Below are positions 1-64,000 of a stretch of 64,000 nucleotides of DNA, piece after piece (position 1 is the first letter of the stretch; the number at the start of each line of letters is the position of its first letter). The position numbers were made by a program, and so were the translations under genes. The stretch is from Candidatus Altimarinota bacterium (GTDB lineage Bacteria > Patescibacteriota > Gracilibacteria > BD1-5 > UBA2023), in the NCBI GenBank assembly GCA_013268835.1, contig JABFSX010000009.1, forward strand, positions 62,001 to 126,000. Direction: 5' to 3'. The notes beneath the pieces are model-generated. The model saw only the letters and a list, made by a program, of their open reading frames with translations, had not been told where the DNA came from and did not search any database.

Positions 1-447
1 TATGAGACCAGTGAGTGCCAGTATCGCAATGGCACCAAGCCAACCGATGAGATGATCCGATAGGCTCGTTATAATATCCTCATCACTAGTATCAAACATA
101 CTACTAATAAGAAGCCCACTCCCTGCAACTAAAAAAACCCAACCCCAAGAAAGAGTTTGTACTAGTATTCCTGTTGTGGTTCTTACCTCACCACTCCAAG
201 TTTTTAAAAAAAGATATCCTATGAGTCCAAGTACAATGAGTGAAAAAAACTTTGCAGATTTCCAAGATCGTACTGCCAGAAGAATGCAGATTATAGCAAG
301 ACAAAGAAGGATGATATATGCAGGTACCTGGAGATCAGTAAGTGGAAAGGGGAAGCTAGAAGAATTATTGCTTATTACTGGTGAGATGATACCAGTAAAT
401 ATGCCCACTACACCAAGCATACCAAGATGCATACGAGAAAGAGTCAT
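1..447 (-). CDS. integral membrane protein, 3' end outside window
   Basis: The frame opens at an ATG at 447-445 and stays open to the window edge, giving 149 residues without a stop. The protein is very hydrophobic, with about four predicted membrane spans: an N-terminal segment, a pair around residues 48-85, and further segments beginning near residues 98 and 136. A polar stretch with a short Asn/Ser run lies between the first two spans. This part has no in-frame TGA. I recognise no family. It is probably transcribed separately from the gene upstream at 551-910. Confidence 0.6.
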   Translation of the reverse strand, partial: MTLSRMHLGMLGVVGIFTGIISPVISNNSSSFPFPLTDLQVPAYIILLCLAIICILLAVRSWKSAKFFSLIVLGLIGYLFLKTWSGEVRTTTGILVQTLSWGWVFLVAGSGLLISSMFDTSDEDIITSLSDHLIGWLGAIAILALTGLI

Positions 448-550
448 ATAAAGATATATTATAATAAATACACAATAGACATTGTATATTTATTTCGTGG
501 AATGCAAGTTTCAAAAAAATCCTCCAGAAAAAAGTTGGTGCTATAATTTC

Positions 551-910
551 TTAATGTATAATATGTGTTCCTAGTATTGAATCGACTCTTTTTGCAATAG
601 GTCCAGTATATATAAAAGATATTTCTCAATTTTTTGATCACTTTCGAACTATAAATGCATGAAGATACTTTCCAAATATATTTGAATAATCTTTTTTTAT
701 TTCTGTCCCAGTATGATTATATTCGTTTGTATCTCAATTTGGAGATATTTCCAGAATATAGTAGATCTCTTTACTATCAAGTCTTGACATTTCTTGTCTA
801 ATTCAGGCATGTTGTAAATATCAATAAATATGATTTCATCATAATGCTTGAGTTGGGCTATATGGATCACTACTAGTATCTAAGTGCATATATCTGTAGT
901 TAGTAAGCAT
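551..910 (-). CDS. hypothetical protein (119 aa), visible only with TGA = Gly
   Basis: Read with TGA as glycine, the minus strand gives 119 codons from ATG 910-908 to TAA 553-551. Seven codons are TGA. A purine-rich AAAGAGG lies a few bases upstream of the start. The product is polar, rich in Asn, Tyr and His, with no signal peptide or membrane span, so a small cytosolic protein is likely. It follows the 554-aa gene at a gap of about 70 bp. No family recognised. Coding status rests on the uninterrupted frame, the ribosome-binding-like sequence and the match to the TGA-Gly pattern of the window. Confidence 0.55.
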
Positions 911-982
911 CCATTTTATACCTCTTTTTTGTTCCTGTCAATTTTTGCAATAGACTCAATATATATCAGTTTATTACAATAA

Positions 983-2647
983 TTAATTTGATCGCATTAG
1001 AGATTCTATACTTCCTGGATTATCTGCATTTTTAGTTACTGCAGACGTGATAGTATCCTGGAATTGTGGGAGTTTTTCACCATTGGTGAAGATATTTTGT
1101 GTTCCTCAGAGTTTTTCTAGAGCTTGTACGAGCACCTTTCCATCTGTGGCTTGATTGAGTTGCTCTGTGAGGTCAATCTGATTGTTGGAGGTACGAGTAC
1201 GATTGATCTCAGTAATAATCCGATTCATAGCTTCATTAGCAGATGGTCCAAGTTTATCGAAATTGTTTGCCACGAGATAGGAGAGATTCTCACTGGCATT
1301 ATTATCAAAGCTTTCAATCGTTCATTTGCTCTCTACTCATTGATATGTTACGAGTTTTTTATCAGTTTCTACAAAATCCGAAAGAGATATTTCAAGCTGA
1401 TTGAGTCAATCTAGTTCTCTAAATAATCCTTCCTCGAGTTTTGCATATTTAGTATCACTCATATTCTCTACAGTTATCGACTTTCGTCTTTCTCATTCAA
1501 GAAGATGGTTTTGTTCCTTGAGAATCTTCAGGGCTTCGAGTTTTTCTGTTGGATTCCTCGCTTTTTGATATCATTCTTGAGCTCATCGATATGACTCAAT
1601 GAGATTCTTATTTTGTATAGAATCTGGTATATTTTCGGGAGTATTGAGTTGCACCTTTCCTGCATCTTTTATTACTACTTCAGTTATTTTAGTCTTCTTA
1701 TCTTCTAGGATTTGTTTCTCTTTTTGTTCTGGAGATACTGATTCTATCTCTTTGGATATAGATAGGCCATTGAGAGATTTTATTAGTTTCGGTGGACGAG
1801 CGGCCATATCAATCTCATATTTGGATCACTTCTTGTCTTCCCAAGAGAGACGATCTCCATCACGAGTGATAACAGTATCTGGGGCTCACTTGGTGAGGGA
1901 ATTGACGGTTGAAACAACGGTATCTTTATCTGATTTTGGGATATCTGTTAATGCTCTTCAGATTTCCTTTGCCTCGATTTTTCCTGATAAACCGAGAGCA
2001 TATTTATTTCTATCGAGATTATCAAATTGTTCTCCGAGTTCTGGATTGGTTTTTAGTATAGAATCCTTATTTTCTAGATATACTCGAGTTGAGATATGAG
2101 CTGTTAGTAGAGATAGTACTTCGGGTGATGCAATTGATTCTGGTGTATTTGCTCAGATTTGATTCAGGAAGTTCTTAGTTTCATTTGGAATATTTCCATT
2201 TTTTATATCAGTGAGTTGAGCGGAGATTTTTGCTGATATCTCTGTTTTTTTGTCTGTTGGTATAGATTTCTCAATAGCAGAAAAAGCATTGGTAACTTCA
2301 GCTGTTGCAAGTTTTGCCTTTTCAATTTTTTCTTTTGCTTCAGTTTTTACTTCTTTTGCTTCAGTTTTTACTTCTTTTGCTTCAGTTTCTATTTTGCTTC
2401 AGTTTCTATTTTCTAATTCTAAAGTAATTTTTGATAAAATTCTATTTAGCATTAATTTACCTGTAATTGGTTGATTTTCCTTGAGTTCTTTGATGAGGAA
2501 TTCTTTTGTGGTAGGATTTGCAAGTATTGGAGCAAGTTTTTCATCGAAAGATGAAATATCTACATTCCCTACAAGGGACTGTATGTCTTCATTTGGATTG
2601 ATCGGTTGTTGATCAATTTCAGGTAATGTAGTAGTAAGTTCAGACAT
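983..2647 (-). CDS. hypothetical protein (554 aa) with TEAKEVK repeats
   Basis: One frame runs from ATG 2647 to TAA 985-983 and contains several TGA codons. The protein is highly charged and predicted mostly helical. Near residues 84-103 it carries a tandem heptad-like repeat (TEAKEVK about three times) written in near-identical 18- to 21-base DNA repeats, which could extend a coiled coil and is prone to copy-number change. No signal peptide or membrane span is evident. The Glu/Lys-rich low-complexity central part resembles cytoplasmic structural or scaffold proteins, but no family is recognised. It is preceded by the Tat-substrate gene on the same strand. Confidence 0.65.
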
Positions 2648-2652
2648 AAAAA

Positions 2653-2676
2653 TAGGTACCTAACTAGGGTACCATA
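2653..2676 (-). terminator. possible terminator after the Tat-substrate gene
   Basis: Two GGTACC hexamers separated by eight bases form a hairpin, followed on the minus strand by TATTTTTAT. It lies between the stop of the 231-aa gene and the start of the 554-aa gene. The stem is short, so it may only attenuate transcription. Confidence 0.4.
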
Positions 2677-2697
2677 TTTTTTATATTATTGCAAAAA

Positions 2698-3393
2698 CTA
2701 CGCTTTTTTTGCTAACATCTCTTTTGCCATCGCATATGATGATATAGCTTGACTATATAGCGTTGAGGCTTGTTTCTTGAATGTTTCATCAGTGAGTTGT
2801 GATTGGAGTGTATTTGCAATCTGGAGATGCTTATTGGCAAGATTAATAAGTCTCTCCCCATCACCTTTCCAAGTGAATATTCATCCACTCTTTTTTCGCT
2901 TGAGAAACTCTACAAAGAGGGATTGTACATCTTTGGGAGTATTTGGATTATTCATTACTATGTTCATATAGTCAGCATCCTTTGGTGGAATTTTTTCATA
3001 GTCAATGTAGAGTCAAAGTTGTACTAGTCAGATAACAATATCTATATTTTGTATGGCTGCTTTCATTATATTATTTTGCTGTCGTTCTATATTTACCTGT
3101 TGTTCTCTTGTATTATTTTGTTGTTTTTTTACATATACATCTACTTCTCCATTAATAGCTGGATCGCATTCTGGATCAACTACTTTTCCATCAAGGCATT
3201 CTTGTGTTTCTGGGGAGAGCTTAAAGTTTGGAAATTCTCTTTTTACCGCTTCTACTTTTTTTCTTGTTGCATCAGCGATTCATGCAAGTGCAACAGAAGG
3301 GAGGGTGGCTGCAGCCACTAGAATAGCTCCTCATTTGAGGAAATTTCGTCTTCAAAGATCTTCAGGAGGTATTTGAGAAGGTGTTGATCCCAT
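2698..3393 (-). CDS. probable Tat-exported protein (231 aa)
   Basis: The frame runs from ATG 3393 to TAG 2700-2698. The N-terminus has a polar region, then a twin-arginine motif at residues 15-16 (G-R-R-N-F-L-K-G-G), a hydrophobic stretch of Ala/Val/Leu and an A-L-A-G cleavage-like site near residue 37. This matches a Tat signal peptide. The Gly before the twin Arg and one of the pair after Lys are TGA codons, so the signal is invisible with the standard code. The mature part is helical and charged with a Gln/Asn-rich coiled segment; two Cys lie near residues 64 and 72. No enzymatic family recognised. No tatA/tatC is present in the window, so export by Tat is inferred from the signal only. 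Confidence 0.65.
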
Positions 3394-3542
3394 AGTATAG
3401 AACATTAATTCCGATATATTTTATCCTATCTATTGCCTATCGTCAACTTCATTTGATATTATCTTCTTGATTTCCTATTTTTTATGACTATATTGCCCGC
3501 CCGTTCTGGATCCCCCTTGATCGATATTTTTTGACATATACC

Positions 3543-3567
3543 AAATCCCTATGTGAAATAGGGATTT
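3543..3567. other. stem-loop in a 280-bp intergenic gap
   Basis: A ten-base perfect stem (AAATCCCTAT / ATAGGGATTT) with a five-base loop lies between the Tat-substrate gene and the 73-aa gene. A TTGACA hexamer sits just before it at 3531, and a short GC-rich patch at about 3495-3520 contrasts with the AT-rich surroundings. There is no convincing -10 box or T tract, so neither terminator nor small RNA can be assigned. Confidence 0.3.
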
Positions 3568-3642
3568 TGAAGTTTCATTGTGCACAATATGTGTACAAAT
3601 TGTAAGAAACTACTAAATAGTATTCCTTGGTTCTTCTTGCAT

Positions 3643-3670
3643 AAAAAATCTCACAAAAAGTGAGATTTTT
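3643..3670 (-). terminator. rho-independent terminator
   Basis: A stem of AAAAAATCTCAC with its complement and an A5 loop lies directly downstream of the 73-aa gene. T runs flank it on both strands, so it can act in both directions. Confidence 0.75.
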
Positions 3671-3675
3671 ATTTT

Positions 3676-3897
3676 TTAGTCTTGTACTACGAGATCATGT
3701 CGTCATTGGATCATCAGATGATGTTCTTCTTGGATCATCAGAGCTCTTTTTGATCGACTTTGTTTTGCAAGTGATCGATCCTGATTCTTGAAGAGTGTCA
3801 TAGTGGTCGGATCAATACCGAATGATGCGAGTGCCATAGAACGAGAATGATAGGATGCAAGGGCGTGAGGTCCCATATGAGCTATATCTGCAGTCAT
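3676..3897 (-). CDS. small hypothetical protein (73 aa)
   Basis: The frame runs from ATG 3897 to TAA 3678-3676 with one in-frame TGA near the C-terminus. The product is rich in His, Met and Gln and has no membrane segment; its C-terminal third is basic then polar. A clear terminator follows immediately and the gene is divergent from recX, which supports an independent transcription unit. No family recognised. Confidence 0.5.
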
Positions 3898-3964
3898 AGT
3901 TGTATTTTTATGAGATATACATAGAGTATAGCATATATTATTATCGTCGTCAAATTTATTATGC

Positions 3965-3970
3965 TATAAT
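3965..3970 (+). promoter_or_regulatory. -10 box (TATAAT) for recX-radA
   Basis: A consensus TATAAT lies 40 bp before the recX start in the divergent gap. No consensus -35 is visible at the right spacing, so the assignment is tentative. Confidence 0.35.
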
Positions 3971-4009
3971 ATAATACATTGTAAATAAATCGATACACAC
4001 AATCAAAAT

Positions 4010-4567
4010 ATGAATATCACCCTTCGGCTTGCTAACTATATCAGTCGATATGCCCCATCAAAACGAAAGATAATCACGTATCTGGAGAAGAAGAACTGCC
4101 AGGATCCAGAGTGAATTCTCAGGGATAACGGGTATGATGAATCCTTGATGTGTGATATGTGGATGAGATCTTTTGTTGCACTGGGGAAGTGAAAGCGAGA
4201 AATCCAACTCAAGCTCCAGAAAAAAGATTTCCCGAAAGAGATGATAGGGGAAAAACTAGAAATATTTGATGTTGAGATCCGAGATTGGGAATCCAACCGT
4301 CTGAATATACAGAATCAAATTCATACCCTCGAACAACGATGAAAGTCATCTCGGATTATCCACAATACTATCATCTCTAAGTATCCGTATTTTCGTGATG
4401 AGATCACGGAGCTCCTATCGGAATCGGATGATTCTGACAATCTGACAAAAGAGGTGCAAAAATATAAAAATCGATATAATATCGCAGATAAAAAAATCCG
4501 AGAAAAGATGATTGCCTCACTCCTTCGAAAGTGATTTTCTTACTCAGATATAAAGAATCATCTCTAA
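4010..4567 (+). CDS. recX: RecX-like regulator of RecA
   Basis: This 185-residue protein reads through four TGA codons to TAA 4565-4567. It has the layout of RecX: repeated three-helix units with the pattern L-x-x-Y-I-x-x-x-x-x-S-x-x-K near residues 7-25, then R-S-F-V-A-L-G-K-G-K-R-E-I-x-x-K-L-x-x-K around residues 53-71, and a last unit ending L-L-R-K-G-F-S-Y-S-D-I. RecX binds the RecA filament and limits its activity. radA begins 12 bp downstream, so the two recombination genes form one operon. Divergence is high; the name rests on the repeat pattern and the context. Confidence 0.75.
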
Positions 4568-4579
4568 TACTCAAAAAAT

Positions 4580-5896
4580 ATGTTTATCTGTTCTTCATGT
4601 TCTGCTACTTCTGCGAAATGGACAGGGAAGTGTCCAACTTGTGGTGAATGGAATACTTTTGTTGAATCAACGGTTCAGAAGTGAAAGTCAAAAGTCTGAA
4701 ATGGAAAAATAGTCGAGACTCGTGCACTTGATCCCAATCCTTCACAGAAGGGGATTGAGCGATATGTGAGTTCATCCGGTGAGCTGGATGCAGTTCTCGG
4801 GGGTGGACTCTCTGCAGGATCACTCGTGCTCTTGTCTGGAGAACCAGGAATAGGAAAGTCGACTCTAGCACTCCAGATGAGTGAGTGGTATGCAAGTCGA
4901 AATCAGAATGTGCTCTATATATCTGGAGAAGAACATATTGGTCAGATCAGTGCACGAGCAATCCGACTCGGAGTGAGTCACCCGAATATATCACTTCTGA
5001 CGGATTCTGAATTTGATTCTATATTTGCAACGGTGGAACGGTCTAATGCAAATATTATCATTATCGATTCGCTCTCAGTTTTATCCTCTTCTTCGATTGA
5101 GTGATCCCCGGGGAGTATATCTCAGATCCGCATCATGACAGAGATGTGTATGCATATTGCGAAGAAGATGCAAAAGTCGATTATCCTCATTGGTCATGTT
5201 ACCAAAGATGGATCTATTGGATGACCGAAGTCACTCGAGCATCTGGTGGATGTAGTATTATTCCTCGAATGAGTACGTACGGAGAATTATCGGATTCTGA
5301 GGGCTCTCAAGAATCGATTTGGCCCAACGGATAGCGTAGGATTATTTCGTATGGAAGAGAATGGGCTCATTGATCTTCCGAATCCAGGACTGGAATTCAT
5401 CGATCAGGAGAGCTCTGTGCTCTCTGGTTCTGCTCTGACCTTCACAATCGAGGGTAATCGACCGATTCTCATCGAGATAGAAGCGCTCACAACCTATACA
5501 AAGTTCTGATATCCGAAGCGTTCGGCACGAGGAATACATCAAGGCAAGCTTGATCTCCTTATTGCGGTGATGAGCAAATTTACTGGTGTGGATCTCGAGA
5601 GCCATGATGTGTATCTAAATATTGCCCGTGGCATCCAAGTATCTGAACCTGGAGTAGATCTGGCTTGTATTGCGGCGATATCAAGTAGTAAAAAAGAAAA
5701 ACCACTTGGAAAGACAATATATCTCGGAGAGGTATCACTTACGGGTGTTGTTAAAAATGTTCTCTTTCTCGAGCGAAGATTGATGGAAGCAAATAAACTC
5801 GGATTTGTTCATGCAGTGATCCCAGCGAGTTATGAGGGAAAGATTCCAAAATGAATGGAATGTACTCGAATAAAAAATATCAAAGAGCTCAAATAA
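4580..5896 (+). CDS. radA: DNA repair protein RadA
   Basis: The 438-residue product is a complete RadA (Sms), a RecA-family ATPase that helps process recombination intermediates and drives branch migration. The N-terminal zinc finger has Cys 4, 7, 18 and 21. The Walker A motif G-E-P-G-I-G-K-S-T lies near residue 90 and the RadA-specific K-N-R-F-G motif near residue 245. The C-terminal third is the Lon-protease-like domain typical of the family. Length matches the family. Several family glycines, including one of the pair in S-I-G-G-P-K, are TGA codons. It is the second gene of the recX operon and is followed by a strong terminator. Confidence 0.95.
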
Positions 5897-5906
5897 ATTC
5901 TTAACT

Positions 5907-5937
5907 AAAAAATCCCACCAATTTGGTGGGATTTTTT
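5907..5937 (+). terminator. terminator between radA and the DUF916-like gene
   Basis: A long AT-flanked stem (AAAATCCCACCAA and its complement) with T runs on both sides lies between two convergent genes and can serve both. Confidence 0.85.
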
Positions 5938-5940
5938 AGG

Positions 5941-7467
5941 TTATTCTTTTGAAGTTGTTGGTTTTTTCGGAGTCTTTTTTGCTGCTATCTGAGATTCGAC
6001 ACTTTCGATTTTTTTGTTTTTTCTTGCAGTTTTTGTGGCTTCTTCTCGTGCTGCTCTGGCTGCTTCCTTTGCAAATAATATGGCTCGTGCTTGTTCGAGA
6101 GCCTCGATCTCACTCTGAGTAGATTCTATAACATGTTTTTTATTTATTTTTTTATTATTCTTTTTTCGTCTTCGGAAGATGAACCAGAAGAGCAATATAA
6201 GGAATGATGTGACGGTAATAGTTCCAGCATTCAAAGTTTTTACCACTTCATCATATTCTATGGTTATAGGAATAATAGAATTACTATTCATGGTTTGATG
6301 CGTAACAGGATTCATATAAGAAAGATCGATATGAGCATTGATTTCTTTTACGGTGTGCTGAATTGTGAGTTTTTCCCATGGATTTAGATATCATGCTTGT
6401 TCTCTTGTAATACGAGAGTAGTATGCCCCAGGTGTTTCATATATGACCTCTATTTTACCTCCAGTGCCAATAGTTTCTCTGGCAAAACCATACCAATTCA
6501 TTATAAAAGTTCTATTAGTTCATGGTAAGACATTTCCATTTTCTTCGTTTATTGTAAGGTAATCTACGATTTTTTCTCCAATTATAGCTCCATTTGGATT
6601 AAGAATAAATTCTTTTCAGATATTTTTAAGCTGATTTCCTTCATTATCATGAAGAGTTATCTTACCTTCAGGTACGATATGTATCGTTCCAGTATTTTTA
6701 ACAGGAAGTCAGATACTCATATTAAATGTAATATTTGGATCGATTTCTGGTGCACTCCAAAGGGGATCAAAAAAATCTATTATATCTTCCTGCATTTTTG
6801 GATCCGAAAAGAGCATAAGAAGCTTTTTTCATTTTTCAGTTATTTGTTCACTAATACTTCCTGTATTATTAATGCTAAATAGATCTGTAATAATTGTTGA
6901 TCATGAAGAATAACCACCTCAGCCACTTTGATTTTTAACTTCAATATTGCCAAACTCTGGAGCTACTGTGATTACTCACGGAACAGTTACAAGAAGAAGT
7001 GAACCAATACGACGATTCATGGAGATACTTGTGGAATTGCTCGTATTTTCTGGATTATTAAAAAATATTGCACCATAATGACCACCTGGAATAGCATTAG
7101 CAGGTGTATGGATTGTATAGGTGACTACTTTGCTTGATTTTGGTCCTATACTAAATAGTCCAGTCATATCAAATGTAATCCAGGATGCAAGGGAATTTGG
7201 ATTTACTCCACTATTTGCTGGTATAGCAGTACATATAGGGGATTGATAGTTTGTTGTTGTGCAATTTTCAGCACTCATATAAAATGAGTAGGGAATATCA
7301 GAATTATTGTAGAGCGTTACAGATCATACAGTATTATCTCCTTTTTCTACTGTAACATCATTTCTAATTGGAGTAATTGCAAGATTAATACGATCTCAAT
7401 CACCAAGAGCGTATAGTGAAATGTTCATATTGATAATGATCAATAGGGTGATGAGGATTTTACGCAT
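5941..7467 (-). CDS. secreted DUF916-like surface protein with C-terminal anchor
   Basis: The reading frame from ATG 7467 to TAA 5943-5941 gives 508 residues with about a dozen TGA codons. It starts with a signal peptide, then an immunoglobulin-like domain in which a G-P-K-S-S-K-V-V-T-Y-T-I segment is followed by P-G-G-H-Y-G-A-I-F-F; this resembles the DUF916 domain of Gram-positive WxL-associated proteins. Further beta-rich segments follow, then one membrane span near residue 425, an Arg/Lys stop-transfer and a long Ala/Lys/Glu-rich cytoplasmic tail. The neighbouring gene encodes a WxL-like secreted protein, the usual partner of DUF916 proteins. The family call is by pattern only. Confidence 0.65.
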
Positions 7468-7626
7468 AGAATAAAACAGATTATAGATATTATATTTCAG
7501 ATTTTTTATCTGAAATAATGAGGATATTTCCATAATTAAAACCTAAATTAGGAATATTTCTTTATTCCGAATGTAGAGCCTTTTTATAGAAAAATTTATG
7601 TTATAGATAATACCTATACTCACTTA

Positions 7627-7670
7627 AAAAGCAAAAAGTCCACACGAGATCGTGAGGACTTTTTGCTTTT
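7627..7670 (-). terminator. strong terminator after the WxL-like gene
   Basis: A 15-bp perfect stem (7627-7641 with 7656-7670) encloses a second small stem CACG-AGAT-CGTG and is flanked by T runs. It separates the WxL-like gene from the DUF916-like gene, so they may be transcribed separately. Confidence 0.85.
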
Positions 7671-7680
7671 TTCTAGTATA

Positions 7681-8340
7681 TTAAAAGTTTCCAGTTACGC
7701 TGATGGTAACAGTATCACTATAACTTCCAGCAGGAGACTGAGCATCTGGTTTTGCAGATACTGAGAACTTGAAGTCATCAATATTAGCTGAAAGAGATTG
7801 AGGTCTTGCATAAGTATAGAGAGTATGAGCTGTTGTATTATCAACAACTTCTACATTTAGACTTGCTATTGCGGTTCAACTAAAAGCTGAATCTGATCCA
7901 GCTACAAGGGCTGAGCTAAATTTATAACTATCAGGAATACCATCAGTACCTAGACTATTAATAACATCAGCACCATTTTTGAGTCCACCATTTCCAGATT
8001 TTGCTGTTACAGATGCTCCATTTGTTGCATTTGTTCCAACTTCGATATCAACACTTCCTGTTTGATAATTTGCTGCTGACAACGTACCAAGATCAATAAC
8101 TCCAACAGTACTACCACTGATAGTCATATTAAGTGTTGGTTGAATTTTTGCTGTTACTGTAAGGATATTTGATCCACTTGCAGATCATGCTGTATATGTA
8201 TCATTCCAATTTATGGTTGTATTAAGTGCACCACTTCCTACAACAGTTCCGGTACCGATATTTGTAGCGTATACACTTGACATAAGTGGCATACTTGCTA
8301 GGAGGGCTCATGCTATGAGCCTATTTGTATTTGTTCGCAT
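7681..8340 (-). CDS. secreted WxL-like beta-rich protein
   Basis: A 219-residue exported protein starts at ATG 8340-8338 and ends at TAA 7683-7681. Residues 1-25 form a signal peptide ending in V-Y-A. The mature chain is rich in Thr, Ser, Ala, Gly and Asn with alternating hydrophobic residues, and ends in S-Y-S-D-T-V-T-I-S-V-T, a pattern typical of the C-terminus of WxL and related surface domains. There is no anchor and no cysteine. With the DUF916-like anchored gene downstream it forms a plausible secreted-plus-anchored pair. Spore-coat-U/fimbrial-type beta domains are an alternative. Confidence 0.6.
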
Positions 8341-8422
8341 AAATGAGAGTAATTAAAAAATAATATGCCTCTTTAGAGTAACATATTATTTTTTAAGCGT
8401 CAATGAATTGTACTTGCAATAT

Positions 8423-9202
8423 TTATATTATCATTTCTAATACTTGCTTCTTAAGATCTTCAGCAATATCTCATGATTTTTGCATTCCATCGATTTCGAT
8501 TGCTTTTGATTTTTCAGTCTGGAATACTTTATTATAACTTTCGATAATCTGAGCTTGAGTTTTACGAATAAATCCTTTTTTATCGCTTCTAGTCATTTTC
8601 TTTCCATCAGGAGCATAGACGAGGGTATTGATAAAATGAAGTGTGAGAAGTGTTCCATCCATTTTACCTTTCTCTTGTTTTCCAAGGAGCTTTTGTTTTT
8701 CTTTCCATGTTCTTTTTGTAAGTCGAGCAAGAGAGGTCTCGGCATCAACCGTGATGTGTATGGTATGTGCTCTATCAAAGAGTTCTTTATAGATAGTATT
8801 TCTCCACCAGAGAAGCCCAGTACGAAGTTGTTCGTCGCTCATACCAATCATCAGTCCTCGAACTATGAGTGTCTGAAGGCCTCGATCAAGGATTACGATA
8901 TGTCCACGTTTCATAGCAGGGATAACCTCTCGTTCGATACGATAGAGAAGGTCAGCTGATTGCATAAAGAGTCCAGTTTCAGGAAGGATACGTTCATCGA
9001 ATTTTTTGAGGGATTCATTGGTTGTGAGGAAATCTCCAAGGATTGGAGCTGTTTTCCATGAACTGATAGTAACCTCGTGTCATTCTCTTTCGAGCATTTT
9101 TTTGAGAGTTTTTACTTGAGTTGTTTTCCCTGATCCATCAGCTCCCTCGAATATAATGAGGGTACCAGGAAGTGCATGACAGTTACTAATATTTGGACGC
9201 AT
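8423..9202 (-). CDS. thymidylate-kinase-like P-loop kinase
   Basis: The 259-residue product has a P-loop G-A-D-G-S-G-K-T near residue 20 and a D-R-G motif (I-V-I-L-D-R-G) near residue 106, where thymidylate kinases have D-R-Y/H. Two TGA codons are read as Gly. Compared with classic Tmk it has a longer lid region rich in Lys (around residues 165-190). It follows a second Tmk-like gene by 37 bp on the same strand. The altered DR motif suggests another nucleoside monophosphate or a sugar/RNA substrate; the exact substrate cannot be told. Confidence 0.7.
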
Positions 9203-9239
9203 AAGACGGAATTAAGATTTCAAAATTAAAGGTATGAGA

Positions 9240-10016
9240 CTATTCTTTGGTATAGTGTTGTCCCATGAGGCGAACATCATATTTTCGTTCAAAGTATTCT
9301 GCAATTTCAGCAATAAATGTAGGAGTTGTTTTATATACTGGAGCCTTTCCATCGATTATATGCATACCATTTTGTTCTGCGAGGATGTCGTATCCTTCGA
9401 TAACTTTGGTTTGAAATTTTTTGAAACTATCGATGATATTCTCAGAATATCTCACATCCATACCAGCTTCGTAGTGTTTGAGTGGATTGCGACCAATGGC
9501 TCGTTCTGCTGCGATCTCGACAGGAATACGGAAATAGAATGCAAGATCAGGAACAGGGAAGTAGAGATCATAGAATGGCTTCAGGTGTTCCATGCGAATT
9601 CCACGAGCATATCCACGAGCGAGAGCTGTATACATATAGCGATCACAGAGAACTACCATACCCGCCTTGAGGGCTCCTCTCATCTCTGTAAGATATCGTT
9701 CGATAAAATCAGAAGCATATATAGTATCAAATACAGCTGCTGGCATATGAATATCAAATTTTTTGAATTTCTTTTGCATTTCGTGCATCTTGATAGATGA
9801 ATTCCATATACTGTGAACACAGAAAAATCCGTTTGATTCCAAGAGATTCTTGGCAATAAGAAGTTGAGTTGATTTACCAGAACCATCAGATCATTCTACA
9901 ATGATGAGTGTTCCAGGTCTTTCCTCAGTTGAGAAGAATATATCATTTTTATTACGAGTGGGGGTATCATTTTTGATGATGTCAATTTTTGTTTTTTGCG
10001 GTTGTACTGTAGACAT
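9240..10016 (-). CDS. tmk: thymidylate kinase (dTMP kinase family)
   Basis: The 258-residue product has an N-terminal extension of about 35 residues, then E-G-S-D-G-S-G-K-S-T (first Gly by TGA) as P-loop and C-D-R-Y-M-Y-T-A-L-A near residue 125, which fits the D-R-Y/F motif and following helix of thymidylate kinase. The enzyme phosphorylates dTMP to dTDP. It lies between a holB-like gene upstream and a second Tmk-like gene downstream; tmk-holB adjacency is common in bacteria and supports the call. Of the two kinases this one keeps the better DR motif. Confidence 0.8.
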
Positions 10017-10192
10017 AAGTTGTATAAGGATATGAATCATCATACTCTATTATCTCTTTTGAGTCAAAAGAAATTTTCTCTTTTAACTTGCTGTTTATAT
10101 GATATAATGCAGTATTATTCATAAAAAAAATGTCAAGTATTGTATTTTTTGTTTATAATATTGTTTTATTTAGTATACAGGCATAGGTATTT

Positions 10193-10864
10193 TTATAAAA
10201 AAAATACATTAAGTATATACTTAGGATTTTCATAAGTTGAAGCCAGCGATTCTATTGCTTTGGTACATCGAATCATCTCATTAGGATTAAGGAGCGGATA
10301 TACTCAACGTAAAATACTTATAGCCTCATTATTGGTACATTTGAGATTAAAAAGACTTCAAGCGAGTTCTTTATATTGTTTTTTTATATAGTATTGTATA
10401 ATGTCATTTCCTCATACTGGCATAAGCTCACTATGATTTTTCTGAGTAAGATCAATAATTCGAGATCGAACTGTTTCAAAAATTGAATTGGAATTTTCCA
10501 CTTCTAATATTATTACTGCGTAAGGTGGACATTCTTCTAGGATTTTTAAGAGTGCATTTTGTGCATATCAATTAGCGGTGTCAAAGTGTCTTAATATATA
10601 TATATGTTTTCATATATATGGCTGTAATTCAATATCACTAATAAATTTTCTTACTGTTTCCACGTTAAACTCTTTTTTATCCTCAGGAATATCGTATACA
10701 AATATGTTTGTTATATTGGCTAAAATGAGTTCTTCATAGGAAAGTATATCTTCTTTGGTGATGGATTGTATTAGTATAAGAATACTTGATTCATCCATCA
10801 TTACGGGTGTTGTTTGAATATTCGAATTGATAGATTGAATATATAACTCAAGAGGTGTTGCCAT
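10193..10864 (-). CDS. holB: DNA polymerase III delta'-like protein (HolB), truncated N-terminus
   Basis: From ATG 10864-10862, preceded by GGAAC, a 223-residue frame with five TGA codons ends at TAA 10195-10193. The central A-Q-N-A-L-L-K-I-L-E-E-C-P-P segment followed by V-R-S-R-I-I is the hallmark of clamp-loader delta'/gamma AAA+ subunits. The protein lacks the N-terminal P-loop part and the zinc finger; loss of ATPase motifs is normal for delta', but the protein is about 100 residues shorter than usual. A TTG start 12 bases earlier is possible. The tmk gene lies downstream. Confidence 0.75.
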
Positions 10865-10936
10865 AATATGTTCCAACTTGTAAAAAATATACTTTCTGTA
10901 TAATCATTTTTATATTTTTCACAAGCTTCAAAAACT

Positions 10937-11959
10937 ATGCGTGCTCGAATTTTTGCTATAATAATACTTATTTTACTCGTTGCCCTTCCACTTTATCTAT
11001 ATTATTATTTTACAACTCAGAAAATTTCTAGCATTACTATACATGCTGGTTCAGGTATTGCTTTCTCTGTTCAATTATCTGGATCATTTTGAGTTGATTG
11101 ACTTCCACTTATGGATAAGGCACTTTTTTATACAAAAGATTGTATAGATACTTGTGTTATTTCTCCTGTATTACCAGCTCGGTATATGCTTGGTCTTACA
11201 AGTACTGGAAAAGCCAATATTTCTGATACTATTATAGTAAATTCAGGTGAAAAAATATATCGTTCATTTTTATTTCAAAATGATGTTTCGTTTGTTTCTA
11301 TATGAAACATTAATCGTGATGATGAGCTATGACTTTCTCTTATTGATAACGCAAAAAATAAAAATATCTGAGATTTTTCCCTTATTGGTACTGATATACA
11401 AAATCGTGTATGGGTAATGCGTCAATGAGAAAAAACTACCCAGATTGGTATTTTAAATTCCGAACGGTTTAATTTTATCCGTAATATAAATGCTTCAATA
11501 TCTGATGCAAAATTAGATGAATCTCGATCAATTTTAATTTTTGATTTTGCTTCTTCAAAAACACTTCTTCTTCCTATTACGCTAATCTGAGAACGTGAAA
11601 TTCCAACTATTTGAAATATTCGTACTGTCACTATTTGATATAATAATCAGTGGAAAATTCGTACTAGTACGGGTTCTTTTAATATACAATGAGAACGCTT
11701 AATGGAGGATATTCGTTTTACTGATGCTATAGATATAGATCCTCAGGTCCGTATTGGTTATATAGATAAAAATGATGCTGTGAAGCTTTCGATTGGGAAT
11801 TTTCCTCCTGCGACTTCTGTTCTTATTCGATTGAACCGGGCTACAGGTGAAAGTGTGGTATTACGAAAATGATTTGATATCCATGCTTTATTTTTTTATA
11901 AAAATGAACCAGCATATCTGGATAATTCAGGAAATATATACTCTATTGTTGGAGACTAA
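10937..11959 (+). CDS. anchored extracytoplasmic protein (340 aa), unknown family
   Basis: The frame from ATG 10937 to TAA 11957-11959 reads through more than a dozen TGA codons. Residues 6-23 are a signal anchor. The rest is predicted beta-rich and outside the membrane, with repeated blocks of alternating hydrophobic residues, an N-P-free Asp/Asn-rich surface and two Cys near residues 70-75. Repeats such as I-G-N-I-N-R-D-D-E-L-G-L-S suggest propeller- or PEGA-like modules, but no definite family can be named. tatD starts 22 bp downstream and is likely co-transcribed. Confidence 0.6.
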
Positions 11960-11981
11960 ATATAGTTTAATATAAAATCTA

Positions 11982-12779
11982 ATGATTATAGATACGCATT
12001 CACATTGCTATTGGGATAGTATTGAACCACGAATTGATGCTATTGTAGAAAATATGCAACAAGCTCAAGTTTCTCATGCTATACAGATTGGTTGTGATAT
12101 AAAAACATCAGAACAGGCAATCGATCTTGCTCGTCGTTTTCCTGGAATTTTTTATGCTACTGTTGGCTTTCATCCTGAAACAGCACAAGATATGAAGTTT
12201 GAAGGAGAAGTGATAGAAAAATTTGAGAGACTTCTTCTCGAAAATCGAGACGTGATTGTGGCAATAGGGGAGACAGGATTTGACTATCACTATCTCACTC
12301 CTGAAATTGAATCAGTTCAGAAAAAAAATCAGGAACAGTGGTGGCTGATTCAGTGGGAATTGGCTCAAAAATATGATCTTCCACTCGTGATCCATACACG
12401 AGATGCAAGGAATGAGACAATCGAATTCATGATAGAACACGATATCTATCGTGCTGTAATTCATTGTTATAGTGAAGATCCTGAATTTGCTCAAAAATTG
12501 ATGGATTTCTCTTCGGAGATATATTTTGCATTCGGGGGAATTCTTACCTACAAAAAATCAGAATTGGTTCAAGAAACTGCAAAAATGCTCCCACTCAATC
12601 GTATTCTTCTTGAGACGGATGCTCCATTTTTATCTCCCCAGGTGGTTCGGGGGACTATCAATGAACCAGCATATACTCGTCATATCTTTGATCGACTCTG
12701 TGAACTTCGAAGTGAGGATCCCGGAGAAATAGAAGAGACAATATATCAGAATTCTTTGAAATTTTACGGGATAAAATAA
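11982..12779 (+). CDS. tatD: TatD-family metal-dependent hydrolase (DNase)
   Basis: A 265-residue TIM-barrel hydrolase. The N-terminal D-T-H-S-H metal ligands, the G-E-T-G-F-D-Y-H segment near residue 88, V-I-H-T-R-D-A near residue 128, H-C-Y-S near residue 157 and L-E-T-D-A-P-F-L near residue 210 are the ordered TatD motifs. TatD proteins are 3'-5' DNases/RNases involved in DNA turnover and repair. All glycines use GGN codons, unlike most neighbours, and length matches the family. It is convergent with the acyl-CoA synthetase gene, 7 bp away. Confidence 0.93.
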   Translation: MIIDTHSHCYWDSIEPRIDAIVENMQQAQVSHAIQIGCDIKTSEQAIDLARRFPGIFYATVGFHPETAQDMKFEGEVIEKFERLLLENRDVIVAIGETGFDYHYLTPEIESVQKKNQEQWWLIQWELAQKYDLPLVIHTRDARNETIEFMIEHDIYRAVIHCYSEDPEFAQKLMDFSSEIYFAFGGILTYKKSELVQETAKMLPLNRILLETDAPFLSPQVVRGTINEPAYTRHIFDRLCELRSEDPGEIEETIYQNSLKFYGIK

Positions 12780-12786
12780 ATATCAG

Positions 12787-14835
12787 TTATCCGATATAGA
12801 ATTTGGCATCTGCAACACATGGGTTTCCATTTTCGAATAAGATCGGATTGATATCAATCTCACGGATTTCTGGATGTTCGAAAAATATTTTCGAGAGCGC
12901 TAGGAGCATTGTTTCGAGTTTTTGGATATCGACGGGTTGTTGTTTCCTGTATCCAGAAAGAGCGGGATATGAACGAAGTGATTCGATAAGAGTCTTGATA
13001 TTTTCTTGATCCAATTTTCCGATATGGAGTTTTGTGTCATCAAGGATGGTGAGATAGATTCCACCAGTACCGATAATAAAAGTCTCCCCAAAATTAGCAT
13101 CATGTTTCGCTCCAAAAAATAATTCTATCGTTGGGGAAGGAGTGATGAATTTTCCTATAGTTATCTGATAATTCTCTTTTTCTGAAAGGTGTTTCTCTAT
13201 ATTATTTTCGAGTGCCTTGTAAGCAGTGGTAATCTCTGGAATAGTAGAAACAGGACCAATTACTCCTCCTATTTCTGTTTTATGAGCGAGATGTTTTCCA
13301 GATATTTTTAGGATATATGGACCAGTTGTATCCTGAGTATATTCGAGTAACTCTTCGAGAGTATCACACGAATAAGTATTAGTACTCTGAATGCTATATT
13401 CAGATAATATTTTCTCTGTTGTATTCTGATCCATGAGGATTGGTGTTTTTTCTGATGTTGTATGACTTGCTCTTGTATGTGGTTCTTTTTTGGTTTTTCA
13501 GCATTTCCAATCCACCAGCTTCTTATATGAACCAATCATTGATTCGGTACTGGTAGTGACAAATATTCCTGCTTTATAGAGTCTTTTTTTTGTATTGATC
13601 ACCGTATCTCATCAGATGAGACTCACAAAGATATTGAAATTATTATATTTTCTTGAAAAAGTGATCACGGTTTCAATTATAATATCGATGTCTGTGGTAG
13701 CCTGAACCGTAAAGAAAAATATAATATCAGCGTTCGCTTGTGCCTCGAGAATGTTATCTAGAATTTGAGCTACTCGTACACTATCCGCATCACCGATGAT
13801 ATCGATCGGATTCCGTGTACTCATCATCGTTGGCATATTTTTTCGCAATATTGTATTTGTTTTTGTATCAATCTGAGTAAGATCAAGGTCAAAAAAATCT
13901 GCTTGGTCGGTTGCAAGAACTCAGACACCTCAGGCATTGGTAATAATGAAAGGATTTGATAAAATAGATCGTTCTGAGTTTATCGAAAATATTTGCAATA
14001 GATCAAAAAACTCAGAAAGAGAGTAGGTGAGTAGGGCTCATCACTCCTGTATGGCTGCTTCATACATTGCCTTATCTCATGAGAGTGATCCGGTATGTGA
14101 GGCAGTTGCAACTTTTCCACGTTCGGACACTCCGCCAATCATTATGATTACTGGTTTTATCTGTGTGATTTTTTTGAGTGCTTCAATGAATATCTTTCAT
14201 CGGGCTATATTTTCGAGATAGAGAGCAATAACCTCCGTATTACTATCATTCGTAAGTTCTAAGAGGAGATCTGATTCATCGATATCAGATTTGTTTCCGA
14301 GTGAAAAAAATGTTGAGAATCATATATTTCTCTCAGCAAGAACATCAGTGATAGCAACGGCCATAGCGCCAGATTGAGAGATAATTCCGATATTTCCTCT
14401 ATCAAAAAACTGACTTCCAAAACTGAGATTGAGAGAAGAATGAGTATCGCCATAACCAAGGCAGTTTGGTCCAAGAATCCGAATGTTGTATTTTTTTGCA
14501 ATAGCAATCAGACGATCTTCTCATTCTGTATTGCCTACCTCTTTGAATCCCGCAGTTATGATGATAGCTTTTTTGATTCCGAATTTTCCAGCCTCTTCGA
14601 GCGAATCATATATGAGTGATGCAGGGATCGCAAAAACTGCAATATCTGGAACTTCTGGAAGCGATAGGATACTTGGATAAAAATTTTTGCCGTACGCATT
14701 TCCTCATTTTGGATTAATTCCATATATGTTTCCTTGAAATTCCTGATTTTTTGCAAGGAGAATGTTTCCGATTTTTTTCGGATCCTCACTAGCACCGATG
14801 ATGACAACGCTGTGTATATTTTTAAAGTTGAGCAT
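12787..14835 (-). CDS. acd: ADP-forming acetyl/acyl-CoA synthetase, fused alpha-beta
   Basis: A 682-residue frame from ATG 14835 to TAA 12789-12787. The N-terminal CoA-binding domain begins V-V-I-I-G-A-S-E-D-P-K-K-I-G-N; then R-I-L-G-P-N-C-L-G, G-I-I-S-Q-S-G-A-M-A and A-S-H-T-G-S-L-S-G mark the alpha part, the last near the phospho-histidine loop. From about residue 470 an ATP-grasp domain forms the beta part (K-T-E-I-G-G-V near residue 519, I-R-E-I-D-I-N-P near the end). The enzyme makes ATP, acetate and CoA from acetyl-CoA, ADP and phosphate and indicates fermentative energy conservation. The fused layout is like archaeal ACD2 and bacterial homologs. The acyltransferase gene ends 10 bp upstream. 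Confidence 0.9.
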
Positions 14836-14845
14836 AGTTTTTTGA

Positions 14846-15967
14846 TTATTTTTTTGGAGTTATTTTCTGAGGAATACAAGGAAGCTCGATATATCGATAC
14901 ATGAGCCAAGCAAAGAGGTATGATATTATCAGAGTTGTAATAGAAAAATATATCCAAGTTAGAATCATTAAGGGGTCTTTGAATATGTACTCAAGAAGAA
15001 GTACAACTATGAGTGCATGGATCAGAAAGAGGCTATAGGATATCTTCGCTGTAAAAGTAAAAAATGAGTTATCAAGAAGCTTTCCTATATATCGAGTAAA
15101 TGGAAGACAAATCATAATGATGGCAATCATCGTTGTGATAAAAGGGAAATGATATGGCCCATCGGGAATGGATCCCCAATCATCCTGAGTTCGAACACTC
15201 CAAAGGAATATGAGTATGATTCCAGTTGTTGCAAGAGTAATAACATCAAAAGAGATATTTACAACCTGTTCCTTTTTTCGTAACCAAGTCACTATCCCTG
15301 CAGCAAATATACCAAAGAGAAAGTGTAAGAAAAATAAAAATGGATTATACGCTGGAAACCATATAGAACTGATTCCACTACTTGGTGACCAAGGGAGATG
15401 AATCCAGATATTATGAAGAGTGAGCGTAAGAAGAATAATCCCTATAAAATAGAAACTATAGTATTTTTTTTGTATTTTGCAGAGCCCCATCATAAAGAGA
15501 GAAGTAAGAATCCAGCCAATCATATCAAATGAAATAAACCAGAGTGGACCATTGATAAGTACTGGAAAGAGTGTATCCGGAGATATCCAGCTCAAGAAAA
15601 AGAATCCTGAAAAGAGTGCAGGAAAATTGATACTAGAGTACCCTTGAATTATATATGTGACAATAAGGCTCGTGATCAACATAATATAATAGGCTGGAGC
15701 AATACGGAAAAAACGATCTTTGAGTGATGGGAAAAATTGAGGAATACTCTCAGGTATATCAATATTTTTCCAGTAGGAGAGTGAGCGAAAAAACCCAGAA
15801 AGCATAAAAAATACACTTACCATAATAGAAAGATGACCAATCGATTGGTATATTCCTACGGTGAGTGCATTGAGGGTACCTAAGGGGAGATGTTGATTGA
15901 GATGGTATATAACCACGAGGAGTGCTGCGATGGCTCTGAGTCAGTTCATTCCTGATAGGATATTCAT
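14846..15967 (-). CDS. acyltransferase-3 family membrane protein
   Basis: The 373-residue frame starts at ATG 15967-15965. The N-terminus reads G-L-R-A-I-A-A-L-L-V-V-I-Y-H, with the first Gly encoded by TGA; this R...H pair is the hallmark of acyltransferase-3 (OafA/OatA-like) proteins. About ten membrane spans follow and the C-terminus ends I-E-L-P. Such proteins O-acylate surface polysaccharide, peptidoglycan or lipid. Taking the start further in would remove the catalytic His region, so the upstream ATG is preferred. It sits 10 bp before the acyl-CoA synthetase gene, which could share acyl-CoA supply. Confidence 0.85.
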
Positions 15968-16024
15968 ACGGAGTGTCAATTATCGGATATAATTTCAATA
16001 TATGGATATTCCGCTATTTGTCTA

Positions 16025-16053
16025 AAAAATCCCTAGAACTTCTAGGGATTTTT
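16025..16053 (-). terminator. terminator after the 54-aa gene
   Basis: A perfect 13-bp stem (AAAAATCCCTAGA) with a three-base loop is flanked by T runs, just downstream of the 54-aa gene stop. Confidence 0.85.
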
Positions 16054-16056
16054 ATT

Positions 16057-16221
16057 TTAATGATCTACATGGTGTCAATCGCCACCACTTCATGAGAATA
16101 TACCTAAGAATGTTCCATAGATCATTCAAGTAATATTATTGGCAGCTCATCTGGTTACGCTATGTGACGGACCTCAAGATGATTTTGCAGATGCAGGTGC
16201 TTCATGTCAGTGACTTGACAT
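16057..16221 (-). CDS. small Gly/His-rich membrane peptide (54 aa)
   Basis: With TGA as Gly the minus strand encodes 54 residues from ATG 16221 to TAA 16059-16057; seven of its ten glycines are TGA. It has an N-terminal His/Ser/Ala-rich part, one hydrophobic Gly-zipper-like segment (T-G-M-I-Y-G-T-F-L-G-I-F) and a His/Asp tail. It has its own promoter-like sequence and a strong terminator, which supports a short independent transcript. Function unknown; a metal-binding or membrane-disrupting small protein is possible. Confidence 0.55.
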
Positions 16222-16248
16222 AAGGATTATAGTTAGAAATTAAACGTA

Positions 16249-16275
16249 ATTATATTAAAATATAATAAATGTCAA
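16249..16275 (-). promoter_or_regulatory. promoter for the 54-aa gene
   Basis: Minus strand: TTGACA (16275-16270), 15 bp, TATAAT (16254-16249). The spacer is shorter than the usual 17 bp. The 11-mer AATACTTGACA around the -35 recurs exactly before the tmk gene at 10141-10131. Confidence 0.5.
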
Positions 16276-16279
16276 GTAT

Positions 16280-17632
16280 TTACATTTTTAGTACATATCT
16301 TGAAAGGAGTCATCCAAAGAGTGATGATTTACTATTTGAGATCTTTGTTATTGTTATCGGATTTATTGTACTGAGACTACTATCTGTTTCTATATGTTTC
16401 GTTGTATCAGTTTTTGAGAGGTACATCAGATTCATATCATAGGTAAACTGTATGATCTCACGCATATCGGTATAGAATTGTGTAAATCATACAAGATTCG
16501 TGAGCATATTTTTCTCTGTTCCAGCTTCTAGATATGATCCAGTAACTTGTCTCTTTATATACATCGTATTTCCTTGCATCAGGAATTCATATTGATTGCC
16601 AGTTTTATTCACGAATGATACAATACGATCCATAAACGCTGGAGTGATAATCATGCGACTCGTAACTTGATCTTCACACTTCACATCAAAGAGTTTTTCG
16701 AATTCCATATTTTCGAGTTGAACTCGGTTTTTATAGAGAGACTTTTTACGAAAATGATATATGGCATATCCAATTCATAAGCCAATGGCTATGCTTAAAA
16801 AAAATGTGATAGATGGCGTATCTATAACTATACTTAAAAATATGAAACTGAATACCATACCTATTATTAGTCCTAAAATTGGTCATATGTAGGTTATACT
16901 ATTTCCTCACCCATCAATTTCATCATGCATAATAAAGAGATCACTGCTAAGTGGGATTCGAGCACTTGGAAATACAGCTTTCATAAGATAACAATGATTT
17001 GTTGTGACTCTTCTTCGATTTTTTCCACTTCATCTCATTTCTGAAGTTTCTAACTCAAAGCCATTTACTGAGAATATTTTTCCATCTTTCTCTACTCCAA
17101 AGTGTACAGAATCTTCAACTTTTTCCAGGCTGTCATATGATGAGAGAAAATTTTTACCTCTGAGGAGTTCCAATTCATCAAAAGAGTATTTTTCATCATA
17201 GCTATATTCAAGTTTTGAATAGAGAAGTGGACACATCTTTTGGAGGACTTCACTCTTGAGTGGGATTTCTATTTTTGATGCAAATTTTTTATATAAGAGG
17301 CCTATTCCTGTAGAGTATGAGATAATGGCGGCCCATATTACTGGGGAAAATGAATTATCTCCAGAGCCAATTGTATAAAAAAATCCATTAATAAGTCGCA
17401 TAGGCAGACTCTCACCACTTCCGAAAATAAATGAAAGAAATACCGTTAAGATAGTGCATCATCCATATATGGCATATTTCCATTTTTGACGAATTTTTCG
17501 TTGTTCCTCTATATTTTCGAGTTGTTGTTGGATTGTTGGATCGGTAAAAAGTCAATTGAGTGTCATAATCTCTTCTGGGGCAAGGTTTTTTTTTGCTTTT
17601 TCTGGCAAGGTGCCAAAATCGATATTGAACAT
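16280..17632 (-). CDS. DUF3137-domain membrane protein
   Basis: A 450-residue frame with several TGA codons from ATG 17632 to TAA 16282-16280. Two membrane spans lie near residues 59-100, a further pair near residues 235-275, and the C-terminal half contains F-E-K-L-F-D-V-K-C-E-D-Q, then S-R-M-I-I-T-P-A-F-M-D, a segment characteristic of DUF3137 proteins. Such genes often sit next to lemA, and here lemA ends 27 bp upstream on the same strand. The role is unknown, but the pairing suggests an envelope function. Confidence 0.8.
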
Positions 17633-17659
17633 AGTATTATTGGTTATTTGTGTGAAATA

Positions 17660-18268
17660 TTATGCTGCAAACATTGCTTTTGCGTCCATCTTTTCTACCC
17701 GTGCTGATTCATCAGCCTCAAACATAGTAAGCTCAGGAAGAGTCATCATTTTGGCTACAATATTTGAAGGGAACATTTCTTTACTATTATTGAGGAGCTT
17801 CACTGCTGAGTTATATCCACGACGAGCTCATTGGAGGCGATCTTCGAGCTCACTCCATTGTGTCTGGAGTTCGAGGAAGTTATTACTTGCCTTGAGGTCT
17901 GGATAGTTTTCTGCTATTGCGAAAATTGACTTCATACCTGCTTGGAGCTCATTTTCTTCTGCAAATCGCTCTTTGCTCGCTTTATTTGTATTTGAGAGGA
18001 GCTGAGATCGCATCTCAGAAACCTTGTTGATGAGTCCCGCTTCGTGAGCCATATATTGCTTCACGAGTTCTACAAGATTCGGGATAAGGTTATATCGATT
18101 CTGAAGAACGGTATCAATCGCTGAGAATGCTTCGTTGGCAGTATTCTTCGTATTAATAATCGAGTTATATGTCGAGATAAAATAAATACCGAAAATCACG
18201 AGTAGTCCACCAATTCCAAAGAGGGTATTGGTATATTGTCCTAATAGTCCAAAAGTCTGAGTTTCCAT
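17660..18268 (-). CDS. lemA: LemA-family membrane protein
   Basis: The 202-residue product has one N-terminal span (about residues 16-34) with the region outside, followed by Y-N-S-I-I-N, D-x-V-L-Q-N-R-Y-N-L-I-P-N-L-V near residue 56 and R-L-Q-G-A-R-R-G-Y-N-S-A-V near residue 146; these are conserved LemA features. The Gly in R-L-Q-G is TGA. LemA proteins are small membrane-anchored helical bundles of unknown role. Only one or a few glycines use TGA. A hairpin lies just before the start, and DUF3137 follows. Confidence 0.93.
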
Positions 18269-18285
18269 AAGGGGAAAAGTTAAAA

Positions 18286-18314
18286 AATATGGTACTATAG
18301 AATAGTACCATATT
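18286..18314 (-). terminator. terminator between the helicase operon and lemA
   Basis: A perfect 12-bp stem (AATATGGTACTA and its complement) with a five-base loop is followed on the minus strand by TTTTTT. It lies 17 bp before the lemA start, so lemA and DUF3137 must be reached by read-through or have a promoter inside this element. Confidence 0.75.
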
Positions 18315-18348
18315 GGATTATCAATAGCAAATATTGCTATAGTATTTT

Positions 18349-18726
18349 TTATAGATTTTTCTCACAATAGTTTGCAAGTGCTTCGAGTATTGCTGGTGGA
18401 TAGTTACATGGAGCATTTCCTGTCAGATGAATTCCGAATTCTCCAATATAAGCTATCATAGCAATTTTGTAATCAGCTTTTGCTTGATTGAGCTTTCTTG
18501 GTCATGTTACTGGGCAGGTGGGTCTTTTTATCTGATTATTTTTTTGTCTTCATTTACCAGTGAGTATGCCTAGAATCAATAATTGATGAATTTTTACGAC
18601 TTCATTTTTTCAGAGTGTTTTGATAGTTCATTCAAAAAAATGAGAAAATTCATGTCTATATTCCTCTGTATCTAACAGCGATCGGAGTTTGGTATATGCA
18701 ATAGTGCTAGGAGTTTGTATTTTCAT
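18349..18726 (-). CDS. hypothetical protein (125 aa), visible only with TGA = Gly
   Basis: The frame runs from ATG 18726-18724 to TAA 18351-18349 with four TGA codons. The product is basic and helical, with a G-K-G-R-Q-K-x-N-N-Q-I-K-R segment near residues 58-70 and two Cys; no membrane span. It is the last gene of the 8-kb helicase/AAA+ cluster, 5 bp after the first paralog, and is followed by a terminator. No family recognised. Confidence 0.6.
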
Positions 18727-18731
18727 ATAAA

Positions 18732-19412
18732 TTATACTTTCACGAGTACTCTCTGTAATTCTTCAAATTGTTCAATTTGTTTATCAAGTCTCGCTCGTTG
18801 AAGTTCTGAAACTTGGTTGAGCTCTGCAGTTCAATGAATATTCTTCTCAACTTCAGATTTTGCAGATTCGAGAGATTGTTGTTGTTCTTTGAAGCAAATG
18901 GAGAGATCGGAACGGAGATCAGTAAGGATAATAATAAGATATTTTGCAATGATCTTACAATAATTTATAAAAAGCTCTTTAGTTTGATATCTTCATACTA
19001 TTTTTAATAGATTTTTCCTTAAGTGAAGAGTTCAGAAGATTTTATGAATTTTATTTGTTTTTATGAGTATATCCTCAATATTATCAATAATAATTTTCTC
19101 TTCATTCAGATGGAATAGCTCATTTAATATTTTTTTAAAAAATCTCCTAATGATATTTCAAATAAAGGTATTTATTTTTCTATACAGGAGAAAACATCAT
19201 ATCCAAACTAAGGGTAGTCATAATATTATGAACATCGAAAAATCATCGATTTTTCAAATATACATGAGTATTGGAAGTATTATATAGCTCGCCATCCATC
19301 CTATAATGAATATAAATCTGTAAGATTCCCTTATATCATAAAGTAATGAATCATTGAATTTTTTTGAGATATTTAATATATCTTGATATGTATTTTTATG
19401 ATTTTTGTTCAT
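18732..19412 (-). CDS. two-TM coiled-coil protein, tandem paralog 1 (226 aa)
   Basis: The frame from ATG 19412-19410 to TAA 18734-18732 needs at least seven TGA codons. Two membrane spans lie near residues 32-80, then a polar helical middle, and a C-terminal block of about 62 residues (from L-T-D-L-R-S-D-L-S to the end) that is almost the same in the next two genes. The block contains S-A-K-S-E-V-E-K-N-I and R-L-D-K-Q-I-E-Q-F-E-E-L-Q, a clear heptad coiled coil. N-terminal parts of the three paralogs are not alike at sequence level but share the topology. Cytoplasmic coiled coil is likely. Confidence 0.75.
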
Positions 19413-19466
19413 ATTTCTTACTTTTTCTCAATTTTATCAGAAACATCATAATCAAGCAAAATTTCT

Positions 19467-20162
19467 CTATACTTTCATGAGTACCCTCTGTAATTCTTCA
19501 AACTGCTCGATTTGTTTATCAAGTCTCGCTCATTGAAGCTCAGAAACTTTATTTAGTTCTGTGGTTCATCTGATATTCTTCTTAACTTCAGACTTGGCGG
19601 ATTCGAGAGTATTTTTTTGTTCAGTGAGACGAAGTTGGAGGTCGGAACGAAGATCAATTAGAATAAGAGTAATATATTCTAATTCTAGACTTTTTATTTC
19701 TAAACTATTTTTCTCATTGAGATTATATCTAAAAATTTTCTCAATCTTTTTAATTTTATCTAAAATTACCGGAATGGTATCTAAGATATCTTTTCAATTC
19801 ATTAGATAGTTATGTATATTCGTTAAATATCTATAGTGATATTTTTTTAGAAATACCTTATTGAATTCAGATATTGGAATTGAAATAAATAATCATATCA
19901 TAACTATTCATATAATACCATCCGGTAAAGGAATCTTTCCAGTTATGGTATATCTAGGTATGGCAAACAAACATGCAATTATTATTACTACGGGCAATAA
20001 AATAATCAGTAATTGTATGTATCAAAAATTCATTGGATCTTTTTTTAAACGAATATTTTCTTTATCAATTTCAAGAAATAGTTCCTTGTTTAAAAGTTGT
20101 ATCTTTTCTTTGTTTTCTAATACTATTATAGGTGAATAGTGTACGATAGGGGAATTGTACAT
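19467..20162 (-). CDS. two-TM coiled-coil protein, tandem paralog 2 (231 aa)
   Basis: From ATG 20162 to TAG 19469-19467, 231 residues with at least five TGA codons. Two spans lie near residues 48-100. The C-terminal 62 residues match those of the flanking paralogs, including L-I-D-L-R-S-D-L and E-L-Q-G-A-R-L-D-K-Q-I-E-Q-F-E-E-L-Q-R-V-L. In the last 180 bp the DNA is close to identical with the other two copies, while the rest has diverged, which points to gene conversion or strong selection on this tail. The gap to paralog 3 is one base. Confidence 0.75.
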
Positions 20163-20163
20163 T

Positions 20164-20856
20164 TTATTTATTTATTAGTAATCTCTGTAATTCTTCAAAT
20201 TGCTCGATTTGTTTATCAAGTCTCGCTCATTGAAGCTCAGAAACTTTATTTAGTTCTGTGGTTCATCTGATATTCTTCTCAACTTCAGACTTGGCGGATT
20301 CAAGGGTTTTTTGTTGTTCTGTAAGGCGAACAGAGAGATCGGAACGAAGATCAGTGAGAATTTCGATAAAATATTTTATTTCAGTTTTTTGTAGGAATAA
20401 ATATTTGGAATCAGCAGTGTTAATATATAGATCTAATATATGTAACTTACTAAATTTTTTATGTATCGATTCAATTCCTGTGAGTATTTCTTCAATATTT
20501 TGTAGTTTTCCACTATTTTTCATCCAAAAAGTATTAAAAATTTCTAATTCTTTTAGTAATGTAATGATTTTAATATCAGTAAAAAATCAAGAAAATAAGT
20601 AGTATAGTACGAAATAGCTAATAAATAAAACTACCACTACCAACATCAAGCTATCAATATTTGATTCTCATATCCATTGGTAGAATCAATTTTCAATAAT
20701 GTTTTTTCCCATAGTATATATAGACATACCAATGAAAAACGCTAATATAGGAAATATGATTATACTCATAGCTACTCAATATAATATTGATTTTCATTGA
20801 TCTTTTGCTTTCCGTATTCTTTGTATGGATGATTTTAGTTGTGTAAATGAATTCAT
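20164..20856 (-). CDS. two-TM coiled-coil protein, tandem paralog 3 (230 aa)
   Basis: The frame runs from ATG 20856 to TAA 20166-20164, two bases after the AAA+ ATPase stop, so translation is probably coupled. Two hydrophobic spans (about residues 27-48 and 74-92) are followed by a helical region and the shared coiled-coil tail ending E-E-L-Q-R-L-L. At least six TGA codons are read as Gly. The tight coupling to the ATPase suggests the three paralogs are its membrane partners or substrates; this is inference from order and spacing. Confidence 0.75.
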
Positions 20857-20858
20857 TT

Positions 20859-22208
20859 TTACTTAATTTTTTCTAGCCAACTCGTATAGATACTCATATC
20901 TACCATCTTAAGGCTTGACGGAGTCTCTAGGATGGTTTTACGAAGAGAATCCATCGTGATTTTATTTCATTGTAGGAGTTTTTCTGTGAGTTTCCCACTC
21001 TCTGCTTCATCGATAAGCTCAAGGAGATTACGACTTGCATCACGAGCTACTTCATCACAGATAGCTTCTATATCAGCTGAGACATAGTCTTTTGTAAGAA
21101 TTGTGAGCTCATCGTAGTCAAGCTTCTCACTTGGGCGTCATTTTTTCTCTATGTACATCTGGAAGAGTGCCTTGCGAGCTATATCATCAGGAGGTCCGAG
21201 ATAGATCTTCTTGTCGAGACGTCCAGAACGAAGAATCGCAGAATCGAGATGATCGGGACGATTGGTGGCAGCTATGACGATCAGATTTGGAGCTGATTCG
21301 AGCCCGTTGAATTCTTGAAGGAATTGAGATACTTCTTCCGCTTTGTTGGCATCTACATTCGATGTACGAGCTGATACGAGTGAGTCAATCTCATCAAGAA
21401 AGAGAATAATTGGTTCATTTTCTGCGGCTTTTTTAGCTCATTCGAAAAAATCTTTTATATTCTTCGTAGTTTGATGGAGATAGGATGATCAGAATTCTCC
21501 CATATTTTTTGAGATAAATCCACATCCAAGTTCTTCAGCAAGTTTCTTCGTTATAAATGTCTTACCAGTTCCTGGAGGCCCATAAAAAAGCATACCAGTT
21601 GGTATAGATATCTTGAATTTTTCATATTCGGCATAGAGTCGCTCAAGGAGTTCAGATTTATTCTTTTCTTGTCATGCTGAATTTAGTTCAGCATCCTCAT
21701 TATTTTTTTTTGATTCTTCAGTATTGGAAGATTCTGGAACAAATTCAGAATGACTTCATTTTTCTTTTCGGAGTTTTTCTACAAGGAACTTGAACTTGAG
21801 CGGCTTGATAAAGCTATCTTTGAGTTCTTCCTTGAGTGAGTCCATTCCAGCAACCGCTTCAAAACCCCATGGTTTTCACTCTACTTGAGTAAAATGTTGT
21901 ACTTCTATGGCAGGTTTTTCTGTTTCATCTTTTGCATTCCCAGTTTTTGGAGGATGAGTTGCTGAATTATTAGTTCAGACTGAAGCATTGTTTCCGATAT
22001 TTTTTGCTTCATCAGTTGCGAATTTTTCATTGAAAGTATTCATCATACTAGAAGCTTTTTCGACTCCTGATTGCATCTCGAGGAGAGACTTTTCCAGAAG
22101 ATCGACAGAATCTCATTTCCAATCTTTGGTAACGGCAGATTTGAATTCTGGGGATGTAGTGACAGCTTGGAAAAAAGCATCGAAGCCAGAATCTTTTGGT
22201 GATGACAT
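20859..22208 (-). CDS. AAA+ ATPase (FtsH/Vps4-like module)
   Basis: A 449-residue frame with about eight TGA codons. The N-terminal 120 residues are polar and helical. Walker A is F-Y-G-P-P-G-T-G-K-T near residues 203-212, Walker B F-L-D-E-I-D near residue 268, and the second region of homology A-A-T-N-R-P-D-H-L-D-S-A-I-L-R-S-G-R-L-D near residues 312-331 with both Arg fingers. This is the classic AAA clade like FtsH, p97 or Vps4, but there is no protease domain and no membrane span. It probably remodels a protein complex; the coupled downstream two-TM paralogs and the upstream helicase are candidate partners. Confidence 0.85.
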
Positions 22209-22218
22209 AGTATGAAAG

Positions 22219-23280
22219 TTAAGAAATTTTTTGTTTGAGAATATTAATAAGGAATTGTTTTTGTTTTTGGTATTTTGTATAGAGTATTTCTGCATCAAAT
22301 AATGTCAATTCAAGTCTTTTGTGTTGAAATACTATTTGTTCATTTTGAAGTTTTTCTATTGATTCCATTCCTCATTTAAGAAGCTCTATATGTATAGAAA
22401 GTAGATATTCCATATATGAAATCTCAAGAAGTCCAGTACGGAATTTTTCCCATCTTGGATCAAGAAACTCTATATTCTCACTTGAGATGAAAGTTTCAGG
22501 GAGATTAAAACTGTTATCTCATGCTTTTTCTAAGGTTATATATCATGAGAGTCATAAGAGATCATCTGATATAATACAATTGTATTTTCCCATAAATCCA
22601 ATAAATAGATATATTTCAGAAATTGTAATGTTTTTAAAATTCAAAAAATGAAATACTCATTTTTGAGTGTGCGTTAATCAAAATTTTTGGATACATATTT
22701 CAAGAAAAATATTGAATTCTTCTGAAAAAGGATCTTCCATACACCATAAAGTATATGTATCTAAAACTTCCTTTTTTGAAGATATGAATTTTTTATTCCC
22801 GAGTGGAATTTTCTTTTCAAAAACAACTATTTCTGTTAGGGAATTGAATACTGAGAAAATATTATTTTCGAATTTCCAGAAAAAAATTGTATCACTTTGA
22901 AGGTTTGTATATATACATTTTTCTCAGTCAAAGTTAGTATATATGAATGCAAAATATGAATCTCCTTTTAAAAAAAATGAGAAAATTTCTCCTTCCTCGA
23001 TAAGAAATAATTTTTCCTGATATATAGAGTTACTATCAATAATTCGAACCCCAACGTATCAAAAAAAATTTGAAGCAAATACTGCAATATGAACATCATG
23101 ATTAAAATCTGTTGTACGAAAATGTGGAAAAAGTTCTTTTTTTCAATAACTATTCGAAATAGTTAACTTGTTTTGATATAAGGCTGTTTCACAAAATCAT
23201 GAAAAAGAAGGAAACGATATCAGGCACGTATCGTTTTGTTGGGGGATAATTGAAGATGAGATAAATGTACTTATATCCAT
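22219..23280 (-). CDS. hypothetical protein (353 aa) between helicase and AAA+ genes
   Basis: The frame from ATG 23280 overlaps the helicase stop by ten bases and ends at TAA 22221-22219, ten bases before the AAA+ start. At least ten codons are TGA. The protein is soluble, rich in Phe, Ile and Asn; the first two thirds look beta-rich and the last about 80 residues form a helical, Gln/Lys-rich tail (E-K-L-Q-N-E-Q-I-V-F-Q-H-K-R-L-E-L). The overlap shows it belongs to the helicase operon. No family recognised. Confidence 0.7.
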
Positions 23281-26258
23281 AGTTTTTCTATTTTTCCATT
23301 CAATAAAGTTCGTTTACTAATATCTTCTTGGGTTGTTGGTCATATACTTCATGAGAGCTGTATGATTTTTCTCTGTTTAAAGTAATTAAAGATACGAGCA
23401 TAGATAGTATAAAAATAATGAATCAAGTTTATGCATAAAAATATACAAATACCAAGTATCCATGCAAATACACAACTCAATCCAATTGTGGGCATTGAAA
23501 GTATATAATTAAATTGCATAACAAAAATCATAACCATAACCACAGTAAGTAGTATGAATATTACTCAGAGTATTTTTGGTGTTTTGAAGAAAAAATTCCG
23601 TTCAGCTAAATACTTAAACCATTTTGCCTTCTCTGGAATACTTGGATATTTTTTTCAGAGAAAATATTGTCTTTTTTCTTCATTACTTGCAGTGATATCT
23701 GGTAATCCAATCTGAATATTATTTGTATTTATTTTTTCTAACATTTCATTTATTTTTCGTATCTTTTGTTCCTTTTTTCTTAAGTGAATATACCAGCTAA
23801 TTACCACTATTCCACTAAGGATAATATAATATATTTTATATGCTCCTAATAAAAGCAGTAAGATAGCCCATAAATAACTTGTGAATATTATTATCAACAT
23901 AAAAACAATAGGGCCTCTTGCTACAGGATTTTGTTTTTCTAGAGTTTTCTTATCATACTTTATGATGTATTTTTCTTCCGTAATTGGACTAAAAAGTGGA
24001 GTAATTATCTCAAGAAATTTTTTATTTATGAGTTGATCTTTATCATTTCCAGTAATTTTTATAGAGCCGCTATCTGTCCATCTTAGAGAATATGTGAAAT
24101 CTGATGGAATGACTTTAAATGGCTTCAAGACTTGGATAGTTGCAAGAATAAGCTCATTGATCCATTGTCTTGTTATTGAATGATATGTTGTCTTTCATAA
24201 CTCAAGGAGATTTATTCATTTCTCTTTTTCTAGAAGAACTGTGACAAGTTCTTGAGTGTCTATAGCATTCGGAATATATATTTCCGAGTATGGATCTTGG
24301 ATTTCTATCGAGAGTGAAAATACTTCTTCATTTTTAAATGAAGAACCAATATTCCAGAGTTCTTTTACCATGCTGCGAAGTGCAGATTTTCGGAGTGTAT
24401 ATGAGTTTATTTTATCCTTTTTTGTGATATACTTTTCCAGTTGTGGATAGATGTGATCAAGTTCTTTGATGATGAGTCCACTATCGTCTACTCAATAAAA
24501 TTGAGAATGTTTTCGTTCTAATCGATTGAAATCACGCATTCATTGAAATCCCTTGCCTATACAAATTATATCATATATATTTGCAACTTTTTCTAGATTA
24601 TTTAGATTCAGACGTATGGCTCGTCCGTGAACTTGATTCACACTCATGTAGGCACTCACTCCCGTGAGATCAATAAGGGTATTTATCTCAGGGCAATCCC
24701 AACCTTCACCGAGTATTCCTCTCGTTCCAATAACTATCTTTGTTTCTCATTTTGCTAGTTTTTCAGTAACAGAAAGTATAGTTTCATTTTCTACAAGTGT
24801 TTTTATATTATTTTCTATTCTCCATATTCCTTGCCCAGAAACAAGATATGGATTGAGATATCCATATTTTTTTATAACCTCATCGAATATATAATGCCCA
24901 TTAATCCAATCTGATTCTACATCGAGAAAATCAGTAATGACTGCTACTCGGAGGGATTCTCCAATATTTTCTATTTCTTTATCTAAAATGGAGTATACTC
25001 ATTCGATTTTGGATTTAGAATAAATAAGTCATTTTTCAATAGGCGTCTCAAATCGATAAAGATTTGTTCATCGCCAAATATAGCCAAGATCAAAAAATAG
25101 TGTTTTTACCTCGTTAAGAATAGTTGTTTTTTTTGTTGTTTTAAAATCATTAGATGCCCATTTTCAGATACTTTTTGCTATATCTTCTAGCGTGAGTTCT
25201 TGCGATGCATTTTTTGTTATATAACCAGACATATCGATACTTTCATCTTTATATCTGTATATGAAACGCATCCATTTTTCGAGAAGATCGAGTGACTTCA
25301 CTTTAAGTCGATCGAAGTTCTCTTCAAGAAAAATATGGAGATTATGAACAATTTCTCATCTATATGAGATGAGAAATTGTTCAAGAAGTTGTTCTTTTTC
25401 TTTGAGAAGGTTATTGAGTTTTTCATCTGGGGATACGATATATACAAGATCAGAATAGGGTGCAAGTCGACCACTTTTCACGATGGCAGGAGTTGGAACA
25501 TAGTAATCTACCGTTCCAAGAAGTTTCACATAACTCTCATCGAGCTCAAAATAGTCCGCATTATCGAATGGAGGAGTGGCAGTGAGTCCTATGATATAGG
25601 GCTGCTCAAGACTGCTCCAAATCTCATAAAGAACGTGAGACCACCAAGAAGTAAGATGATGTGCCTCATCTACAACCATAGTTTTTACTCCTATCTCTCG
25701 AAGATTCTGAATATACGTATGAATATTTCATTTCATAAGTTTTTTCGTATATTCAACATCGCCACTTTCTTTAAGTTTTTTTCGATGTTTTGTGTAGAGA
25801 TCTCTATATTCTTCCAGATTTTCTTGCTTAAGTTCATTCACAAAAAGTAGAAATGATTCTTCTGATGGGAATTCATCTTTCTCTGATTCAAACCAGATAT
25901 TGAGTATCTTCTTCTGAACATCATCATTTTCATCTTCTGTTCCAGAAAGTGATTGATATGTGATAATATTTATTTTTTTTATATCAGAGATGCTTGTTGA
26001 AACAAGCTCTAGGATGCTTTCATTCTCTTCAAGAAAGAGTTTTTCAAGCTTATCCTTCCATTGTTCTTGTAGGGTGAGATTTGGTACGAGAATAAGAGTT
26101 GGCTCATCAATTCGGCATATCATCTCAAGTCCAACGATGGTTTTTCCACTTCCAGGTGGTGCAACAATATGAATCTTTTTTTCTCCATGAACGCGTTCAT
26201 CCTCAAATACGTTAAGAATTTCCTTTTGATATGGATAGAGAATTGAATTAAAACGCAT
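23271..26258 (-). CDS. DEAH-type SF2 helicase fused to a C-terminal membrane domain
   Basis: A single 995-residue frame, open from ATG 26258 to TAA 23273-23271 when TGA is Gly. Helicase motifs in order: Walker A A-P-P-G-S-G-K-T at residues 33-40, D-E-A-H at 197-200, T-A-T at 226-228, and Q-V-H-G-R-A-I-R-L (motif VI) near residue 543. Residues after about 650 have no known helicase domain; hydrophobic segments near residues 776-822 and 893-956 predict about four membrane spans, with charged coiled linkers between. A membrane-tethered SF2 helicase is unusual. The N-terminal part resembles ResIII/DEAH proteins of restriction and defence systems. It heads a cluster with a 353-aa protein, an AAA+ ATPase and three membrane paralogs. 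Confidence 0.85.
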
Positions 26259-26271
26259 AAGTTATAGTGAT

Positions 26272-26817
26272 TTAGTAAGATGTTTTCTTTTTTGGTTCGG
26301 AAAATGCCGAGAAGAATGTCATAATCTGAAAAAAGAATGTCATAATTGGTACTCCCCATATTCACCACAGTGTATCCTCGTATACTCGAACAATGCTATT
26401 AGGATCATAGATTACCTTCACTTCTCATCATATTTTTCTATATGAGCTAGCTATAGGTTGATTATGTCAGGTAGAGCTCCCACCTCATACACTAAATGTT
26501 GATGATTCTCATTTAATAGTTTTGAATCCAACGTATGCTGTGAATTCTGTACAATCATGTTTATGTTTTCAACCACAACGACTATTGTATGCGGTTATAT
26601 TTGTAATATTTCCGATAACATGTTCACCAACTTGAATAAGCTGTATTCTATCGGCTATAAAATACAGAATAACAAAAAATAATATTCATGCAACAATGAG
26701 CCATATGGGTTGTTTTATTTTTAATTTTTTCATGAGATCATCTCGTCTCTCTCAAAGAGAGGCTTGATCGGCTCAAGGATAATCAGTTGGTATATATGGA
26801 AGATTTTGCTCAGACAT
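26272..26817 (-). CDS. membrane protein, DUF3592-like (181 aa)
   Basis: The frame from ATG 26817 to TAA 26274-26272 reads through more than ten TGA codons and is not visible otherwise. A soluble N-terminus is followed by a span near residues 38-56, an extracytoplasmic beta-rich domain with two Cys (near residues 81 and 88), the segment V-K-V-I-Y-D-P-N-S near residue 133 and a second span at residues 148-167. Span-domain-span with Y-D-P-x-N/S resembles DUF3592 proteins. It starts one base after the channel gene stop, so it is translationally linked to it. Confidence 0.6.
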
Positions 26818-26818
26818 A

Positions 26819-27496
26819 TTATTTTTTTTGAGAGTATTTAGATATAATGGCTGCAAGGGTATGCATATATAGAATACCGAAACTTATATAGAGTGATCCG
26901 AAATAAAAGATATATCAAAATTGTAGTTCTAGTATTCATCTCATATTTCAAGCATCACTAAATATAGAAAGGAGGAATACTTCATTTATACATTTATGGA
27001 GATTTTTCCAATCTGCTGAAAAATCTGAAAAGAGATAAAATCATAATACAGAAAAAATATAGTTAAGGACTATATAGAGTACTATAGATGAAAAAATTCA
27101 ACGGAGACTGGTCTTGATTTGAGCTATATACTCCCGTAAAGTATCTGAAACTGAAAAAATGCGTAATGCACGAAAAATACGCAGTATGCGTGCAACAAAT
27201 GCAAATGGTCATACTATCGGTATGAGAGAAATTGCAACAATCGTAAAATCAAATACATTTGAAAATTCAGAAAAGAATTGTTTATAATTTGGGGAAAATG
27301 CAATTACTCGAATGAGTATTTCTACTATGAATACTCATTGAGATATCGATAAGATTGCATCTATTAGATCACCATAGGTATCTTGTACTCATTGGTATGT
27401 TGCCATTCATAAGAGTCCAGCATTTACCAATATTAAAAAAAGAATACAACTTTGTAAAAATTCGTTTTCCGCAATACTTCGTAGGTATTTAATCAT
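26819..27496 (-). CDS. voltage-sensor ion-channel-like protein (225 aa)
   Basis: A 225-residue frame from ATG 27496 to TAA 26821-26819 with about ten TGA codons. Six membrane segments are predicted; the fourth reads V-A-R-I-L-R-I-F-R-A-L-R-I-F, with Arg at every third position, which is the S4 voltage-sensor signature of Ion_trans channels. S5 and S6 flank a short pore region, but no canonical K+ or Na+ selectivity filter is obvious (the loop reads N-E-V-F-L-L-S-I-F-S-D). It could be a small cation channel or a sensor. Co-transcribed with the DUF3592-like gene. Confidence 0.75.
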
Positions 27497-27593
27497 ATTT
27501 TTTTAAATATAAAGAATATATATTATTTAAGAATCAATATAGCTATATTTCTCAGTGTATCATTATTTTTAATTTGAAGCAATTTTTATTAAT

Positions 27594-28004
27594 TTATAAT
27601 ATTTTATTTATAATTCGTATTAGGATAATTTTAAACACTATGAAAATCAGCATCATTCCTATAAATATAGCATGAACATAATCAGGAACTGAAAATGGTA
27701 TAAAATATAAAAATAGTCGATACAATATCCCTATACTGATAACAAAAGCGACATTTGCAATAAAAATATCTTTTGTTGATTTTTTTGCCTCTTCAGTGAG
27801 CAATTTACTTGCAAAATTAAGTGATTTCCAGATACAATATAATCCAGGAATGATTGTAAGAGGAATTGTGATTGTTGATATCCAGATTGGAGGATTTCAT
27901 CAGAGTAGGTATACCCATAGGAAACTTACAGCTACTCAGAGTACACAGACTCAGAGTCATCAAAAAAATCAAAAAAGAAATAGGTACCAAGAAATAAGAC
28001 CCAT
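27594..28004 (-). CDS. four-span membrane protein (136 aa)
   Basis: From ATG 28004-28002 to TAA 27596-27594; the in-frame TAG upstream fixes the earliest start. The first span is glycine-rich and mostly TGA-coded (G-F-F-G-G-L-G-V). Four hydrophobic segments with short loops and a basic C-terminus are visible. The gene begins five bases after the 403-aa gene stop, so they form one operon. No family recognised. Confidence 0.6.
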
Positions 28005-28009
28005 AGATT

Positions 28010-29221
28010 TTATATTAGTTTTTCCCTATATCATTCTAACATTATTGTTACTCGTTCAAAACTTTCTATTTGCATTTCAAGTCGATCTTTTTGAAGAATG
28101 AGGGGTTTTTGAAGTGATGGATTAGAGGTTTCAGAAATCTGAACTTCAAGAGAAGATATTGTATTTTTAAGTGTATCATTATTCTTATTTAGAAGCAAAA
28201 GTATTGATTCAATTGGTTCAAGAATTTGTTTTTTTACCCAACTTCCATATTTGTTAAAATTAAAAATATCTTTATAGGTTGATGACTCGAGAGTTTTTCG
28301 GAGTTCTATAGTTTTATTGGTTGCATTTCCAGCAAGTTTTCCAATAACTTCAAATGACTCACTGAGCCGCCCTGAGAGATTCTCACTCCATTCATTTCTT
28401 CAAGCATCAGTAAGAAGGTCTATGGTTTTTTCTTGATTGGATTTGAGTCTGTCTGAGGCGATCTGAATTTCAGAGAATAGAGTCTGAATCTTATGCTCAG
28501 TATTATTCATGGCAATAAGATATTGGTGTGCTAACCAAGAAAAAATACGACCAAAAAGCGCAATAAAAAATATTCCAATAAAATATATAACTCCCATCAT
28601 TGCTGCATAGAGGAAACCAGCAACAAGTATGACAAGTACGATACCTCAGGAATCACGAGATCTTCATACACTCTGGAGTATTTTTCATCAACCGGATGCA
28701 ATTTCTTTGAGATTATCGAAGAGTTCGGTTTTTGCTATTGCTTTTTTCTCAGCGAGTTTGGATTCCCCAAGAAATGGTTCGTCAAATATCTTTTCAAACT
28801 TTTTAAAAATTTCAGAATTTCATTTTTCTGTAATTCTTCATCATGATACATAGTGATGATCTGTGATAACTACATTGGCGCCACGAGTGTAGAGGTATGA
28901 TCTGTAGAAGAATTGAATTGAGAGAATGATACCTATTATCAGATAAAAGGCACCAAGAACTGTGAGGATCGCAAGAATCGTCCCAATTGGACCAGCAGCC
29001 AGACCGATGAAACCAGCAATAGCAGTGATGATTGCGAGCGGAAAACTCGCCCACCTGACTATCTGGAGGTAGTCTCTTTCGAGGGTCATCCGGAGTTCAT
29101 CAGAAGAGATCCACTCGTAGAGATGGAATCCTCTTTCGTCAACTTGTTTTTCTACATATTCAGGGGTATCAATATGATCTTGGATTTCTATTTCTGGAGA
29201 GGGAAGTGTACGAGTGAGCAT
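28010..29221 (-). CDS. membrane protein with long coiled coil (403 aa)
   Basis: The frame runs from ATG 29221 to TAA 28012-28010 through about a dozen TGA codons. A charged N-terminal domain is followed by two spans (about residues 58-105), a soluble middle, a second hydrophobic pair (about residues 195-225) and a C-terminal coiled coil of about 150 residues ending in a Leu/Glu-rich helix. The topology repeats that of the three tandem paralogs and of the 342-aa gene: membrane pair plus cytoplasmic coiled coil. Function unknown. Confidence 0.65.
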
Positions 29222-29274
29222 AATATTATTGATTATATGCTTGAGTATATATGTGCTTGAATTTTCTCCAAATT

Positions 29275-29808
29275 TTAGGACTCAATTTCAATATTTTCTT
29301 TAGAATCTAGAGTGTCAAATATTGATTTTTCTTCTAGTTGTACTTTCATATTCCGAATCTTAGAAAGTGTAGACTCTATTTCTAATATTAACATATTGAT
29401 TCTGATGTATTGTTGTTCCATATTTTTTTCAAGCGAAGTATCACTATTTTTCTTTTCCGTACCTGATGCTATAATCTGTAATTCTGTAAGTCTTTGAATC
29501 AATTGTTCCTCGATATGCTGGACTATATTCAATATATCTCTATTGAGTTGTAGAGTGTAGAATACAGCATCAAATATATCTCATCTTTTTATATATTTTT
29601 CCATTTTTTCGATTTTTACAATAAGCCTCATCATCTGAGTATAATTATAAAGAATTCTTTCTAGGAATCATCCCATATTATAGCCAAATTCATTTTCTTT
29701 TATGAGAATATTAAATTCTCGTAATTCTATGAAAAAATGAAGTCTTTTACGATGAAGTTGTCCTCGTAAAAGTCGGAAATAAAAAGATATAAAGTATTCT
29801 ATAATCAT
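29275..29808 (-). CDS. soluble coiled-coil protein (177 aa)
   Basis: From ATG 29808-29806 to TAA 29277-29275; only two TGA codons. The protein is helical and strongly charged with long heptad-like stretches (near residues 100-165), an Arg/His-rich N-terminal region and no signal peptide. It starts four bases after the 342-aa gene stop and is the middle gene of a three-gene set of membrane and coiled-coil proteins. No family recognised. Confidence 0.6.
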
Positions 29809-29812
29809 ATAT

Positions 29813-30841
29813 CTATAGTATTCCCTTGATGAGAGAATCAAATTGTTCTATATTTTCTGTGATTTTTATTATTCATTTTTCTGTATCTTCTTTTCATTTT
29901 TCTGTTTCTGTTTGGGCAGATCGTATCATCCCGCTTTGGATATCTATGAGTTGAAGTTTTTTCATTTCAATAAACTTTTTTATTTCAATAAGAGTATTTA
30001 CCGTATCAAGTCGTAGAGAGGTAAAATACCTTTCGCTATTAAATAAATCTCCATTTCCGATTTTTTGTTTCATTTGCCCCATTTTTTCTATACATTTGAG
30101 TAGTTCGCTGTAGTTTTTTGATGCAATGCGATATCACTCGTCAAATGCTGTGTAGTTGATATTTTCTCTATTTTCTATTTGTATCTGGATACTTGAATCT
30201 TCTATTTCAATGATGAGTTTTTGAGCCTTTTTTCCTATATTTCAGAATACATAGAGGGGATGAAAATGTTCGATATATTGACGAATTCCATATATTATTC
30301 CATATACTCCACTGACAGTAACTATGATAATACCAAAGATAGTAACAAGAAATAAAGCATCTAATTTTAATAAATACTCAAGTAGTCATATAAACACTGA
30401 AATAAATATAAATACTATAATTTTTGTAAAAAGATCATCAAATCAACTCGCTCAAAGATATTTTTTATTTTGTGATTTTATTGCTTTTTCAATATATTTC
30501 ATTTTTACTGAAAAAGTTTTTTTGGTTTGTATAGAGTATATACCTGTATTAGTACAAAAGAGTTTTCATATAAAAATGTAGAAAAATATATTTCTAAGAA
30601 AAAATCCTATTGGAATTATAAGGACAATAAGAAATGTAATATATATTTGTTGTATATTGAATATAAGAATGAGTCCCACTCATAAGATAATCCCTATTAA
30701 AACTGGCCATATAAAGTTTAGTAGTATCTGTGTTAGTTCTTTGACTCAAAATAATTCCTTCATATAAAATCCATTTTTTTGGAATTCTATCTGTTCTTTT
30801 CTCGTGAGTATTGTATCTGTTGTAAATACAGAATCTTCCAT
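29813..30841 (-). CDS. membrane protein with C-terminal coiled coil (342 aa)
   Basis: The frame from ATG 30841 to TAG 29815-29813 contains more than ten TGA codons. Four membrane spans are predicted (pairs near residues 41-90 and 145-190), followed by about 130 residues of soluble helix with heptad repeats. A promoter region precedes it, since the terminator of telA lies just upstream at 30977-31006. It heads the operon that continues through the coiled-coil protein, the 403-aa membrane protein, the 136-aa membrane protein and probably the channel gene. Confidence 0.65.
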
Positions 30842-30976
30842 AGATAAAAAGCTAGGTGTTATCTATAATAACTCTTTTTGAAAATTTTTGCAAATTTACC
30901 CAGTAAATAATCATATTTTTTTATTAAATGATATATTCAGCATTTATTTTAGTTTTTTGTATAAAAAATTACTTAA

Positions 30977-31006
30977 AAAAGCTATGATATTTCTATCATA
31001 GCTTTT
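30977..31006 (-). terminator. terminator after telA
   Basis: A perfect 13-bp stem (AAAAGCTATGATA) with a four-base loop and T runs lies 22 bp downstream of the telA stop codon. Confidence 0.85.
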
Positions 31007-31028
31007 AGTGTGGATTTTTATAAACGTA

Positions 31029-32144
31029 CTATTTATTGAGTTCTTCTGCAAATTCTTCTTGTTCCTTGGCTCCAAGTATTTTAATAGTCTTGAGTTGAGC
31101 ACTGGCATCATCAAATGATTTTTTCTCTGCGTCAGCCTCGATCTTGATCTGAGCACGATATGCCTCGATGGTATCGAAGTGATTCTTGAGTTTTGTAACA
31201 TTTTCTACGAATACTGATGCTGAAAGTACAGGTTTTGATGAGAGCTCTTCGCTTCTTCGTGATGATTCAATAGCCTTATCTGTGAGCTCTGATGACATCT
31301 TATCGATTGTAGATCACATAACATCGATCGCCTTCATACTGGCATCAAGTGCTTTTTGAGAACTGGTTTCGATGAGTGCTGTCGAGAGAAGAGTCTTAAA
31401 GATTGGGCGAGATGAACTCATAGCAAGTGAAAGCTTTGAAGCGCTATCAAGACGCATAAGAAGTCGCTTGCGAGCCATATCAAGATTCCCAATAAGAACG
31501 ACAAGATTGGATTGAAAATATTCTACATGACGGATAAACATATCATACTTGAGTTTTTCATTCTCATCAGTTGTCTCGAGTCCTTTTGCTTTGAATTCTT
31601 CTATCTTTGTTCCAAGGAATTCCTTGTAAGCTACAACCTTTCCAAGATTTGCATCGATTCCATCAAGGAACTTCTTTTGCATATCTACACTCGTATTGAG
31701 TGAGTTATATGCTTGATCAAATCCTGAAAATATCATCTGAATTTTTCCTTCGAGGGATTTTACATTGAATGCTGCCTCATCCCACTTCGCATCGAGAGAT
31801 TTCATAAGTCCACCAAGAACAGGGATGGATTTTGCAATCTTCATCACGGTTCCATCATTATTAATAATCTCTTTGTATACTGACTGAACATTGTTATTCA
31901 TCTCTGTGAGCGTATCAGAGACATTCATAATCGGATCAGAATCGATGATGGTGGCTGTTTCTGATATGATTGAGTCGATTGGGGCAGTGATTTTTTCTCC
32001 GAGAGAGCGAAAGTCTTTTGCTTCTGCAAATGTTTTCTCAACCTCTGCGGATTCAATTGCTGAAAGAGGACGAGCCTTGATATCTGCAATGGCCTGAGTT
32101 GCCTGATCTTTTGGATCCTGAGTCTGTACTTGTGCGTCTGTCAT
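31029..32144 (-). CDS. telA: TelA/KlaA-family toxic anion resistance protein
   Basis: A 371-residue helical protein from ATG 32144 to TAG 31031-31029. The pattern with an S-I-P-V-L-G-G-L-M segment near residue 103, followed by long helices with K-F-L-D-G-I-D-A-N-L and L-M-R-L-D-S-A-S-K-L-S, agrees with the TelA family, first linked with tellurite resistance and often found with phage/bacteriocin or membrane-stress genes. Only one codon is TGA. It is the third gene of an operon with the TPM-domain protein and a 149-aa anchored protein, and is closed by a terminator. Confidence 0.85.
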
Positions 32145-32211
32145 ATTTTTGGATATTATGAAATAGTGGAAGTATTGTATAGGATATCCCTTTTTTTTGC
32201 AAAAGAATTTT

Positions 32212-32661
32212 TTATATCTTTTGAAGAATTTGTATATGATTTTCGAGACGTTTTTCGGTGAGTTCCAGTATGGATTTTTCTGAGTTATGAGTTGTTTCTA
32301 GTTCTGAAATACTGATTTCTAACTCGACAAGTTCATCCACATGACGATCTATCCAAAGATGAAGATTATTATTGAATTCTTGTAGCATCTCAATAAACCA
32401 TTTCTGATTTTCTGGTTTTTCCTTTCGAATATATTCACTTATCGTATCTACTTCATTTGCAAAATTCTGTATACTTTCTCATATTTCAGAGAGGTTATGA
32501 GCTCATATTCATTGATCACGAAAATCTATATTCATATCTGAGAGAATAGATGAATATAGATTAGTTATTCGAGTTTTTTGAACTTCAAAAGATGGCCTTA
32601 TGGAATGGGAAATTCCAATAAAAACCACTATTAGAATAAGAATGATTATTAGGATAGTCAT
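32212..32661 (-). CDS. single-span anchored coiled-coil protein (149 aa)
   Basis: The frame starts at ATG 32661-32659, seven bases after the TPM gene stop, and ends at TAA 32214-32212. Residues 2-17 are an Ile/Leu-rich signal anchor, the rest is acidic helical coiled coil. Three TGA codons occur near residues 51-62. It lies between the TPM gene and telA; the layout resembles XpaC-like or LemA-like partners of TelA, but no family can be named. Confidence 0.65.
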
Positions 32662-32668
32662 ATATTTT

Positions 32669-33550
32669 TTAGTCACCATATCAACCACCATTTGATGATC
32701 CGCCACCTCAACCAAAGTCAGAACTTGAAGAGGAATCTGATGAAGACCAATCAGAAGATGAACTATTTCAATTTCAATAATAATTTACCTCAGTATTTCG
32801 AGATTGTATTTGTGTATTCCATACTATGCAAGTAGAAGAAATATTGAATTGACAACGAATTGATTGAAATCCAAAGTAGATAAAAAATGATCATAATCAA
32901 AATATGATGATGCTCGCAATCATTCTTGTTCACCTCGCCTCATTCATATTGTTTTTTAAAAAATATAAACCTCAATAGAAACTTCATAAACCAAGTATGA
33001 ATGAAAATATTCAAAAAACAATATTTGATATAGCTCACCCTAAGGATAAAGTTAAACCTAAAATTATTACTCAAATCATCAATATGATACCTTGCATTTT
33101 ATTTTTACTTACATTTTTGCTGATTTTATTAAAAGATTCTGAATTATTTATGATTTCTCCCCAATTTTGAATCATTTTCTCATATTTTCCTTCATTCAGA
33201 AGGGGTCGAAGCTGATTTTCTATGATTTCTCGACATATCATCTCGGTATATTTGAGTTCGAGTCATTTTCCGACAATGATTCTGAGTTTTTTCTCCTCAG
33301 TTGCTACAATTAGAAGGATTCCATTATTGAGATTTTTCTGGCCGATTCCATTTTCATTAAAAATCTTGAGTCAGATATCAAGGAGTTCATTTCATTCTCG
33401 ATGGGAAATAAAAACAGTTACTACTTGTTCTGTAGTTGTGTTCTCATGATCTATGAATATCTGACTCATGGCTTCTATCTGTTCCACAGTGAAAATATCA
33501 GAAAAATCGTTGATATATTTTGTAAGTTTTGGAAGATTGAGAGGATTCAT
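32669..33550 (-). CDS. TPM-domain (YgcG-like) membrane protein
   Basis: A 293-residue frame with more than a dozen TGA codons. The N-terminal part has the TPM (TLP18.3/Psb32/MOLO-1) layout: Q-V-V-T-V-F-I near residue 42, N-N-G-I-L-L-I-V-A-T-E-E-K-K-L-R-I-I-V-G-K-G-L-E near residue 76, and a helix ending R-P-L-L-N-E-G-K-Y. Three to four spans follow, then a Ser/Gly-rich tail (S-S-S-S-D-F-G-G-G-G-G-S-S-N-G-G-G). No signal peptide precedes the domain, so orientation is the reverse of classic YgcG. First gene of the TPM-149aa-telA operon. Confidence 0.85.
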
Positions 33551-33588
33551 AGATATTGGTTATAAAACCTAATATAACGTAGTTATAA

Positions 33589-33620
33589 TAAAAAAGCAAA
33601 AATATGTTTTTCGCTTTTTT
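33589..33620 (-). terminator. terminator after the histidine kinase gene
   Basis: AAAAAGCAAAAA and its near-complement (one bulged C) form a stem with a TATG loop and flanking T run, 13 bp after the kinase stop codon on the minus strand. Confidence 0.7.
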
Positions 33621-33632
33621 ATTTGATATTTC

Positions 33633-34838
33633 TTAAAACCCTATTTTTACTATGAATTTCCTTTCTTTTGTTTCGATATTCATCTTCCATCCAGATATTT
33701 CTACTATTTTCTCTACAAGAGCAAGTCAGAGTCAATACCCGGTGGAGCTTCGTGATATATCTCATTGATAGAAAACTTTTGTGAGGTTTTTTTGTTCGAT
33801 TTCACTAAAATCATGATCAATAGTATTTGATATAGTTATGGTATTTTTTGCGAGTTCTATCTTGATTTCTCATTCTGATTTATACTTGATAGCATTCTCT
33901 ATGAGATTGCAGAGAATACGATTATAGAGCTCTTCATTGGCCTGTTTGTAAATGTGTTTTTTCTCATGAGTATATTGTATTGGAGTCTCATTTTTATATT
34001 TTTCTATTATTTCTTCAGTTTTTTTTGTTATATTGAGTTCTTCTTTTTCATTTGCTTCTCCTGGTTTAGCAAGGAAAAGAAGACTCTCGATAATCCGTTC
34101 CATTCCACTGATTTCCTCATCGGTAGAATTGATAAATCTTGGTTCTGGCTTGATCCTGAGGAGCTCAAGATTCGATCGCATAACTGATAGAGGAGTACGA
34201 AGCTCATGAGCTACATTGTGGCTATAGGCTTCGAGTTCACGAGATTGCTCTCGAATTGGTTCAATAGTAATCCGAGCAAGATATCTTGCGAGGAGATAGA
34301 TAACAATAAGCCCAATGAGAGATCAAAAGAGCGCAATAACAATGAGAGTAAAGTGAAAAGATCTCAGTGATGTGAGGTCTCGAAAAAAGAATACTACGGT
34401 TTCATCAATATTTTTTCGTGTAATGAGATAGGCGTGTTCATTGATTTCGAGTGTACTATTTTCTCGTTCTTGAATTGAAAAAAGTTGCTCAGTAATTTTG
34501 CTATCAATGATGAAAAAATCATTTTTTATAACATTTCTTGCAGTATCAAAAACAATAATATCTCTTGGTCATCGGTGTTTTTCATCATTTTTAGGTCATC
34601 GAAATAATGGTATATTTTCATTTTTTATGACTTCCCGTATTCCAGGATTCATATCGATCATGTTGCTCTCAGTTCGGAGTTCTCTATTCATCTCACGATA
34701 TTCGTAGATATAACTCGTTCCTATTATGGATACGAGTATGCTTATAAAAATAAGAAAAGAGGCAATGCTGATCTTGAATGCCAATTTCTTTTCATCGTCT
34801 TGAATATAACGATCTATGAGATGAGATATCATGTTCAT
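33633..34838 (-). CDS. sensor histidine kinase
   Basis: The 401-residue frame overlaps the response regulator gene by 25 bases. Two spans (about residues 20-42 and 160-185) enclose a sensor domain of about 115 residues. The H box S-H-N-V-A-H-E-L-R-T-P-L has the phospho-acceptor His at residue 211; the N box reads R-I-L-C-N-L-I-E-N-A-I-K-Y and the G2 box G-Y-G-L-G-L-A-L-V-E, whose first two glycines after Tyr and Leu are both TGA. A canonical D-x-G-x-G (G1) box is not apparent where expected. Partner of the regulator at 34814-35473; likely senses envelope state. Confidence 0.9.
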
Positions 34839-35473
34839 TTGAGGGTAGTGATTATAGATTTTCAGAGTTTTTTTCGAATAGTAGAGATATGTGCCTCCAG
34901 TGTTACAGAGTCCATAGCGAGTTCTGCTTCTCGCATTCACCATACTGCCTCCAGTATTTCCATTTTACTCTTTGGGTAGCCGAGATTGCGAGCAAGATAT
35001 TCGATGATTCCATATTCTTTATGAGAGAGGTCTATTATTATTTCTCATTTTTTGAATATTTTTCGTCCGATATCGATTGAATATTCTCAGAATGAAATGA
35101 TATTTTCTATAGATTTTTCTCGTCTTCTACTCAGTGCGATAACTCGAGCTTCGAGTTCTTTCATCTCAAATGGTTTCACTACGTAGTCGTCAGCTCCGAG
35201 ATCAAACATAGTTATCTTATCATCGAGAAGGGAATTCGAAGTGAGTACGATTACTGGAGTTTGGTTGCCTGATTTGCGTATTCGATCAATAAAGGTCTTA
35301 CCATCCATAATTGGCATATTCATATCAAGAATGATGATATCATAATGTGCGTGAAGCATTTTAAGTGCTTCTTCTCCATGAATAGCTCCTTCTGCTATAT
35401 ATCACTTGATAGAGAAGAATTCTATGAGATTATTTCTGATTTTTGGATGATCTTCGATGATAAGGAGTTTCAT
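34814..35473 (-). CDS. OmpR-family response regulator
   Basis: A 219-residue regulator. The receiver domain has the acidic pair E7-D8, phospho-acceptor D50 (I-I-L-D-M-N-M-P) and Lys in D-Y-V-V-K-P-F. The C-terminal winged helix carries L-S-H-K-E-Y-G-I-I-E-Y-L-A-R-N and ends T-L-K-G-T-G-Y-L-I-S, where both glycines are TGA; with the standard code the end of this domain is lost. It precedes and overlaps the histidine kinase gene. The upstream direct-repeat motif suggests it regulates its own operon. Confidence 0.93.
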
Positions 35474-35521
35474 GGTATTTTTTTTTGATTATTTTATAGA
35501 GAGTTTTATATATTGCAATTG

Positions 35522-35553
35522 ATTATAAGTATCAACTTTAAATTCTCTTAAAG
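35522..35553 (-). promoter_or_regulatory. response-regulator boxes and -10 of the two-component operon
   Basis: Read on the minus strand: CTTTAAG (35553-35547), then TTTAAAG (35542-35536) starting 11 bp later, then TATAAT (35527-35522). The same arrangement occurs at 36554-36586 and 37413-37445. Direct repeats with 11-bp period placed at the -35 region are typical OmpR/PhoB-family sites, so autoregulation is likely. Confidence 0.7.
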
Positions 35554-35562
35554 AACACATAG

Positions 35563-35589
35563 AAAAACCCTCAGTATTTGAGGGTTTTT
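35563..35589 (-). terminator. terminator after the CpxP/Spy-like gene
   Basis: Perfect stem AAAAACCCTCA with its complement, five-base loop and T run, 33 bp downstream of the stop at 35622. Confidence 0.8.
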
Positions 35590-35621
35590 CTTACTTTGTC
35601 TTCTTTTTCTAATAGATACGA

Positions 35622-36299
35622 TTAGTTATTTGTAGTTATAGTGGAATTATTCATCATTCCTCTTTGTCCACCGTTTTTTCCTCCATGTCGTCCTTTTCCT
35701 TCCATTCCTTGAGGCCTATTCGCTTCAAGTGTATCAAGTTTTGTCTTTGCTTCAGGGTATTGAGCGAGAATAGTATCGATTTTTGCTTTTTCTTCAGTTC
35801 TGAGAGTATCTTGTTTTGTCTTATATTCATCACGAATAGCCTTGAGTTCTGTCTGGGTAGTAGCCGGAAGAGTTGCTATAATAGCTTCAAATTCTCCATT
35901 TCCACGACCCATTTTTCCTCCCATTTGTGGCATAGCCGTTTTGAGTTCAGGATATTTTACTATAAGTGCGTCCATCTCAGTTCTAAACGCTGTATGTTGA
36001 GCATTCATTGTAGTTTTATCTACAGTAGTTCCAGAACTTGATCGAAGTGTATCCATCTCAGTTTTATGTTTTGCCATAACTGCCTGAAGTGCTGCAAGAG
36101 CTTCTGCTGATACCTTTCCAGAAAGAGTTGCAGTGATATCTGCTGGGTTCTCTCGGTTCATACGAGATCCCATATTCCATCCAGATGTTACGTCATTGCC
36201 GCTATTGCTTGTTGATACGGCTGCGTACATACCAGTTCCAACAAGTGCTGTTCCAGCTATTATGATAGTTGCAAGTCCTGCGATAAGAGTTTTTGTCAT
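35622..36299 (-). CDS. secreted Spy/CpxP-like helical protein (225 aa)
   Basis: The start M-T-K-T-L-I-A-G-L at 36299 gives a clean signal peptide ending near residue 28; an upstream in-frame ATG would spoil it. The mature protein is helical with repeated motifs of the type Ala/Leu-x-x-x-x-Tyr-Pro-Glu-x-K-T (V-K-Y-P-E-L-K-T and A-Q-Y-P-E-A-K-T) and a Gly/Arg/Met-rich tail. Size, periplasmic location and many charged helices recall CpxP/Spy chaperones. No TGA codon is used. It lies directly upstream of the two-component operon and carries the same promoter boxes. Confidence 0.65.
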   Translation of the reverse strand: MTKTLIAGLATIIIAGTALVGTGMYAAVSTSNSGNDVTSGWNMGSRMNRENPADITATLSGKVSAEALAALQAVMAKHKTEMDTLRSSSGTTVDKTTMNAQHTAFRTEMDALIVKYPELKTAMPQMGGKMGRGNGEFEAIIATLPATTQTELKAIRDEYKTKQDTLRTEEKAKIDTILAQYPEAKTKLDTLEANRPQGMEGKGRHGGKNGGQRGMMNNSTITTNN

Positions 36300-36553
36300 A
36301 ATTTGTATATATAAATAGTAAAAATAAGCTGGAATAATATCTATTTTTTCGTTTTTCTTCTTGTAAAATTGGAGCGTTCTTGAATATAATTGAATGTGAG
36401 TTGATATAGCGCCCAAAAACTATAGAAAGTGCGAGAAAACAAATTGTTGTACAATTTTTTGATGAATCCTGGAAGACATGAGACATAATATATATTATTT
36501 TTTGCTACATGGTTTATATACCGAGGATTTGCTCTCCGAAGAGTACGAGAGAC

Positions 36554-36586
36554 AGTATATCAAAAGTGGTTTAAGAGGACTTGAAG
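36554..36586 (-). promoter_or_regulatory. response-regulator boxes and -10 before the Spy/CpxP-like gene
   Basis: Minus strand: CTTCAAG (36586-36580), CTTAAAC (36575-36569) 11 bp later, then TATACT (36559-36554). The start of transcription would be near 36548, leaving a leader of about 250 bases before the ATG at 36299; the leader holds no convincing gene. Confidence 0.7.
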
Positions 36587-36623
36587 AAGAGTGATTCATT
36601 TTAAGCGGGCCTTCCAGATAAGG

Positions 36624-36649
36624 AAAACTCCCTGAAATCAGGGAGTTTT
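36624..36649 (-). terminator. terminator after the repeat-containing secreted protein gene
   Basis: Perfect stem AAAACTCCCTGA with its complement and a two-base loop, T runs on both sides, just after the stop at 36668. Confidence 0.8.
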
Positions 36650-36667
36650 TTCATTATAAAAGCTCTA

Positions 36668-37285
36668 TTAGTATTCGATCCCATTGGTATCTGCGAATTT
36701 TTTTTCGAGGCGATTGAGTGATTCATTTGCTGCAATTTTTTTCTGGATTTTTGTTTTTTTCTGTTCGAGTAATTTTGCTTGTTGTTTTGCAATTCGTTCT
36801 TTTCTGCTTTCATTATTTGAAGTTACTGCCGTAGTATTAGTGGTATTTGAGATATTATTTTGTTTTTTTTGATTCAATTTTCATGATCCTGATTCGGTCG
36901 GTCGAGTTATTCATTTACTTGTAAAAAATACTTCCCGTTCTGCGGCCGTCATATTTTGGAGTGCTGTTTTTTCAGTATCCGTAAGTGTCAATCATTCAGG
37001 ATTTTTTTGATTATTACTTCCTGATCAATTTCGATTATTTCGAATATTATTACTTCCTGTATTGTTTTTCGGAGAGATAATTCATCTGCTTGTTAGGTAT
37101 TCGTTTCGTGCTGATCCAGTGAGTGATTCTAGAGTGGTGATATCACTTTCTGAAAGAATGCTAAATTCTGGTGGAAGTGGATGAATATTGCTTGTTGTGG
37201 TATTATCAGATGCAAAACTCGAGCTGGCACCTGTTATCGATATGATGGCGATACTCAGAGAACCAAGATAGATATATTTTTTCAT
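36668..37285 (-). CDS. secreted protein with two Leu-Thr-rich repeats (205 aa)
   Basis: A signal peptide of about 26 residues (ending S-S-F-A-S) is followed by two similar units, S-D-I-T-T-L-E-S-L-T-G-S-A-R-N-E-Y-L-T-S-R-G-I near residue 47 and T-D-T-E-K-T-A-L-Q-N-M-T-A-A-E-R-E-V-F-F near residue 103, joined by an Asn/Gly-rich linker, then a Lys/Gln-rich helical tail. Glycines closing both units are TGA. The repeated L-T-x-x-E pattern recalls LTxxQ motifs of Spy/CpxP. It has the same promoter boxes as the two-component operon, so it is a probable regulon member. Confidence 0.65.
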
Positions 37286-37412
37286 AGATATTAAAAGTAA
37301 TTAGAAAATAAAAGATACTAATTATTATGAAATAATGATACTCGGGAAGATATGAATAAATATTGCTTATTCCTTCCGTCAATGATCAATTATCTTCAAT
37401 AATACGTGAGAT

Positions 37413-37445
37413 AGTATATCGGAAGTTCTTTAAGGAGACTTGAAG
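37413..37445 (-). promoter_or_regulatory. response-regulator boxes and -10 before the secreted repeat protein
   Basis: Minus strand: CTTCAAG (37445-37439), CTTAAAG (37434-37428) 11 bp later, TATACT (37418-37413). Spacing between boxes and -10 is identical to the site at 36554. The leader to the ATG at 37285 would be about 120 bases. Confidence 0.7.
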
Positions 37446-37452
37446 AACTCAT

Positions 37453-37479
37453 AAAAAAACTCACCTTGTGAGTGAGTTT
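37453..37479 (-). terminator. terminator after the 101-aa gene
   Basis: ACTCAC-AAG-GTGAGT followed by a T7 tract on the minus strand, a few bases after the stop codon at 37483. Confidence 0.75.
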
Positions 37480-37482
37480 GGA

Positions 37483-37788
37483 TTATTTTCGATGTTTCCA
37501 CCAGGTGTAGAGCTTGCCATAGTGGATATGGAGACGGAGCCAATAGATCAATCGAAAGGTCATATTGCGTGTCTTTGCAAAACCATAAAAAAGTATCATT
37601 CCAACAAGAATAAATACAAATCAGAAGGGGATTGGAGTAAATATCCCAATAATTCAAATGACTATACAGAGTATGCCAATAATATATCGAATTGGGGTAG
37701 GAAGATCCAGAATTTGCTCTAGCCATGAGTGCTGTTTTGCTACATGGAATACTTTTTTTGTTCTTTCGATGAGGAGCCTTTTTGTCAT
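37483..37788 (-). CDS. small membrane protein (101 aa)
   Basis: The frame runs from ATG 37788-37786 to TAA 37485-37483 with two TGA codons inside its hydrophobic core. A basic N-terminus is followed by two spans (about residues 34-72) and a Trp/His/Lys-rich tail (L-H-I-H-Y-G-K-L-Y-T-W-W-K-H-R-K). The arrangement resembles PGPGW-type transmembrane proteins (I-G-I-I-G-I-F-T-P-I-P-F-G-F), but the call is uncertain. It sits between deaD and the secreted repeat protein gene and has its own terminator. Confidence 0.65.
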
Positions 37789-37794
37789 AAAAAA

Positions 37795-37818
37795 TGGGAA
37801 TTCAATATTGAATTCCCA
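37795..37818 (-). terminator. terminator after deaD
   Basis: An 11-bp perfect inverted repeat (TGGGAATTCAA / TTGAATTCCCA) with TTTTTT following on the minus strand, 33 bp after the deaD stop. Confidence 0.8.
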
Positions 37819-37850
37819 AATTATAGACAAGAGTGTTATTTTTTCAAATA

Positions 37851-39398
37851 TTATTCACCTCTCTGTGAGTGTGCATGGTGAGATGCATCTCCACGAGATG
37901 GAGCTGGACGAGGTTCTCGATATCCACCAGCATTGTCATCACGACGAGGGAAGGAGTGTCCTCCAGTTCCTCCGCCCTGACTTCCACGATATCCTGATCC
38001 TCCACCCTGTCCTCCTCGGTATCCACCTCCGTTGTCATCACGACGAGGAGCAGAATATCCTCCACCTGAAGAAGAACCACCTCGGTATCCTCCACGATCT
38101 TCGCCACCTTCACGAGAGCGTCCATCATATCATCCAGAACTTCGTGGTCCACTAGAGCTTCCTCCACGATATCCTCCACCACTACCTCCTGAAGAAGAAC
38201 CACCTCGGTATCCACCTCCATTTCCACGATATCCTCCACCTCCACCGCCAGTACGAGGGGCTCGAGTCTCACGAACTCGTGGAATTACTACACCTTCTGC
38301 ATCAACTTCGTTGATCTCGATACGGTGCATACGCTCAATACGTTGGAGTTGACGAGTCTCTTCACTTGATACGAACATGATAGCATGTCCATCAGCACCA
38401 GCACGACCTGTACGACCAATACGGTGGATGTACGCCTCTGGATCGTGAGGAACGTGGTAGTTCACTACGAGTCCGATATTGTTGAGATTGAGACCACGTG
38501 AAGCAACATCAGTTCCAATAAAAATCCGAACCTTACCAGCCTTGAATGCCTCGATAGCACGAACTCGATCTCGTTGGAACATATCTCCATTGATATATGC
38601 TGCTGAGAATCCATCACGATGAAGGTATCTCTCGAGCTCTTCTGTTTCGTGTTTACGAGCCGTGAATATGATCACCTTATGATCAGGGAATCGCTCAAGG
38701 GTCTTCTTAAGAAGAGGATACTTGTCACGAGTTCCAACACGCATAAATACGTGATCGATAGTATCAACGGTTGGAGTTTTTGAGAGAATAAGTGACTCAT
38801 ATCCTCCCTTCATATTATCATCGATAAGATTGGTAATCTCACGAGTATAGGTTGCTGAGAATGTCATCACTTGTTCAAGTGCAGTAAGTTGTTCCCAGAT
38901 ATCCACAACAGCACGAGAGAATCCCATATCCATCATCTGATCTACCTCATCGATAATAAGCATAGATATAGCAGAGAGGTCGATAGCACGACGCTCGATC
39001 ATATCAGCAAGACGTCCTGGAGTAGCTACGATCACTTGTGGTCCATCACGAAGTTGTTCGATCTGACGACGGATAGGAAATCCACCGAATACAGCGAGAG
39101 ATCCCATTCGCATATCACGAGAGAGGTTCATTACTTCTTCACGAGTTTGCATAGCAAGCTCACGAGTTGGTTCGAGGATGAGAACTTGGGGTTTACGAAG
39201 GCGAGGGTCGATACGATTAAGTGCAGGAATCACGAATGCAGCAGTCTTACCAGAACCAGTATTAGACTGAACGATGATATTCTTACCATCAAGGGCAACT
39301 GGGATCACAGCAGCTTGTACCTCAGTTGGCTCAGTATATCCGAGCTTGGCTACAGCGGTTACGATCTCTGCACGGAGTGCAAGGTCTGAAAAATTCAT
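37851..39398 (-). CDS. deaD: DEAD-box RNA helicase with RGG tail
   Basis: The 515-residue helicase shows Q motif (E-P-T-E-V-Q), Walker A S-N-T-G-S-G-K-T near residue 45, P-T-R-E-L-A, T-P-G-R, motif II D-E-V-D (instead of D-E-A-D) near residue 150, S-A-T and H-R-I-G-R-T-G-R near residue 325. The last about 125 residues are a Gly/Arg/Ser tail of G-G-Y-R-G-type repeats that binds RNA. Among about 80 glycines only one is TGA (residue 423), the point where the standard code would cut off the tail. Likely acts in ribosome assembly or cold adaptation. Preceded by a long leader. Confidence 0.93.
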
Positions 39399-39407
39399 AG
39401 AAAAAAT

Positions 39408-39434
39408 AGGTTATCCCTCGGGTATAAAAAACCT
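39408..39434 (-). promoter_or_regulatory. hairpin before the deaD start codon
   Basis: AGGTT...AACCT encloses TATCCC-TCG-GGTATA, forming an interrupted stem that ends about ten bases before the deaD ATG. Such a fold could control ribosome access, for example with temperature. Confidence 0.45.
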
Positions 39435-39733
39435 GAGAGAAGAAAAATAAAGTACAATATCCGAATATCGGAAATACATAGGAACTATGAGACTCATATA
39501 GAAACTGTGTGTATCAATGCAGATAGTATAAAAACTATGAGAGAAAAACAGTCATGAGATACGAATACTTGAGTAATTCTGTATTTTCTTTTGTAATAGT
39601 AGGATAATATTTACAAGGGGAAAGGATCTCCAATACGTAATGATGGAAAACAGAGAGTAAATAGCTCCAGATATGGGGAGAAGCGATCTATATAGAGTAT
39701 ATATGCTCCTCGGGAAAAAGAAATTGTGTCAGA

Positions 39734-39761
39734 AGTATAGAGGAAAGGAGAAGAAAGTCAA
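39734..39761 (-). promoter_or_regulatory. promoter of deaD
   Basis: Minus strand: TTGACT (39761-39756), 16 bp, TATACT (39739-39734). It lies just after the dnaE stop and points to deaD. Confidence 0.55.
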
Positions 39762-39783
39762 AAAGAAAAATGTATAGATTTTT

Positions 39784-42700
39784 TTATACATTCTTCATCT
39801 TCACCCATTCTTTAAGCGGTTCTATATCCTCGATAGAAAACTTCGTATTTTTCTCGATACCACTCACTCGGATCCATATAGGGATGAGTCCAATTGGAAG
39901 ACTACCAAGATAGTCCTTGAGATCGAGAAGATCATCTTTGGTCCAATATGGAGGAATATCGATATAGTAGTTCTGAGTATTTGATGGAATTGGATTCTCA
40001 ATGAAAGTATCCTCTGGTGTAGATGATTCGTCATTTCTTCCTTTTACTTTTGGATCTTTTACTCCTGCAAAGTCACGGAATTGTGATATCGAGAAGGATT
40101 TGATAGCATCTTTATTTGCTGCTTTTTTACCAAATCCAGCTCCTGGGGAGACAGATATCTCATCTCGCTCTGTATCGAATCGGACTCGTCATTCTACGAT
40201 AATTACACGATCTTCTTCTACTTTACTTACATAGGTTTCATAGTCACGGGAGAAGAGTACCAGTCGAAAATCAAATCCAGCACTTTCGACCGTTGCCATG
40301 AGCATCATACCACCAGTCTTGGTCTGGATTTTTCGTAAACCGGTTACAATACCGATGACGGTTGCATTAATAACCACATCAGGTTCTTTCTCATCGGGAG
40401 TGATATCAATATCTATCTCTGGTGGAGGAAGAGGGGAGTCTATATCAAGGATTTCAGGAGATACATCCCCATTTTCAATCTCTTTTTGATCGATTTTATT
40501 TGGTGTTGTATTGGTTTCTGTATTTTGAGGAGATCATTCCACTCATTCTTCATTCATATCTCCTTCTGAGATCGCTTCTGGTGCTTTTTCTTTTCTTTTT
40601 TCGAGCCATTCATAGATAGCTCCAATATTTTTGGATTTTGATCTGATGAAATCATAGGTTCCGTCAAGAGGATTACCTGATACAGGATATCCGATCATTG
40701 CTTTTTCTCATTTCATTCGAGCTTCGAATGTCATGGGTTCTATTTTTTTCTGAGTAACTGGATCGATGGTAGCGAGCTCAAAATGAACTCCAGCATGTGT
40801 ATCAGCACCGAGTCAATCAAAGAGTCCCATCTGGGATGTTTCTCGTTTTGACTCGATTTCTTTGAGATAGGCAGTCATCTTGAGTATGCTGGCGAGGAGA
40901 TTGCTCCGTTCACCGAAGTCGTCAAGGGCTCACGAGTAGATGAGGGATTCAAGAGATTTTTTGTTGATAACTTCTCCTCCTGTTCGCTCGATAATATCAT
41001 CAATACTGGTGAATTTCTCATTTTTTAAAGCATTGCGAATTGTTGCAATAGGTCATTCTCCAAGACCCTTGATAGCCTTGAGACCGAAACGAATTGTTGT
41101 ATTATCTACATATGTAAAGTGCTGACGAGATTGGTTGATATCTGGAGGAAGGATTTTGACTCATTTGATTTTTGCTTCATTGATCTCCATCTTGATACGA
41201 TCCATATCTTCTTCATCCGATACCATCAGTGCCACCATGAACTCTGTTGGATAGTAGGTCTTCATATATGCAGTCTGGTAGGCGATCATTGAATAACACG
41301 CCGCATGAGACTTGTTGAATCCATAACCAGCAAATGGCTCGATAATCTCATCAAAGATATAGATGGCAAGATCTTCTTTGTGTCATTGTGTGTGGGCCGC
41401 TTGGATAAATTTGTCCCGTTGTTCCATCAGGAGATCGTATTTCTTTTTACCGATAGCACGACGGAGTATATCCGCTTCACCAAGAGAAAAACCCGCAAAT
41501 GCTTGCACGAGTTGCATAATCTGTTCTTGATATACCGCAATTCCGTAGGTTGGTTTCAGGATGGCCTCGAGTGATGGATGTGGATATTCGACGACTTTGC
41601 GACCAAACTTGCGATCGATAAATTCTGGGATATAGGCAAGTGGACCTGGACGATAGAGCGATACCATCGCAATAAGATCTTCGAAACTCGATGGCTTGAG
41701 TTCCTTCAGGTATCGACGCATTCCATCAGATTCAAACTGGAATACTCCCGTCATATCTCCTTCACCGAAGAGGGCAAGTACCTTGGGATCTTCAAAATCA
41801 ATCTTAAGGAGGTCAACTTTGATTTTATGTTCTTCTTCAACAATTCGGATAGCTCGATCGAGAATCGCAAGATTACGAAGGCCAAGAAAGTCCATTTTGA
41901 GGAGTCCAAGTGCCTCGAGTGGATGGGCAGAGAATTGTGTTACGGTAGTACTAGGATCTTTTGGAGGTGGTTGGAGTGGACAGAAGTTGGTCATCGGTTC
42001 TGGGGCAATGATAACTGCACAGGCATGAACTCCAAGTTGACGAACCGTTCCTTCGAGTCTTATGGCAGCCTCGATAACCTTGGTATATACTCCTCCTTCA
42101 TCGTAGACTTTTTTGAATTCATTGGATTCTTCGAGGGCTTGTTTGAGGGTGATACCAGGACGAGCGGGGATGAGCTTCGCAAATACATTCATATCCTCGA
42201 ATGGAACTCCGAGAGCTCGACCAGCATCTTTTACTGCTGCACGAGCTGCAAGCGTACCAAATGTACAAACTTGGGTAACTCGATCAGCACCGTATTTTTG
42301 TCGCACATAGACGAGCACCTTGTCTCGACCCTCATCAGAGAAGTCCACATCGATATCTGGCATTGAGACACGAGCTGGATTCAGAAAACGTTCAAAAAGG
42401 AGACCATAACGAAGTGGATCGATATCGGTAATTCCAGAGAGATAGGCAAGTATAGCTCCTGCTGCTGATCCACGACCCGGTCATACAGGAACTCCATTAC
42501 TTTTTCAATAGCGGATAAAATCTGCCACAATACAGAAGTATCCATTGAATCCCATAAGTTCCACTACAGAGAGTTCGTACTCAAGTCGACGGATGATATC
42601 TTTTTTTCGATTGTCCCAAGTAGAGATCAGTTCTAGCTTTTCCGGAGAGTAGTAAGATTCCGCGAGTGTATACAATTCTTCTACCGATCTATCTGATATT

Positions 42701-43776
42701 TTCTTCTCGGATTTCTCTATTACGATTTTATGCAATAGGATATCTTGTTCGATTGGAGATATATCGAAGTCATATCGATGATTCAATCATTCAATACAGA
42801 GAGTTCTGAGGAGCCACTCTTCAGATGGAAGTGACTGAAAGGTAATTGTTTCAGTATTTTTGCTTGAAATTGATGCAAGATACTTGCTATATTGTTCAGA
42901 TTCTTTTTCTGAAAGAGGAAAAGTTGGTATCTTGTATCCTCCGTGATCGATATGAAGATCGATCATATCAGCAATCTTGGTGCTATTTTCATAAGCACGA
43001 GGAGCATAAACAAAGAGCTCTTCCATCTCACGATCTGGACGAACAGAATAGTCTCCATTCATGAGTGTAGCTCGATCAGGATCATCAAGGGCTCGTCCAG
43101 ATGCTACCGCTGACATCATATCTTGAACTCCTGCATCATCTGGAGCCAGATAATAGCTATTATTAGTTGCTACATATTCGTATCCATGAATTTTGGAGAG
43201 TCTCAGGATATTTTCATTGATTTGGGCCTGCATCGGTCTATCAGGATGCTCCTGGAGTTCGAGGTAGTATCGATCTTTCCCAAATAGGGAAGTATAATAT
43301 CCGATTCGTTCACAGATATATTCATCTGATTTTCCAGTGATAATATGCTGAGAAATCTCTCCATACATCGATCCTGATAGGGCAATAATATCACTATGAT
43401 ACTCTTCGAGGAGTTCAAAATCAATCCGAGGGCGACCATTGTAATATCATTCCAATTGAGATCTGGTAACAAGATTGATAAGATTCTTATATCCCTCGTA
43501 GTTGATAGCAAGCAGTACTATTTCATAGATTTCATTGTCTTTATCTCGATTGGCTCTTCACTTCTTGGAGAGTTGGAATTCTACTCCTACAATAGGCTTG
43601 ATTCCTTCATCAACACAGGCTTCGTAGAATTCAAAAGCCCCATACATATTACCAACATCAGTGATGGCAATAGCGGTTTGTCCGAGTGTTTTTGCTCGTT
43701 TTGCGAGTCACTCAGGATTCCCAAGTGCCTGCTGAAAAGTGTAGTGCGTATGTGTATGGAGATGAACAAAAGACAT
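39784..43776 (-). CDS. dnaE: DNA polymerase III alpha subunit
   Basis: A single 1330-residue frame when TGA is Gly. The N-terminal PHP domain begins F-V-H-L-H-T-H-T-H-Y-T and has A-I-T-D-V-G-N-M-Y-G near residue 39. The polymerase core contains V-G-P-G-R-G-S-A-A-G (first Gly TGA) and P-D-I-D-V-D-F with catalytic Asp 476 and 478. Near residue 1140 an OB fold reads V-V-I-N-A-T-V-I-G-I-V-T-G-L-R-K. An acidic, Thr/Glu-rich insertion lies before it (about residues 1070-1130). The enzyme replicates the chromosome. Upstream gap of 180 bp separates it from the divergent plus-strand genes. Confidence 0.96.
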
Positions 43777-43956
43777 GGCCCGAGTATATGAAAAACAAAT
43801 ATAATTTCAAAAGATAGTATTATTTTCTCATACGAAATTGAACTGATTGGGATATCTTATTTTATTGTTTATAATATGAAGTTTTCTCACTTGCGAAAAA
43901 TAGAGTTTTTCATATAGTGTGATCTCTGGATCTTTGCATACTACCCTTATAGTTCT

Positions 43957-44193
43957 ATGTCTAATTATATTCTTTTCGGTATATATCTTTTTCTGATATT
44001 AGGTATCTTTGGATTTCTTACCATTTTTATGATGCATATTCGTGATTATCTTCAGTATTCACGATATCTTAAGGGTATTACTCGTTTTTACCTTGTTTTG
44101 ATGGTGGTAATTGCGATTTTCGGTGGATACTATATCCTCAATGGTGATATCTTTCCTCAGAGTAAGTCAGCAGTAAAGAGAATCAATCTCTAA
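43957..44193 (+). CDS. small two-span membrane protein (78 aa)
   Basis: From ATG 43957 to TAA 44191-44193, 78 residues with two spans (about 4-25 and 43-63) and a basic C-terminus. No TGA codon. It lies 24 bp upstream of ychF and is probably co-transcribed. No family recognised. Confidence 0.6.
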   Translation: MSNYILFGIYLFLILGIFGFLTIFMMHIRDYLQYSRYLKGITRFYLVLMVVIAIFGGYYILNGDIFPQSKSAVKRINL

Positions 44194-44217
44194 TATATTT
44201 TTTATCTTTTTTTTCTC

Positions 44218-45306
44218 ATGCAAGTTGGTATCGTTGGTCTTCCGAATGTTGGTAAATCTACTCTCTTTAATGCGCTCACCAAGTCGTATGCGGCTGAGGC
44301 TGCGAATTTCCCTTTTTGCACGATTGAGCCAAATACAGGGATTGTGAATGTGAATGATGAACGTCTTGAGCAGATTCGCAAGGTGGTAAATGGAAATAAG
44401 ATTATTCCTGCTACGGTGGAATTTGTGGATATTGCTGGACTCGTTGAGTGAGCGAGTAAAGGAGAAGGTCTCGGAAACAAGTTTCTTTCTCATATTCGTT
44501 CTGTTGATGCAATTCTTCAGGTGGTACGAGCATTTGACGACTCGAATGTACACCATGTGAGTGGTTCGATTGATCCAAAACGAGATATTGAGATTATCAA
44601 TCTGGAACTGATTTTTGCTGATCTGGAGACAATCGATCGACGTATCGGAGATAATATGAAAAAAGTTCGAGCCGGAGAAAAAGAGGCTAAGGCTCGTGAA
44701 GAGATATATACAAGAGTCAAGGCTCAACTCGAAGACGGAAAGATTGTATCGCTTCTGGAGATGACAGATGAAGAAAAACTCATGATCGCCGATTTACATC
44801 TTCTTACGAATAAGCCATTTATCTATGCAGTAAATGTGACAGAAGATAAGATAAATACACCAGAATCAGAACTTCGAGCTGTTACCGGTATTATCGATAC
44901 TCAGATTCCAGTACTTCCAGTGAGTGCGAAGATCGAGATGGATATGCTCGAATTCTCAGAAGAAGACAAGAAGATGTTCCTTGCTGATATGGGAGTGAAT
45001 TTCAATCCGATGGATATCATTATCAAGACTTGTTATGATCTCCTTGGGCTTCAGTATTACTTCACGGCTGGAGAGATCGAGGTACGTGCTTGGACTATCA
45101 AAAAAGGATGGACCGCTCCAGAAGCCGCTGGAGTGATCCATACCGATTTCCAGAAAAAATTCATCAAGGCTGAAACCGTGAACTACAAGGATATTATCGA
45201 ATTCGGAGGATGGGCAGGTGCGAGAGAAAAAGGAAAAGTAAAGATGGAAGGGAAGGAATATATTGTGGCTGATGGAGATGTAATGTTGTTTAAGTTTGGG
45301 GCATAA
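44218..45306 (+). CDS. ychF: YchF/OLA1-family ribosome-binding ATPase
   Basis: A 362-residue Obg-like protein. G1 is G-L-P-N-V-G-K-S-T near residue 8, G3 reads D-I-A-G-L-V-E then [10 protein letters not shown], where the first glycine (residue 78) is the only TGA. This position is glycine throughout the family and is one of the best proofs of the recoding. N-V-T-E replaces N-K-x-D, as in YchF, and the C-terminal TGS domain ends D-G-D-V-M-L-F-K-F. Binds 70S ribosomes and ATP. Confidence 0.96.
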
Positions 45307-45318
45307 TCTCTATATATT

Positions 45319-45861
45319 ATGAAATCTAATTATAATTTGGATATTGATGATATGGCGTCTTTTCAAGAATATTATCTATCAACATCAAAATCCCCCTTTA
45401 AGGGGAAAATTATAAGCGGAATTATTCTTATAATTATATTGTGATTTGCGTGGTGAAGTAGCTCTGTTATAAGAGAAAATAATATTTTATCCTATATTTT
45501 TATAGGATTGGTAGTATTTAGCGCAAGTATTTGATATTTAAATCATGATAGAATTCTTCATAAAACCTTGTTAAGAAACTTTAAGAAAAATTTTAAAAAA
45601 GAAGATGAAAAAATATTTTTTGGTGATTTTCTTATTATCTTAAATGAAGATAATTTCATTATTTCTCATAATTGAAATGAATGAAAAACACTTTGGTCTT
45701 CCTTGGTAAAAATAGAAGAAAATAAAGATTATATCTATCTCTATCAGACTGCAAATTGTGCAATAATTCTCCCAAAAAATAAGTTTTCAAACATAGAATG
45801 ATGAACTCTAGAAGACTTGCTTGAATATATCAGGGTCCATATTAAAAAAGTTGCAGAATAA
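45319..45861 (+). CDS. YcxB-like membrane protein (180 aa)
   Basis: The frame from ATG 45319 to TAA 45859-45861 carries seven TGA codons. Two spans (about residues 30-68) are followed by a soluble domain: D-E-K-I-F-F-G-D-F-L-I-I-L-N-E-D-N-F-I-I-S, then W-S-S-L-V-K-I-E-E, then Y-L-Y-Q-T-A-N-C-A-I-I-L-P-K-N-K-F. This membrane-pair plus PH-like fold matches the YcxB-like C-terminal domain. Twelve bases after ychF; an operon is likely. Confidence 0.7.
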
Positions 45862-45867
45862 GTATCT

Positions 45868-45930
45868 AAAAAATCCCCTTACTCATTTGGCTATAAAAAA
45901 GATTTTTAGAAAGCCGAGTTTGGGGATTTT
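45868..45930. terminator. bidirectional terminator, long hairpin
   Basis: AAAATCCCC pairs with GGGGATTTT, extended inward by ACTC/GAGT and GGCT/AGCC around an AT-rich loop. T runs flank both sides, longer on the minus strand. It ends the YcxB-like gene and, from the other side, the candidate RNA. Confidence 0.7.
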
Positions 45931-46124
45931 ATGATATCTTATCTTCACAATTGATATCACCTTTGATCTACTGCACTTTGGTCTGTTTTCTTGAGTATGA
46001 CCAGCTCGTGTATTTGTTTGGGTGTTCCACCTTTATGGTGTGAACGATTTGCATATTTTGTTGTGCAAGGAGTATGTGTATTTATTTTTTTGGTATGTGA
46101 AGTATACCGTTTAGTGAAGTAGAT
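45869..46124 (-). ncRNA. candidate non-coding RNA of about 250 nt
   Basis: A consensus promoter at 46131-46159 fires on the minus strand into about 190 bases that have no minus-strand reading frame with a usual start, and ends at the long hairpin. Nested complementarity (CTTCAC near the 5' end with GTGAAG, then TTGCAC with GTGCAG) and a central CACC-ATAAA-GGTG stem suggest a rod-like fold, somewhat like 6S RNA. No motif of SRP RNA, RNase P RNA or tmRNA was found. Confidence 0.5.
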
Positions 46125-46130
46125 AGATAG

Positions 46131-46159
46131 ATCATAACAGGTAATATTTTTTTTGTCAA
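46131..46159 (-). promoter_or_regulatory. consensus promoter for the candidate RNA
   Basis: Minus strand: TTGACA (46159-46154), exactly 17 bp, TATGAT (46136-46131). This is one of the best sigma70-type promoters in the window. Confidence 0.7.
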
Positions 46160-46186
46160 AAAAACACCCATATTTTGGGTGTTTTT
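46160..46186 (-). terminator. terminator after the 172-aa gene
   Basis: AAAAACACCCA and its complement form a stem with a four-base loop and T runs, 14 bp after the stop at 46200. Confidence 0.8.
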
Positions 46187-46199
46187 CTTTTGATTCATA

Positions 46200-46718
46200 C
46201 TAGACTCGGATTTTTTTCACGATTTCAGCGTGTCGTTCATTCTTTTTTGTTATATTCTTGCTATTAAGAAGGATTCCCATGATAGCGATGATGAATCCGA
46301 AGAATCCAAAGAAGTTATCGGTTGAGAGGGTAAATGGCACTGATATAGGAGTAGCATTCACGAGATCTGTAGCATTGATACTTCCAGTATTTTCTGCGAT
46401 TACTGGTGTTGCTGGGATGATTGCTTGATCTTCTATTACGAATAATGAGACGATCATCATCGACATACCCAGTCCGAATATAGTCCATTTCCAGATTTTT
46501 TTCCTGAAGATACCTGGATCAAAGATTCATCTGATGAGCCCAATAGTAGGGAATACAAATAGAACATATTTGATCCATTCTGGAAGATTGAATTCTGTAC
46601 GAGTGACGGTCCAACCAAGGAGAATCGTGGTGAGTACAAGAAGTGCGAATACAACTCGTGTAATACGAATAGTTTTATCTGATGGTTTTTCAGCGATTTT
46701 GGAGAGGAGATTCATCAT
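46200..46718 (-). CDS. four-span membrane protein (172 aa)
   Basis: The frame runs from the ATG-ATG pair at 46718 to TAG 46202-46200; a single TGA follows the second span. Spans lie near residues 21-40, 50-65, 78-97 and 134-150. The loop between spans three and four is long and Asn/Thr/Pro-rich, so it probably faces outside. The tail is basic. No family recognised. Confidence 0.7.
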
Positions 46719-46750
46719 AGAATGAAAGGGATTAAATAATTTTATCTGAT

Positions 46751-46780
46751 GGCGGATCCATAGACACCCCGGAGAGGGTG
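46751..46780 (+). repeat. tRNA-proximal structured repeat, copy 1
   Basis: A 30-base unit GGCGGATCC-A-TAGACACCCC...GGGTG that recurs in opposite orientation at 47364-47392. The bases before and after it (atctgatggcgga and gagagggaga) are also found joined at the 3' end of the nearby tRNA-Ser gene, so it looks like a core inserted in a copy of the tRNA end. The core can fold as CACCC-loop-GGGTG. Confidence 0.5.
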
Positions 46781-46871
46781 GAGAGGGAGATTTCTGACTT
46801 CGCTCCATGGAAACTAGAGCTTCGCTGGATAAACTTCTCATCTCCCAGGGAAGTTTTGCGATTTGATCTGA

Positions 46872-46959
46872 TGGCGGAGAGAGGGAGATTCGAACTCCCG
46901 ATATCTTGCGATATGCACCCTTTCCAAGGGTGTGCACTAGGCCACTATGCGACCTCTCC
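46872..46959 (-). tRNA. tRNA-Ser (GGA)
   Basis: 88 bases with encoded CCA. The acceptor stem GGAGAGG pairs with TCTCTCC (one G-T), the T arm is GGGAG-TTCGAAT-CTCCC, the anticodon loop TTGGAAA lies in a CACCC/GGGTG stem, and a long variable arm typical of class II tRNA is present. Anticodon GGA reads UCC and UCU. Confidence 0.93.
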
Positions 46960-47083
46960 AAAGTGGAAGAACTCTATCGAAAATGATAGAAAAAGCAAGA
47001 AAAAAATGGATGGGAATAATATCTGTATTTATCAAATAGATGATGTATAGTACTTATACTTTATATTTTAATTTAATTCTATT

Positions 47084-47266
47084 ATGAGTTACAATTATTT
47101 GCCACCTTGGAATTATGAGTCTTTGGCAAACAGCCAAGCAAAACAAATTTGTACTAATCCTGATGGTAATTTTGATTACTGAGAAGAGAATATTCTTCGA
47201 TATGAGATTGTAAGGTTAATCTTAGTAATAACTTACTACAAGGATTTCTATAAATTCCATTCTTAG
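47084..47266 (+). CDS. small hypothetical protein (60 aa)
   Basis: ATG 47084 to TAG 47264-47266, 60 residues with one TGA. The product is rich in Tyr, Asn and Pro at the N-terminus (S-Y-N-Y-L-P-P-W-N-Y-E-S) and ends with a hydrophobic, Tyr/Phe-rich segment. It is isolated between tRNA genes. Coding status is uncertain. Confidence 0.35.
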
Positions 47267-47363
47267 AGGGTATATATTCTTTTAAGAGCAAATAGTTATA
47301 AGACTAGATTAGCTTCTTTTCTTTAAAAGTGCTATTTGGCTTGAATAATGGGACTCGCGACTC

Positions 47364-47392
47364 TACCCTCAAGGGGTATCTACGGATCCGCC
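47364..47392 (-). repeat. tRNA-proximal structured repeat, copy 2
   Basis: On the minus strand GGCGGATCC-G-TAGATACCCC-TT-GAGGGTA matches copy 1 at all but a few positions. The closing pair of the small stem is T-A here and C-G in copy 1, a compensatory change. Next to it, AATGGGACTCG (plus strand 47347-47357) equals a piece of the T-arm end of the nearby tRNA-Gly gene. Confidence 0.5.
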
Positions 47393-47408
47393 GTCGCCTG
47401 GCTCTCTC

Positions 47409-47442
47409 AGAGAAAATGGCAAGAGCAGTTTGTATTTTCTCT
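47409..47442. other. stem-loop between repeat copy 2 and tRNA-Gly
   Basis: AGAGAAAAT and ATTTTCTCT form a perfect nine-base stem around a 16-base loop. It has no T tract directly after it, and could belong to a structured transcript together with the repeat. Confidence 0.4.
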
Positions 47443-47471
47443 TCGATTCTCGTCCCACAAGCTCAGAAAAT

Positions 47472-47501
47472 AAAAAACCCCCATTAAGATGGGGATTTTT
47501 T
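47472..47501 (-). terminator. terminator after tRNA-Gly
   Basis: AAAAACCCCCAT and ATGGGGATTTTT form a stem with a TAAG loop, eight bases downstream of the tRNA-Gly 3' end. Confidence 0.75.
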
Positions 47502-47509
47502 GGATTTTC

Positions 47510-47586
47510 TGGAGCGAGCAATGGGACTCGAACCCACAACGGCCGCCATGGCAAGGCGGTACTCTAGCCAATTGAGCTATGCTCGC
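47510..47586 (-). tRNA. tRNA-Gly (GCC)
   Basis: 77 bases with encoded CCA. Acceptor GCGAGCA/TGCTCGC, D arm AGCTCAATTGGCTAGAGTA-like, anticodon stem CCGCC/GGCGG with loop TTGCCAT, T arm TTGTGGGTTCGAGTCCCATT-like. The anticodon reads GGC and GGU; it cannot read UGA, so another tRNA-Gly is needed for the recoded codon. Confidence 0.93.
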
Positions 47587-47679
47587 GAACAGATTCAATA
47601 TATATAAATCCAAAAAAAATCAAGAAAAAATAGAATTTTTTCCTTTTGCCTCTCGTACATTTTTCTATATACTGTTCCT

Positions 47680-49929
47680 ATGTCTCGTAAAAAATCTATT
47701 CCAGTCCATAGGCCATTCTTCTCGTATGAATTACAAAATATTATTGCAGGAGGAGTACTTGTTACTCTTGCTATTTTGATGTTCCTTTCAACCCGAGCTC
47801 CAATGACTCCTGAAGAGGTTCAGCCTGTTTTTGGCTTGTATCTTTCTCAGTTTGGAAGATTCTTTTTTGGTGAAGCTTTTCGTTGGATTTTTTCACCTAT
47901 TTTGATGATACTTGGACTGATGATCCTCGTAAAACGAGCGAGTTGGTCTGTTTCACGATTTGTTGGGATTATATTATATTTTGTTGCGAGTACCTCATTG
48001 ATTGGTTGGTTTACAGACTATTCGAGCGGATATCTCGATAGCAGCACGCATATCTCTATAGGATTATTTGATTTGTTTGGTCTTCTTAAGACCTTGATGG
48101 GATCAGCAACGGCATTTATTGCAATTATTATACTTTGGTTTAGTTCCATTTATCTTGCATTACGCATCTCATATCGTGCCATATTGAGCAAGGTAAGAGA
48201 ATCAGTTCCGACATTGACTCGTATGCGTGATGTGATGATCCCAAGTGATAATGAGGATGAAGAGGTTGTTCCTACGAAAAAATGAAAAACAGATGAGATC
48301 TACAAGAAAAAAGCTGAAGAACTCGAACGAAAGATTGCAGCTCTCCATAAGAATAGAGAAGTTCCAAAAAAAGAAGAAAAGTCATTTGCAACAGGAAAAT
48401 CACTCATTGCGAATGCATTTTCCGGCTTGAATAAAAAGATTCCCCTCGAAACTCCAGAAGGGAAGGTAATCGAGTGAAATCATCCTGCGAAGGGAGTTAA
48501 TTTTGGAACTTGGGATTTTCCGAGTTTGAAACTGCTCAATGAAATCAAACATATTAACGTTGTATCTGCAGAAGAGATCGAAGAAAAATCACTTCTTATA
48601 CAGAAGACATTTCTCCAATTTGGTATTGATGTAGAGATGGAAGATGAGTGTGTTGGTCCAACAGTGATACAATATCGACTTCGTCCGAGTGAATGAGTTC
48701 GGCTTGCCAAGATCGAAGCTCTCAAAAAAGATCTCACATTGGCTCTCAAAGCAAAATCTATCCGTATTCAGGCCCCAATTCCTGGACTTGGACTCGTGGG
48801 TATCGAGGTGCCAAATGAAAAACGAGATACGGTTGGAATCAAGGAGGTTCTTGAGGATGTTGCATTCACTCGACACAAATCAAAGCTCGCTATAGCTATG
48901 GGAAAAGATATCAATGGGGATTTTATTGTTGGTGATCTCGCAAAGATGCCACATCTTCTGATTGCTGGACAAACAGGTTCAGGGAAATCTGTAGGAATGA
49001 ACGGTTTTATCCTCTCGCTTCTCTATAAGAATACTCCATCAGAGCTTCGTATGATTATGGTGGATCCGAAACAAGTAGAACTCTGAGTATACGATGGAAT
49101 CCCACATCTTCTTACTCCGGTAATCAATTCTCCAGATAAGGCGCTCAATGCTCTCAAGTGGTGAGTAGCCGAGATGGAGAGGCGATATTCGACCCTCAAA
49201 CCACTCAATGCTCGTAACCTCGAAGAGTATAATGCAAAAGTTAGCGAGAAGGATCGTATGCCAGCAATAGTCATCATCATTGATGAACTTGCTGACCTGA
49301 TGATGAGTGGAAATAAAAAAGAAGTAGAATCAGCAATTACTCGTATCGCACAGAAGGCTCGAGCCGTGGGGCTCCATATGATACTTGCAACACAGCGGCC
49401 ATCGGTCGATGTTATTACGGGTCTTATTAAGGCGAATGTACCATCTCGAGTGGCATTTACTGTAGCTTCTGGTATTGACTCTCGTACCGTTCTGGATGCA
49501 TATGGTGCAGAAGATCTCCTTGGTCGTGGAGATATGCTCTATTTCCCAACTGGTGCTATGGCAACTACTCGTCTTCAGTGAGTTCTCGTTGAGACAGATG
49601 AGGTAGAACGAGTAGTGAAACATATCAAACTTACTATAGATCCAGCCATGCTTGCTGATATCTATGATAGCTCTATAGTTGATGGGGATCGAGTGAGTAC
49701 CTGGGAATGAGCTGGTCCTGGTGGAGCAGGGGATGCAGGCGAAGAAGATATGAAGGTAATTGAAGCAGCTATTGAGCTCGTGAGATCAGCAGGAAAGTGT
49801 TCTACATCGATGTTACAGAGACATCTGAAGCTCGGATATGGTCGTGCTGCTCGTGTGGTGGATATCCTTGAATCTATGGGAATTGTTGGTCCAGCGGATG
49901 GTAGTAAGCCGAGAGAGATTATTGGATAG
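47680..49929 (+). CDS. ftsK: DNA translocase FtsK/SpoIIIE
   Basis: A 749-residue frame with at least eight TGA codons. Four N-terminal spans (residues 20-175) anchor the protein, then a Lys-rich linker, the beta/alpha motor with Walker [11 protein letters not shown] near residue 430, [12 protein letters not shown] (Gly by TGA), Walker [10 protein letters not shown], and A-T-Q-R-P. The C-terminal winged-helix gamma domain reads [14 protein letters not shown]. The protein moves chromosome DNA through the division septum. The gene is convergent with and overlaps the kinase-like gene by 11 bases. Confidence 0.95.
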
Positions 49930-50516
49930 CATTATTTTGAGATATAACTCATAGCACTGACGCACCTATATCAGTAATAACAACTGAAATAGAATCCCCA
50001 TTCTCAGGAAAAACCTTTATATTAATTGGATGGAGTCAATCATATCAGTTAGCTCATCCTAATGGAATCCCCAGCTCCAGTAGTTCTGTATCAATTGTAT
50101 CTAAAAGATCCTTTACAGTTCTTGGATTTTCCCCATATGATGCCAATGTTTTTCATCATACATAGGGAATATTTGATGCAGTGACTCCAGTGTATAAAAG
50201 ATCTCATCACAATTTTATACGTTGAAATAGGTCTTCTGAAAGTGGAAAAACCATTTCTTGTGTTAATTCCAATATACGAAGATTAATTCTTCTGATAACT
50301 CTTCATCAAAAATTACCCCTGAATCAGATTTCTCATGCTAATTCGGATTGAACCAATTCTGCTGCTTTTTTTTTGAGCTGCATGATATCTTTTTACGGTA
50401 GGAATACTGAGGCTTGTATATACCTTTAAGACTCGTTTATTTTCTCAAAGAACATAAACAAAGCTATCTGCCCCCGATCATATAAATTTTATTTCATCAT
50501 CGTTTATTAGATTCAT
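49919..50516 (-). CDS. kinase-like protein with frameshift at an A9 tract
   Basis: From ATG 50516-50514 the frame encodes I-G-S-G-A-D-S-F-V-Y-V-L-G-E-N-K-R-V-L-K-V-Y, like a protein-kinase glycine loop and VAIK lysine. At about 50374-50366 there is a run of nine A on the minus strand; beyond it the open frame is +1 relative to the first. With eight A the whole reads as one protein of about 198 residues to TAA 49921-49919, still rich in TGA codons. This may be a sequencing error, slippage at the A tract, or a pseudogene. No catalytic D-x-N or D-F-G is obvious, so kinase activity is doubtful. Confidence 0.5.
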
Positions 50517-50559
50517 TTATGTTTAAGTTATTTATTAGAAGAATATTTAATTAATAGCC

Positions 50560-50937
50560 TTATTCACAAATTAAATGAAGATGACTTTCAGATGTATTTT
50601 TTGTTTTAATGAACCTGTATGAATCAATTAGATCATTTTTCTGCAAGAATTTTACTACCTCTAGATATATTTTTTCAGTTTGAAAGTTGAATATTTTTAT
50701 ATTTAAAACAAATGATTTTTCTGTTGTTTTTTGAATTTCAAGAATTAAGCCTTTTATAAGTTGTCCAAGAATTATAGGATCTTTTTCAGTCTTATTGATA
50801 TCAAGTGAATATATACTTCACTCTTCTCAGGGTTCTGCAATAATTCAAGCTACAGTTTTTCATGTAGATGCAACAAGATCTATGGAGATAGTGAATCCAT
50901 CATATTCTACTTGAAATGCTAATTCCCCATTTTCCAT
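50560..50937 (-). CDS. hypothetical protein (125 aa)
   Basis: ATG 50937-50935 to TAA 50562-50560 with four TGA codons close together (residues 26-41). The product looks like an alpha/beta fold with alternating strands (F-T-I-S-I-D-L-V, S-F-V-L-N-I-K-I-F-N-F) and one Cys at the C-terminus. It lies between the cupin-like gene and the kinase-like gene on the same strand, gaps 26 and 43 bp, so the three may be one operon. No family recognised. Confidence 0.55.
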
Positions 50938-50963
50938 ATTCAGATAATTAGTAAATAAATCTA

Positions 50964-51449
50964 TTATAGTATATTTGTTACACTAGCACGAACAATCATC
51001 ATAAATGATTGAGGATTTCAGGTATAGAGTACAGAATGCCAGTTTTGATGGTGATCGAAGGTGAATATATCACCTTGAGTAAGCTCTACAGAGTCTATGA
51101 TTTTCCCATTTAGGTCTTGATGTATGAGGAGTCTTCCTGTTTGTTTTCATACATTTGCGACAATTGATCGAGGAGATCATATGATCATATCTCTATGACA
51201 AGGAACATTTTGACAGCTTATTGGTCATGTTTTTCACGTGTGATCGATTTCAAGATCGAGTTTTCTGAGTTCTTGTGCCAATATTTCCGTATAATCACGA
51301 GGAAGTTCTTGAGTGAGCGTTATGTCAAATAATTTCTGTATAGATAATGCATCTTCATCCACGTTTTCAAAATAAGCATCAAATATGCTATTTCCAAAAT
51401 ACCGAGTTGTCTCATTGGAAAACCTTCAGATGTGTTCTATTTTTGACAT
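50964..51449 (-). CDS. cupin-like protein (161 aa)
   Basis: ATG 51449-51447 to TAA 50966-50964, with six TGA codons. The C-terminal part has G-D-I-F-T-F-D-H-H-Q-N-W-H-S-V-L-Y near residues 126-142, a His cluster that suits a metal-binding double-stranded beta-helix (cupin or dioxygenase-like). An upstream C-Q-N-V-P-C-H-R-D segment near residue 79 adds possible ligands. The N-terminal half is helical. First gene of a three-gene minus-strand set. Confidence 0.5.
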
Positions 51450-51689
51450 AATACTTGAAAGGTGATTTCTAAATTGAGTTAGATATACTTACTATAAGTG
51501 ATATAAAATACCAATCAGCTTACTAATAGTGGGAGTTTTTTATATAAAAGGTAGTTGTTATTTTCCCAGCTTCTTTTTTACACTAAGAATATATTAAATA
51601 TGTATTAATTATAAAAATTAAATGTCAATTCCTTGCAATATAATCTTTTTTTTCTATACTGCAAATCTATTTTTCGAAAAATCATAAAA

Positions 51690-52469
51690 ATGTCCAAAAT
51701 TATAATAAAAACCCCTGAACAAATAGAGTGAATTCGCAAAGCAGGGAAGCTTACTGCTATGACGCTTGATATGATTGGTACCTATGTTCGAGCTGGAGTC
51801 TCTACACTTGAACTCGACAATATCATGAATACTTTTATTCTCTCGAATGGAGGTATATCAGCTTGTATAGACTATAAAGGTGGGAATAAGTGGGGAAAGT
51901 GAGGATATCCTCGATGTACCTGTATTTCACTCAATGATGTTATCTGTCATGGGATTCCTCGTGCTGATGAGATCCTCAAGGAGGGTGATATCCTCAATAT
52001 TGATGTGACCACTATCGTGGATGGGTATTTTGGTGATGCCTCTCGTATGTATACGGTAGGAAATGTGAGTGAAAAGGCAAAAGATCTCATAGCAGTAACA
52101 AAAAAAGCTTGGGAAATAGGAATTGCAGAGGTACGACCTGGGAATTTTTTTGGTAATATTGGATATGCGATATCTCAATTTGCTGAATCTCGATGATACT
52201 CTGTTGTTCGGGATTATACGGGACATGGGGTTGGGCTCGAGTTCCATGAGGAGCCATATGTATACCACAAGGCAGCAAAAAATACATGACCAAAGATGCA
52301 AGCCGGGATGATATTCACCATTGAGCCAATGATTAATCTTGGAAAATATGCTTCAAAACTCGATAAAGATAACTGGACTGCAAAAACAAAAGATTGATCG
52401 CTTTCTGCACAATTTGAACATACTATTCTTGTTACAGAGAAGTGACATGAGATACTTACGGTAGTATAA
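51690..52469 (+). CDS. map: methionine aminopeptidase
   Basis: A 259-residue type I enzyme. Metal ligands are seen in N-I-D-V-T-T-I-V-D-G-Y-F-G-D-A-S-R (two Asp), T-G-H-G-V-G (His), F-T-I-E-P-M (Glu) and Q-F-E-H-T (Glu); the substrate-side His is in I-C-H-G-I-P and F-H-E-E-P. Several glycines (for example residues 14 and 77) are TGA. It removes the first Met from new proteins. Stand-alone gene with a strong terminator. Confidence 0.95.
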
Positions 52470-52500
52470 AAAATATCCCCAATTCTGGGGATATTTTTTT
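52467..52500 (+). terminator. terminator between map and htpX
   Basis: AAATATCCCC and GGGGATATTT form a stem with long T runs between the convergent genes map and htpX. Confidence 0.85.
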
Positions 52501-52501
52501 A

Positions 52502-53416
52502 TTATACGAGTTTATAGTTTTCTTCGAGAGCTTTGATACGATTCGTAAGGGATGGATGTGTAGAGAGCCAGCTATCGGGCTCATTTATCATAAATGCTGT
52601 CATTTTTGCATCATTCTGAGGAGTGTGTTCGATTTTCGTCATTTTTTGAAGTCGTTTCAGTCAGGCTACCATACTAGAACGAGATGTGAACTCAGCACCT
52701 CCGATGTCTGCACGATATTCACGGATACGGGAAAACCACATAATAACAAATGAAGCAAGGAGTCAGAATATGATCTGAAAAACCATCGAAATCCCCAGTT
52801 GAGCAAAATATCCGATAGTTTCACCATCTTCCTCATCTTTTGCGAGTACAGCAACTACAGCTCGAGTAGCCAGATGGGTGAGAACAATAACGAATGTGTT
52901 CATCACTCCTTGGATGAGAGTGAGTGTTACCATATCACCATTGAGAATATGTGCCATCTCATGACCTATAACTCCTTCGATTTCATTTTTTTCCATTTGT
53001 TCTAGGAGTCCAGTAGATACTGCTACGAGGGATTTATTCTTACTTGATCCTGTAGCAAACGCATTAGGTTCTGCGGACTCATAGTATCCAACTTCTGGCA
53101 TTGTTATATTTTTTGCCTGAGCGATACGTTCCACGGTATTCCATACTGATTGGAGTTTGATATTTCCAGATACTGATCAGGCATCAATCAGGACAATATT
53201 ATATGCTTTTTTTGCACTCCAACGAGAGATAAGGAGGGAAATGAATGAACCACCAAAACCAAGTATAGCAGCATATATAAGGAGTTGGACTATTCCTCCA
53301 TTCGAAGCAAGGATACCAGGATAGAATATATTTATCACTGACATCACAATAGAGAGGAGTGCAAGCACTGCCATATTGGTCAGAAGGAAGAAGAAGATTC
53401 TTTTAAAGAATTGCAT
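52502..53416 (-). CDS. htpX: membrane metalloprotease HtpX
   Basis: A 304-residue frame from ATG 53416 to TAA 52504-52502. Two N-terminal spans are followed by P[16 protein letters not shown] near residue 108, zinc motif H-E-M-A-H near residue 152, two more spans, E-Y-R-A-D-I-G-G-A near residue 224 (third ligand) and W-L-S-T-H-P-S near the end. All HtpX blocks are present. It degrades damaged membrane proteins. At least four TGA codons interrupt the standard frame. Confidence 0.95.
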
Positions 53417-53548
53417 AGAAAATTTGTTATGAGAATAAGTATTATATTGATGAAATATAAAAATCAATATCTTTTTTGTATAAATATTTGCATCAATAGG
53501 AAAAGTGTATATAGTGTGTTAAGTATTACTTTTCTAACTTTTATATAT

Positions 53549-53800
53549 ATGTTTGGATCAAAAAAAGCTGATAAAGCGCCAGCTCCTGCACATATGGGTG
53601 TTAAGATGCATGGTTCTGTTACTGTCTGAACAAAAGGACAGATTGTAATTCCCAAGGATGTTCGTGATATGCTCGATATCACTGATGGGGATACACTTAT
53701 GACTATGACAAAATATGGTAAATTTGTTGGCTTTATAAAGGCTGAGGATATGTCAGATTTCATAGATCTCCTCAAAACAGAGTGTAATATTCAAAATTAA
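53549..53800 (+). CDS. AbrB/SpoVT-type DNA-binding protein (83 aa)
   Basis: Short protein with G-S-V-T-V-G-T-K-G-Q-I-V-I-P-K-D-V-R-D-M-L-D-I near residues 22-44, the swapped-hairpin AbrB motif; the Gly before Thr-Lys-Gly is TGA. The first 20 residues are Lys/Ala/Pro-rich. An in-frame ATG at 53411 would give a longer N-terminus, but it overlaps the htpX start region and the shorter start fits the family. It precedes the RND pump operon by 60 bp and could regulate it, or act as an antitoxin; no toxin gene is adjacent. Confidence 0.8.
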
Positions 53801-53859
53801 ATACTCTTTTTTTAAAATTGTACATTCGCACAAAAACCCATTATCTTAAAATTTTTTTT

Positions 53860-55698
53860 ATGAAGCCTCTTATTGCAATTATTCTCATATCAACAGTATT
53901 TCTCTCGAGTTGTGGAACATCGGTAGTTCTCACTCCAACTGAAGTACAAAAAACTCCATTTGTCGTCGATACGTATACCGTATGACAAGAACAGTCAGTT
54001 GTTTCTATCCAAAAATCGGGACGAATCACGGCAAGTTCAACACTTACTCTTACAGCTCAATGAGCTGGAGAGATATCAAAATTATCTGTTCGTGAGGGTC
54101 AATCAGTAAAAGCTGGAACAGTTATTGCTACACTCAAGGATACTCAAAATAACTATGACCTGAGATATTCTCAGGCCCAAAATACTCTCAAAGTGCAAAA
54201 TGCAGGAATAGAGACTACTCGTATTAATCTTGAGCAAGCAGTTGATAATGCTCGTATCGGATATGAGCGAGCTACTCAGTCCTATGAGACACTCACTGGA
54301 AAAAACGCTCTTGCAGCCGATACACTTGCAAATTCAAATTCTAAGACTCTTGATGGTTACAATGAGAGCTACAAGACATACCTTTCTGATACTGAGCGTA
54401 TCATGACACAGATGCTCTATGAGGCAGATAAGATTCTTGGTATTACTACCAATTTTCAATATGCCAATGATAGCTGGGAACCCTATCTTGGTACTCGTGT
54501 TGGAAATTCACAGTCACTTGCCAATAATGAGTGGAATAGTACCTACTCTTTGCGAGGTGATCTCAGGGCACGTATAGAAAAATCAAAAACAATTAATCTC
54601 ATTAATCCAGCTGAAGATTTTGAATTCATAACAAAGAGTTATGAGCAATCACGTAAACTTGCAGATGCGATGCTCTATATGTTACAAAATAGTGTTGTAT
54701 GAGGTGGACTCCCTCAGGAACTCCTCAGTGGATGGGTAGCATCATGGAATGGACAAAGAACAACGGTACAGGCATCTGAGTGAGCGTACAATGGTTGGAG
54801 AGCTCAGACACTTACTTTTTTTAAAGGATATAAAAATACAGAGCTTGCGACTAAGCTTGCTTTAGCAAGCTTATCTCGTTCCCTTACTGCAGAAGAGCTC
54901 GCGAGTGTAAATGCAACAACCGATCTTAAGATCTCTTATGAAAATGCTCGTATCGATATGAAAGATAAGGTAGAAAATGCTCGATTATCTCTGGAGCAAG
55001 CCAAAAAATCATATGAAACAACACAATCTCTGCGTGATGCTACACTCATACAGCTTGATGCAAATAAGGAAAATGCCAAGATAGCTCTTGCTCAGGCAGA
55101 GCGAGACTATGCAAAACTCCGAGTTACTGCTCCAGTAGATGGTATTATTTCACGAGTAATTGCTAATGTATGACAATCAGTGAATGTGGGGTCACAGATT
55201 GCTGATTTTACGGGAAAACAACCACAGATGATAATAGATATTGAACCAAGCCTAGTGTCTAATCTTGTAATTGGTCAATCAGTGACAGTTATAGTTGAAG
55301 ATAAGACACTTTCAGGAGTTATCACGGCTCTTTCTAGTGTTGCAAATGTAAATCTGCTTTCAACAGTGAGAATCGCAATTCCAGAATGACAATCATATAT
55401 CTGAAAGAGTGCTGTAATAAACTTTTTACCTGAAAATAAGATAGACTGAAGTGGCGTATTAACTCTTCCTCTTGATTCTGTATCGATAGTCTCAGAAGGT
55501 GAATGAGAGATTTATATATATACTGGTACGGGTATGGTTAGAAAAACAGTAAAAATATGAAAAACTCTTGGTAATACTATAGAAATCAATGATATTATCA
55601 GTAATGGAACTGAAATTATTCTCACGAATATGAATAATTATGATGCGAATAAACAGAATATAGAAAAAAGAACCCAGAGTTGAACTCTAAATAATTAG
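53860..55698 (+). CDS. RND efflux adaptor (membrane fusion lipoprotein)
   Basis: A 612-residue lipoprotein: signal peptide with lipobox L-S-S-C (Cys 18). A biotinyl/lipoyl-like half (G-E-I-S-K-L-S-V-R-E-G-Q-S-V-K-A-G) near residue 70 is followed by a very long helical hairpin (about residues 110-420), the second half-motif L-R-V-T-A-P-V-D-G-I-I-S-R near residue 422, and a beta-barrel domain. The hairpin is longer than in usual adaptors and holds an inserted region. Read through at least twelve TGA codons. It works with the RND transporter encoded next. Confidence 0.85.
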
Positions 55699-55777
55699 AA
55701 TATAAAAGAGTTATTTCTTTGTATTTTTAATCTTTAAAATTATATATACCTATCAAGGGTACTAAACTTTATATATT

Positions 55778-58700
55778 ATGTCCCGTCTTACTGACATTAC
55801 TGCCAAACTCGAATCTTGATTTCTTGGATTCTGGGTTCGAAAATATCGTATTTCCTATCTCATAGTTCTTCTTGTGCTTATGATGTGACTTTTATCAGTT
55901 ATGTCTATTCCAAAAGAATCGAGCCCATCAATCAAGCTTGGGATGATCTCAATTACCACAGTATATCTCGGTACAAATCCTGAAGATATAGATAAGCTTA
56001 TTACAGATAAGGTATACAAAGAAATAAAAGATATCAAATGAGTTGATAAGATTACTTCCAGTTCATCGCTCGGTATATCCAGTATTATTATTACTACAAA
56101 AACAAGTGCAAACGTCAAGGACGTTATGGATGATGTGAGGAATGCCGTAAATAAAATAACTCTTCCTACAGATGCCAAGTCTCCTGTAATTACTGAAATT
56201 GAAACAAATACAAAAACAGCATTTAGCGTTCTTGTGTATGATCCAACAAATAATTCCAGTCGAGCACTTTTAATAGATAGAGCAATCAAGCTACAAAAAG
56301 TCCTAAAAACAGTAAGTGGAGTTGAAAGTATTGATCTTTCAGCTGGCGGTGCATGAGGAAGATCAGCCTCGATTTGAGGGGGAGGAAGTAACAGTACTAC
56401 CTATGATGTAAATATTATCATACCAGAGGATAAGCTTAGTGCCCTTGGGCTCACACTTTCGAGTATCGCAGGTGTAATTCGAAGTTTTAATCTTGATCAG
56501 CCAATCGGAAATTTTGCTCTTGGAGATAAAAAATATGATTATCGAATAGAATGAAAGAATCAGAAATCTCTCGATTTTCTTGATACCCCAATTACTATTC
56601 CTGGTTCTGCGCAGATTCGTCTTGGTGATATCGCTCGTATCGAGAGAAAGTACAAGAGTGATGCAATCACTGAAGTTATCATTGGTTCTGGAGGTAATAT
56701 ATATAGTAATGTATGACTTACAATTAATAAGAGTGATGCAGGAAATCTCTTTACCGTAAGTGATGCAGCAAAGAAAGAAATTGAATCAGTATTTGTAAAA
56801 GATCCAGAATTCCAAAATCTCAAATTTCTCTATATCTCTGATCTTGCTGATACAATCCGTGATGACTATGTAGGGCTTTTTCATGAGGCAATTACCACTC
56901 TTATACTAGTATTTATTACTATGTATATATTTGTAGGATTCATGGATTCTCTTTTTGCAACACTCACTCTTCCTCTTGCATTCCTATCAACCTTTATTTT
57001 ATTATATTCATTCGGGTATAGTCTCAACTTCCTAACAAACTTTTCACTTATCTTATCGTTTGGTATAGCGGTAGATACGATTATCGTGATTGTACAGGCA
57101 GCGAGTGCCAAGGTAAGGATTGGGTATGAGCCTCGTAGTGCCATTATGCTAGCTCTCCGTGAATATGCTATTCCGATTATCGCTGGAGTCTCAACAACTA
57201 TCGTTGTATTTGTTCCGATGATGGCACTCCCTGGTATTCTCGGTAAATTCTTGGCCTATATTCCTATCACAATTTTCTGAGTTTTAGCTACGGGTCTTGT
57301 ACTTGCTATTACAGTGAATAGTGCCCTGTATCTTCTTTTTGTAAGAAAAAAAACAAGCTATGTTGATAATGTTCATGCTCTCGAATATGCAACAGATGAA
57401 GAAAAAGAGCTTCTCAGTATAGAGCGGGAAGGGAAGATCCGAATCAATGAAGGGAAGGCTCCTTTTCGGACTCGAATGATTCATCGTTTTATTGAAGACT
57501 ATAAAGTAATATTGACGTATTTTCTTAAAAATACTTTCCTAAGACGACTTTCTATAATTGTTCCAATTATATTGTTTGTACTTGGACTTGTTTTTATTGC
57601 CCCAAATGTTGGTGTTGAGATATTCCCAAGTGATGATAATAATGTCATGACATATGCTATCGAGTGACCTGTTGGTACTCGGACAGAGCTCATGCATGAT
57701 ATGATTTGAGAGTTGCCAATATATTTCAAATGATTCCCAGAAATCAAACAGATTACTCTATCAACCAATGGAAATATAGTAAATCTCACAATCGAGTTGC
57801 AAAAGAAGGCACTCAGAAAATCACTTGGACAAAAAGATGTATTTGCTCTTGAAAAAATATGGAATGAATCACTCTCTCATCTTGAGCAAAAATGACTCAA
57901 AATCACTGGATGAGCCGTAAAATGAGGTCCTCCAGGTGGTAAAGCAGTTGGACTAAAGATTGTATCAGATTCATCTGAGAATCTCCCTACTCTCATCAAA
58001 GTTGCAAAAGAGTTCAAGGAATATCTAAAAACAGTACCTGGAACTAAAAATGTTTCTGTATCATCACAGGATACACCTGGACAATTTGTATTTAGACTTA
58101 ACAAGGATCTCTTGGCGCTCTATGGTATTCCAGCTTCACTCATATATCAGACTATATCTACCAATATGAATGGTATAACAGTAGGGAGCATAGAAGATAA
58201 TGGTGATGATATGAATATCATTCTCAAGAGTGATAGGTTTATTCAAGAAGCGAAGATGGAAGATATTCTTGGTATATCATTTGCAGTGTGACCAACTACA
58301 TACAAGGTGGGAAATTTTATTGATACCAAAGTACAAAATGCTATTGCCAGTGTTAATAGAGAAAATGGAAAAGTACAGATTACTGTAGAATGAGATCTTA
58401 ATCTTGGTGTTGATACACTTTCGACACAGGCAAGTTTTCAGAAATATGCTGACGCATATAATTTTCCAGTAGGAATAACCTATAAGGTTGGAGGGGAGAC
58501 TGATAGTAATAAAGAGCTCATAATTGCAATGGCTACAGCCTTTATACTCGCACTTATGGTAATTTTTGCCATTCTCACTCTTATGTTTGATAGCTTTTCT
58601 CAACCATTTATCATATTCTATTCGGTATTTATGGCGCTTCCGTTTGTTATGCTTGGTCTTCTTATAACAAACAATCAGTTTTCCATGCCGTTTGCTATTG

Positions 58701-59071
58701 GATTCATTGCATTTACAGGAATCGCAATCAATCACGGAATTATCCTTATTGATGCTATCAATATCAATCTCGCAAAGAAAATGGAAGGATTTACTGCACT
58801 TATCGAAGCTGGTTCATCTCGACTTGAGCCAATGACTCTCACAACGATTGCAACTGCGGTTGGTATGATTCCAGTAGCCCTCAAGGATCGATTCTGGTCA
58901 GGTATGGGATGGACAATTATATTTGGAATCATGGCAGCATCCTTTCTTACACTTTTTGTAGTAAAAGGGATCTATTATGAACTCTATATCGCAGAACATG
59001 AAGGTGTTATCGCTAAAATAAAAAGAAAATTAAGAGAGCGAAAGGGACGAAGGGTAAAAAAAGAAGACTAA
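55778..59071 (+). CDS. RND-family efflux transporter
   Basis: A 1097-residue frame with many TGA codons. The AcrB/MexB topology is visible: a first span, a large periplasmic part with P-x-x-I-K-L-G-M-I-S-I-T-T-V-Y-L-G near residue 56, spans from about residue 365 (E-A-I-T-T-L-I-L-V), A-V-D-T-I-I-V-I-V in span 4 (one Asp in place of the usual D-D pair), a second periplasmic half, and the final span bundle with G-I-A-I-N-H-G-I-I-L-I-D. Drives substrate export by proton antiport. No TolC-like outer channel is encoded nearby. Confidence 0.92.
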
Positions 59072-59103
59072 GCTCCATATATCTATTATTAATTCAATAT
59101 TCT

Positions 59104-60312
59104 ATGTTCCTTATTTTGGCGACAGCATTTTTGGATATTCTCTGAATGTCGCTATTTCTTCCGATGCTTCCAAATATTATAGCCAGTTTCGGAGTCAATC
59201 CTTCGTGGAGTGGTTATACACAGGCTGTGTATGCTTGTGGTATGTTTATAGGTGGACTTTTTTTCTGAAAACTCTCAGATACATATGGTCGTAAAAAAAT
59301 CCTCTCGTTTACGAGTATTATTAATTTTGTGAGTTATATCATCATGCTCGTGAGTGTATGGAAACTGACAGAGCAGTTAAATACAGCATCATTAACATCA
59401 GATACTATTGATATAGGTGTGAGCTTGATTGATGTATTTCATTGATTCACCCCGATGTTTGTGTTATTTCTGGTGGCTCGATTTGTTGGTGGTCTTGGTG
59501 GGTCGTGATTTGGAGTTATTCAGGCCTATATATCTGATATATCAAGTCCAAAGGATAAAACAAAAAATATGGGACTTATAGGGGCAGCCTTTGGTCTTGC
59601 TTTTCTGATTGGTCCTGCACTTTCCGGGCTTCTTTCCCAGGTTGTCAGTATTCATATGATCTTGATTCTTTGTAGTCTTGTTATTGCGTTGAATGTGCTC
59701 TCTATTTGGGTATTTCTCAAGGAACCAGTAAAACATATTCATACTGAAGAAATTCATCTCGCAGATTTTCATTTTTCTCGTACCGTGATTGTTCTCCTTA
59801 TTCTTTCTTGTGGAGCTACTCTTGGCTTCTCTGCAGTACAATCAATGTCAGGTCAGTTTTATGCAGATAGATTTCATTTTAATATTACTCAAATTGGATA
59901 TACCATGGCAATGGTTTGATTTATCGCAATAGTATACCAATGATTTCTTATCAAATATATTCGTGCCTATTTTGATGAAATTATCATGATTCGACTCGCT
60001 TTTTTTATTCTTATGTTTAGCTTTATTTGATTAGCCCTTAATAATAATCAATACGTATTATTTTTCTGGATAGCACTTTTTCCGATTGGAATGTGAGCAT
60101 TTAATCCATCGATTGGTTCACTTATAGCACAAAAAGCAGGAAAGGAGGTATGAAAGGTTATGTGATATAACACCTCCATACAGAGTATAGGTCAGATTTT
60201 TTGACCTATACTTGCAGGAACGCTCTATGGTATTAATATAGGGTTACCATTTCTTGTATCTGCTGGGATATTCTGAATACTCTGTTTGATATCTATTATA
60301 TGGCTCTCTTAG
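59104..60312 (+). CDS. MFS transporter (drug:H+ antiporter type)
   Basis: A 402-residue protein with twelve predicted spans. Motif A after span 2 reads [11 protein letters not shown] (first Gly by TGA), and span 5 contains G-P-A-L-S-G-L-L as in antiporter motif C. Between the halves lies a charged loop. Several other glycines within spans are TGA. It follows the RND pump by 33 bp, forming an export locus. Substrate unknown. Confidence 0.9.
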
Positions 60313-60316
60313 ATAT

Positions 60317-60346
60317 AAAAAACCCTGCAAAATTGTAGGGTTTTTT
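60317..60346 (+). terminator. terminator between MFS and DedA genes
   Basis: AAAAAACCCTGCAA and TTGTAGGGTTTTTT form a stem (one G-T) with a short loop between convergent genes; it overlaps the DedA stop codon. Confidence 0.8.
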
Positions 60347-60911
60347 ATATTCAGAATATCTTCATAACCTCCTTTCCTCCGTAGATAATTATTCCAACAA
60401 TGAATCATTCCCCGAGTGAGAGAGCAAGGATAAATTTCCAAAAGTTCATTTTTACAGTACCTGCTACATAACAGATAAGATCTGTTGGTACAATAGGGGC
60501 AAAAGACCAGAGTAAAACGGTATAGAATCCATAGGTTTCAATAGCTTTTTTTACCTTGATGCTGTGGGTATGATTCTCAAATAGACTATCAAATCCCATA
60601 AAGTCAGAGAATCTATATATCAGAATTCCAGAGAAGATGATTCCAAGCATTGAAATCAGAAATACTAGAAGTGGGCTATGTGGAAAAAATAGTACTCCAA
60701 CAAAGACAAGAGGAAGACTTGGTATGAGTACAAGTCATCGTATAAATGATGCTAAAATAAAGGCTATGAGTGCCCAAGAGCCAAATGATTGGAAAAATCT
60801 AAGAAGCTCATTGGGATCAAGAAGTTCTTTATGGAAATGTATCCATATGCCTAGTCAGAGAATCGAGAGTATCCAGAGAATAAAGAGAGATTTTCGAAGT
60901 TTTTTAATCAT
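60345..60911 (-). CDS. DedA/VTT-family membrane protein
   Basis: A 188-residue frame from ATG 60911 to TAA 60347-60345 with four TGA codons. About five spans; the conserved block F-I-R-G-L-V-L-I-P-S-L-P-L-V-F near residue 60 and L-L-W-S-F-A-P-I-V-P-T-D-L-I-C-Y-V-A-G-T near residue 134 match the re-entrant VTT/SNARE-associated domain. Such proteins flip phospholipids or undecaprenyl phosphate. Shorter than DedA of E. coli at the termini. Confidence 0.85.
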
Positions 60912-60978
60912 AGTAGGATGATATAGATGAGTTGCTTTTTGTCAAAAATACGTACTATGAATATATAGTATATTATAT

Positions 60979-61773
60979 ATGGATAAAAAAATATTTTCTC
61001 TCGTTCTTGGTGGTGGTGCTGCTCGATGACTTGCACATATCGGGGTTATTGAGCAGCTTGAAAAAATCGGAGTAGCACCAGTTGAAATATCTGGAACGAG
61101 TATTGGTGCTCTTATTGGTGCCTTCTATGCTGCAGGATATAGTGCAAAAGAGATGAAGAATATCGTACACGAAGTGAGTCTTATGTCATTGGTTGATCTG
61201 GATCTCAAGAATTGACTCCTCAAATGAGCTAAAATAATAAAATTTCTCTGAAAATATCTTGGTGATATGCAATTCTCAGAATTGAAGATTCCACTTTCCA
61301 TTGTTGCTACCGATATTGATACTGGTGAAAAGATTATTTTTCGAGAAGGTCGAGTGATCGACGCTATTCGTGCTTCTATAGGAATTCCAGGAGTTTTTAT
61401 TCCATTTAAACACAAATGAATGCATCTTGTTGATGGTGGTATTATGGAAAATTTACCCATAGGGGTATTACTTACAGATAGTCCTGTTATAGCAGTATCG
61501 GTTCAAATAGATATAAAAAAACGGGTTCGTGTAAAAAAATCATTTTTCTTCCCAAATGGAACTATGCTCTCGAACTCATATGGTGTAATTCGAAAAATGG
61601 TTGGAATTATGATGATCCAAAATGAAATACGATCGATAGAATCTCGATGATCTGTTATACTTATTCGCCCAGAACGTGATGATATTGACTATTATGACTT
61701 CAAAAAAATGAATCTTATGATAGCGGAATGATATCGTTCTTCAGCTCCTCTTTCGGATTACTTTAATTCATAA
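60979..61773 (+). CDS. patatin-like phospholipase
   Basis: A 264-residue protein of the RssA type. The oxyanion motif is G-G-G-A-A-R-G (last Gly TGA) near residue 11, the nucleophile Ser 41 lies in G-T-S-I-G, and the dyad Asp 152 in V-D-G-G. No signal peptide, so it acts inside the cell or at the inner membrane face. Nine TGA codons in total are read as Gly. Lipid acyl hydrolysis is expected. Confidence 0.93.
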
Positions 61774-61783
61774 TTTTTTTAGC

Positions 61784-62041
61784 TTGAAAAGAAAATTTCT
61801 CATCACAAAAAATACGATCATACAAATTTGACTTGTATTTTTTTCTGTTGGATGACTTCTTCTTATTTCTATGAAGTTGCCTGAGTATGGACTGATTATG
61901 AATCTTATTTCTCAGATGTTTTGGCTTCATTCCTCGTATAAAGCTTGGAAAGAAGCAAATCAAATAGGTTTATTTATTAATACAGTTCTTTTTACTATTA
62001 TCACCATCTATGGCATTGTTAATTATTGGTTTCTAAATTAA
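61784..62041 (+). CDS. small three-span membrane protein (85 aa)
   Basis: From a TTG at 61784 (no ATG is available before the first span) to TAA 62039-62041. Three spans with K-L-P-E-Y-G-L-I-M-N-L-I-S-Q-M-F-W-L-H-S-S-Y-K-A-W between them recall small SemiSWEET/PQ-loop-like membrane proteins, but the match is weak. Eleven bases after the patatin gene, thirteen before the DUF84 gene. Confidence 0.55.
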
Positions 62042-62053
62042 TCTTACTTCTCT

Positions 62054-62596
62054 ATGCATTTTGCAATCTGAACTACCAATCGTCCAAAATCTGGAGCTAT
62101 CGAACAGGTTCTCCAAACTTCACCGTATACGGCAGGGAAGGCTACTTTTTCGAATTACAAAGTTTCATCTAGTGTTCCGGATATGCCGATAACTCTTCGA
62201 GATATTCGTACGGGGGCTCGTAACCGAGCGATGCATTGCCGGCGTGAAAAACCTGATGCTGATTACTTTGTATGAATGGAATGATGAGTATATCCAGATA
62301 TAGAAGGGGAGAACTATTGGATTATGGGAGTCGTATATATCGAGAATCGTGATGGTGTTGGGCATTATGGGTATTCATACCATCTTGAGGTACCGAGTGC
62401 CGTCTTAGATCTCCTCTTAGATGGTAGATGACTTGATCTGGAACAGATCATGCACATGCTTGGTGCTGAGGCAAATATCGGTGATTCTGGTGGTTCTCCG
62501 AGTCTCTGGTCGGATGGGATGTTGGTACGCAAGGATGAGTTTATCTTCGCAACACAGGCGGCTCTGGCTCCTTTTTTCAATAGATTTTATTATTAA
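62054..62596 (+). CDS. DUF84/YjjX-like inosine/xanthosine triphosphatase
   Basis: A 180-residue protein starting A-I-G-T-T-N-R-P-K-S-G-A-I (first Gly TGA), then T-G-A-R-N-R-A near residue 54 and D-Y-F-V-G-M-E-G-G-V near residue 69 where three of four glycines are TGA. This is the order of motifs in the DUF84 family, house-cleaning enzymes that hydrolyse non-canonical purine nucleotides (ITP/XTP). Length fits the family. Confidence 0.85.
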
Positions 62597-62608
62597 TCTT
62601 TTAGTTAT

Positions 62609-64000
62609 ATGAAAAACCCATTTTGATTTCTTTTACATCTTGATATTCGTTCATCACTCGAATGAGTGATTCGTCGTTTTCCTCTTTCCCTAGGTATTGT
62701 GCTTATCTTAAGTATATTTTGGTTTTATGTTGTATATTCTGAGACTACTTCAGAATGGATATATCGGAGTATTGTGGTATCTATCGTGACATTTTTTCTT
62801 TCAGTTTGATCGTCGATATTTGCAGAGAATCTTCCACACAAAAAATATACCGCATTCCTTGCCAATATTTTTCCTATTCTATTTGGAGGATTGTTCTATC
62901 TCTCGCTCTATAACATATATGATCCTACTCTTGAGACGATTACCTATATAACACTTACACTATTTGGATTTATTTCCTTTGTGTTTGTGGCTCCTTTTTT
63001 AAAGTCATATTTTGATAATTCTTGAGAGAATATAGTCCATTTTTATAATTATTTTATACTGATTTCTTGGATGTTTTTGATGGCGGTGATCGTTGGTGGA
63101 TCTGTGATGGCGTTAGGCTCTATCGCAATTGGCTCTGTGTTGGCACTTTTTGATATTGCTGATCTGATAGATGAGTGAAAACTTTTTGCGAATTGGGCGA
63201 TCATATCTTTGGTACTCGTGGCACCGATATATGCGATGATACATATTCCAGCTCATAGTGATTTTGAGAAAAATAAATATGAAGAAAATAGATTTTTTTC
63301 ATTTCTCGTTCGGTTTGTTGCCACACCATTTATCTATATTTATTTTATCATTCTCTATGCATATACCCTGAAGGTGCTTATCAATTTTTCAGAGTGGCCA
63401 AAAGGTATTATTAGTTGGATGGTAATAGGATTTACAGCATTTGGATATATGATCTATATCTTCTCAAAGGCATATGAATCCAATAGTAAAATAATCTCTA
63501 TTTTTAGAAAATATTTTTCATATGCAGTACTCCCCCAGGTATGTATGTTATTCTATGCTATATATATTCGTATTGCTCAATATGATATTACGATGAATCG
63601 ATATTTTGTTGTAATATTCTGACTCTGGCTTACTATCATTTCTCTATATTTTGTATTTTCGAAAGCGAGATTTCTCTCGATTATACCTGTTTCACTCCTT
63701 GCAATAGTACTCATCATCTCTATAGGTCCATGGTCAGTATACAATCTTCCGATGAGTCGACAGTATGATCGATTGGTGAGGAATCTGGAACAAGCAAATA
63801 TCCTAAAAAATGGAACTATAACTCCACTTGCAAGTCCTAAAGATATCTCAAAAGAGCTCTCTAATGATATCTATTCGGGGATATCATATGTATGTGATTT
63901 TGACAACTGTACCCGTATCAAGGAACTCTTCAAAAATGAGCTCGTAGAGGCAATGCAAAAAGATGAGGAAGATTGGAAAAAATGGAATACAACAACTGGA
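62609..64000 (+). CDS. DUF4153-family membrane protein, 3' end outside window
   Basis: The frame opens at ATG 62609 and is open to the window edge (464 codons) with at least six TGA codons. About ten membrane spans are predicted; the segment L-K-V-L-I-N-F-S-E-W-P-K-G-I-I-S-W-M-V near residue 255 is typical of DUF4153 proteins. A soluble domain begins near residue 385. Role unknown. Confidence 0.8.

Follow-up and report, generated by a model that had tools for sequence, protein, structure and literature searches.

What does a helicase that carries its own membrane segments do in a row with an AAA+ ATPase and several membrane proteins, and is this row a single conserved operon? The question is raised by seven co-directional genes in the window, the 64,000-nucleotide stretch of Gracilibacteria DNA that was analysed as a whole. 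The first-pass annotation had described them as an undescribed operon with overlaps or short gaps, closed by a terminator and largely hidden under the standard code. Coordinates and order of all seven reading frames were reproduced on the minus strand with table 25 (TGA=Gly), with intergenic distances of -10, +10, +2, +1, +54 and +5 bp from HEL to u125 in transcription order (Table 1). Reading with table 11 leaves next to none of the stretch visible, and the predicted terminator is present as a hairpin between u125 and LemA. The assignment of TGA to glycine is supported by HEL itself, because its TGA codons 504 and 589 align to glycine in 10 of 10 homologues, five of them from relatives translated with table 11. 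The 5' side of the run is open: u194 ends 13 bp upstream of HEL and is preceded on the same strand by the ion channel gene, u136, CC403, u188, CC342, u371 and a TPM-domain gene at 33550. Given long ORFs that are conserved at 42-90% identity in relatives, the gene structure is much beyond chance.

Table 1. Predicted features of the helicase/AAA+ locus, in window coordinates.
Feature	Position	Strand	Description
LemA + DUF3137 genes	16280..18268	-	3' of terminator; adjoin cluster in several family members
Intrinsic terminator	18286..18314	-	13-bp stem followed by TTTTT
u125	18349..18726	-	125 aa
CC3	18732..19412	-	Two-TM protein, shared C-terminal tail
CC2	19467..20162	-	Two-TM protein, shared C-terminal tail
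CC1	20164..20856	-	Two-TM protein, shared C-terminal tail
AAA+ ATPase	20859..22208	-	449 aa from ATG; single AAA domain
u353	22219..23280	-	HEL partner, 353 aa; start codon within last HEL codons
HEL	23271..26258	-	SF2 helicase, XPB/ResIII-like, 995 aa
u194	26272..26817	-	DUF3592-like membrane protein, directly 5' of HEL
Voltage-gated-type ion channel	26819..27496	-	PF00520
u136	27594..28004	-	4-TM protein; at CC403-AAA junction in G066 too
CC403	28010..29221	-	4-TM core protein, same tail C-terminally; adjoins AAA in most relatives
u188 + CC342	29275..30841	-	TM/coiled-coil cluster genes; relatives in G066, G212, G214
u371	31029..32144	-	All-helical core protein; 62-90% identical in 38/77 genomes

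By motif content and profile match, HEL is a member of the SF2 helicases (XPB/ResIII-like) with intact catalytic motifs. Motif I (PPGSGKT, residues 34-40), DEAHH (197-201), TATPP (226-230), LGEGWD (516-521) and QVHGRAIR (542-549) are all present; the Walker A motif, DEAH box, motif III and arginine-rich motif VI are invariant across 10 homologues, and the ResIII profile scores 86 bits against a cut-off of 22.5. XPB/RAD25 and ResIII-type proteins (NF045503, PF04851) are the best matches for the N-terminal half and share with HEL the SF2 motifs I, Ia, II (DEAH), III, V and VI, but HEL differs from them by large inserts between the RecA halves and by a C-terminal domain with TM segments. No nuclease or other further domain was recognised in the protein. 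An identification as the XPB repair helicase was rejected (56.1 against the curated cut-off of 610 of NF045503, over residues 7-115 only). Since ResIII, XPB/RAD25 and UvrB give the best profile matches, the substrate is presumably DNA rather than RNA. An AlphaFold model of HEL from 3 sequences reached a pLDDT of 48, too poor for fold search or docking.

About four TM segments are predicted in HEL, near residues 793, 812, 905 and 934, and TM segments are present in four of the five intact Gracilibacteria HELs and in 5/5 distant homologues. Of the four other intact homologues in Gracilibacteria, three have the helicase and membrane parts in a single gene, as do all five distant ones in Patescibacteria; the parts are not split in all relatives. 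The fusion is not special to this locus, however, as the same family with a TM hairpin occurs in other bacteria. A Paenibacillus protein (WP_152404286.1) and proteins of gut bacteria annotated as 'DEAD/DEAH box helicase family protein' have a HEL-like length (920-940 aa), a TM hairpin and a C-terminal block (NPRYL..., VPxxxGRxK, TRTxEGRxxLL) homologous to that of HEL, which is 28.5% identical to the Paenibacillus-type helicase over residues 8-652. In these proteins the hairpin precedes the C-terminal domain, whereas in HEL it follows or interrupts that domain, and no u353, u371, CC403 or AAA gene lies nearby. Judged by this homology, HEL is a member of the Paenibacillus-type TM-anchored helicases with a different TM position, and part of a wider unnamed SF2 family of other Patescibacteria, Paenibacillus and gut bacteria, in which a TM hairpin is usual. 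The C-terminus of HEL is hypervariable (18-31% identity) and its partner fast-evolving (23-45%), compared with 47-68% for the helicase core and 57-79% for AAA. The C-terminal KIEKLWI is invariant in 5/5 copies, and genome G211 shows synonymous changes there.

The AAA+ gene, for which an upstream TTG start would give a 484-aa version, is by its profile an AAA ATPase (PF00004, 128 bits against a cut-off of 21.2) with a complete domain. Walker A (GPPGTGKT), Walker B (LFLDEID), SRH and arginine fingers follow a lineage-specific N-terminal domain, and the catalytic motifs are invariant in 13 homologues. The protein resembles the CDC48/proteasome-ATPase/CdvC class in its one complete AAA domain with these motifs, but has its own N-terminal domain and stays far below the curated cut-offs (CDC48 169/803, CdvC 133/650). 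A CdvC/Vps4-ESCRT assignment was rejected at that score; the cluster has no ESCRT-III/PspA family match. Models of IetA from the anti-phage system IetAS are matched at E 9.5e-38, a score as for any AAA+; this assignment was likewise discarded (118.9 against a cut-off of 510), with no subtilase IetS and no peptidase family in the neighbour genes.

Together with u371, CC403 and the two-span membrane paralogs CC1-3, the AAA+ gene makes up a core. Of the 77 genomes of the order, 29 have AAA+, 38 have u371 and 27 have both (Fisher p=7e-10, the genomes being phylogenetically non-independent). The u371/AAA core is found in 40/77 genomes and mostly without helicase, HEL being absent from 71/77; no convincing occurrence of the core was found outside the order. 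CC403 and CC1-3 end in a homologous tail (last 51 aa; hhalign 89.7%, E 1.9e-6), and among 9,443 ORFs strong tail matches (E<1e-9) were restricted to these families. Recent gene conversion was rejected as the main cause of the near-identical tails: genomes of other genera also keep this tail, and synonymous differences at 11-19 codons already separate the three copies in the window. The core protein u371 is possibly a very distant relative of TelA (PF05816) of the Ter system, which is likewise long and all-helical. Only three of 25 u371 members match PF05816, weakly and under the cut-off (best E 3e-4), and neither the window u371 nor any protein of its genome does so at 1e-3. An identification as TelA was rejected (hhalign 0.3% with 3 TelA sequences), and no TerB, TerC or TerD gene was recognised in the cluster. 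The AlphaFold model of u371 from 5 sequences (pLDDT 57) was too poor for fold search or docking; PDB searches with u371, u353, CC403 and CC1-3 gave nothing meaningful.

HEL and an overlapping gene of the u353 family form a cassette that was found in six of the 77 genomes, with five HELs intact. The partner follows HEL in 5/5 intact loci and overlaps it in four. In the window genome and in G212 the cassette is inserted at the junction of CC403 and AAA, which are separated by 1-21 bp in seven genomes without a cassette there; in two further genomes HEL adjoins AAA or u371. HEL thus lies within the cluster or beside u371/AAA in four of six genomes, in three different arrangements. Chance adjacency of four of six HELs within 20 kb was estimated at ~1e-6, a value not counted as proof because the events are non-independent. 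In line with the first-pass annotation, helicase and AAA+ co-occur: AAA is present in all five intact-HEL genomes (p=0.006, for few and phylogenetically non-independent genomes), and in G247 the HEL is frameshifted and both partner and AAA are absent. Gene order is conserved only for the pairs HEL-u353 and CC403-AAA(-CC), and u125 has no homologue among the loci of relatives examined. The stretch therefore consists of two superimposed layers, core and helicase cassette, and not of one conserved seven-gene operon. The other half of the original claim stood, in that no described system was matched: Pfam, NCBIfam, PADLOC and PHROGs give generic AAA+ and SF2 helicase matches only, and PADLOC finds at the locus no specific system with its required partners.

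A possible connection of the two layers is offered by u353, whose C-terminal ~50 aa resemble the tail of CC403 and CC1-3. In its best local alignments to CC1-3 (E 0.006) and to CC403 (E 0.004) the matched parts are the C-termini, with an identical register in both (control u371, E 0.15); taken alone, the match is weak. We consider it the best explanation, with a probability of roughly 45%, that the HEL-u353 cassette was inserted into a Gracilibacteria-specific membrane apparatus of AAA+ ring ATPase, helical scaffold u371 and the membrane proteins CC403 and CC1-3, and that HEL acts on DNA at the membrane. The heads of CC403 and CC1-3 differ; their common tails would serve as handles that let the soluble AAA+ ring bind these membrane proteins and remodel them. 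With its diverged version of the tail, u353 would dock HEL onto the complex of AAA+ and tail proteins. HEL, held at the inner membrane face by its C-terminal TM segments, would be an ATP-driven double-strand DNA translocase acting on DNA at or reaching the membrane. Counting against this explanation are the occurrence of HEL in only 6/77 genomes, the HEL of G248, which has no TM segment and lies on a contig other than that of the core, and the existence of the same helicase family without the core in other bacteria.

The last two of these points feed the strongest rival, namely that HEL, as an independent representative of a widespread membrane-anchored helicase family, only happens to occupy a variable position of the AAA+/CC cluster, with no functional link. 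The family does without the core in other Patescibacteria classes, Paenibacillus and gut bacteria, and its distant members adjoin unrelated genes (rhomboid, Dus, NUDIX) or nothing in common. The CC403-AAA junction moreover accepts other insertions (u136, u194-like, 270-aa and 180-aa genes); a relative of u194 occupies it in G218, and the ion channel was not found at the junction of relatives. Still, the presence of AAA with every intact HEL, the decay of HEL where AAA is absent, the three different linked arrangements and the tail-like end of the overlapping partner all argue against mere coincidence, and we regard this rival as rather unlikely.

Less probable again is anti-phage defence or plasmid exclusion, in which HEL would recognise the DNA of invaders at the membrane, with a response from the AAA+/membrane part and the adjoining ion channel. 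The patchy distribution of HEL fits such a role, as does the contrast of variable HEL C-terminus and partner with conserved helicase core and AAA; the broken HEL of G247 abuts a defence-type reverse transcriptase and that of G248 a patatin-like phospholipase. PADLOC, however, calls no system, the genes around the locus in the window serve the envelope, metabolism and signalling, with no defence gene among them, and the distant HEL relatives sit in ordinary chromosomal settings; no evidence was found for an enrichment in defence islands. HEL divergence runs parallel to AAA divergence (r=0.81), a pattern closer to prolonged vertical inheritance than to fast horizontal spread. Viral contigs searched with HEL, the AAA alignment and the gut HEL yielded no relative of the system. 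Two 'Bacteriophage sp.' records matching HEL were rejected as phage, having no recognisable phage-like gene and resembling bacterial scaffolds; one carries ABC-transporter, CAAX-protease and NUDIX genes. A role in competence, with HEL as a ComFA-like helicase drawing DNA in, is very improbable: HEL does combine membrane location with a DNA-type helicase and Patescibacteria take up DNA via a ComEC system (PMC10633639), but the Saccharibacteria system is listed with ComEC, DprA and ComFC, naming no helicase or ComFA (PMC10633639), no com gene was seen beside HEL, and the distribution of HEL (6/77) fails to follow that of ComEC (74/77 genomes, 50/50 good ones).

Insertion of a helicase cassette into the AAA+ apparatus, our preferred reading, can be extended more speculatively to a modular membrane machine, in which one AAA+ ring serves membrane proteins via a C-terminal tail code and exchangeable modules enter at the CC403-AAA junction, one of them a DNA translocase recruited by the tail-bearing adaptor u353; we think this doubtful in its full extent. 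By the comparisons above, the cluster that pairs an AAA+ motor with common-tail membrane proteins is conserved and undescribed. If the proposal is true, obligately host-dependent bacteria would possess a lineage-specific AAA+ membrane apparatus that was largely missed by standard-code gene calling, its substrates would be predictable from sequence by their recognisable tail, and the apparatus would be genetically linked to a widespread, uncharacterised family of membrane-anchored DNA helicases.

The seven ORFs from the 995-aa helicase (HEL) to the 125-aa u125, which the first-pass annotation had described as an operon closed by a terminator and almost invisible with the standard code, are all present where that annotation placed them when translated with table 25 and disappear when read with table 11. 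Intergenic distances are -10, +10, +2, +1, +54 and +5 bp, assuming that the AAA+ gene starts at the ATG at 22208, and the predicted terminator was located. HEL codons 504 and 589, both TGA, correspond to glycine in 10/10 aligned relatives, five of them standard-code, and this homology supports TGA as glycine. The cluster begins upstream of HEL: u194 stops 13 bp short of it, and further upstream on the same strand lie an ion channel gene, u136, CC403 (a core protein with four TM segments), u188, CC342, u371, a small gene and a TPM-domain gene. The 219-aa gene preceding the cluster may encode a regulator of the histidine kinase.

Features of the window and of compared loci
Feature	Location	Strand	Remark
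Seven genes, HEL to u125	18349-26258	minus	
Hairpin, 13 bp, with T run	18314-18286		between last gene and LemA
u371	31029-32144	minus	
TPM-domain protein, histidine kinase, 219-aa gene	32669-35473	minus	precede the cluster
Reverse transcriptase	L097:11340-12488 (G247)		directly at end of broken HEL, partner's expected place
Patatin-like phospholipase	L096:7410-8213 (G248)		two genes upstream of unlinked HEL; matches PADLOC effector models
145-aa helical-looking protein	L178:5540-5977 (Tritonibacter)		precedes TM-less helicase relative, 4-bp overlap; no Pfam match

Gene order in relatives reveals a conserved unit that differs from the seven genes initially proposed. Of the 77 genomes of the order, 38 carry u371 and 29, which all belong to two families, encode a close AAA+ relative (E below 1e-100); 27 have both (Fisher p = 7e-10). 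The usual order is u371 - CC403 - AAA, followed in the window's own family by one to three CC paralogs and often LemA and DUF3137. u371 is 62-90% conserved, unusually high for a protein without family match; it occurs in half of the order, and the other half lacks it without weak intermediates. TelA, described as forming sub-membrane structures in jumbo-phage and Ter-system literature (PMC7824862), is a possible analogy; the family test did not place u371 among TelA proteins. In seven genomes 1-21 bp separate CC403 from AAA, and across relatives their junction takes varied insertions: u136 (G066), a u194 relative (G218), a 270-aa gene (G219), a 180-aa gene (several f2 genomes) or HEL with its partner u353 (G212 and the window). 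In the open-access literature searched we found no description of the operon.

HEL has a complete SF2 motif set, is nearest to ResIII and XPB/RAD25 enzymes and carries about four TM segments close to its C-terminus. The AAA+ protein combines an N-terminal domain of its own with a single complete AAA domain, whose Walker A/B, SRH and arginine fingers are invariant across 13 homologues. Each of the paralogs CC1-3 has two TM segments, and their last 55-60 residues are nearly identical. In profile comparison the last 51 residues of CC403 align with the last 51 of CC1-3 (89.7%, E = 1.9e-6). Among 9,443 ORFs from all fetched loci, strong matches to this tail are confined to the CC403 and CC1-3 families; the 180-aa gene that lies in G051 at the CC403-AAA junction matches weakly (3e-4) and a site close to u371 in G212 marginally (0.035). 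Family searches gave no match for u353 or u125. The u353 family C-terminus aligns to the CC1-3 and CC403 tails in the same register (E = 0.006 and 0.004); for u371 the alignment fell at an unrelated position, with E 0.15. The u353 result is suggestive, not proof, of a diverged tail in u353.

These architectures and the CC403/CC1-3 tail homology, together with the HEL-partner pairing and co-occurrence described below, are read directly from the sequences. Our preferred reading, at slightly less than even odds (about 0.45), is that HEL is held at the membrane, where it would translocate DNA, and that u353 would dock it onto an apparatus of AAA+ and tail proteins. DNA as substrate, the docking and the cellular purpose are what we infer.

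HEL is present in 6/77 genomes, always with u371 and/or AAA. Besides CC403-HEL-u353-AAA-CC in G212, we found AAA-HEL-partner (G186), u371 then HEL (G211), HEL and core on different contigs (G248) and a HEL broken by frameshift (G247). The null reading, that HEL is a helicase unconnected with the cluster and merely sits at a site prone to insertions, is unlikely but by no means negligible. The partner lies 3' of HEL in 5/5 intact loci, in four with its start codon within the last HEL codons, and AAA is present in all five genomes (p = 0.006 versus 29/77). In G247 the partner is lost, an unrelated gene occupies the place beside CC403, and the genome searched gave no AAA match. All five intact copies end in KIEKLWI, whose codons differ synonymously in G211, showing that it is the peptide that is under selection. 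The HEL core has diverged in step with the AAA (r = 0.81). Far faster change is seen in the C-terminal part of HEL (18-31% identity) and in the partner (23-45%), u353 sharing ≈24-25% identity with the L133 and L096 partners, which match each other at E = 5e-19. The G211 assembly (loci L065, L095; 2.4 Mb, 6% contamination) has an AAA gene without TGA codons and codon usage unlike that of relatives, and four TGA in the matched part of its helicase; a code or composition anomaly or a mixed bin is possible.

A defence role is possible in view of the fast-evolving parts, the reverse transcriptase adjoining HEL in G247 (best matches defence-associated models, RT_II-A E 1e-66) and the patatin near HEL in G248, but no defence system was matched and the suggested enrichment in defence islands found no counterpart at the window locus. 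Competence is disfavoured because ComEC occurs in 74/77 genomes.

The proposed membrane-held translocase belongs to a wider family. Homologues with 24-34% identity in other Patescibacteria (G401, G456, G459, G047, G139) all have TM segments, those in Paenibacillus and two gut scaffolds carry a TM hairpin, and those of Rhodobacterales are TM-less. The short gut scaffolds MT836806.1 (L176) and MT838455.1 (L177) were deposited as Bacteriophage sp., but both labels look mistaken: an amino-acid ABC transporter, an Rce1-like protease and NUDIX, all ordinary genes of bacteria, are found on at least L176. Rhodovulum has a 121-aa gene at the position of the Tritonibacter 145-aa gene. In bacteria other than Gracilibacteria the helicase genes lie in ordinary surroundings that bear no relation to each other. 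A C-terminal block (NPRYL, VPxxxGRxK, TRTxEGRxxLL) is common to the family; in the relatives outside Gracilibacteria the TM hairpin precedes it; in Gracilibacteria HEL the TM segments come after it or split it, and the G248 HEL has none. Predicted membrane attachment of these helicases is thus recurrent, not fixed in position and not peculiar to the window operon.
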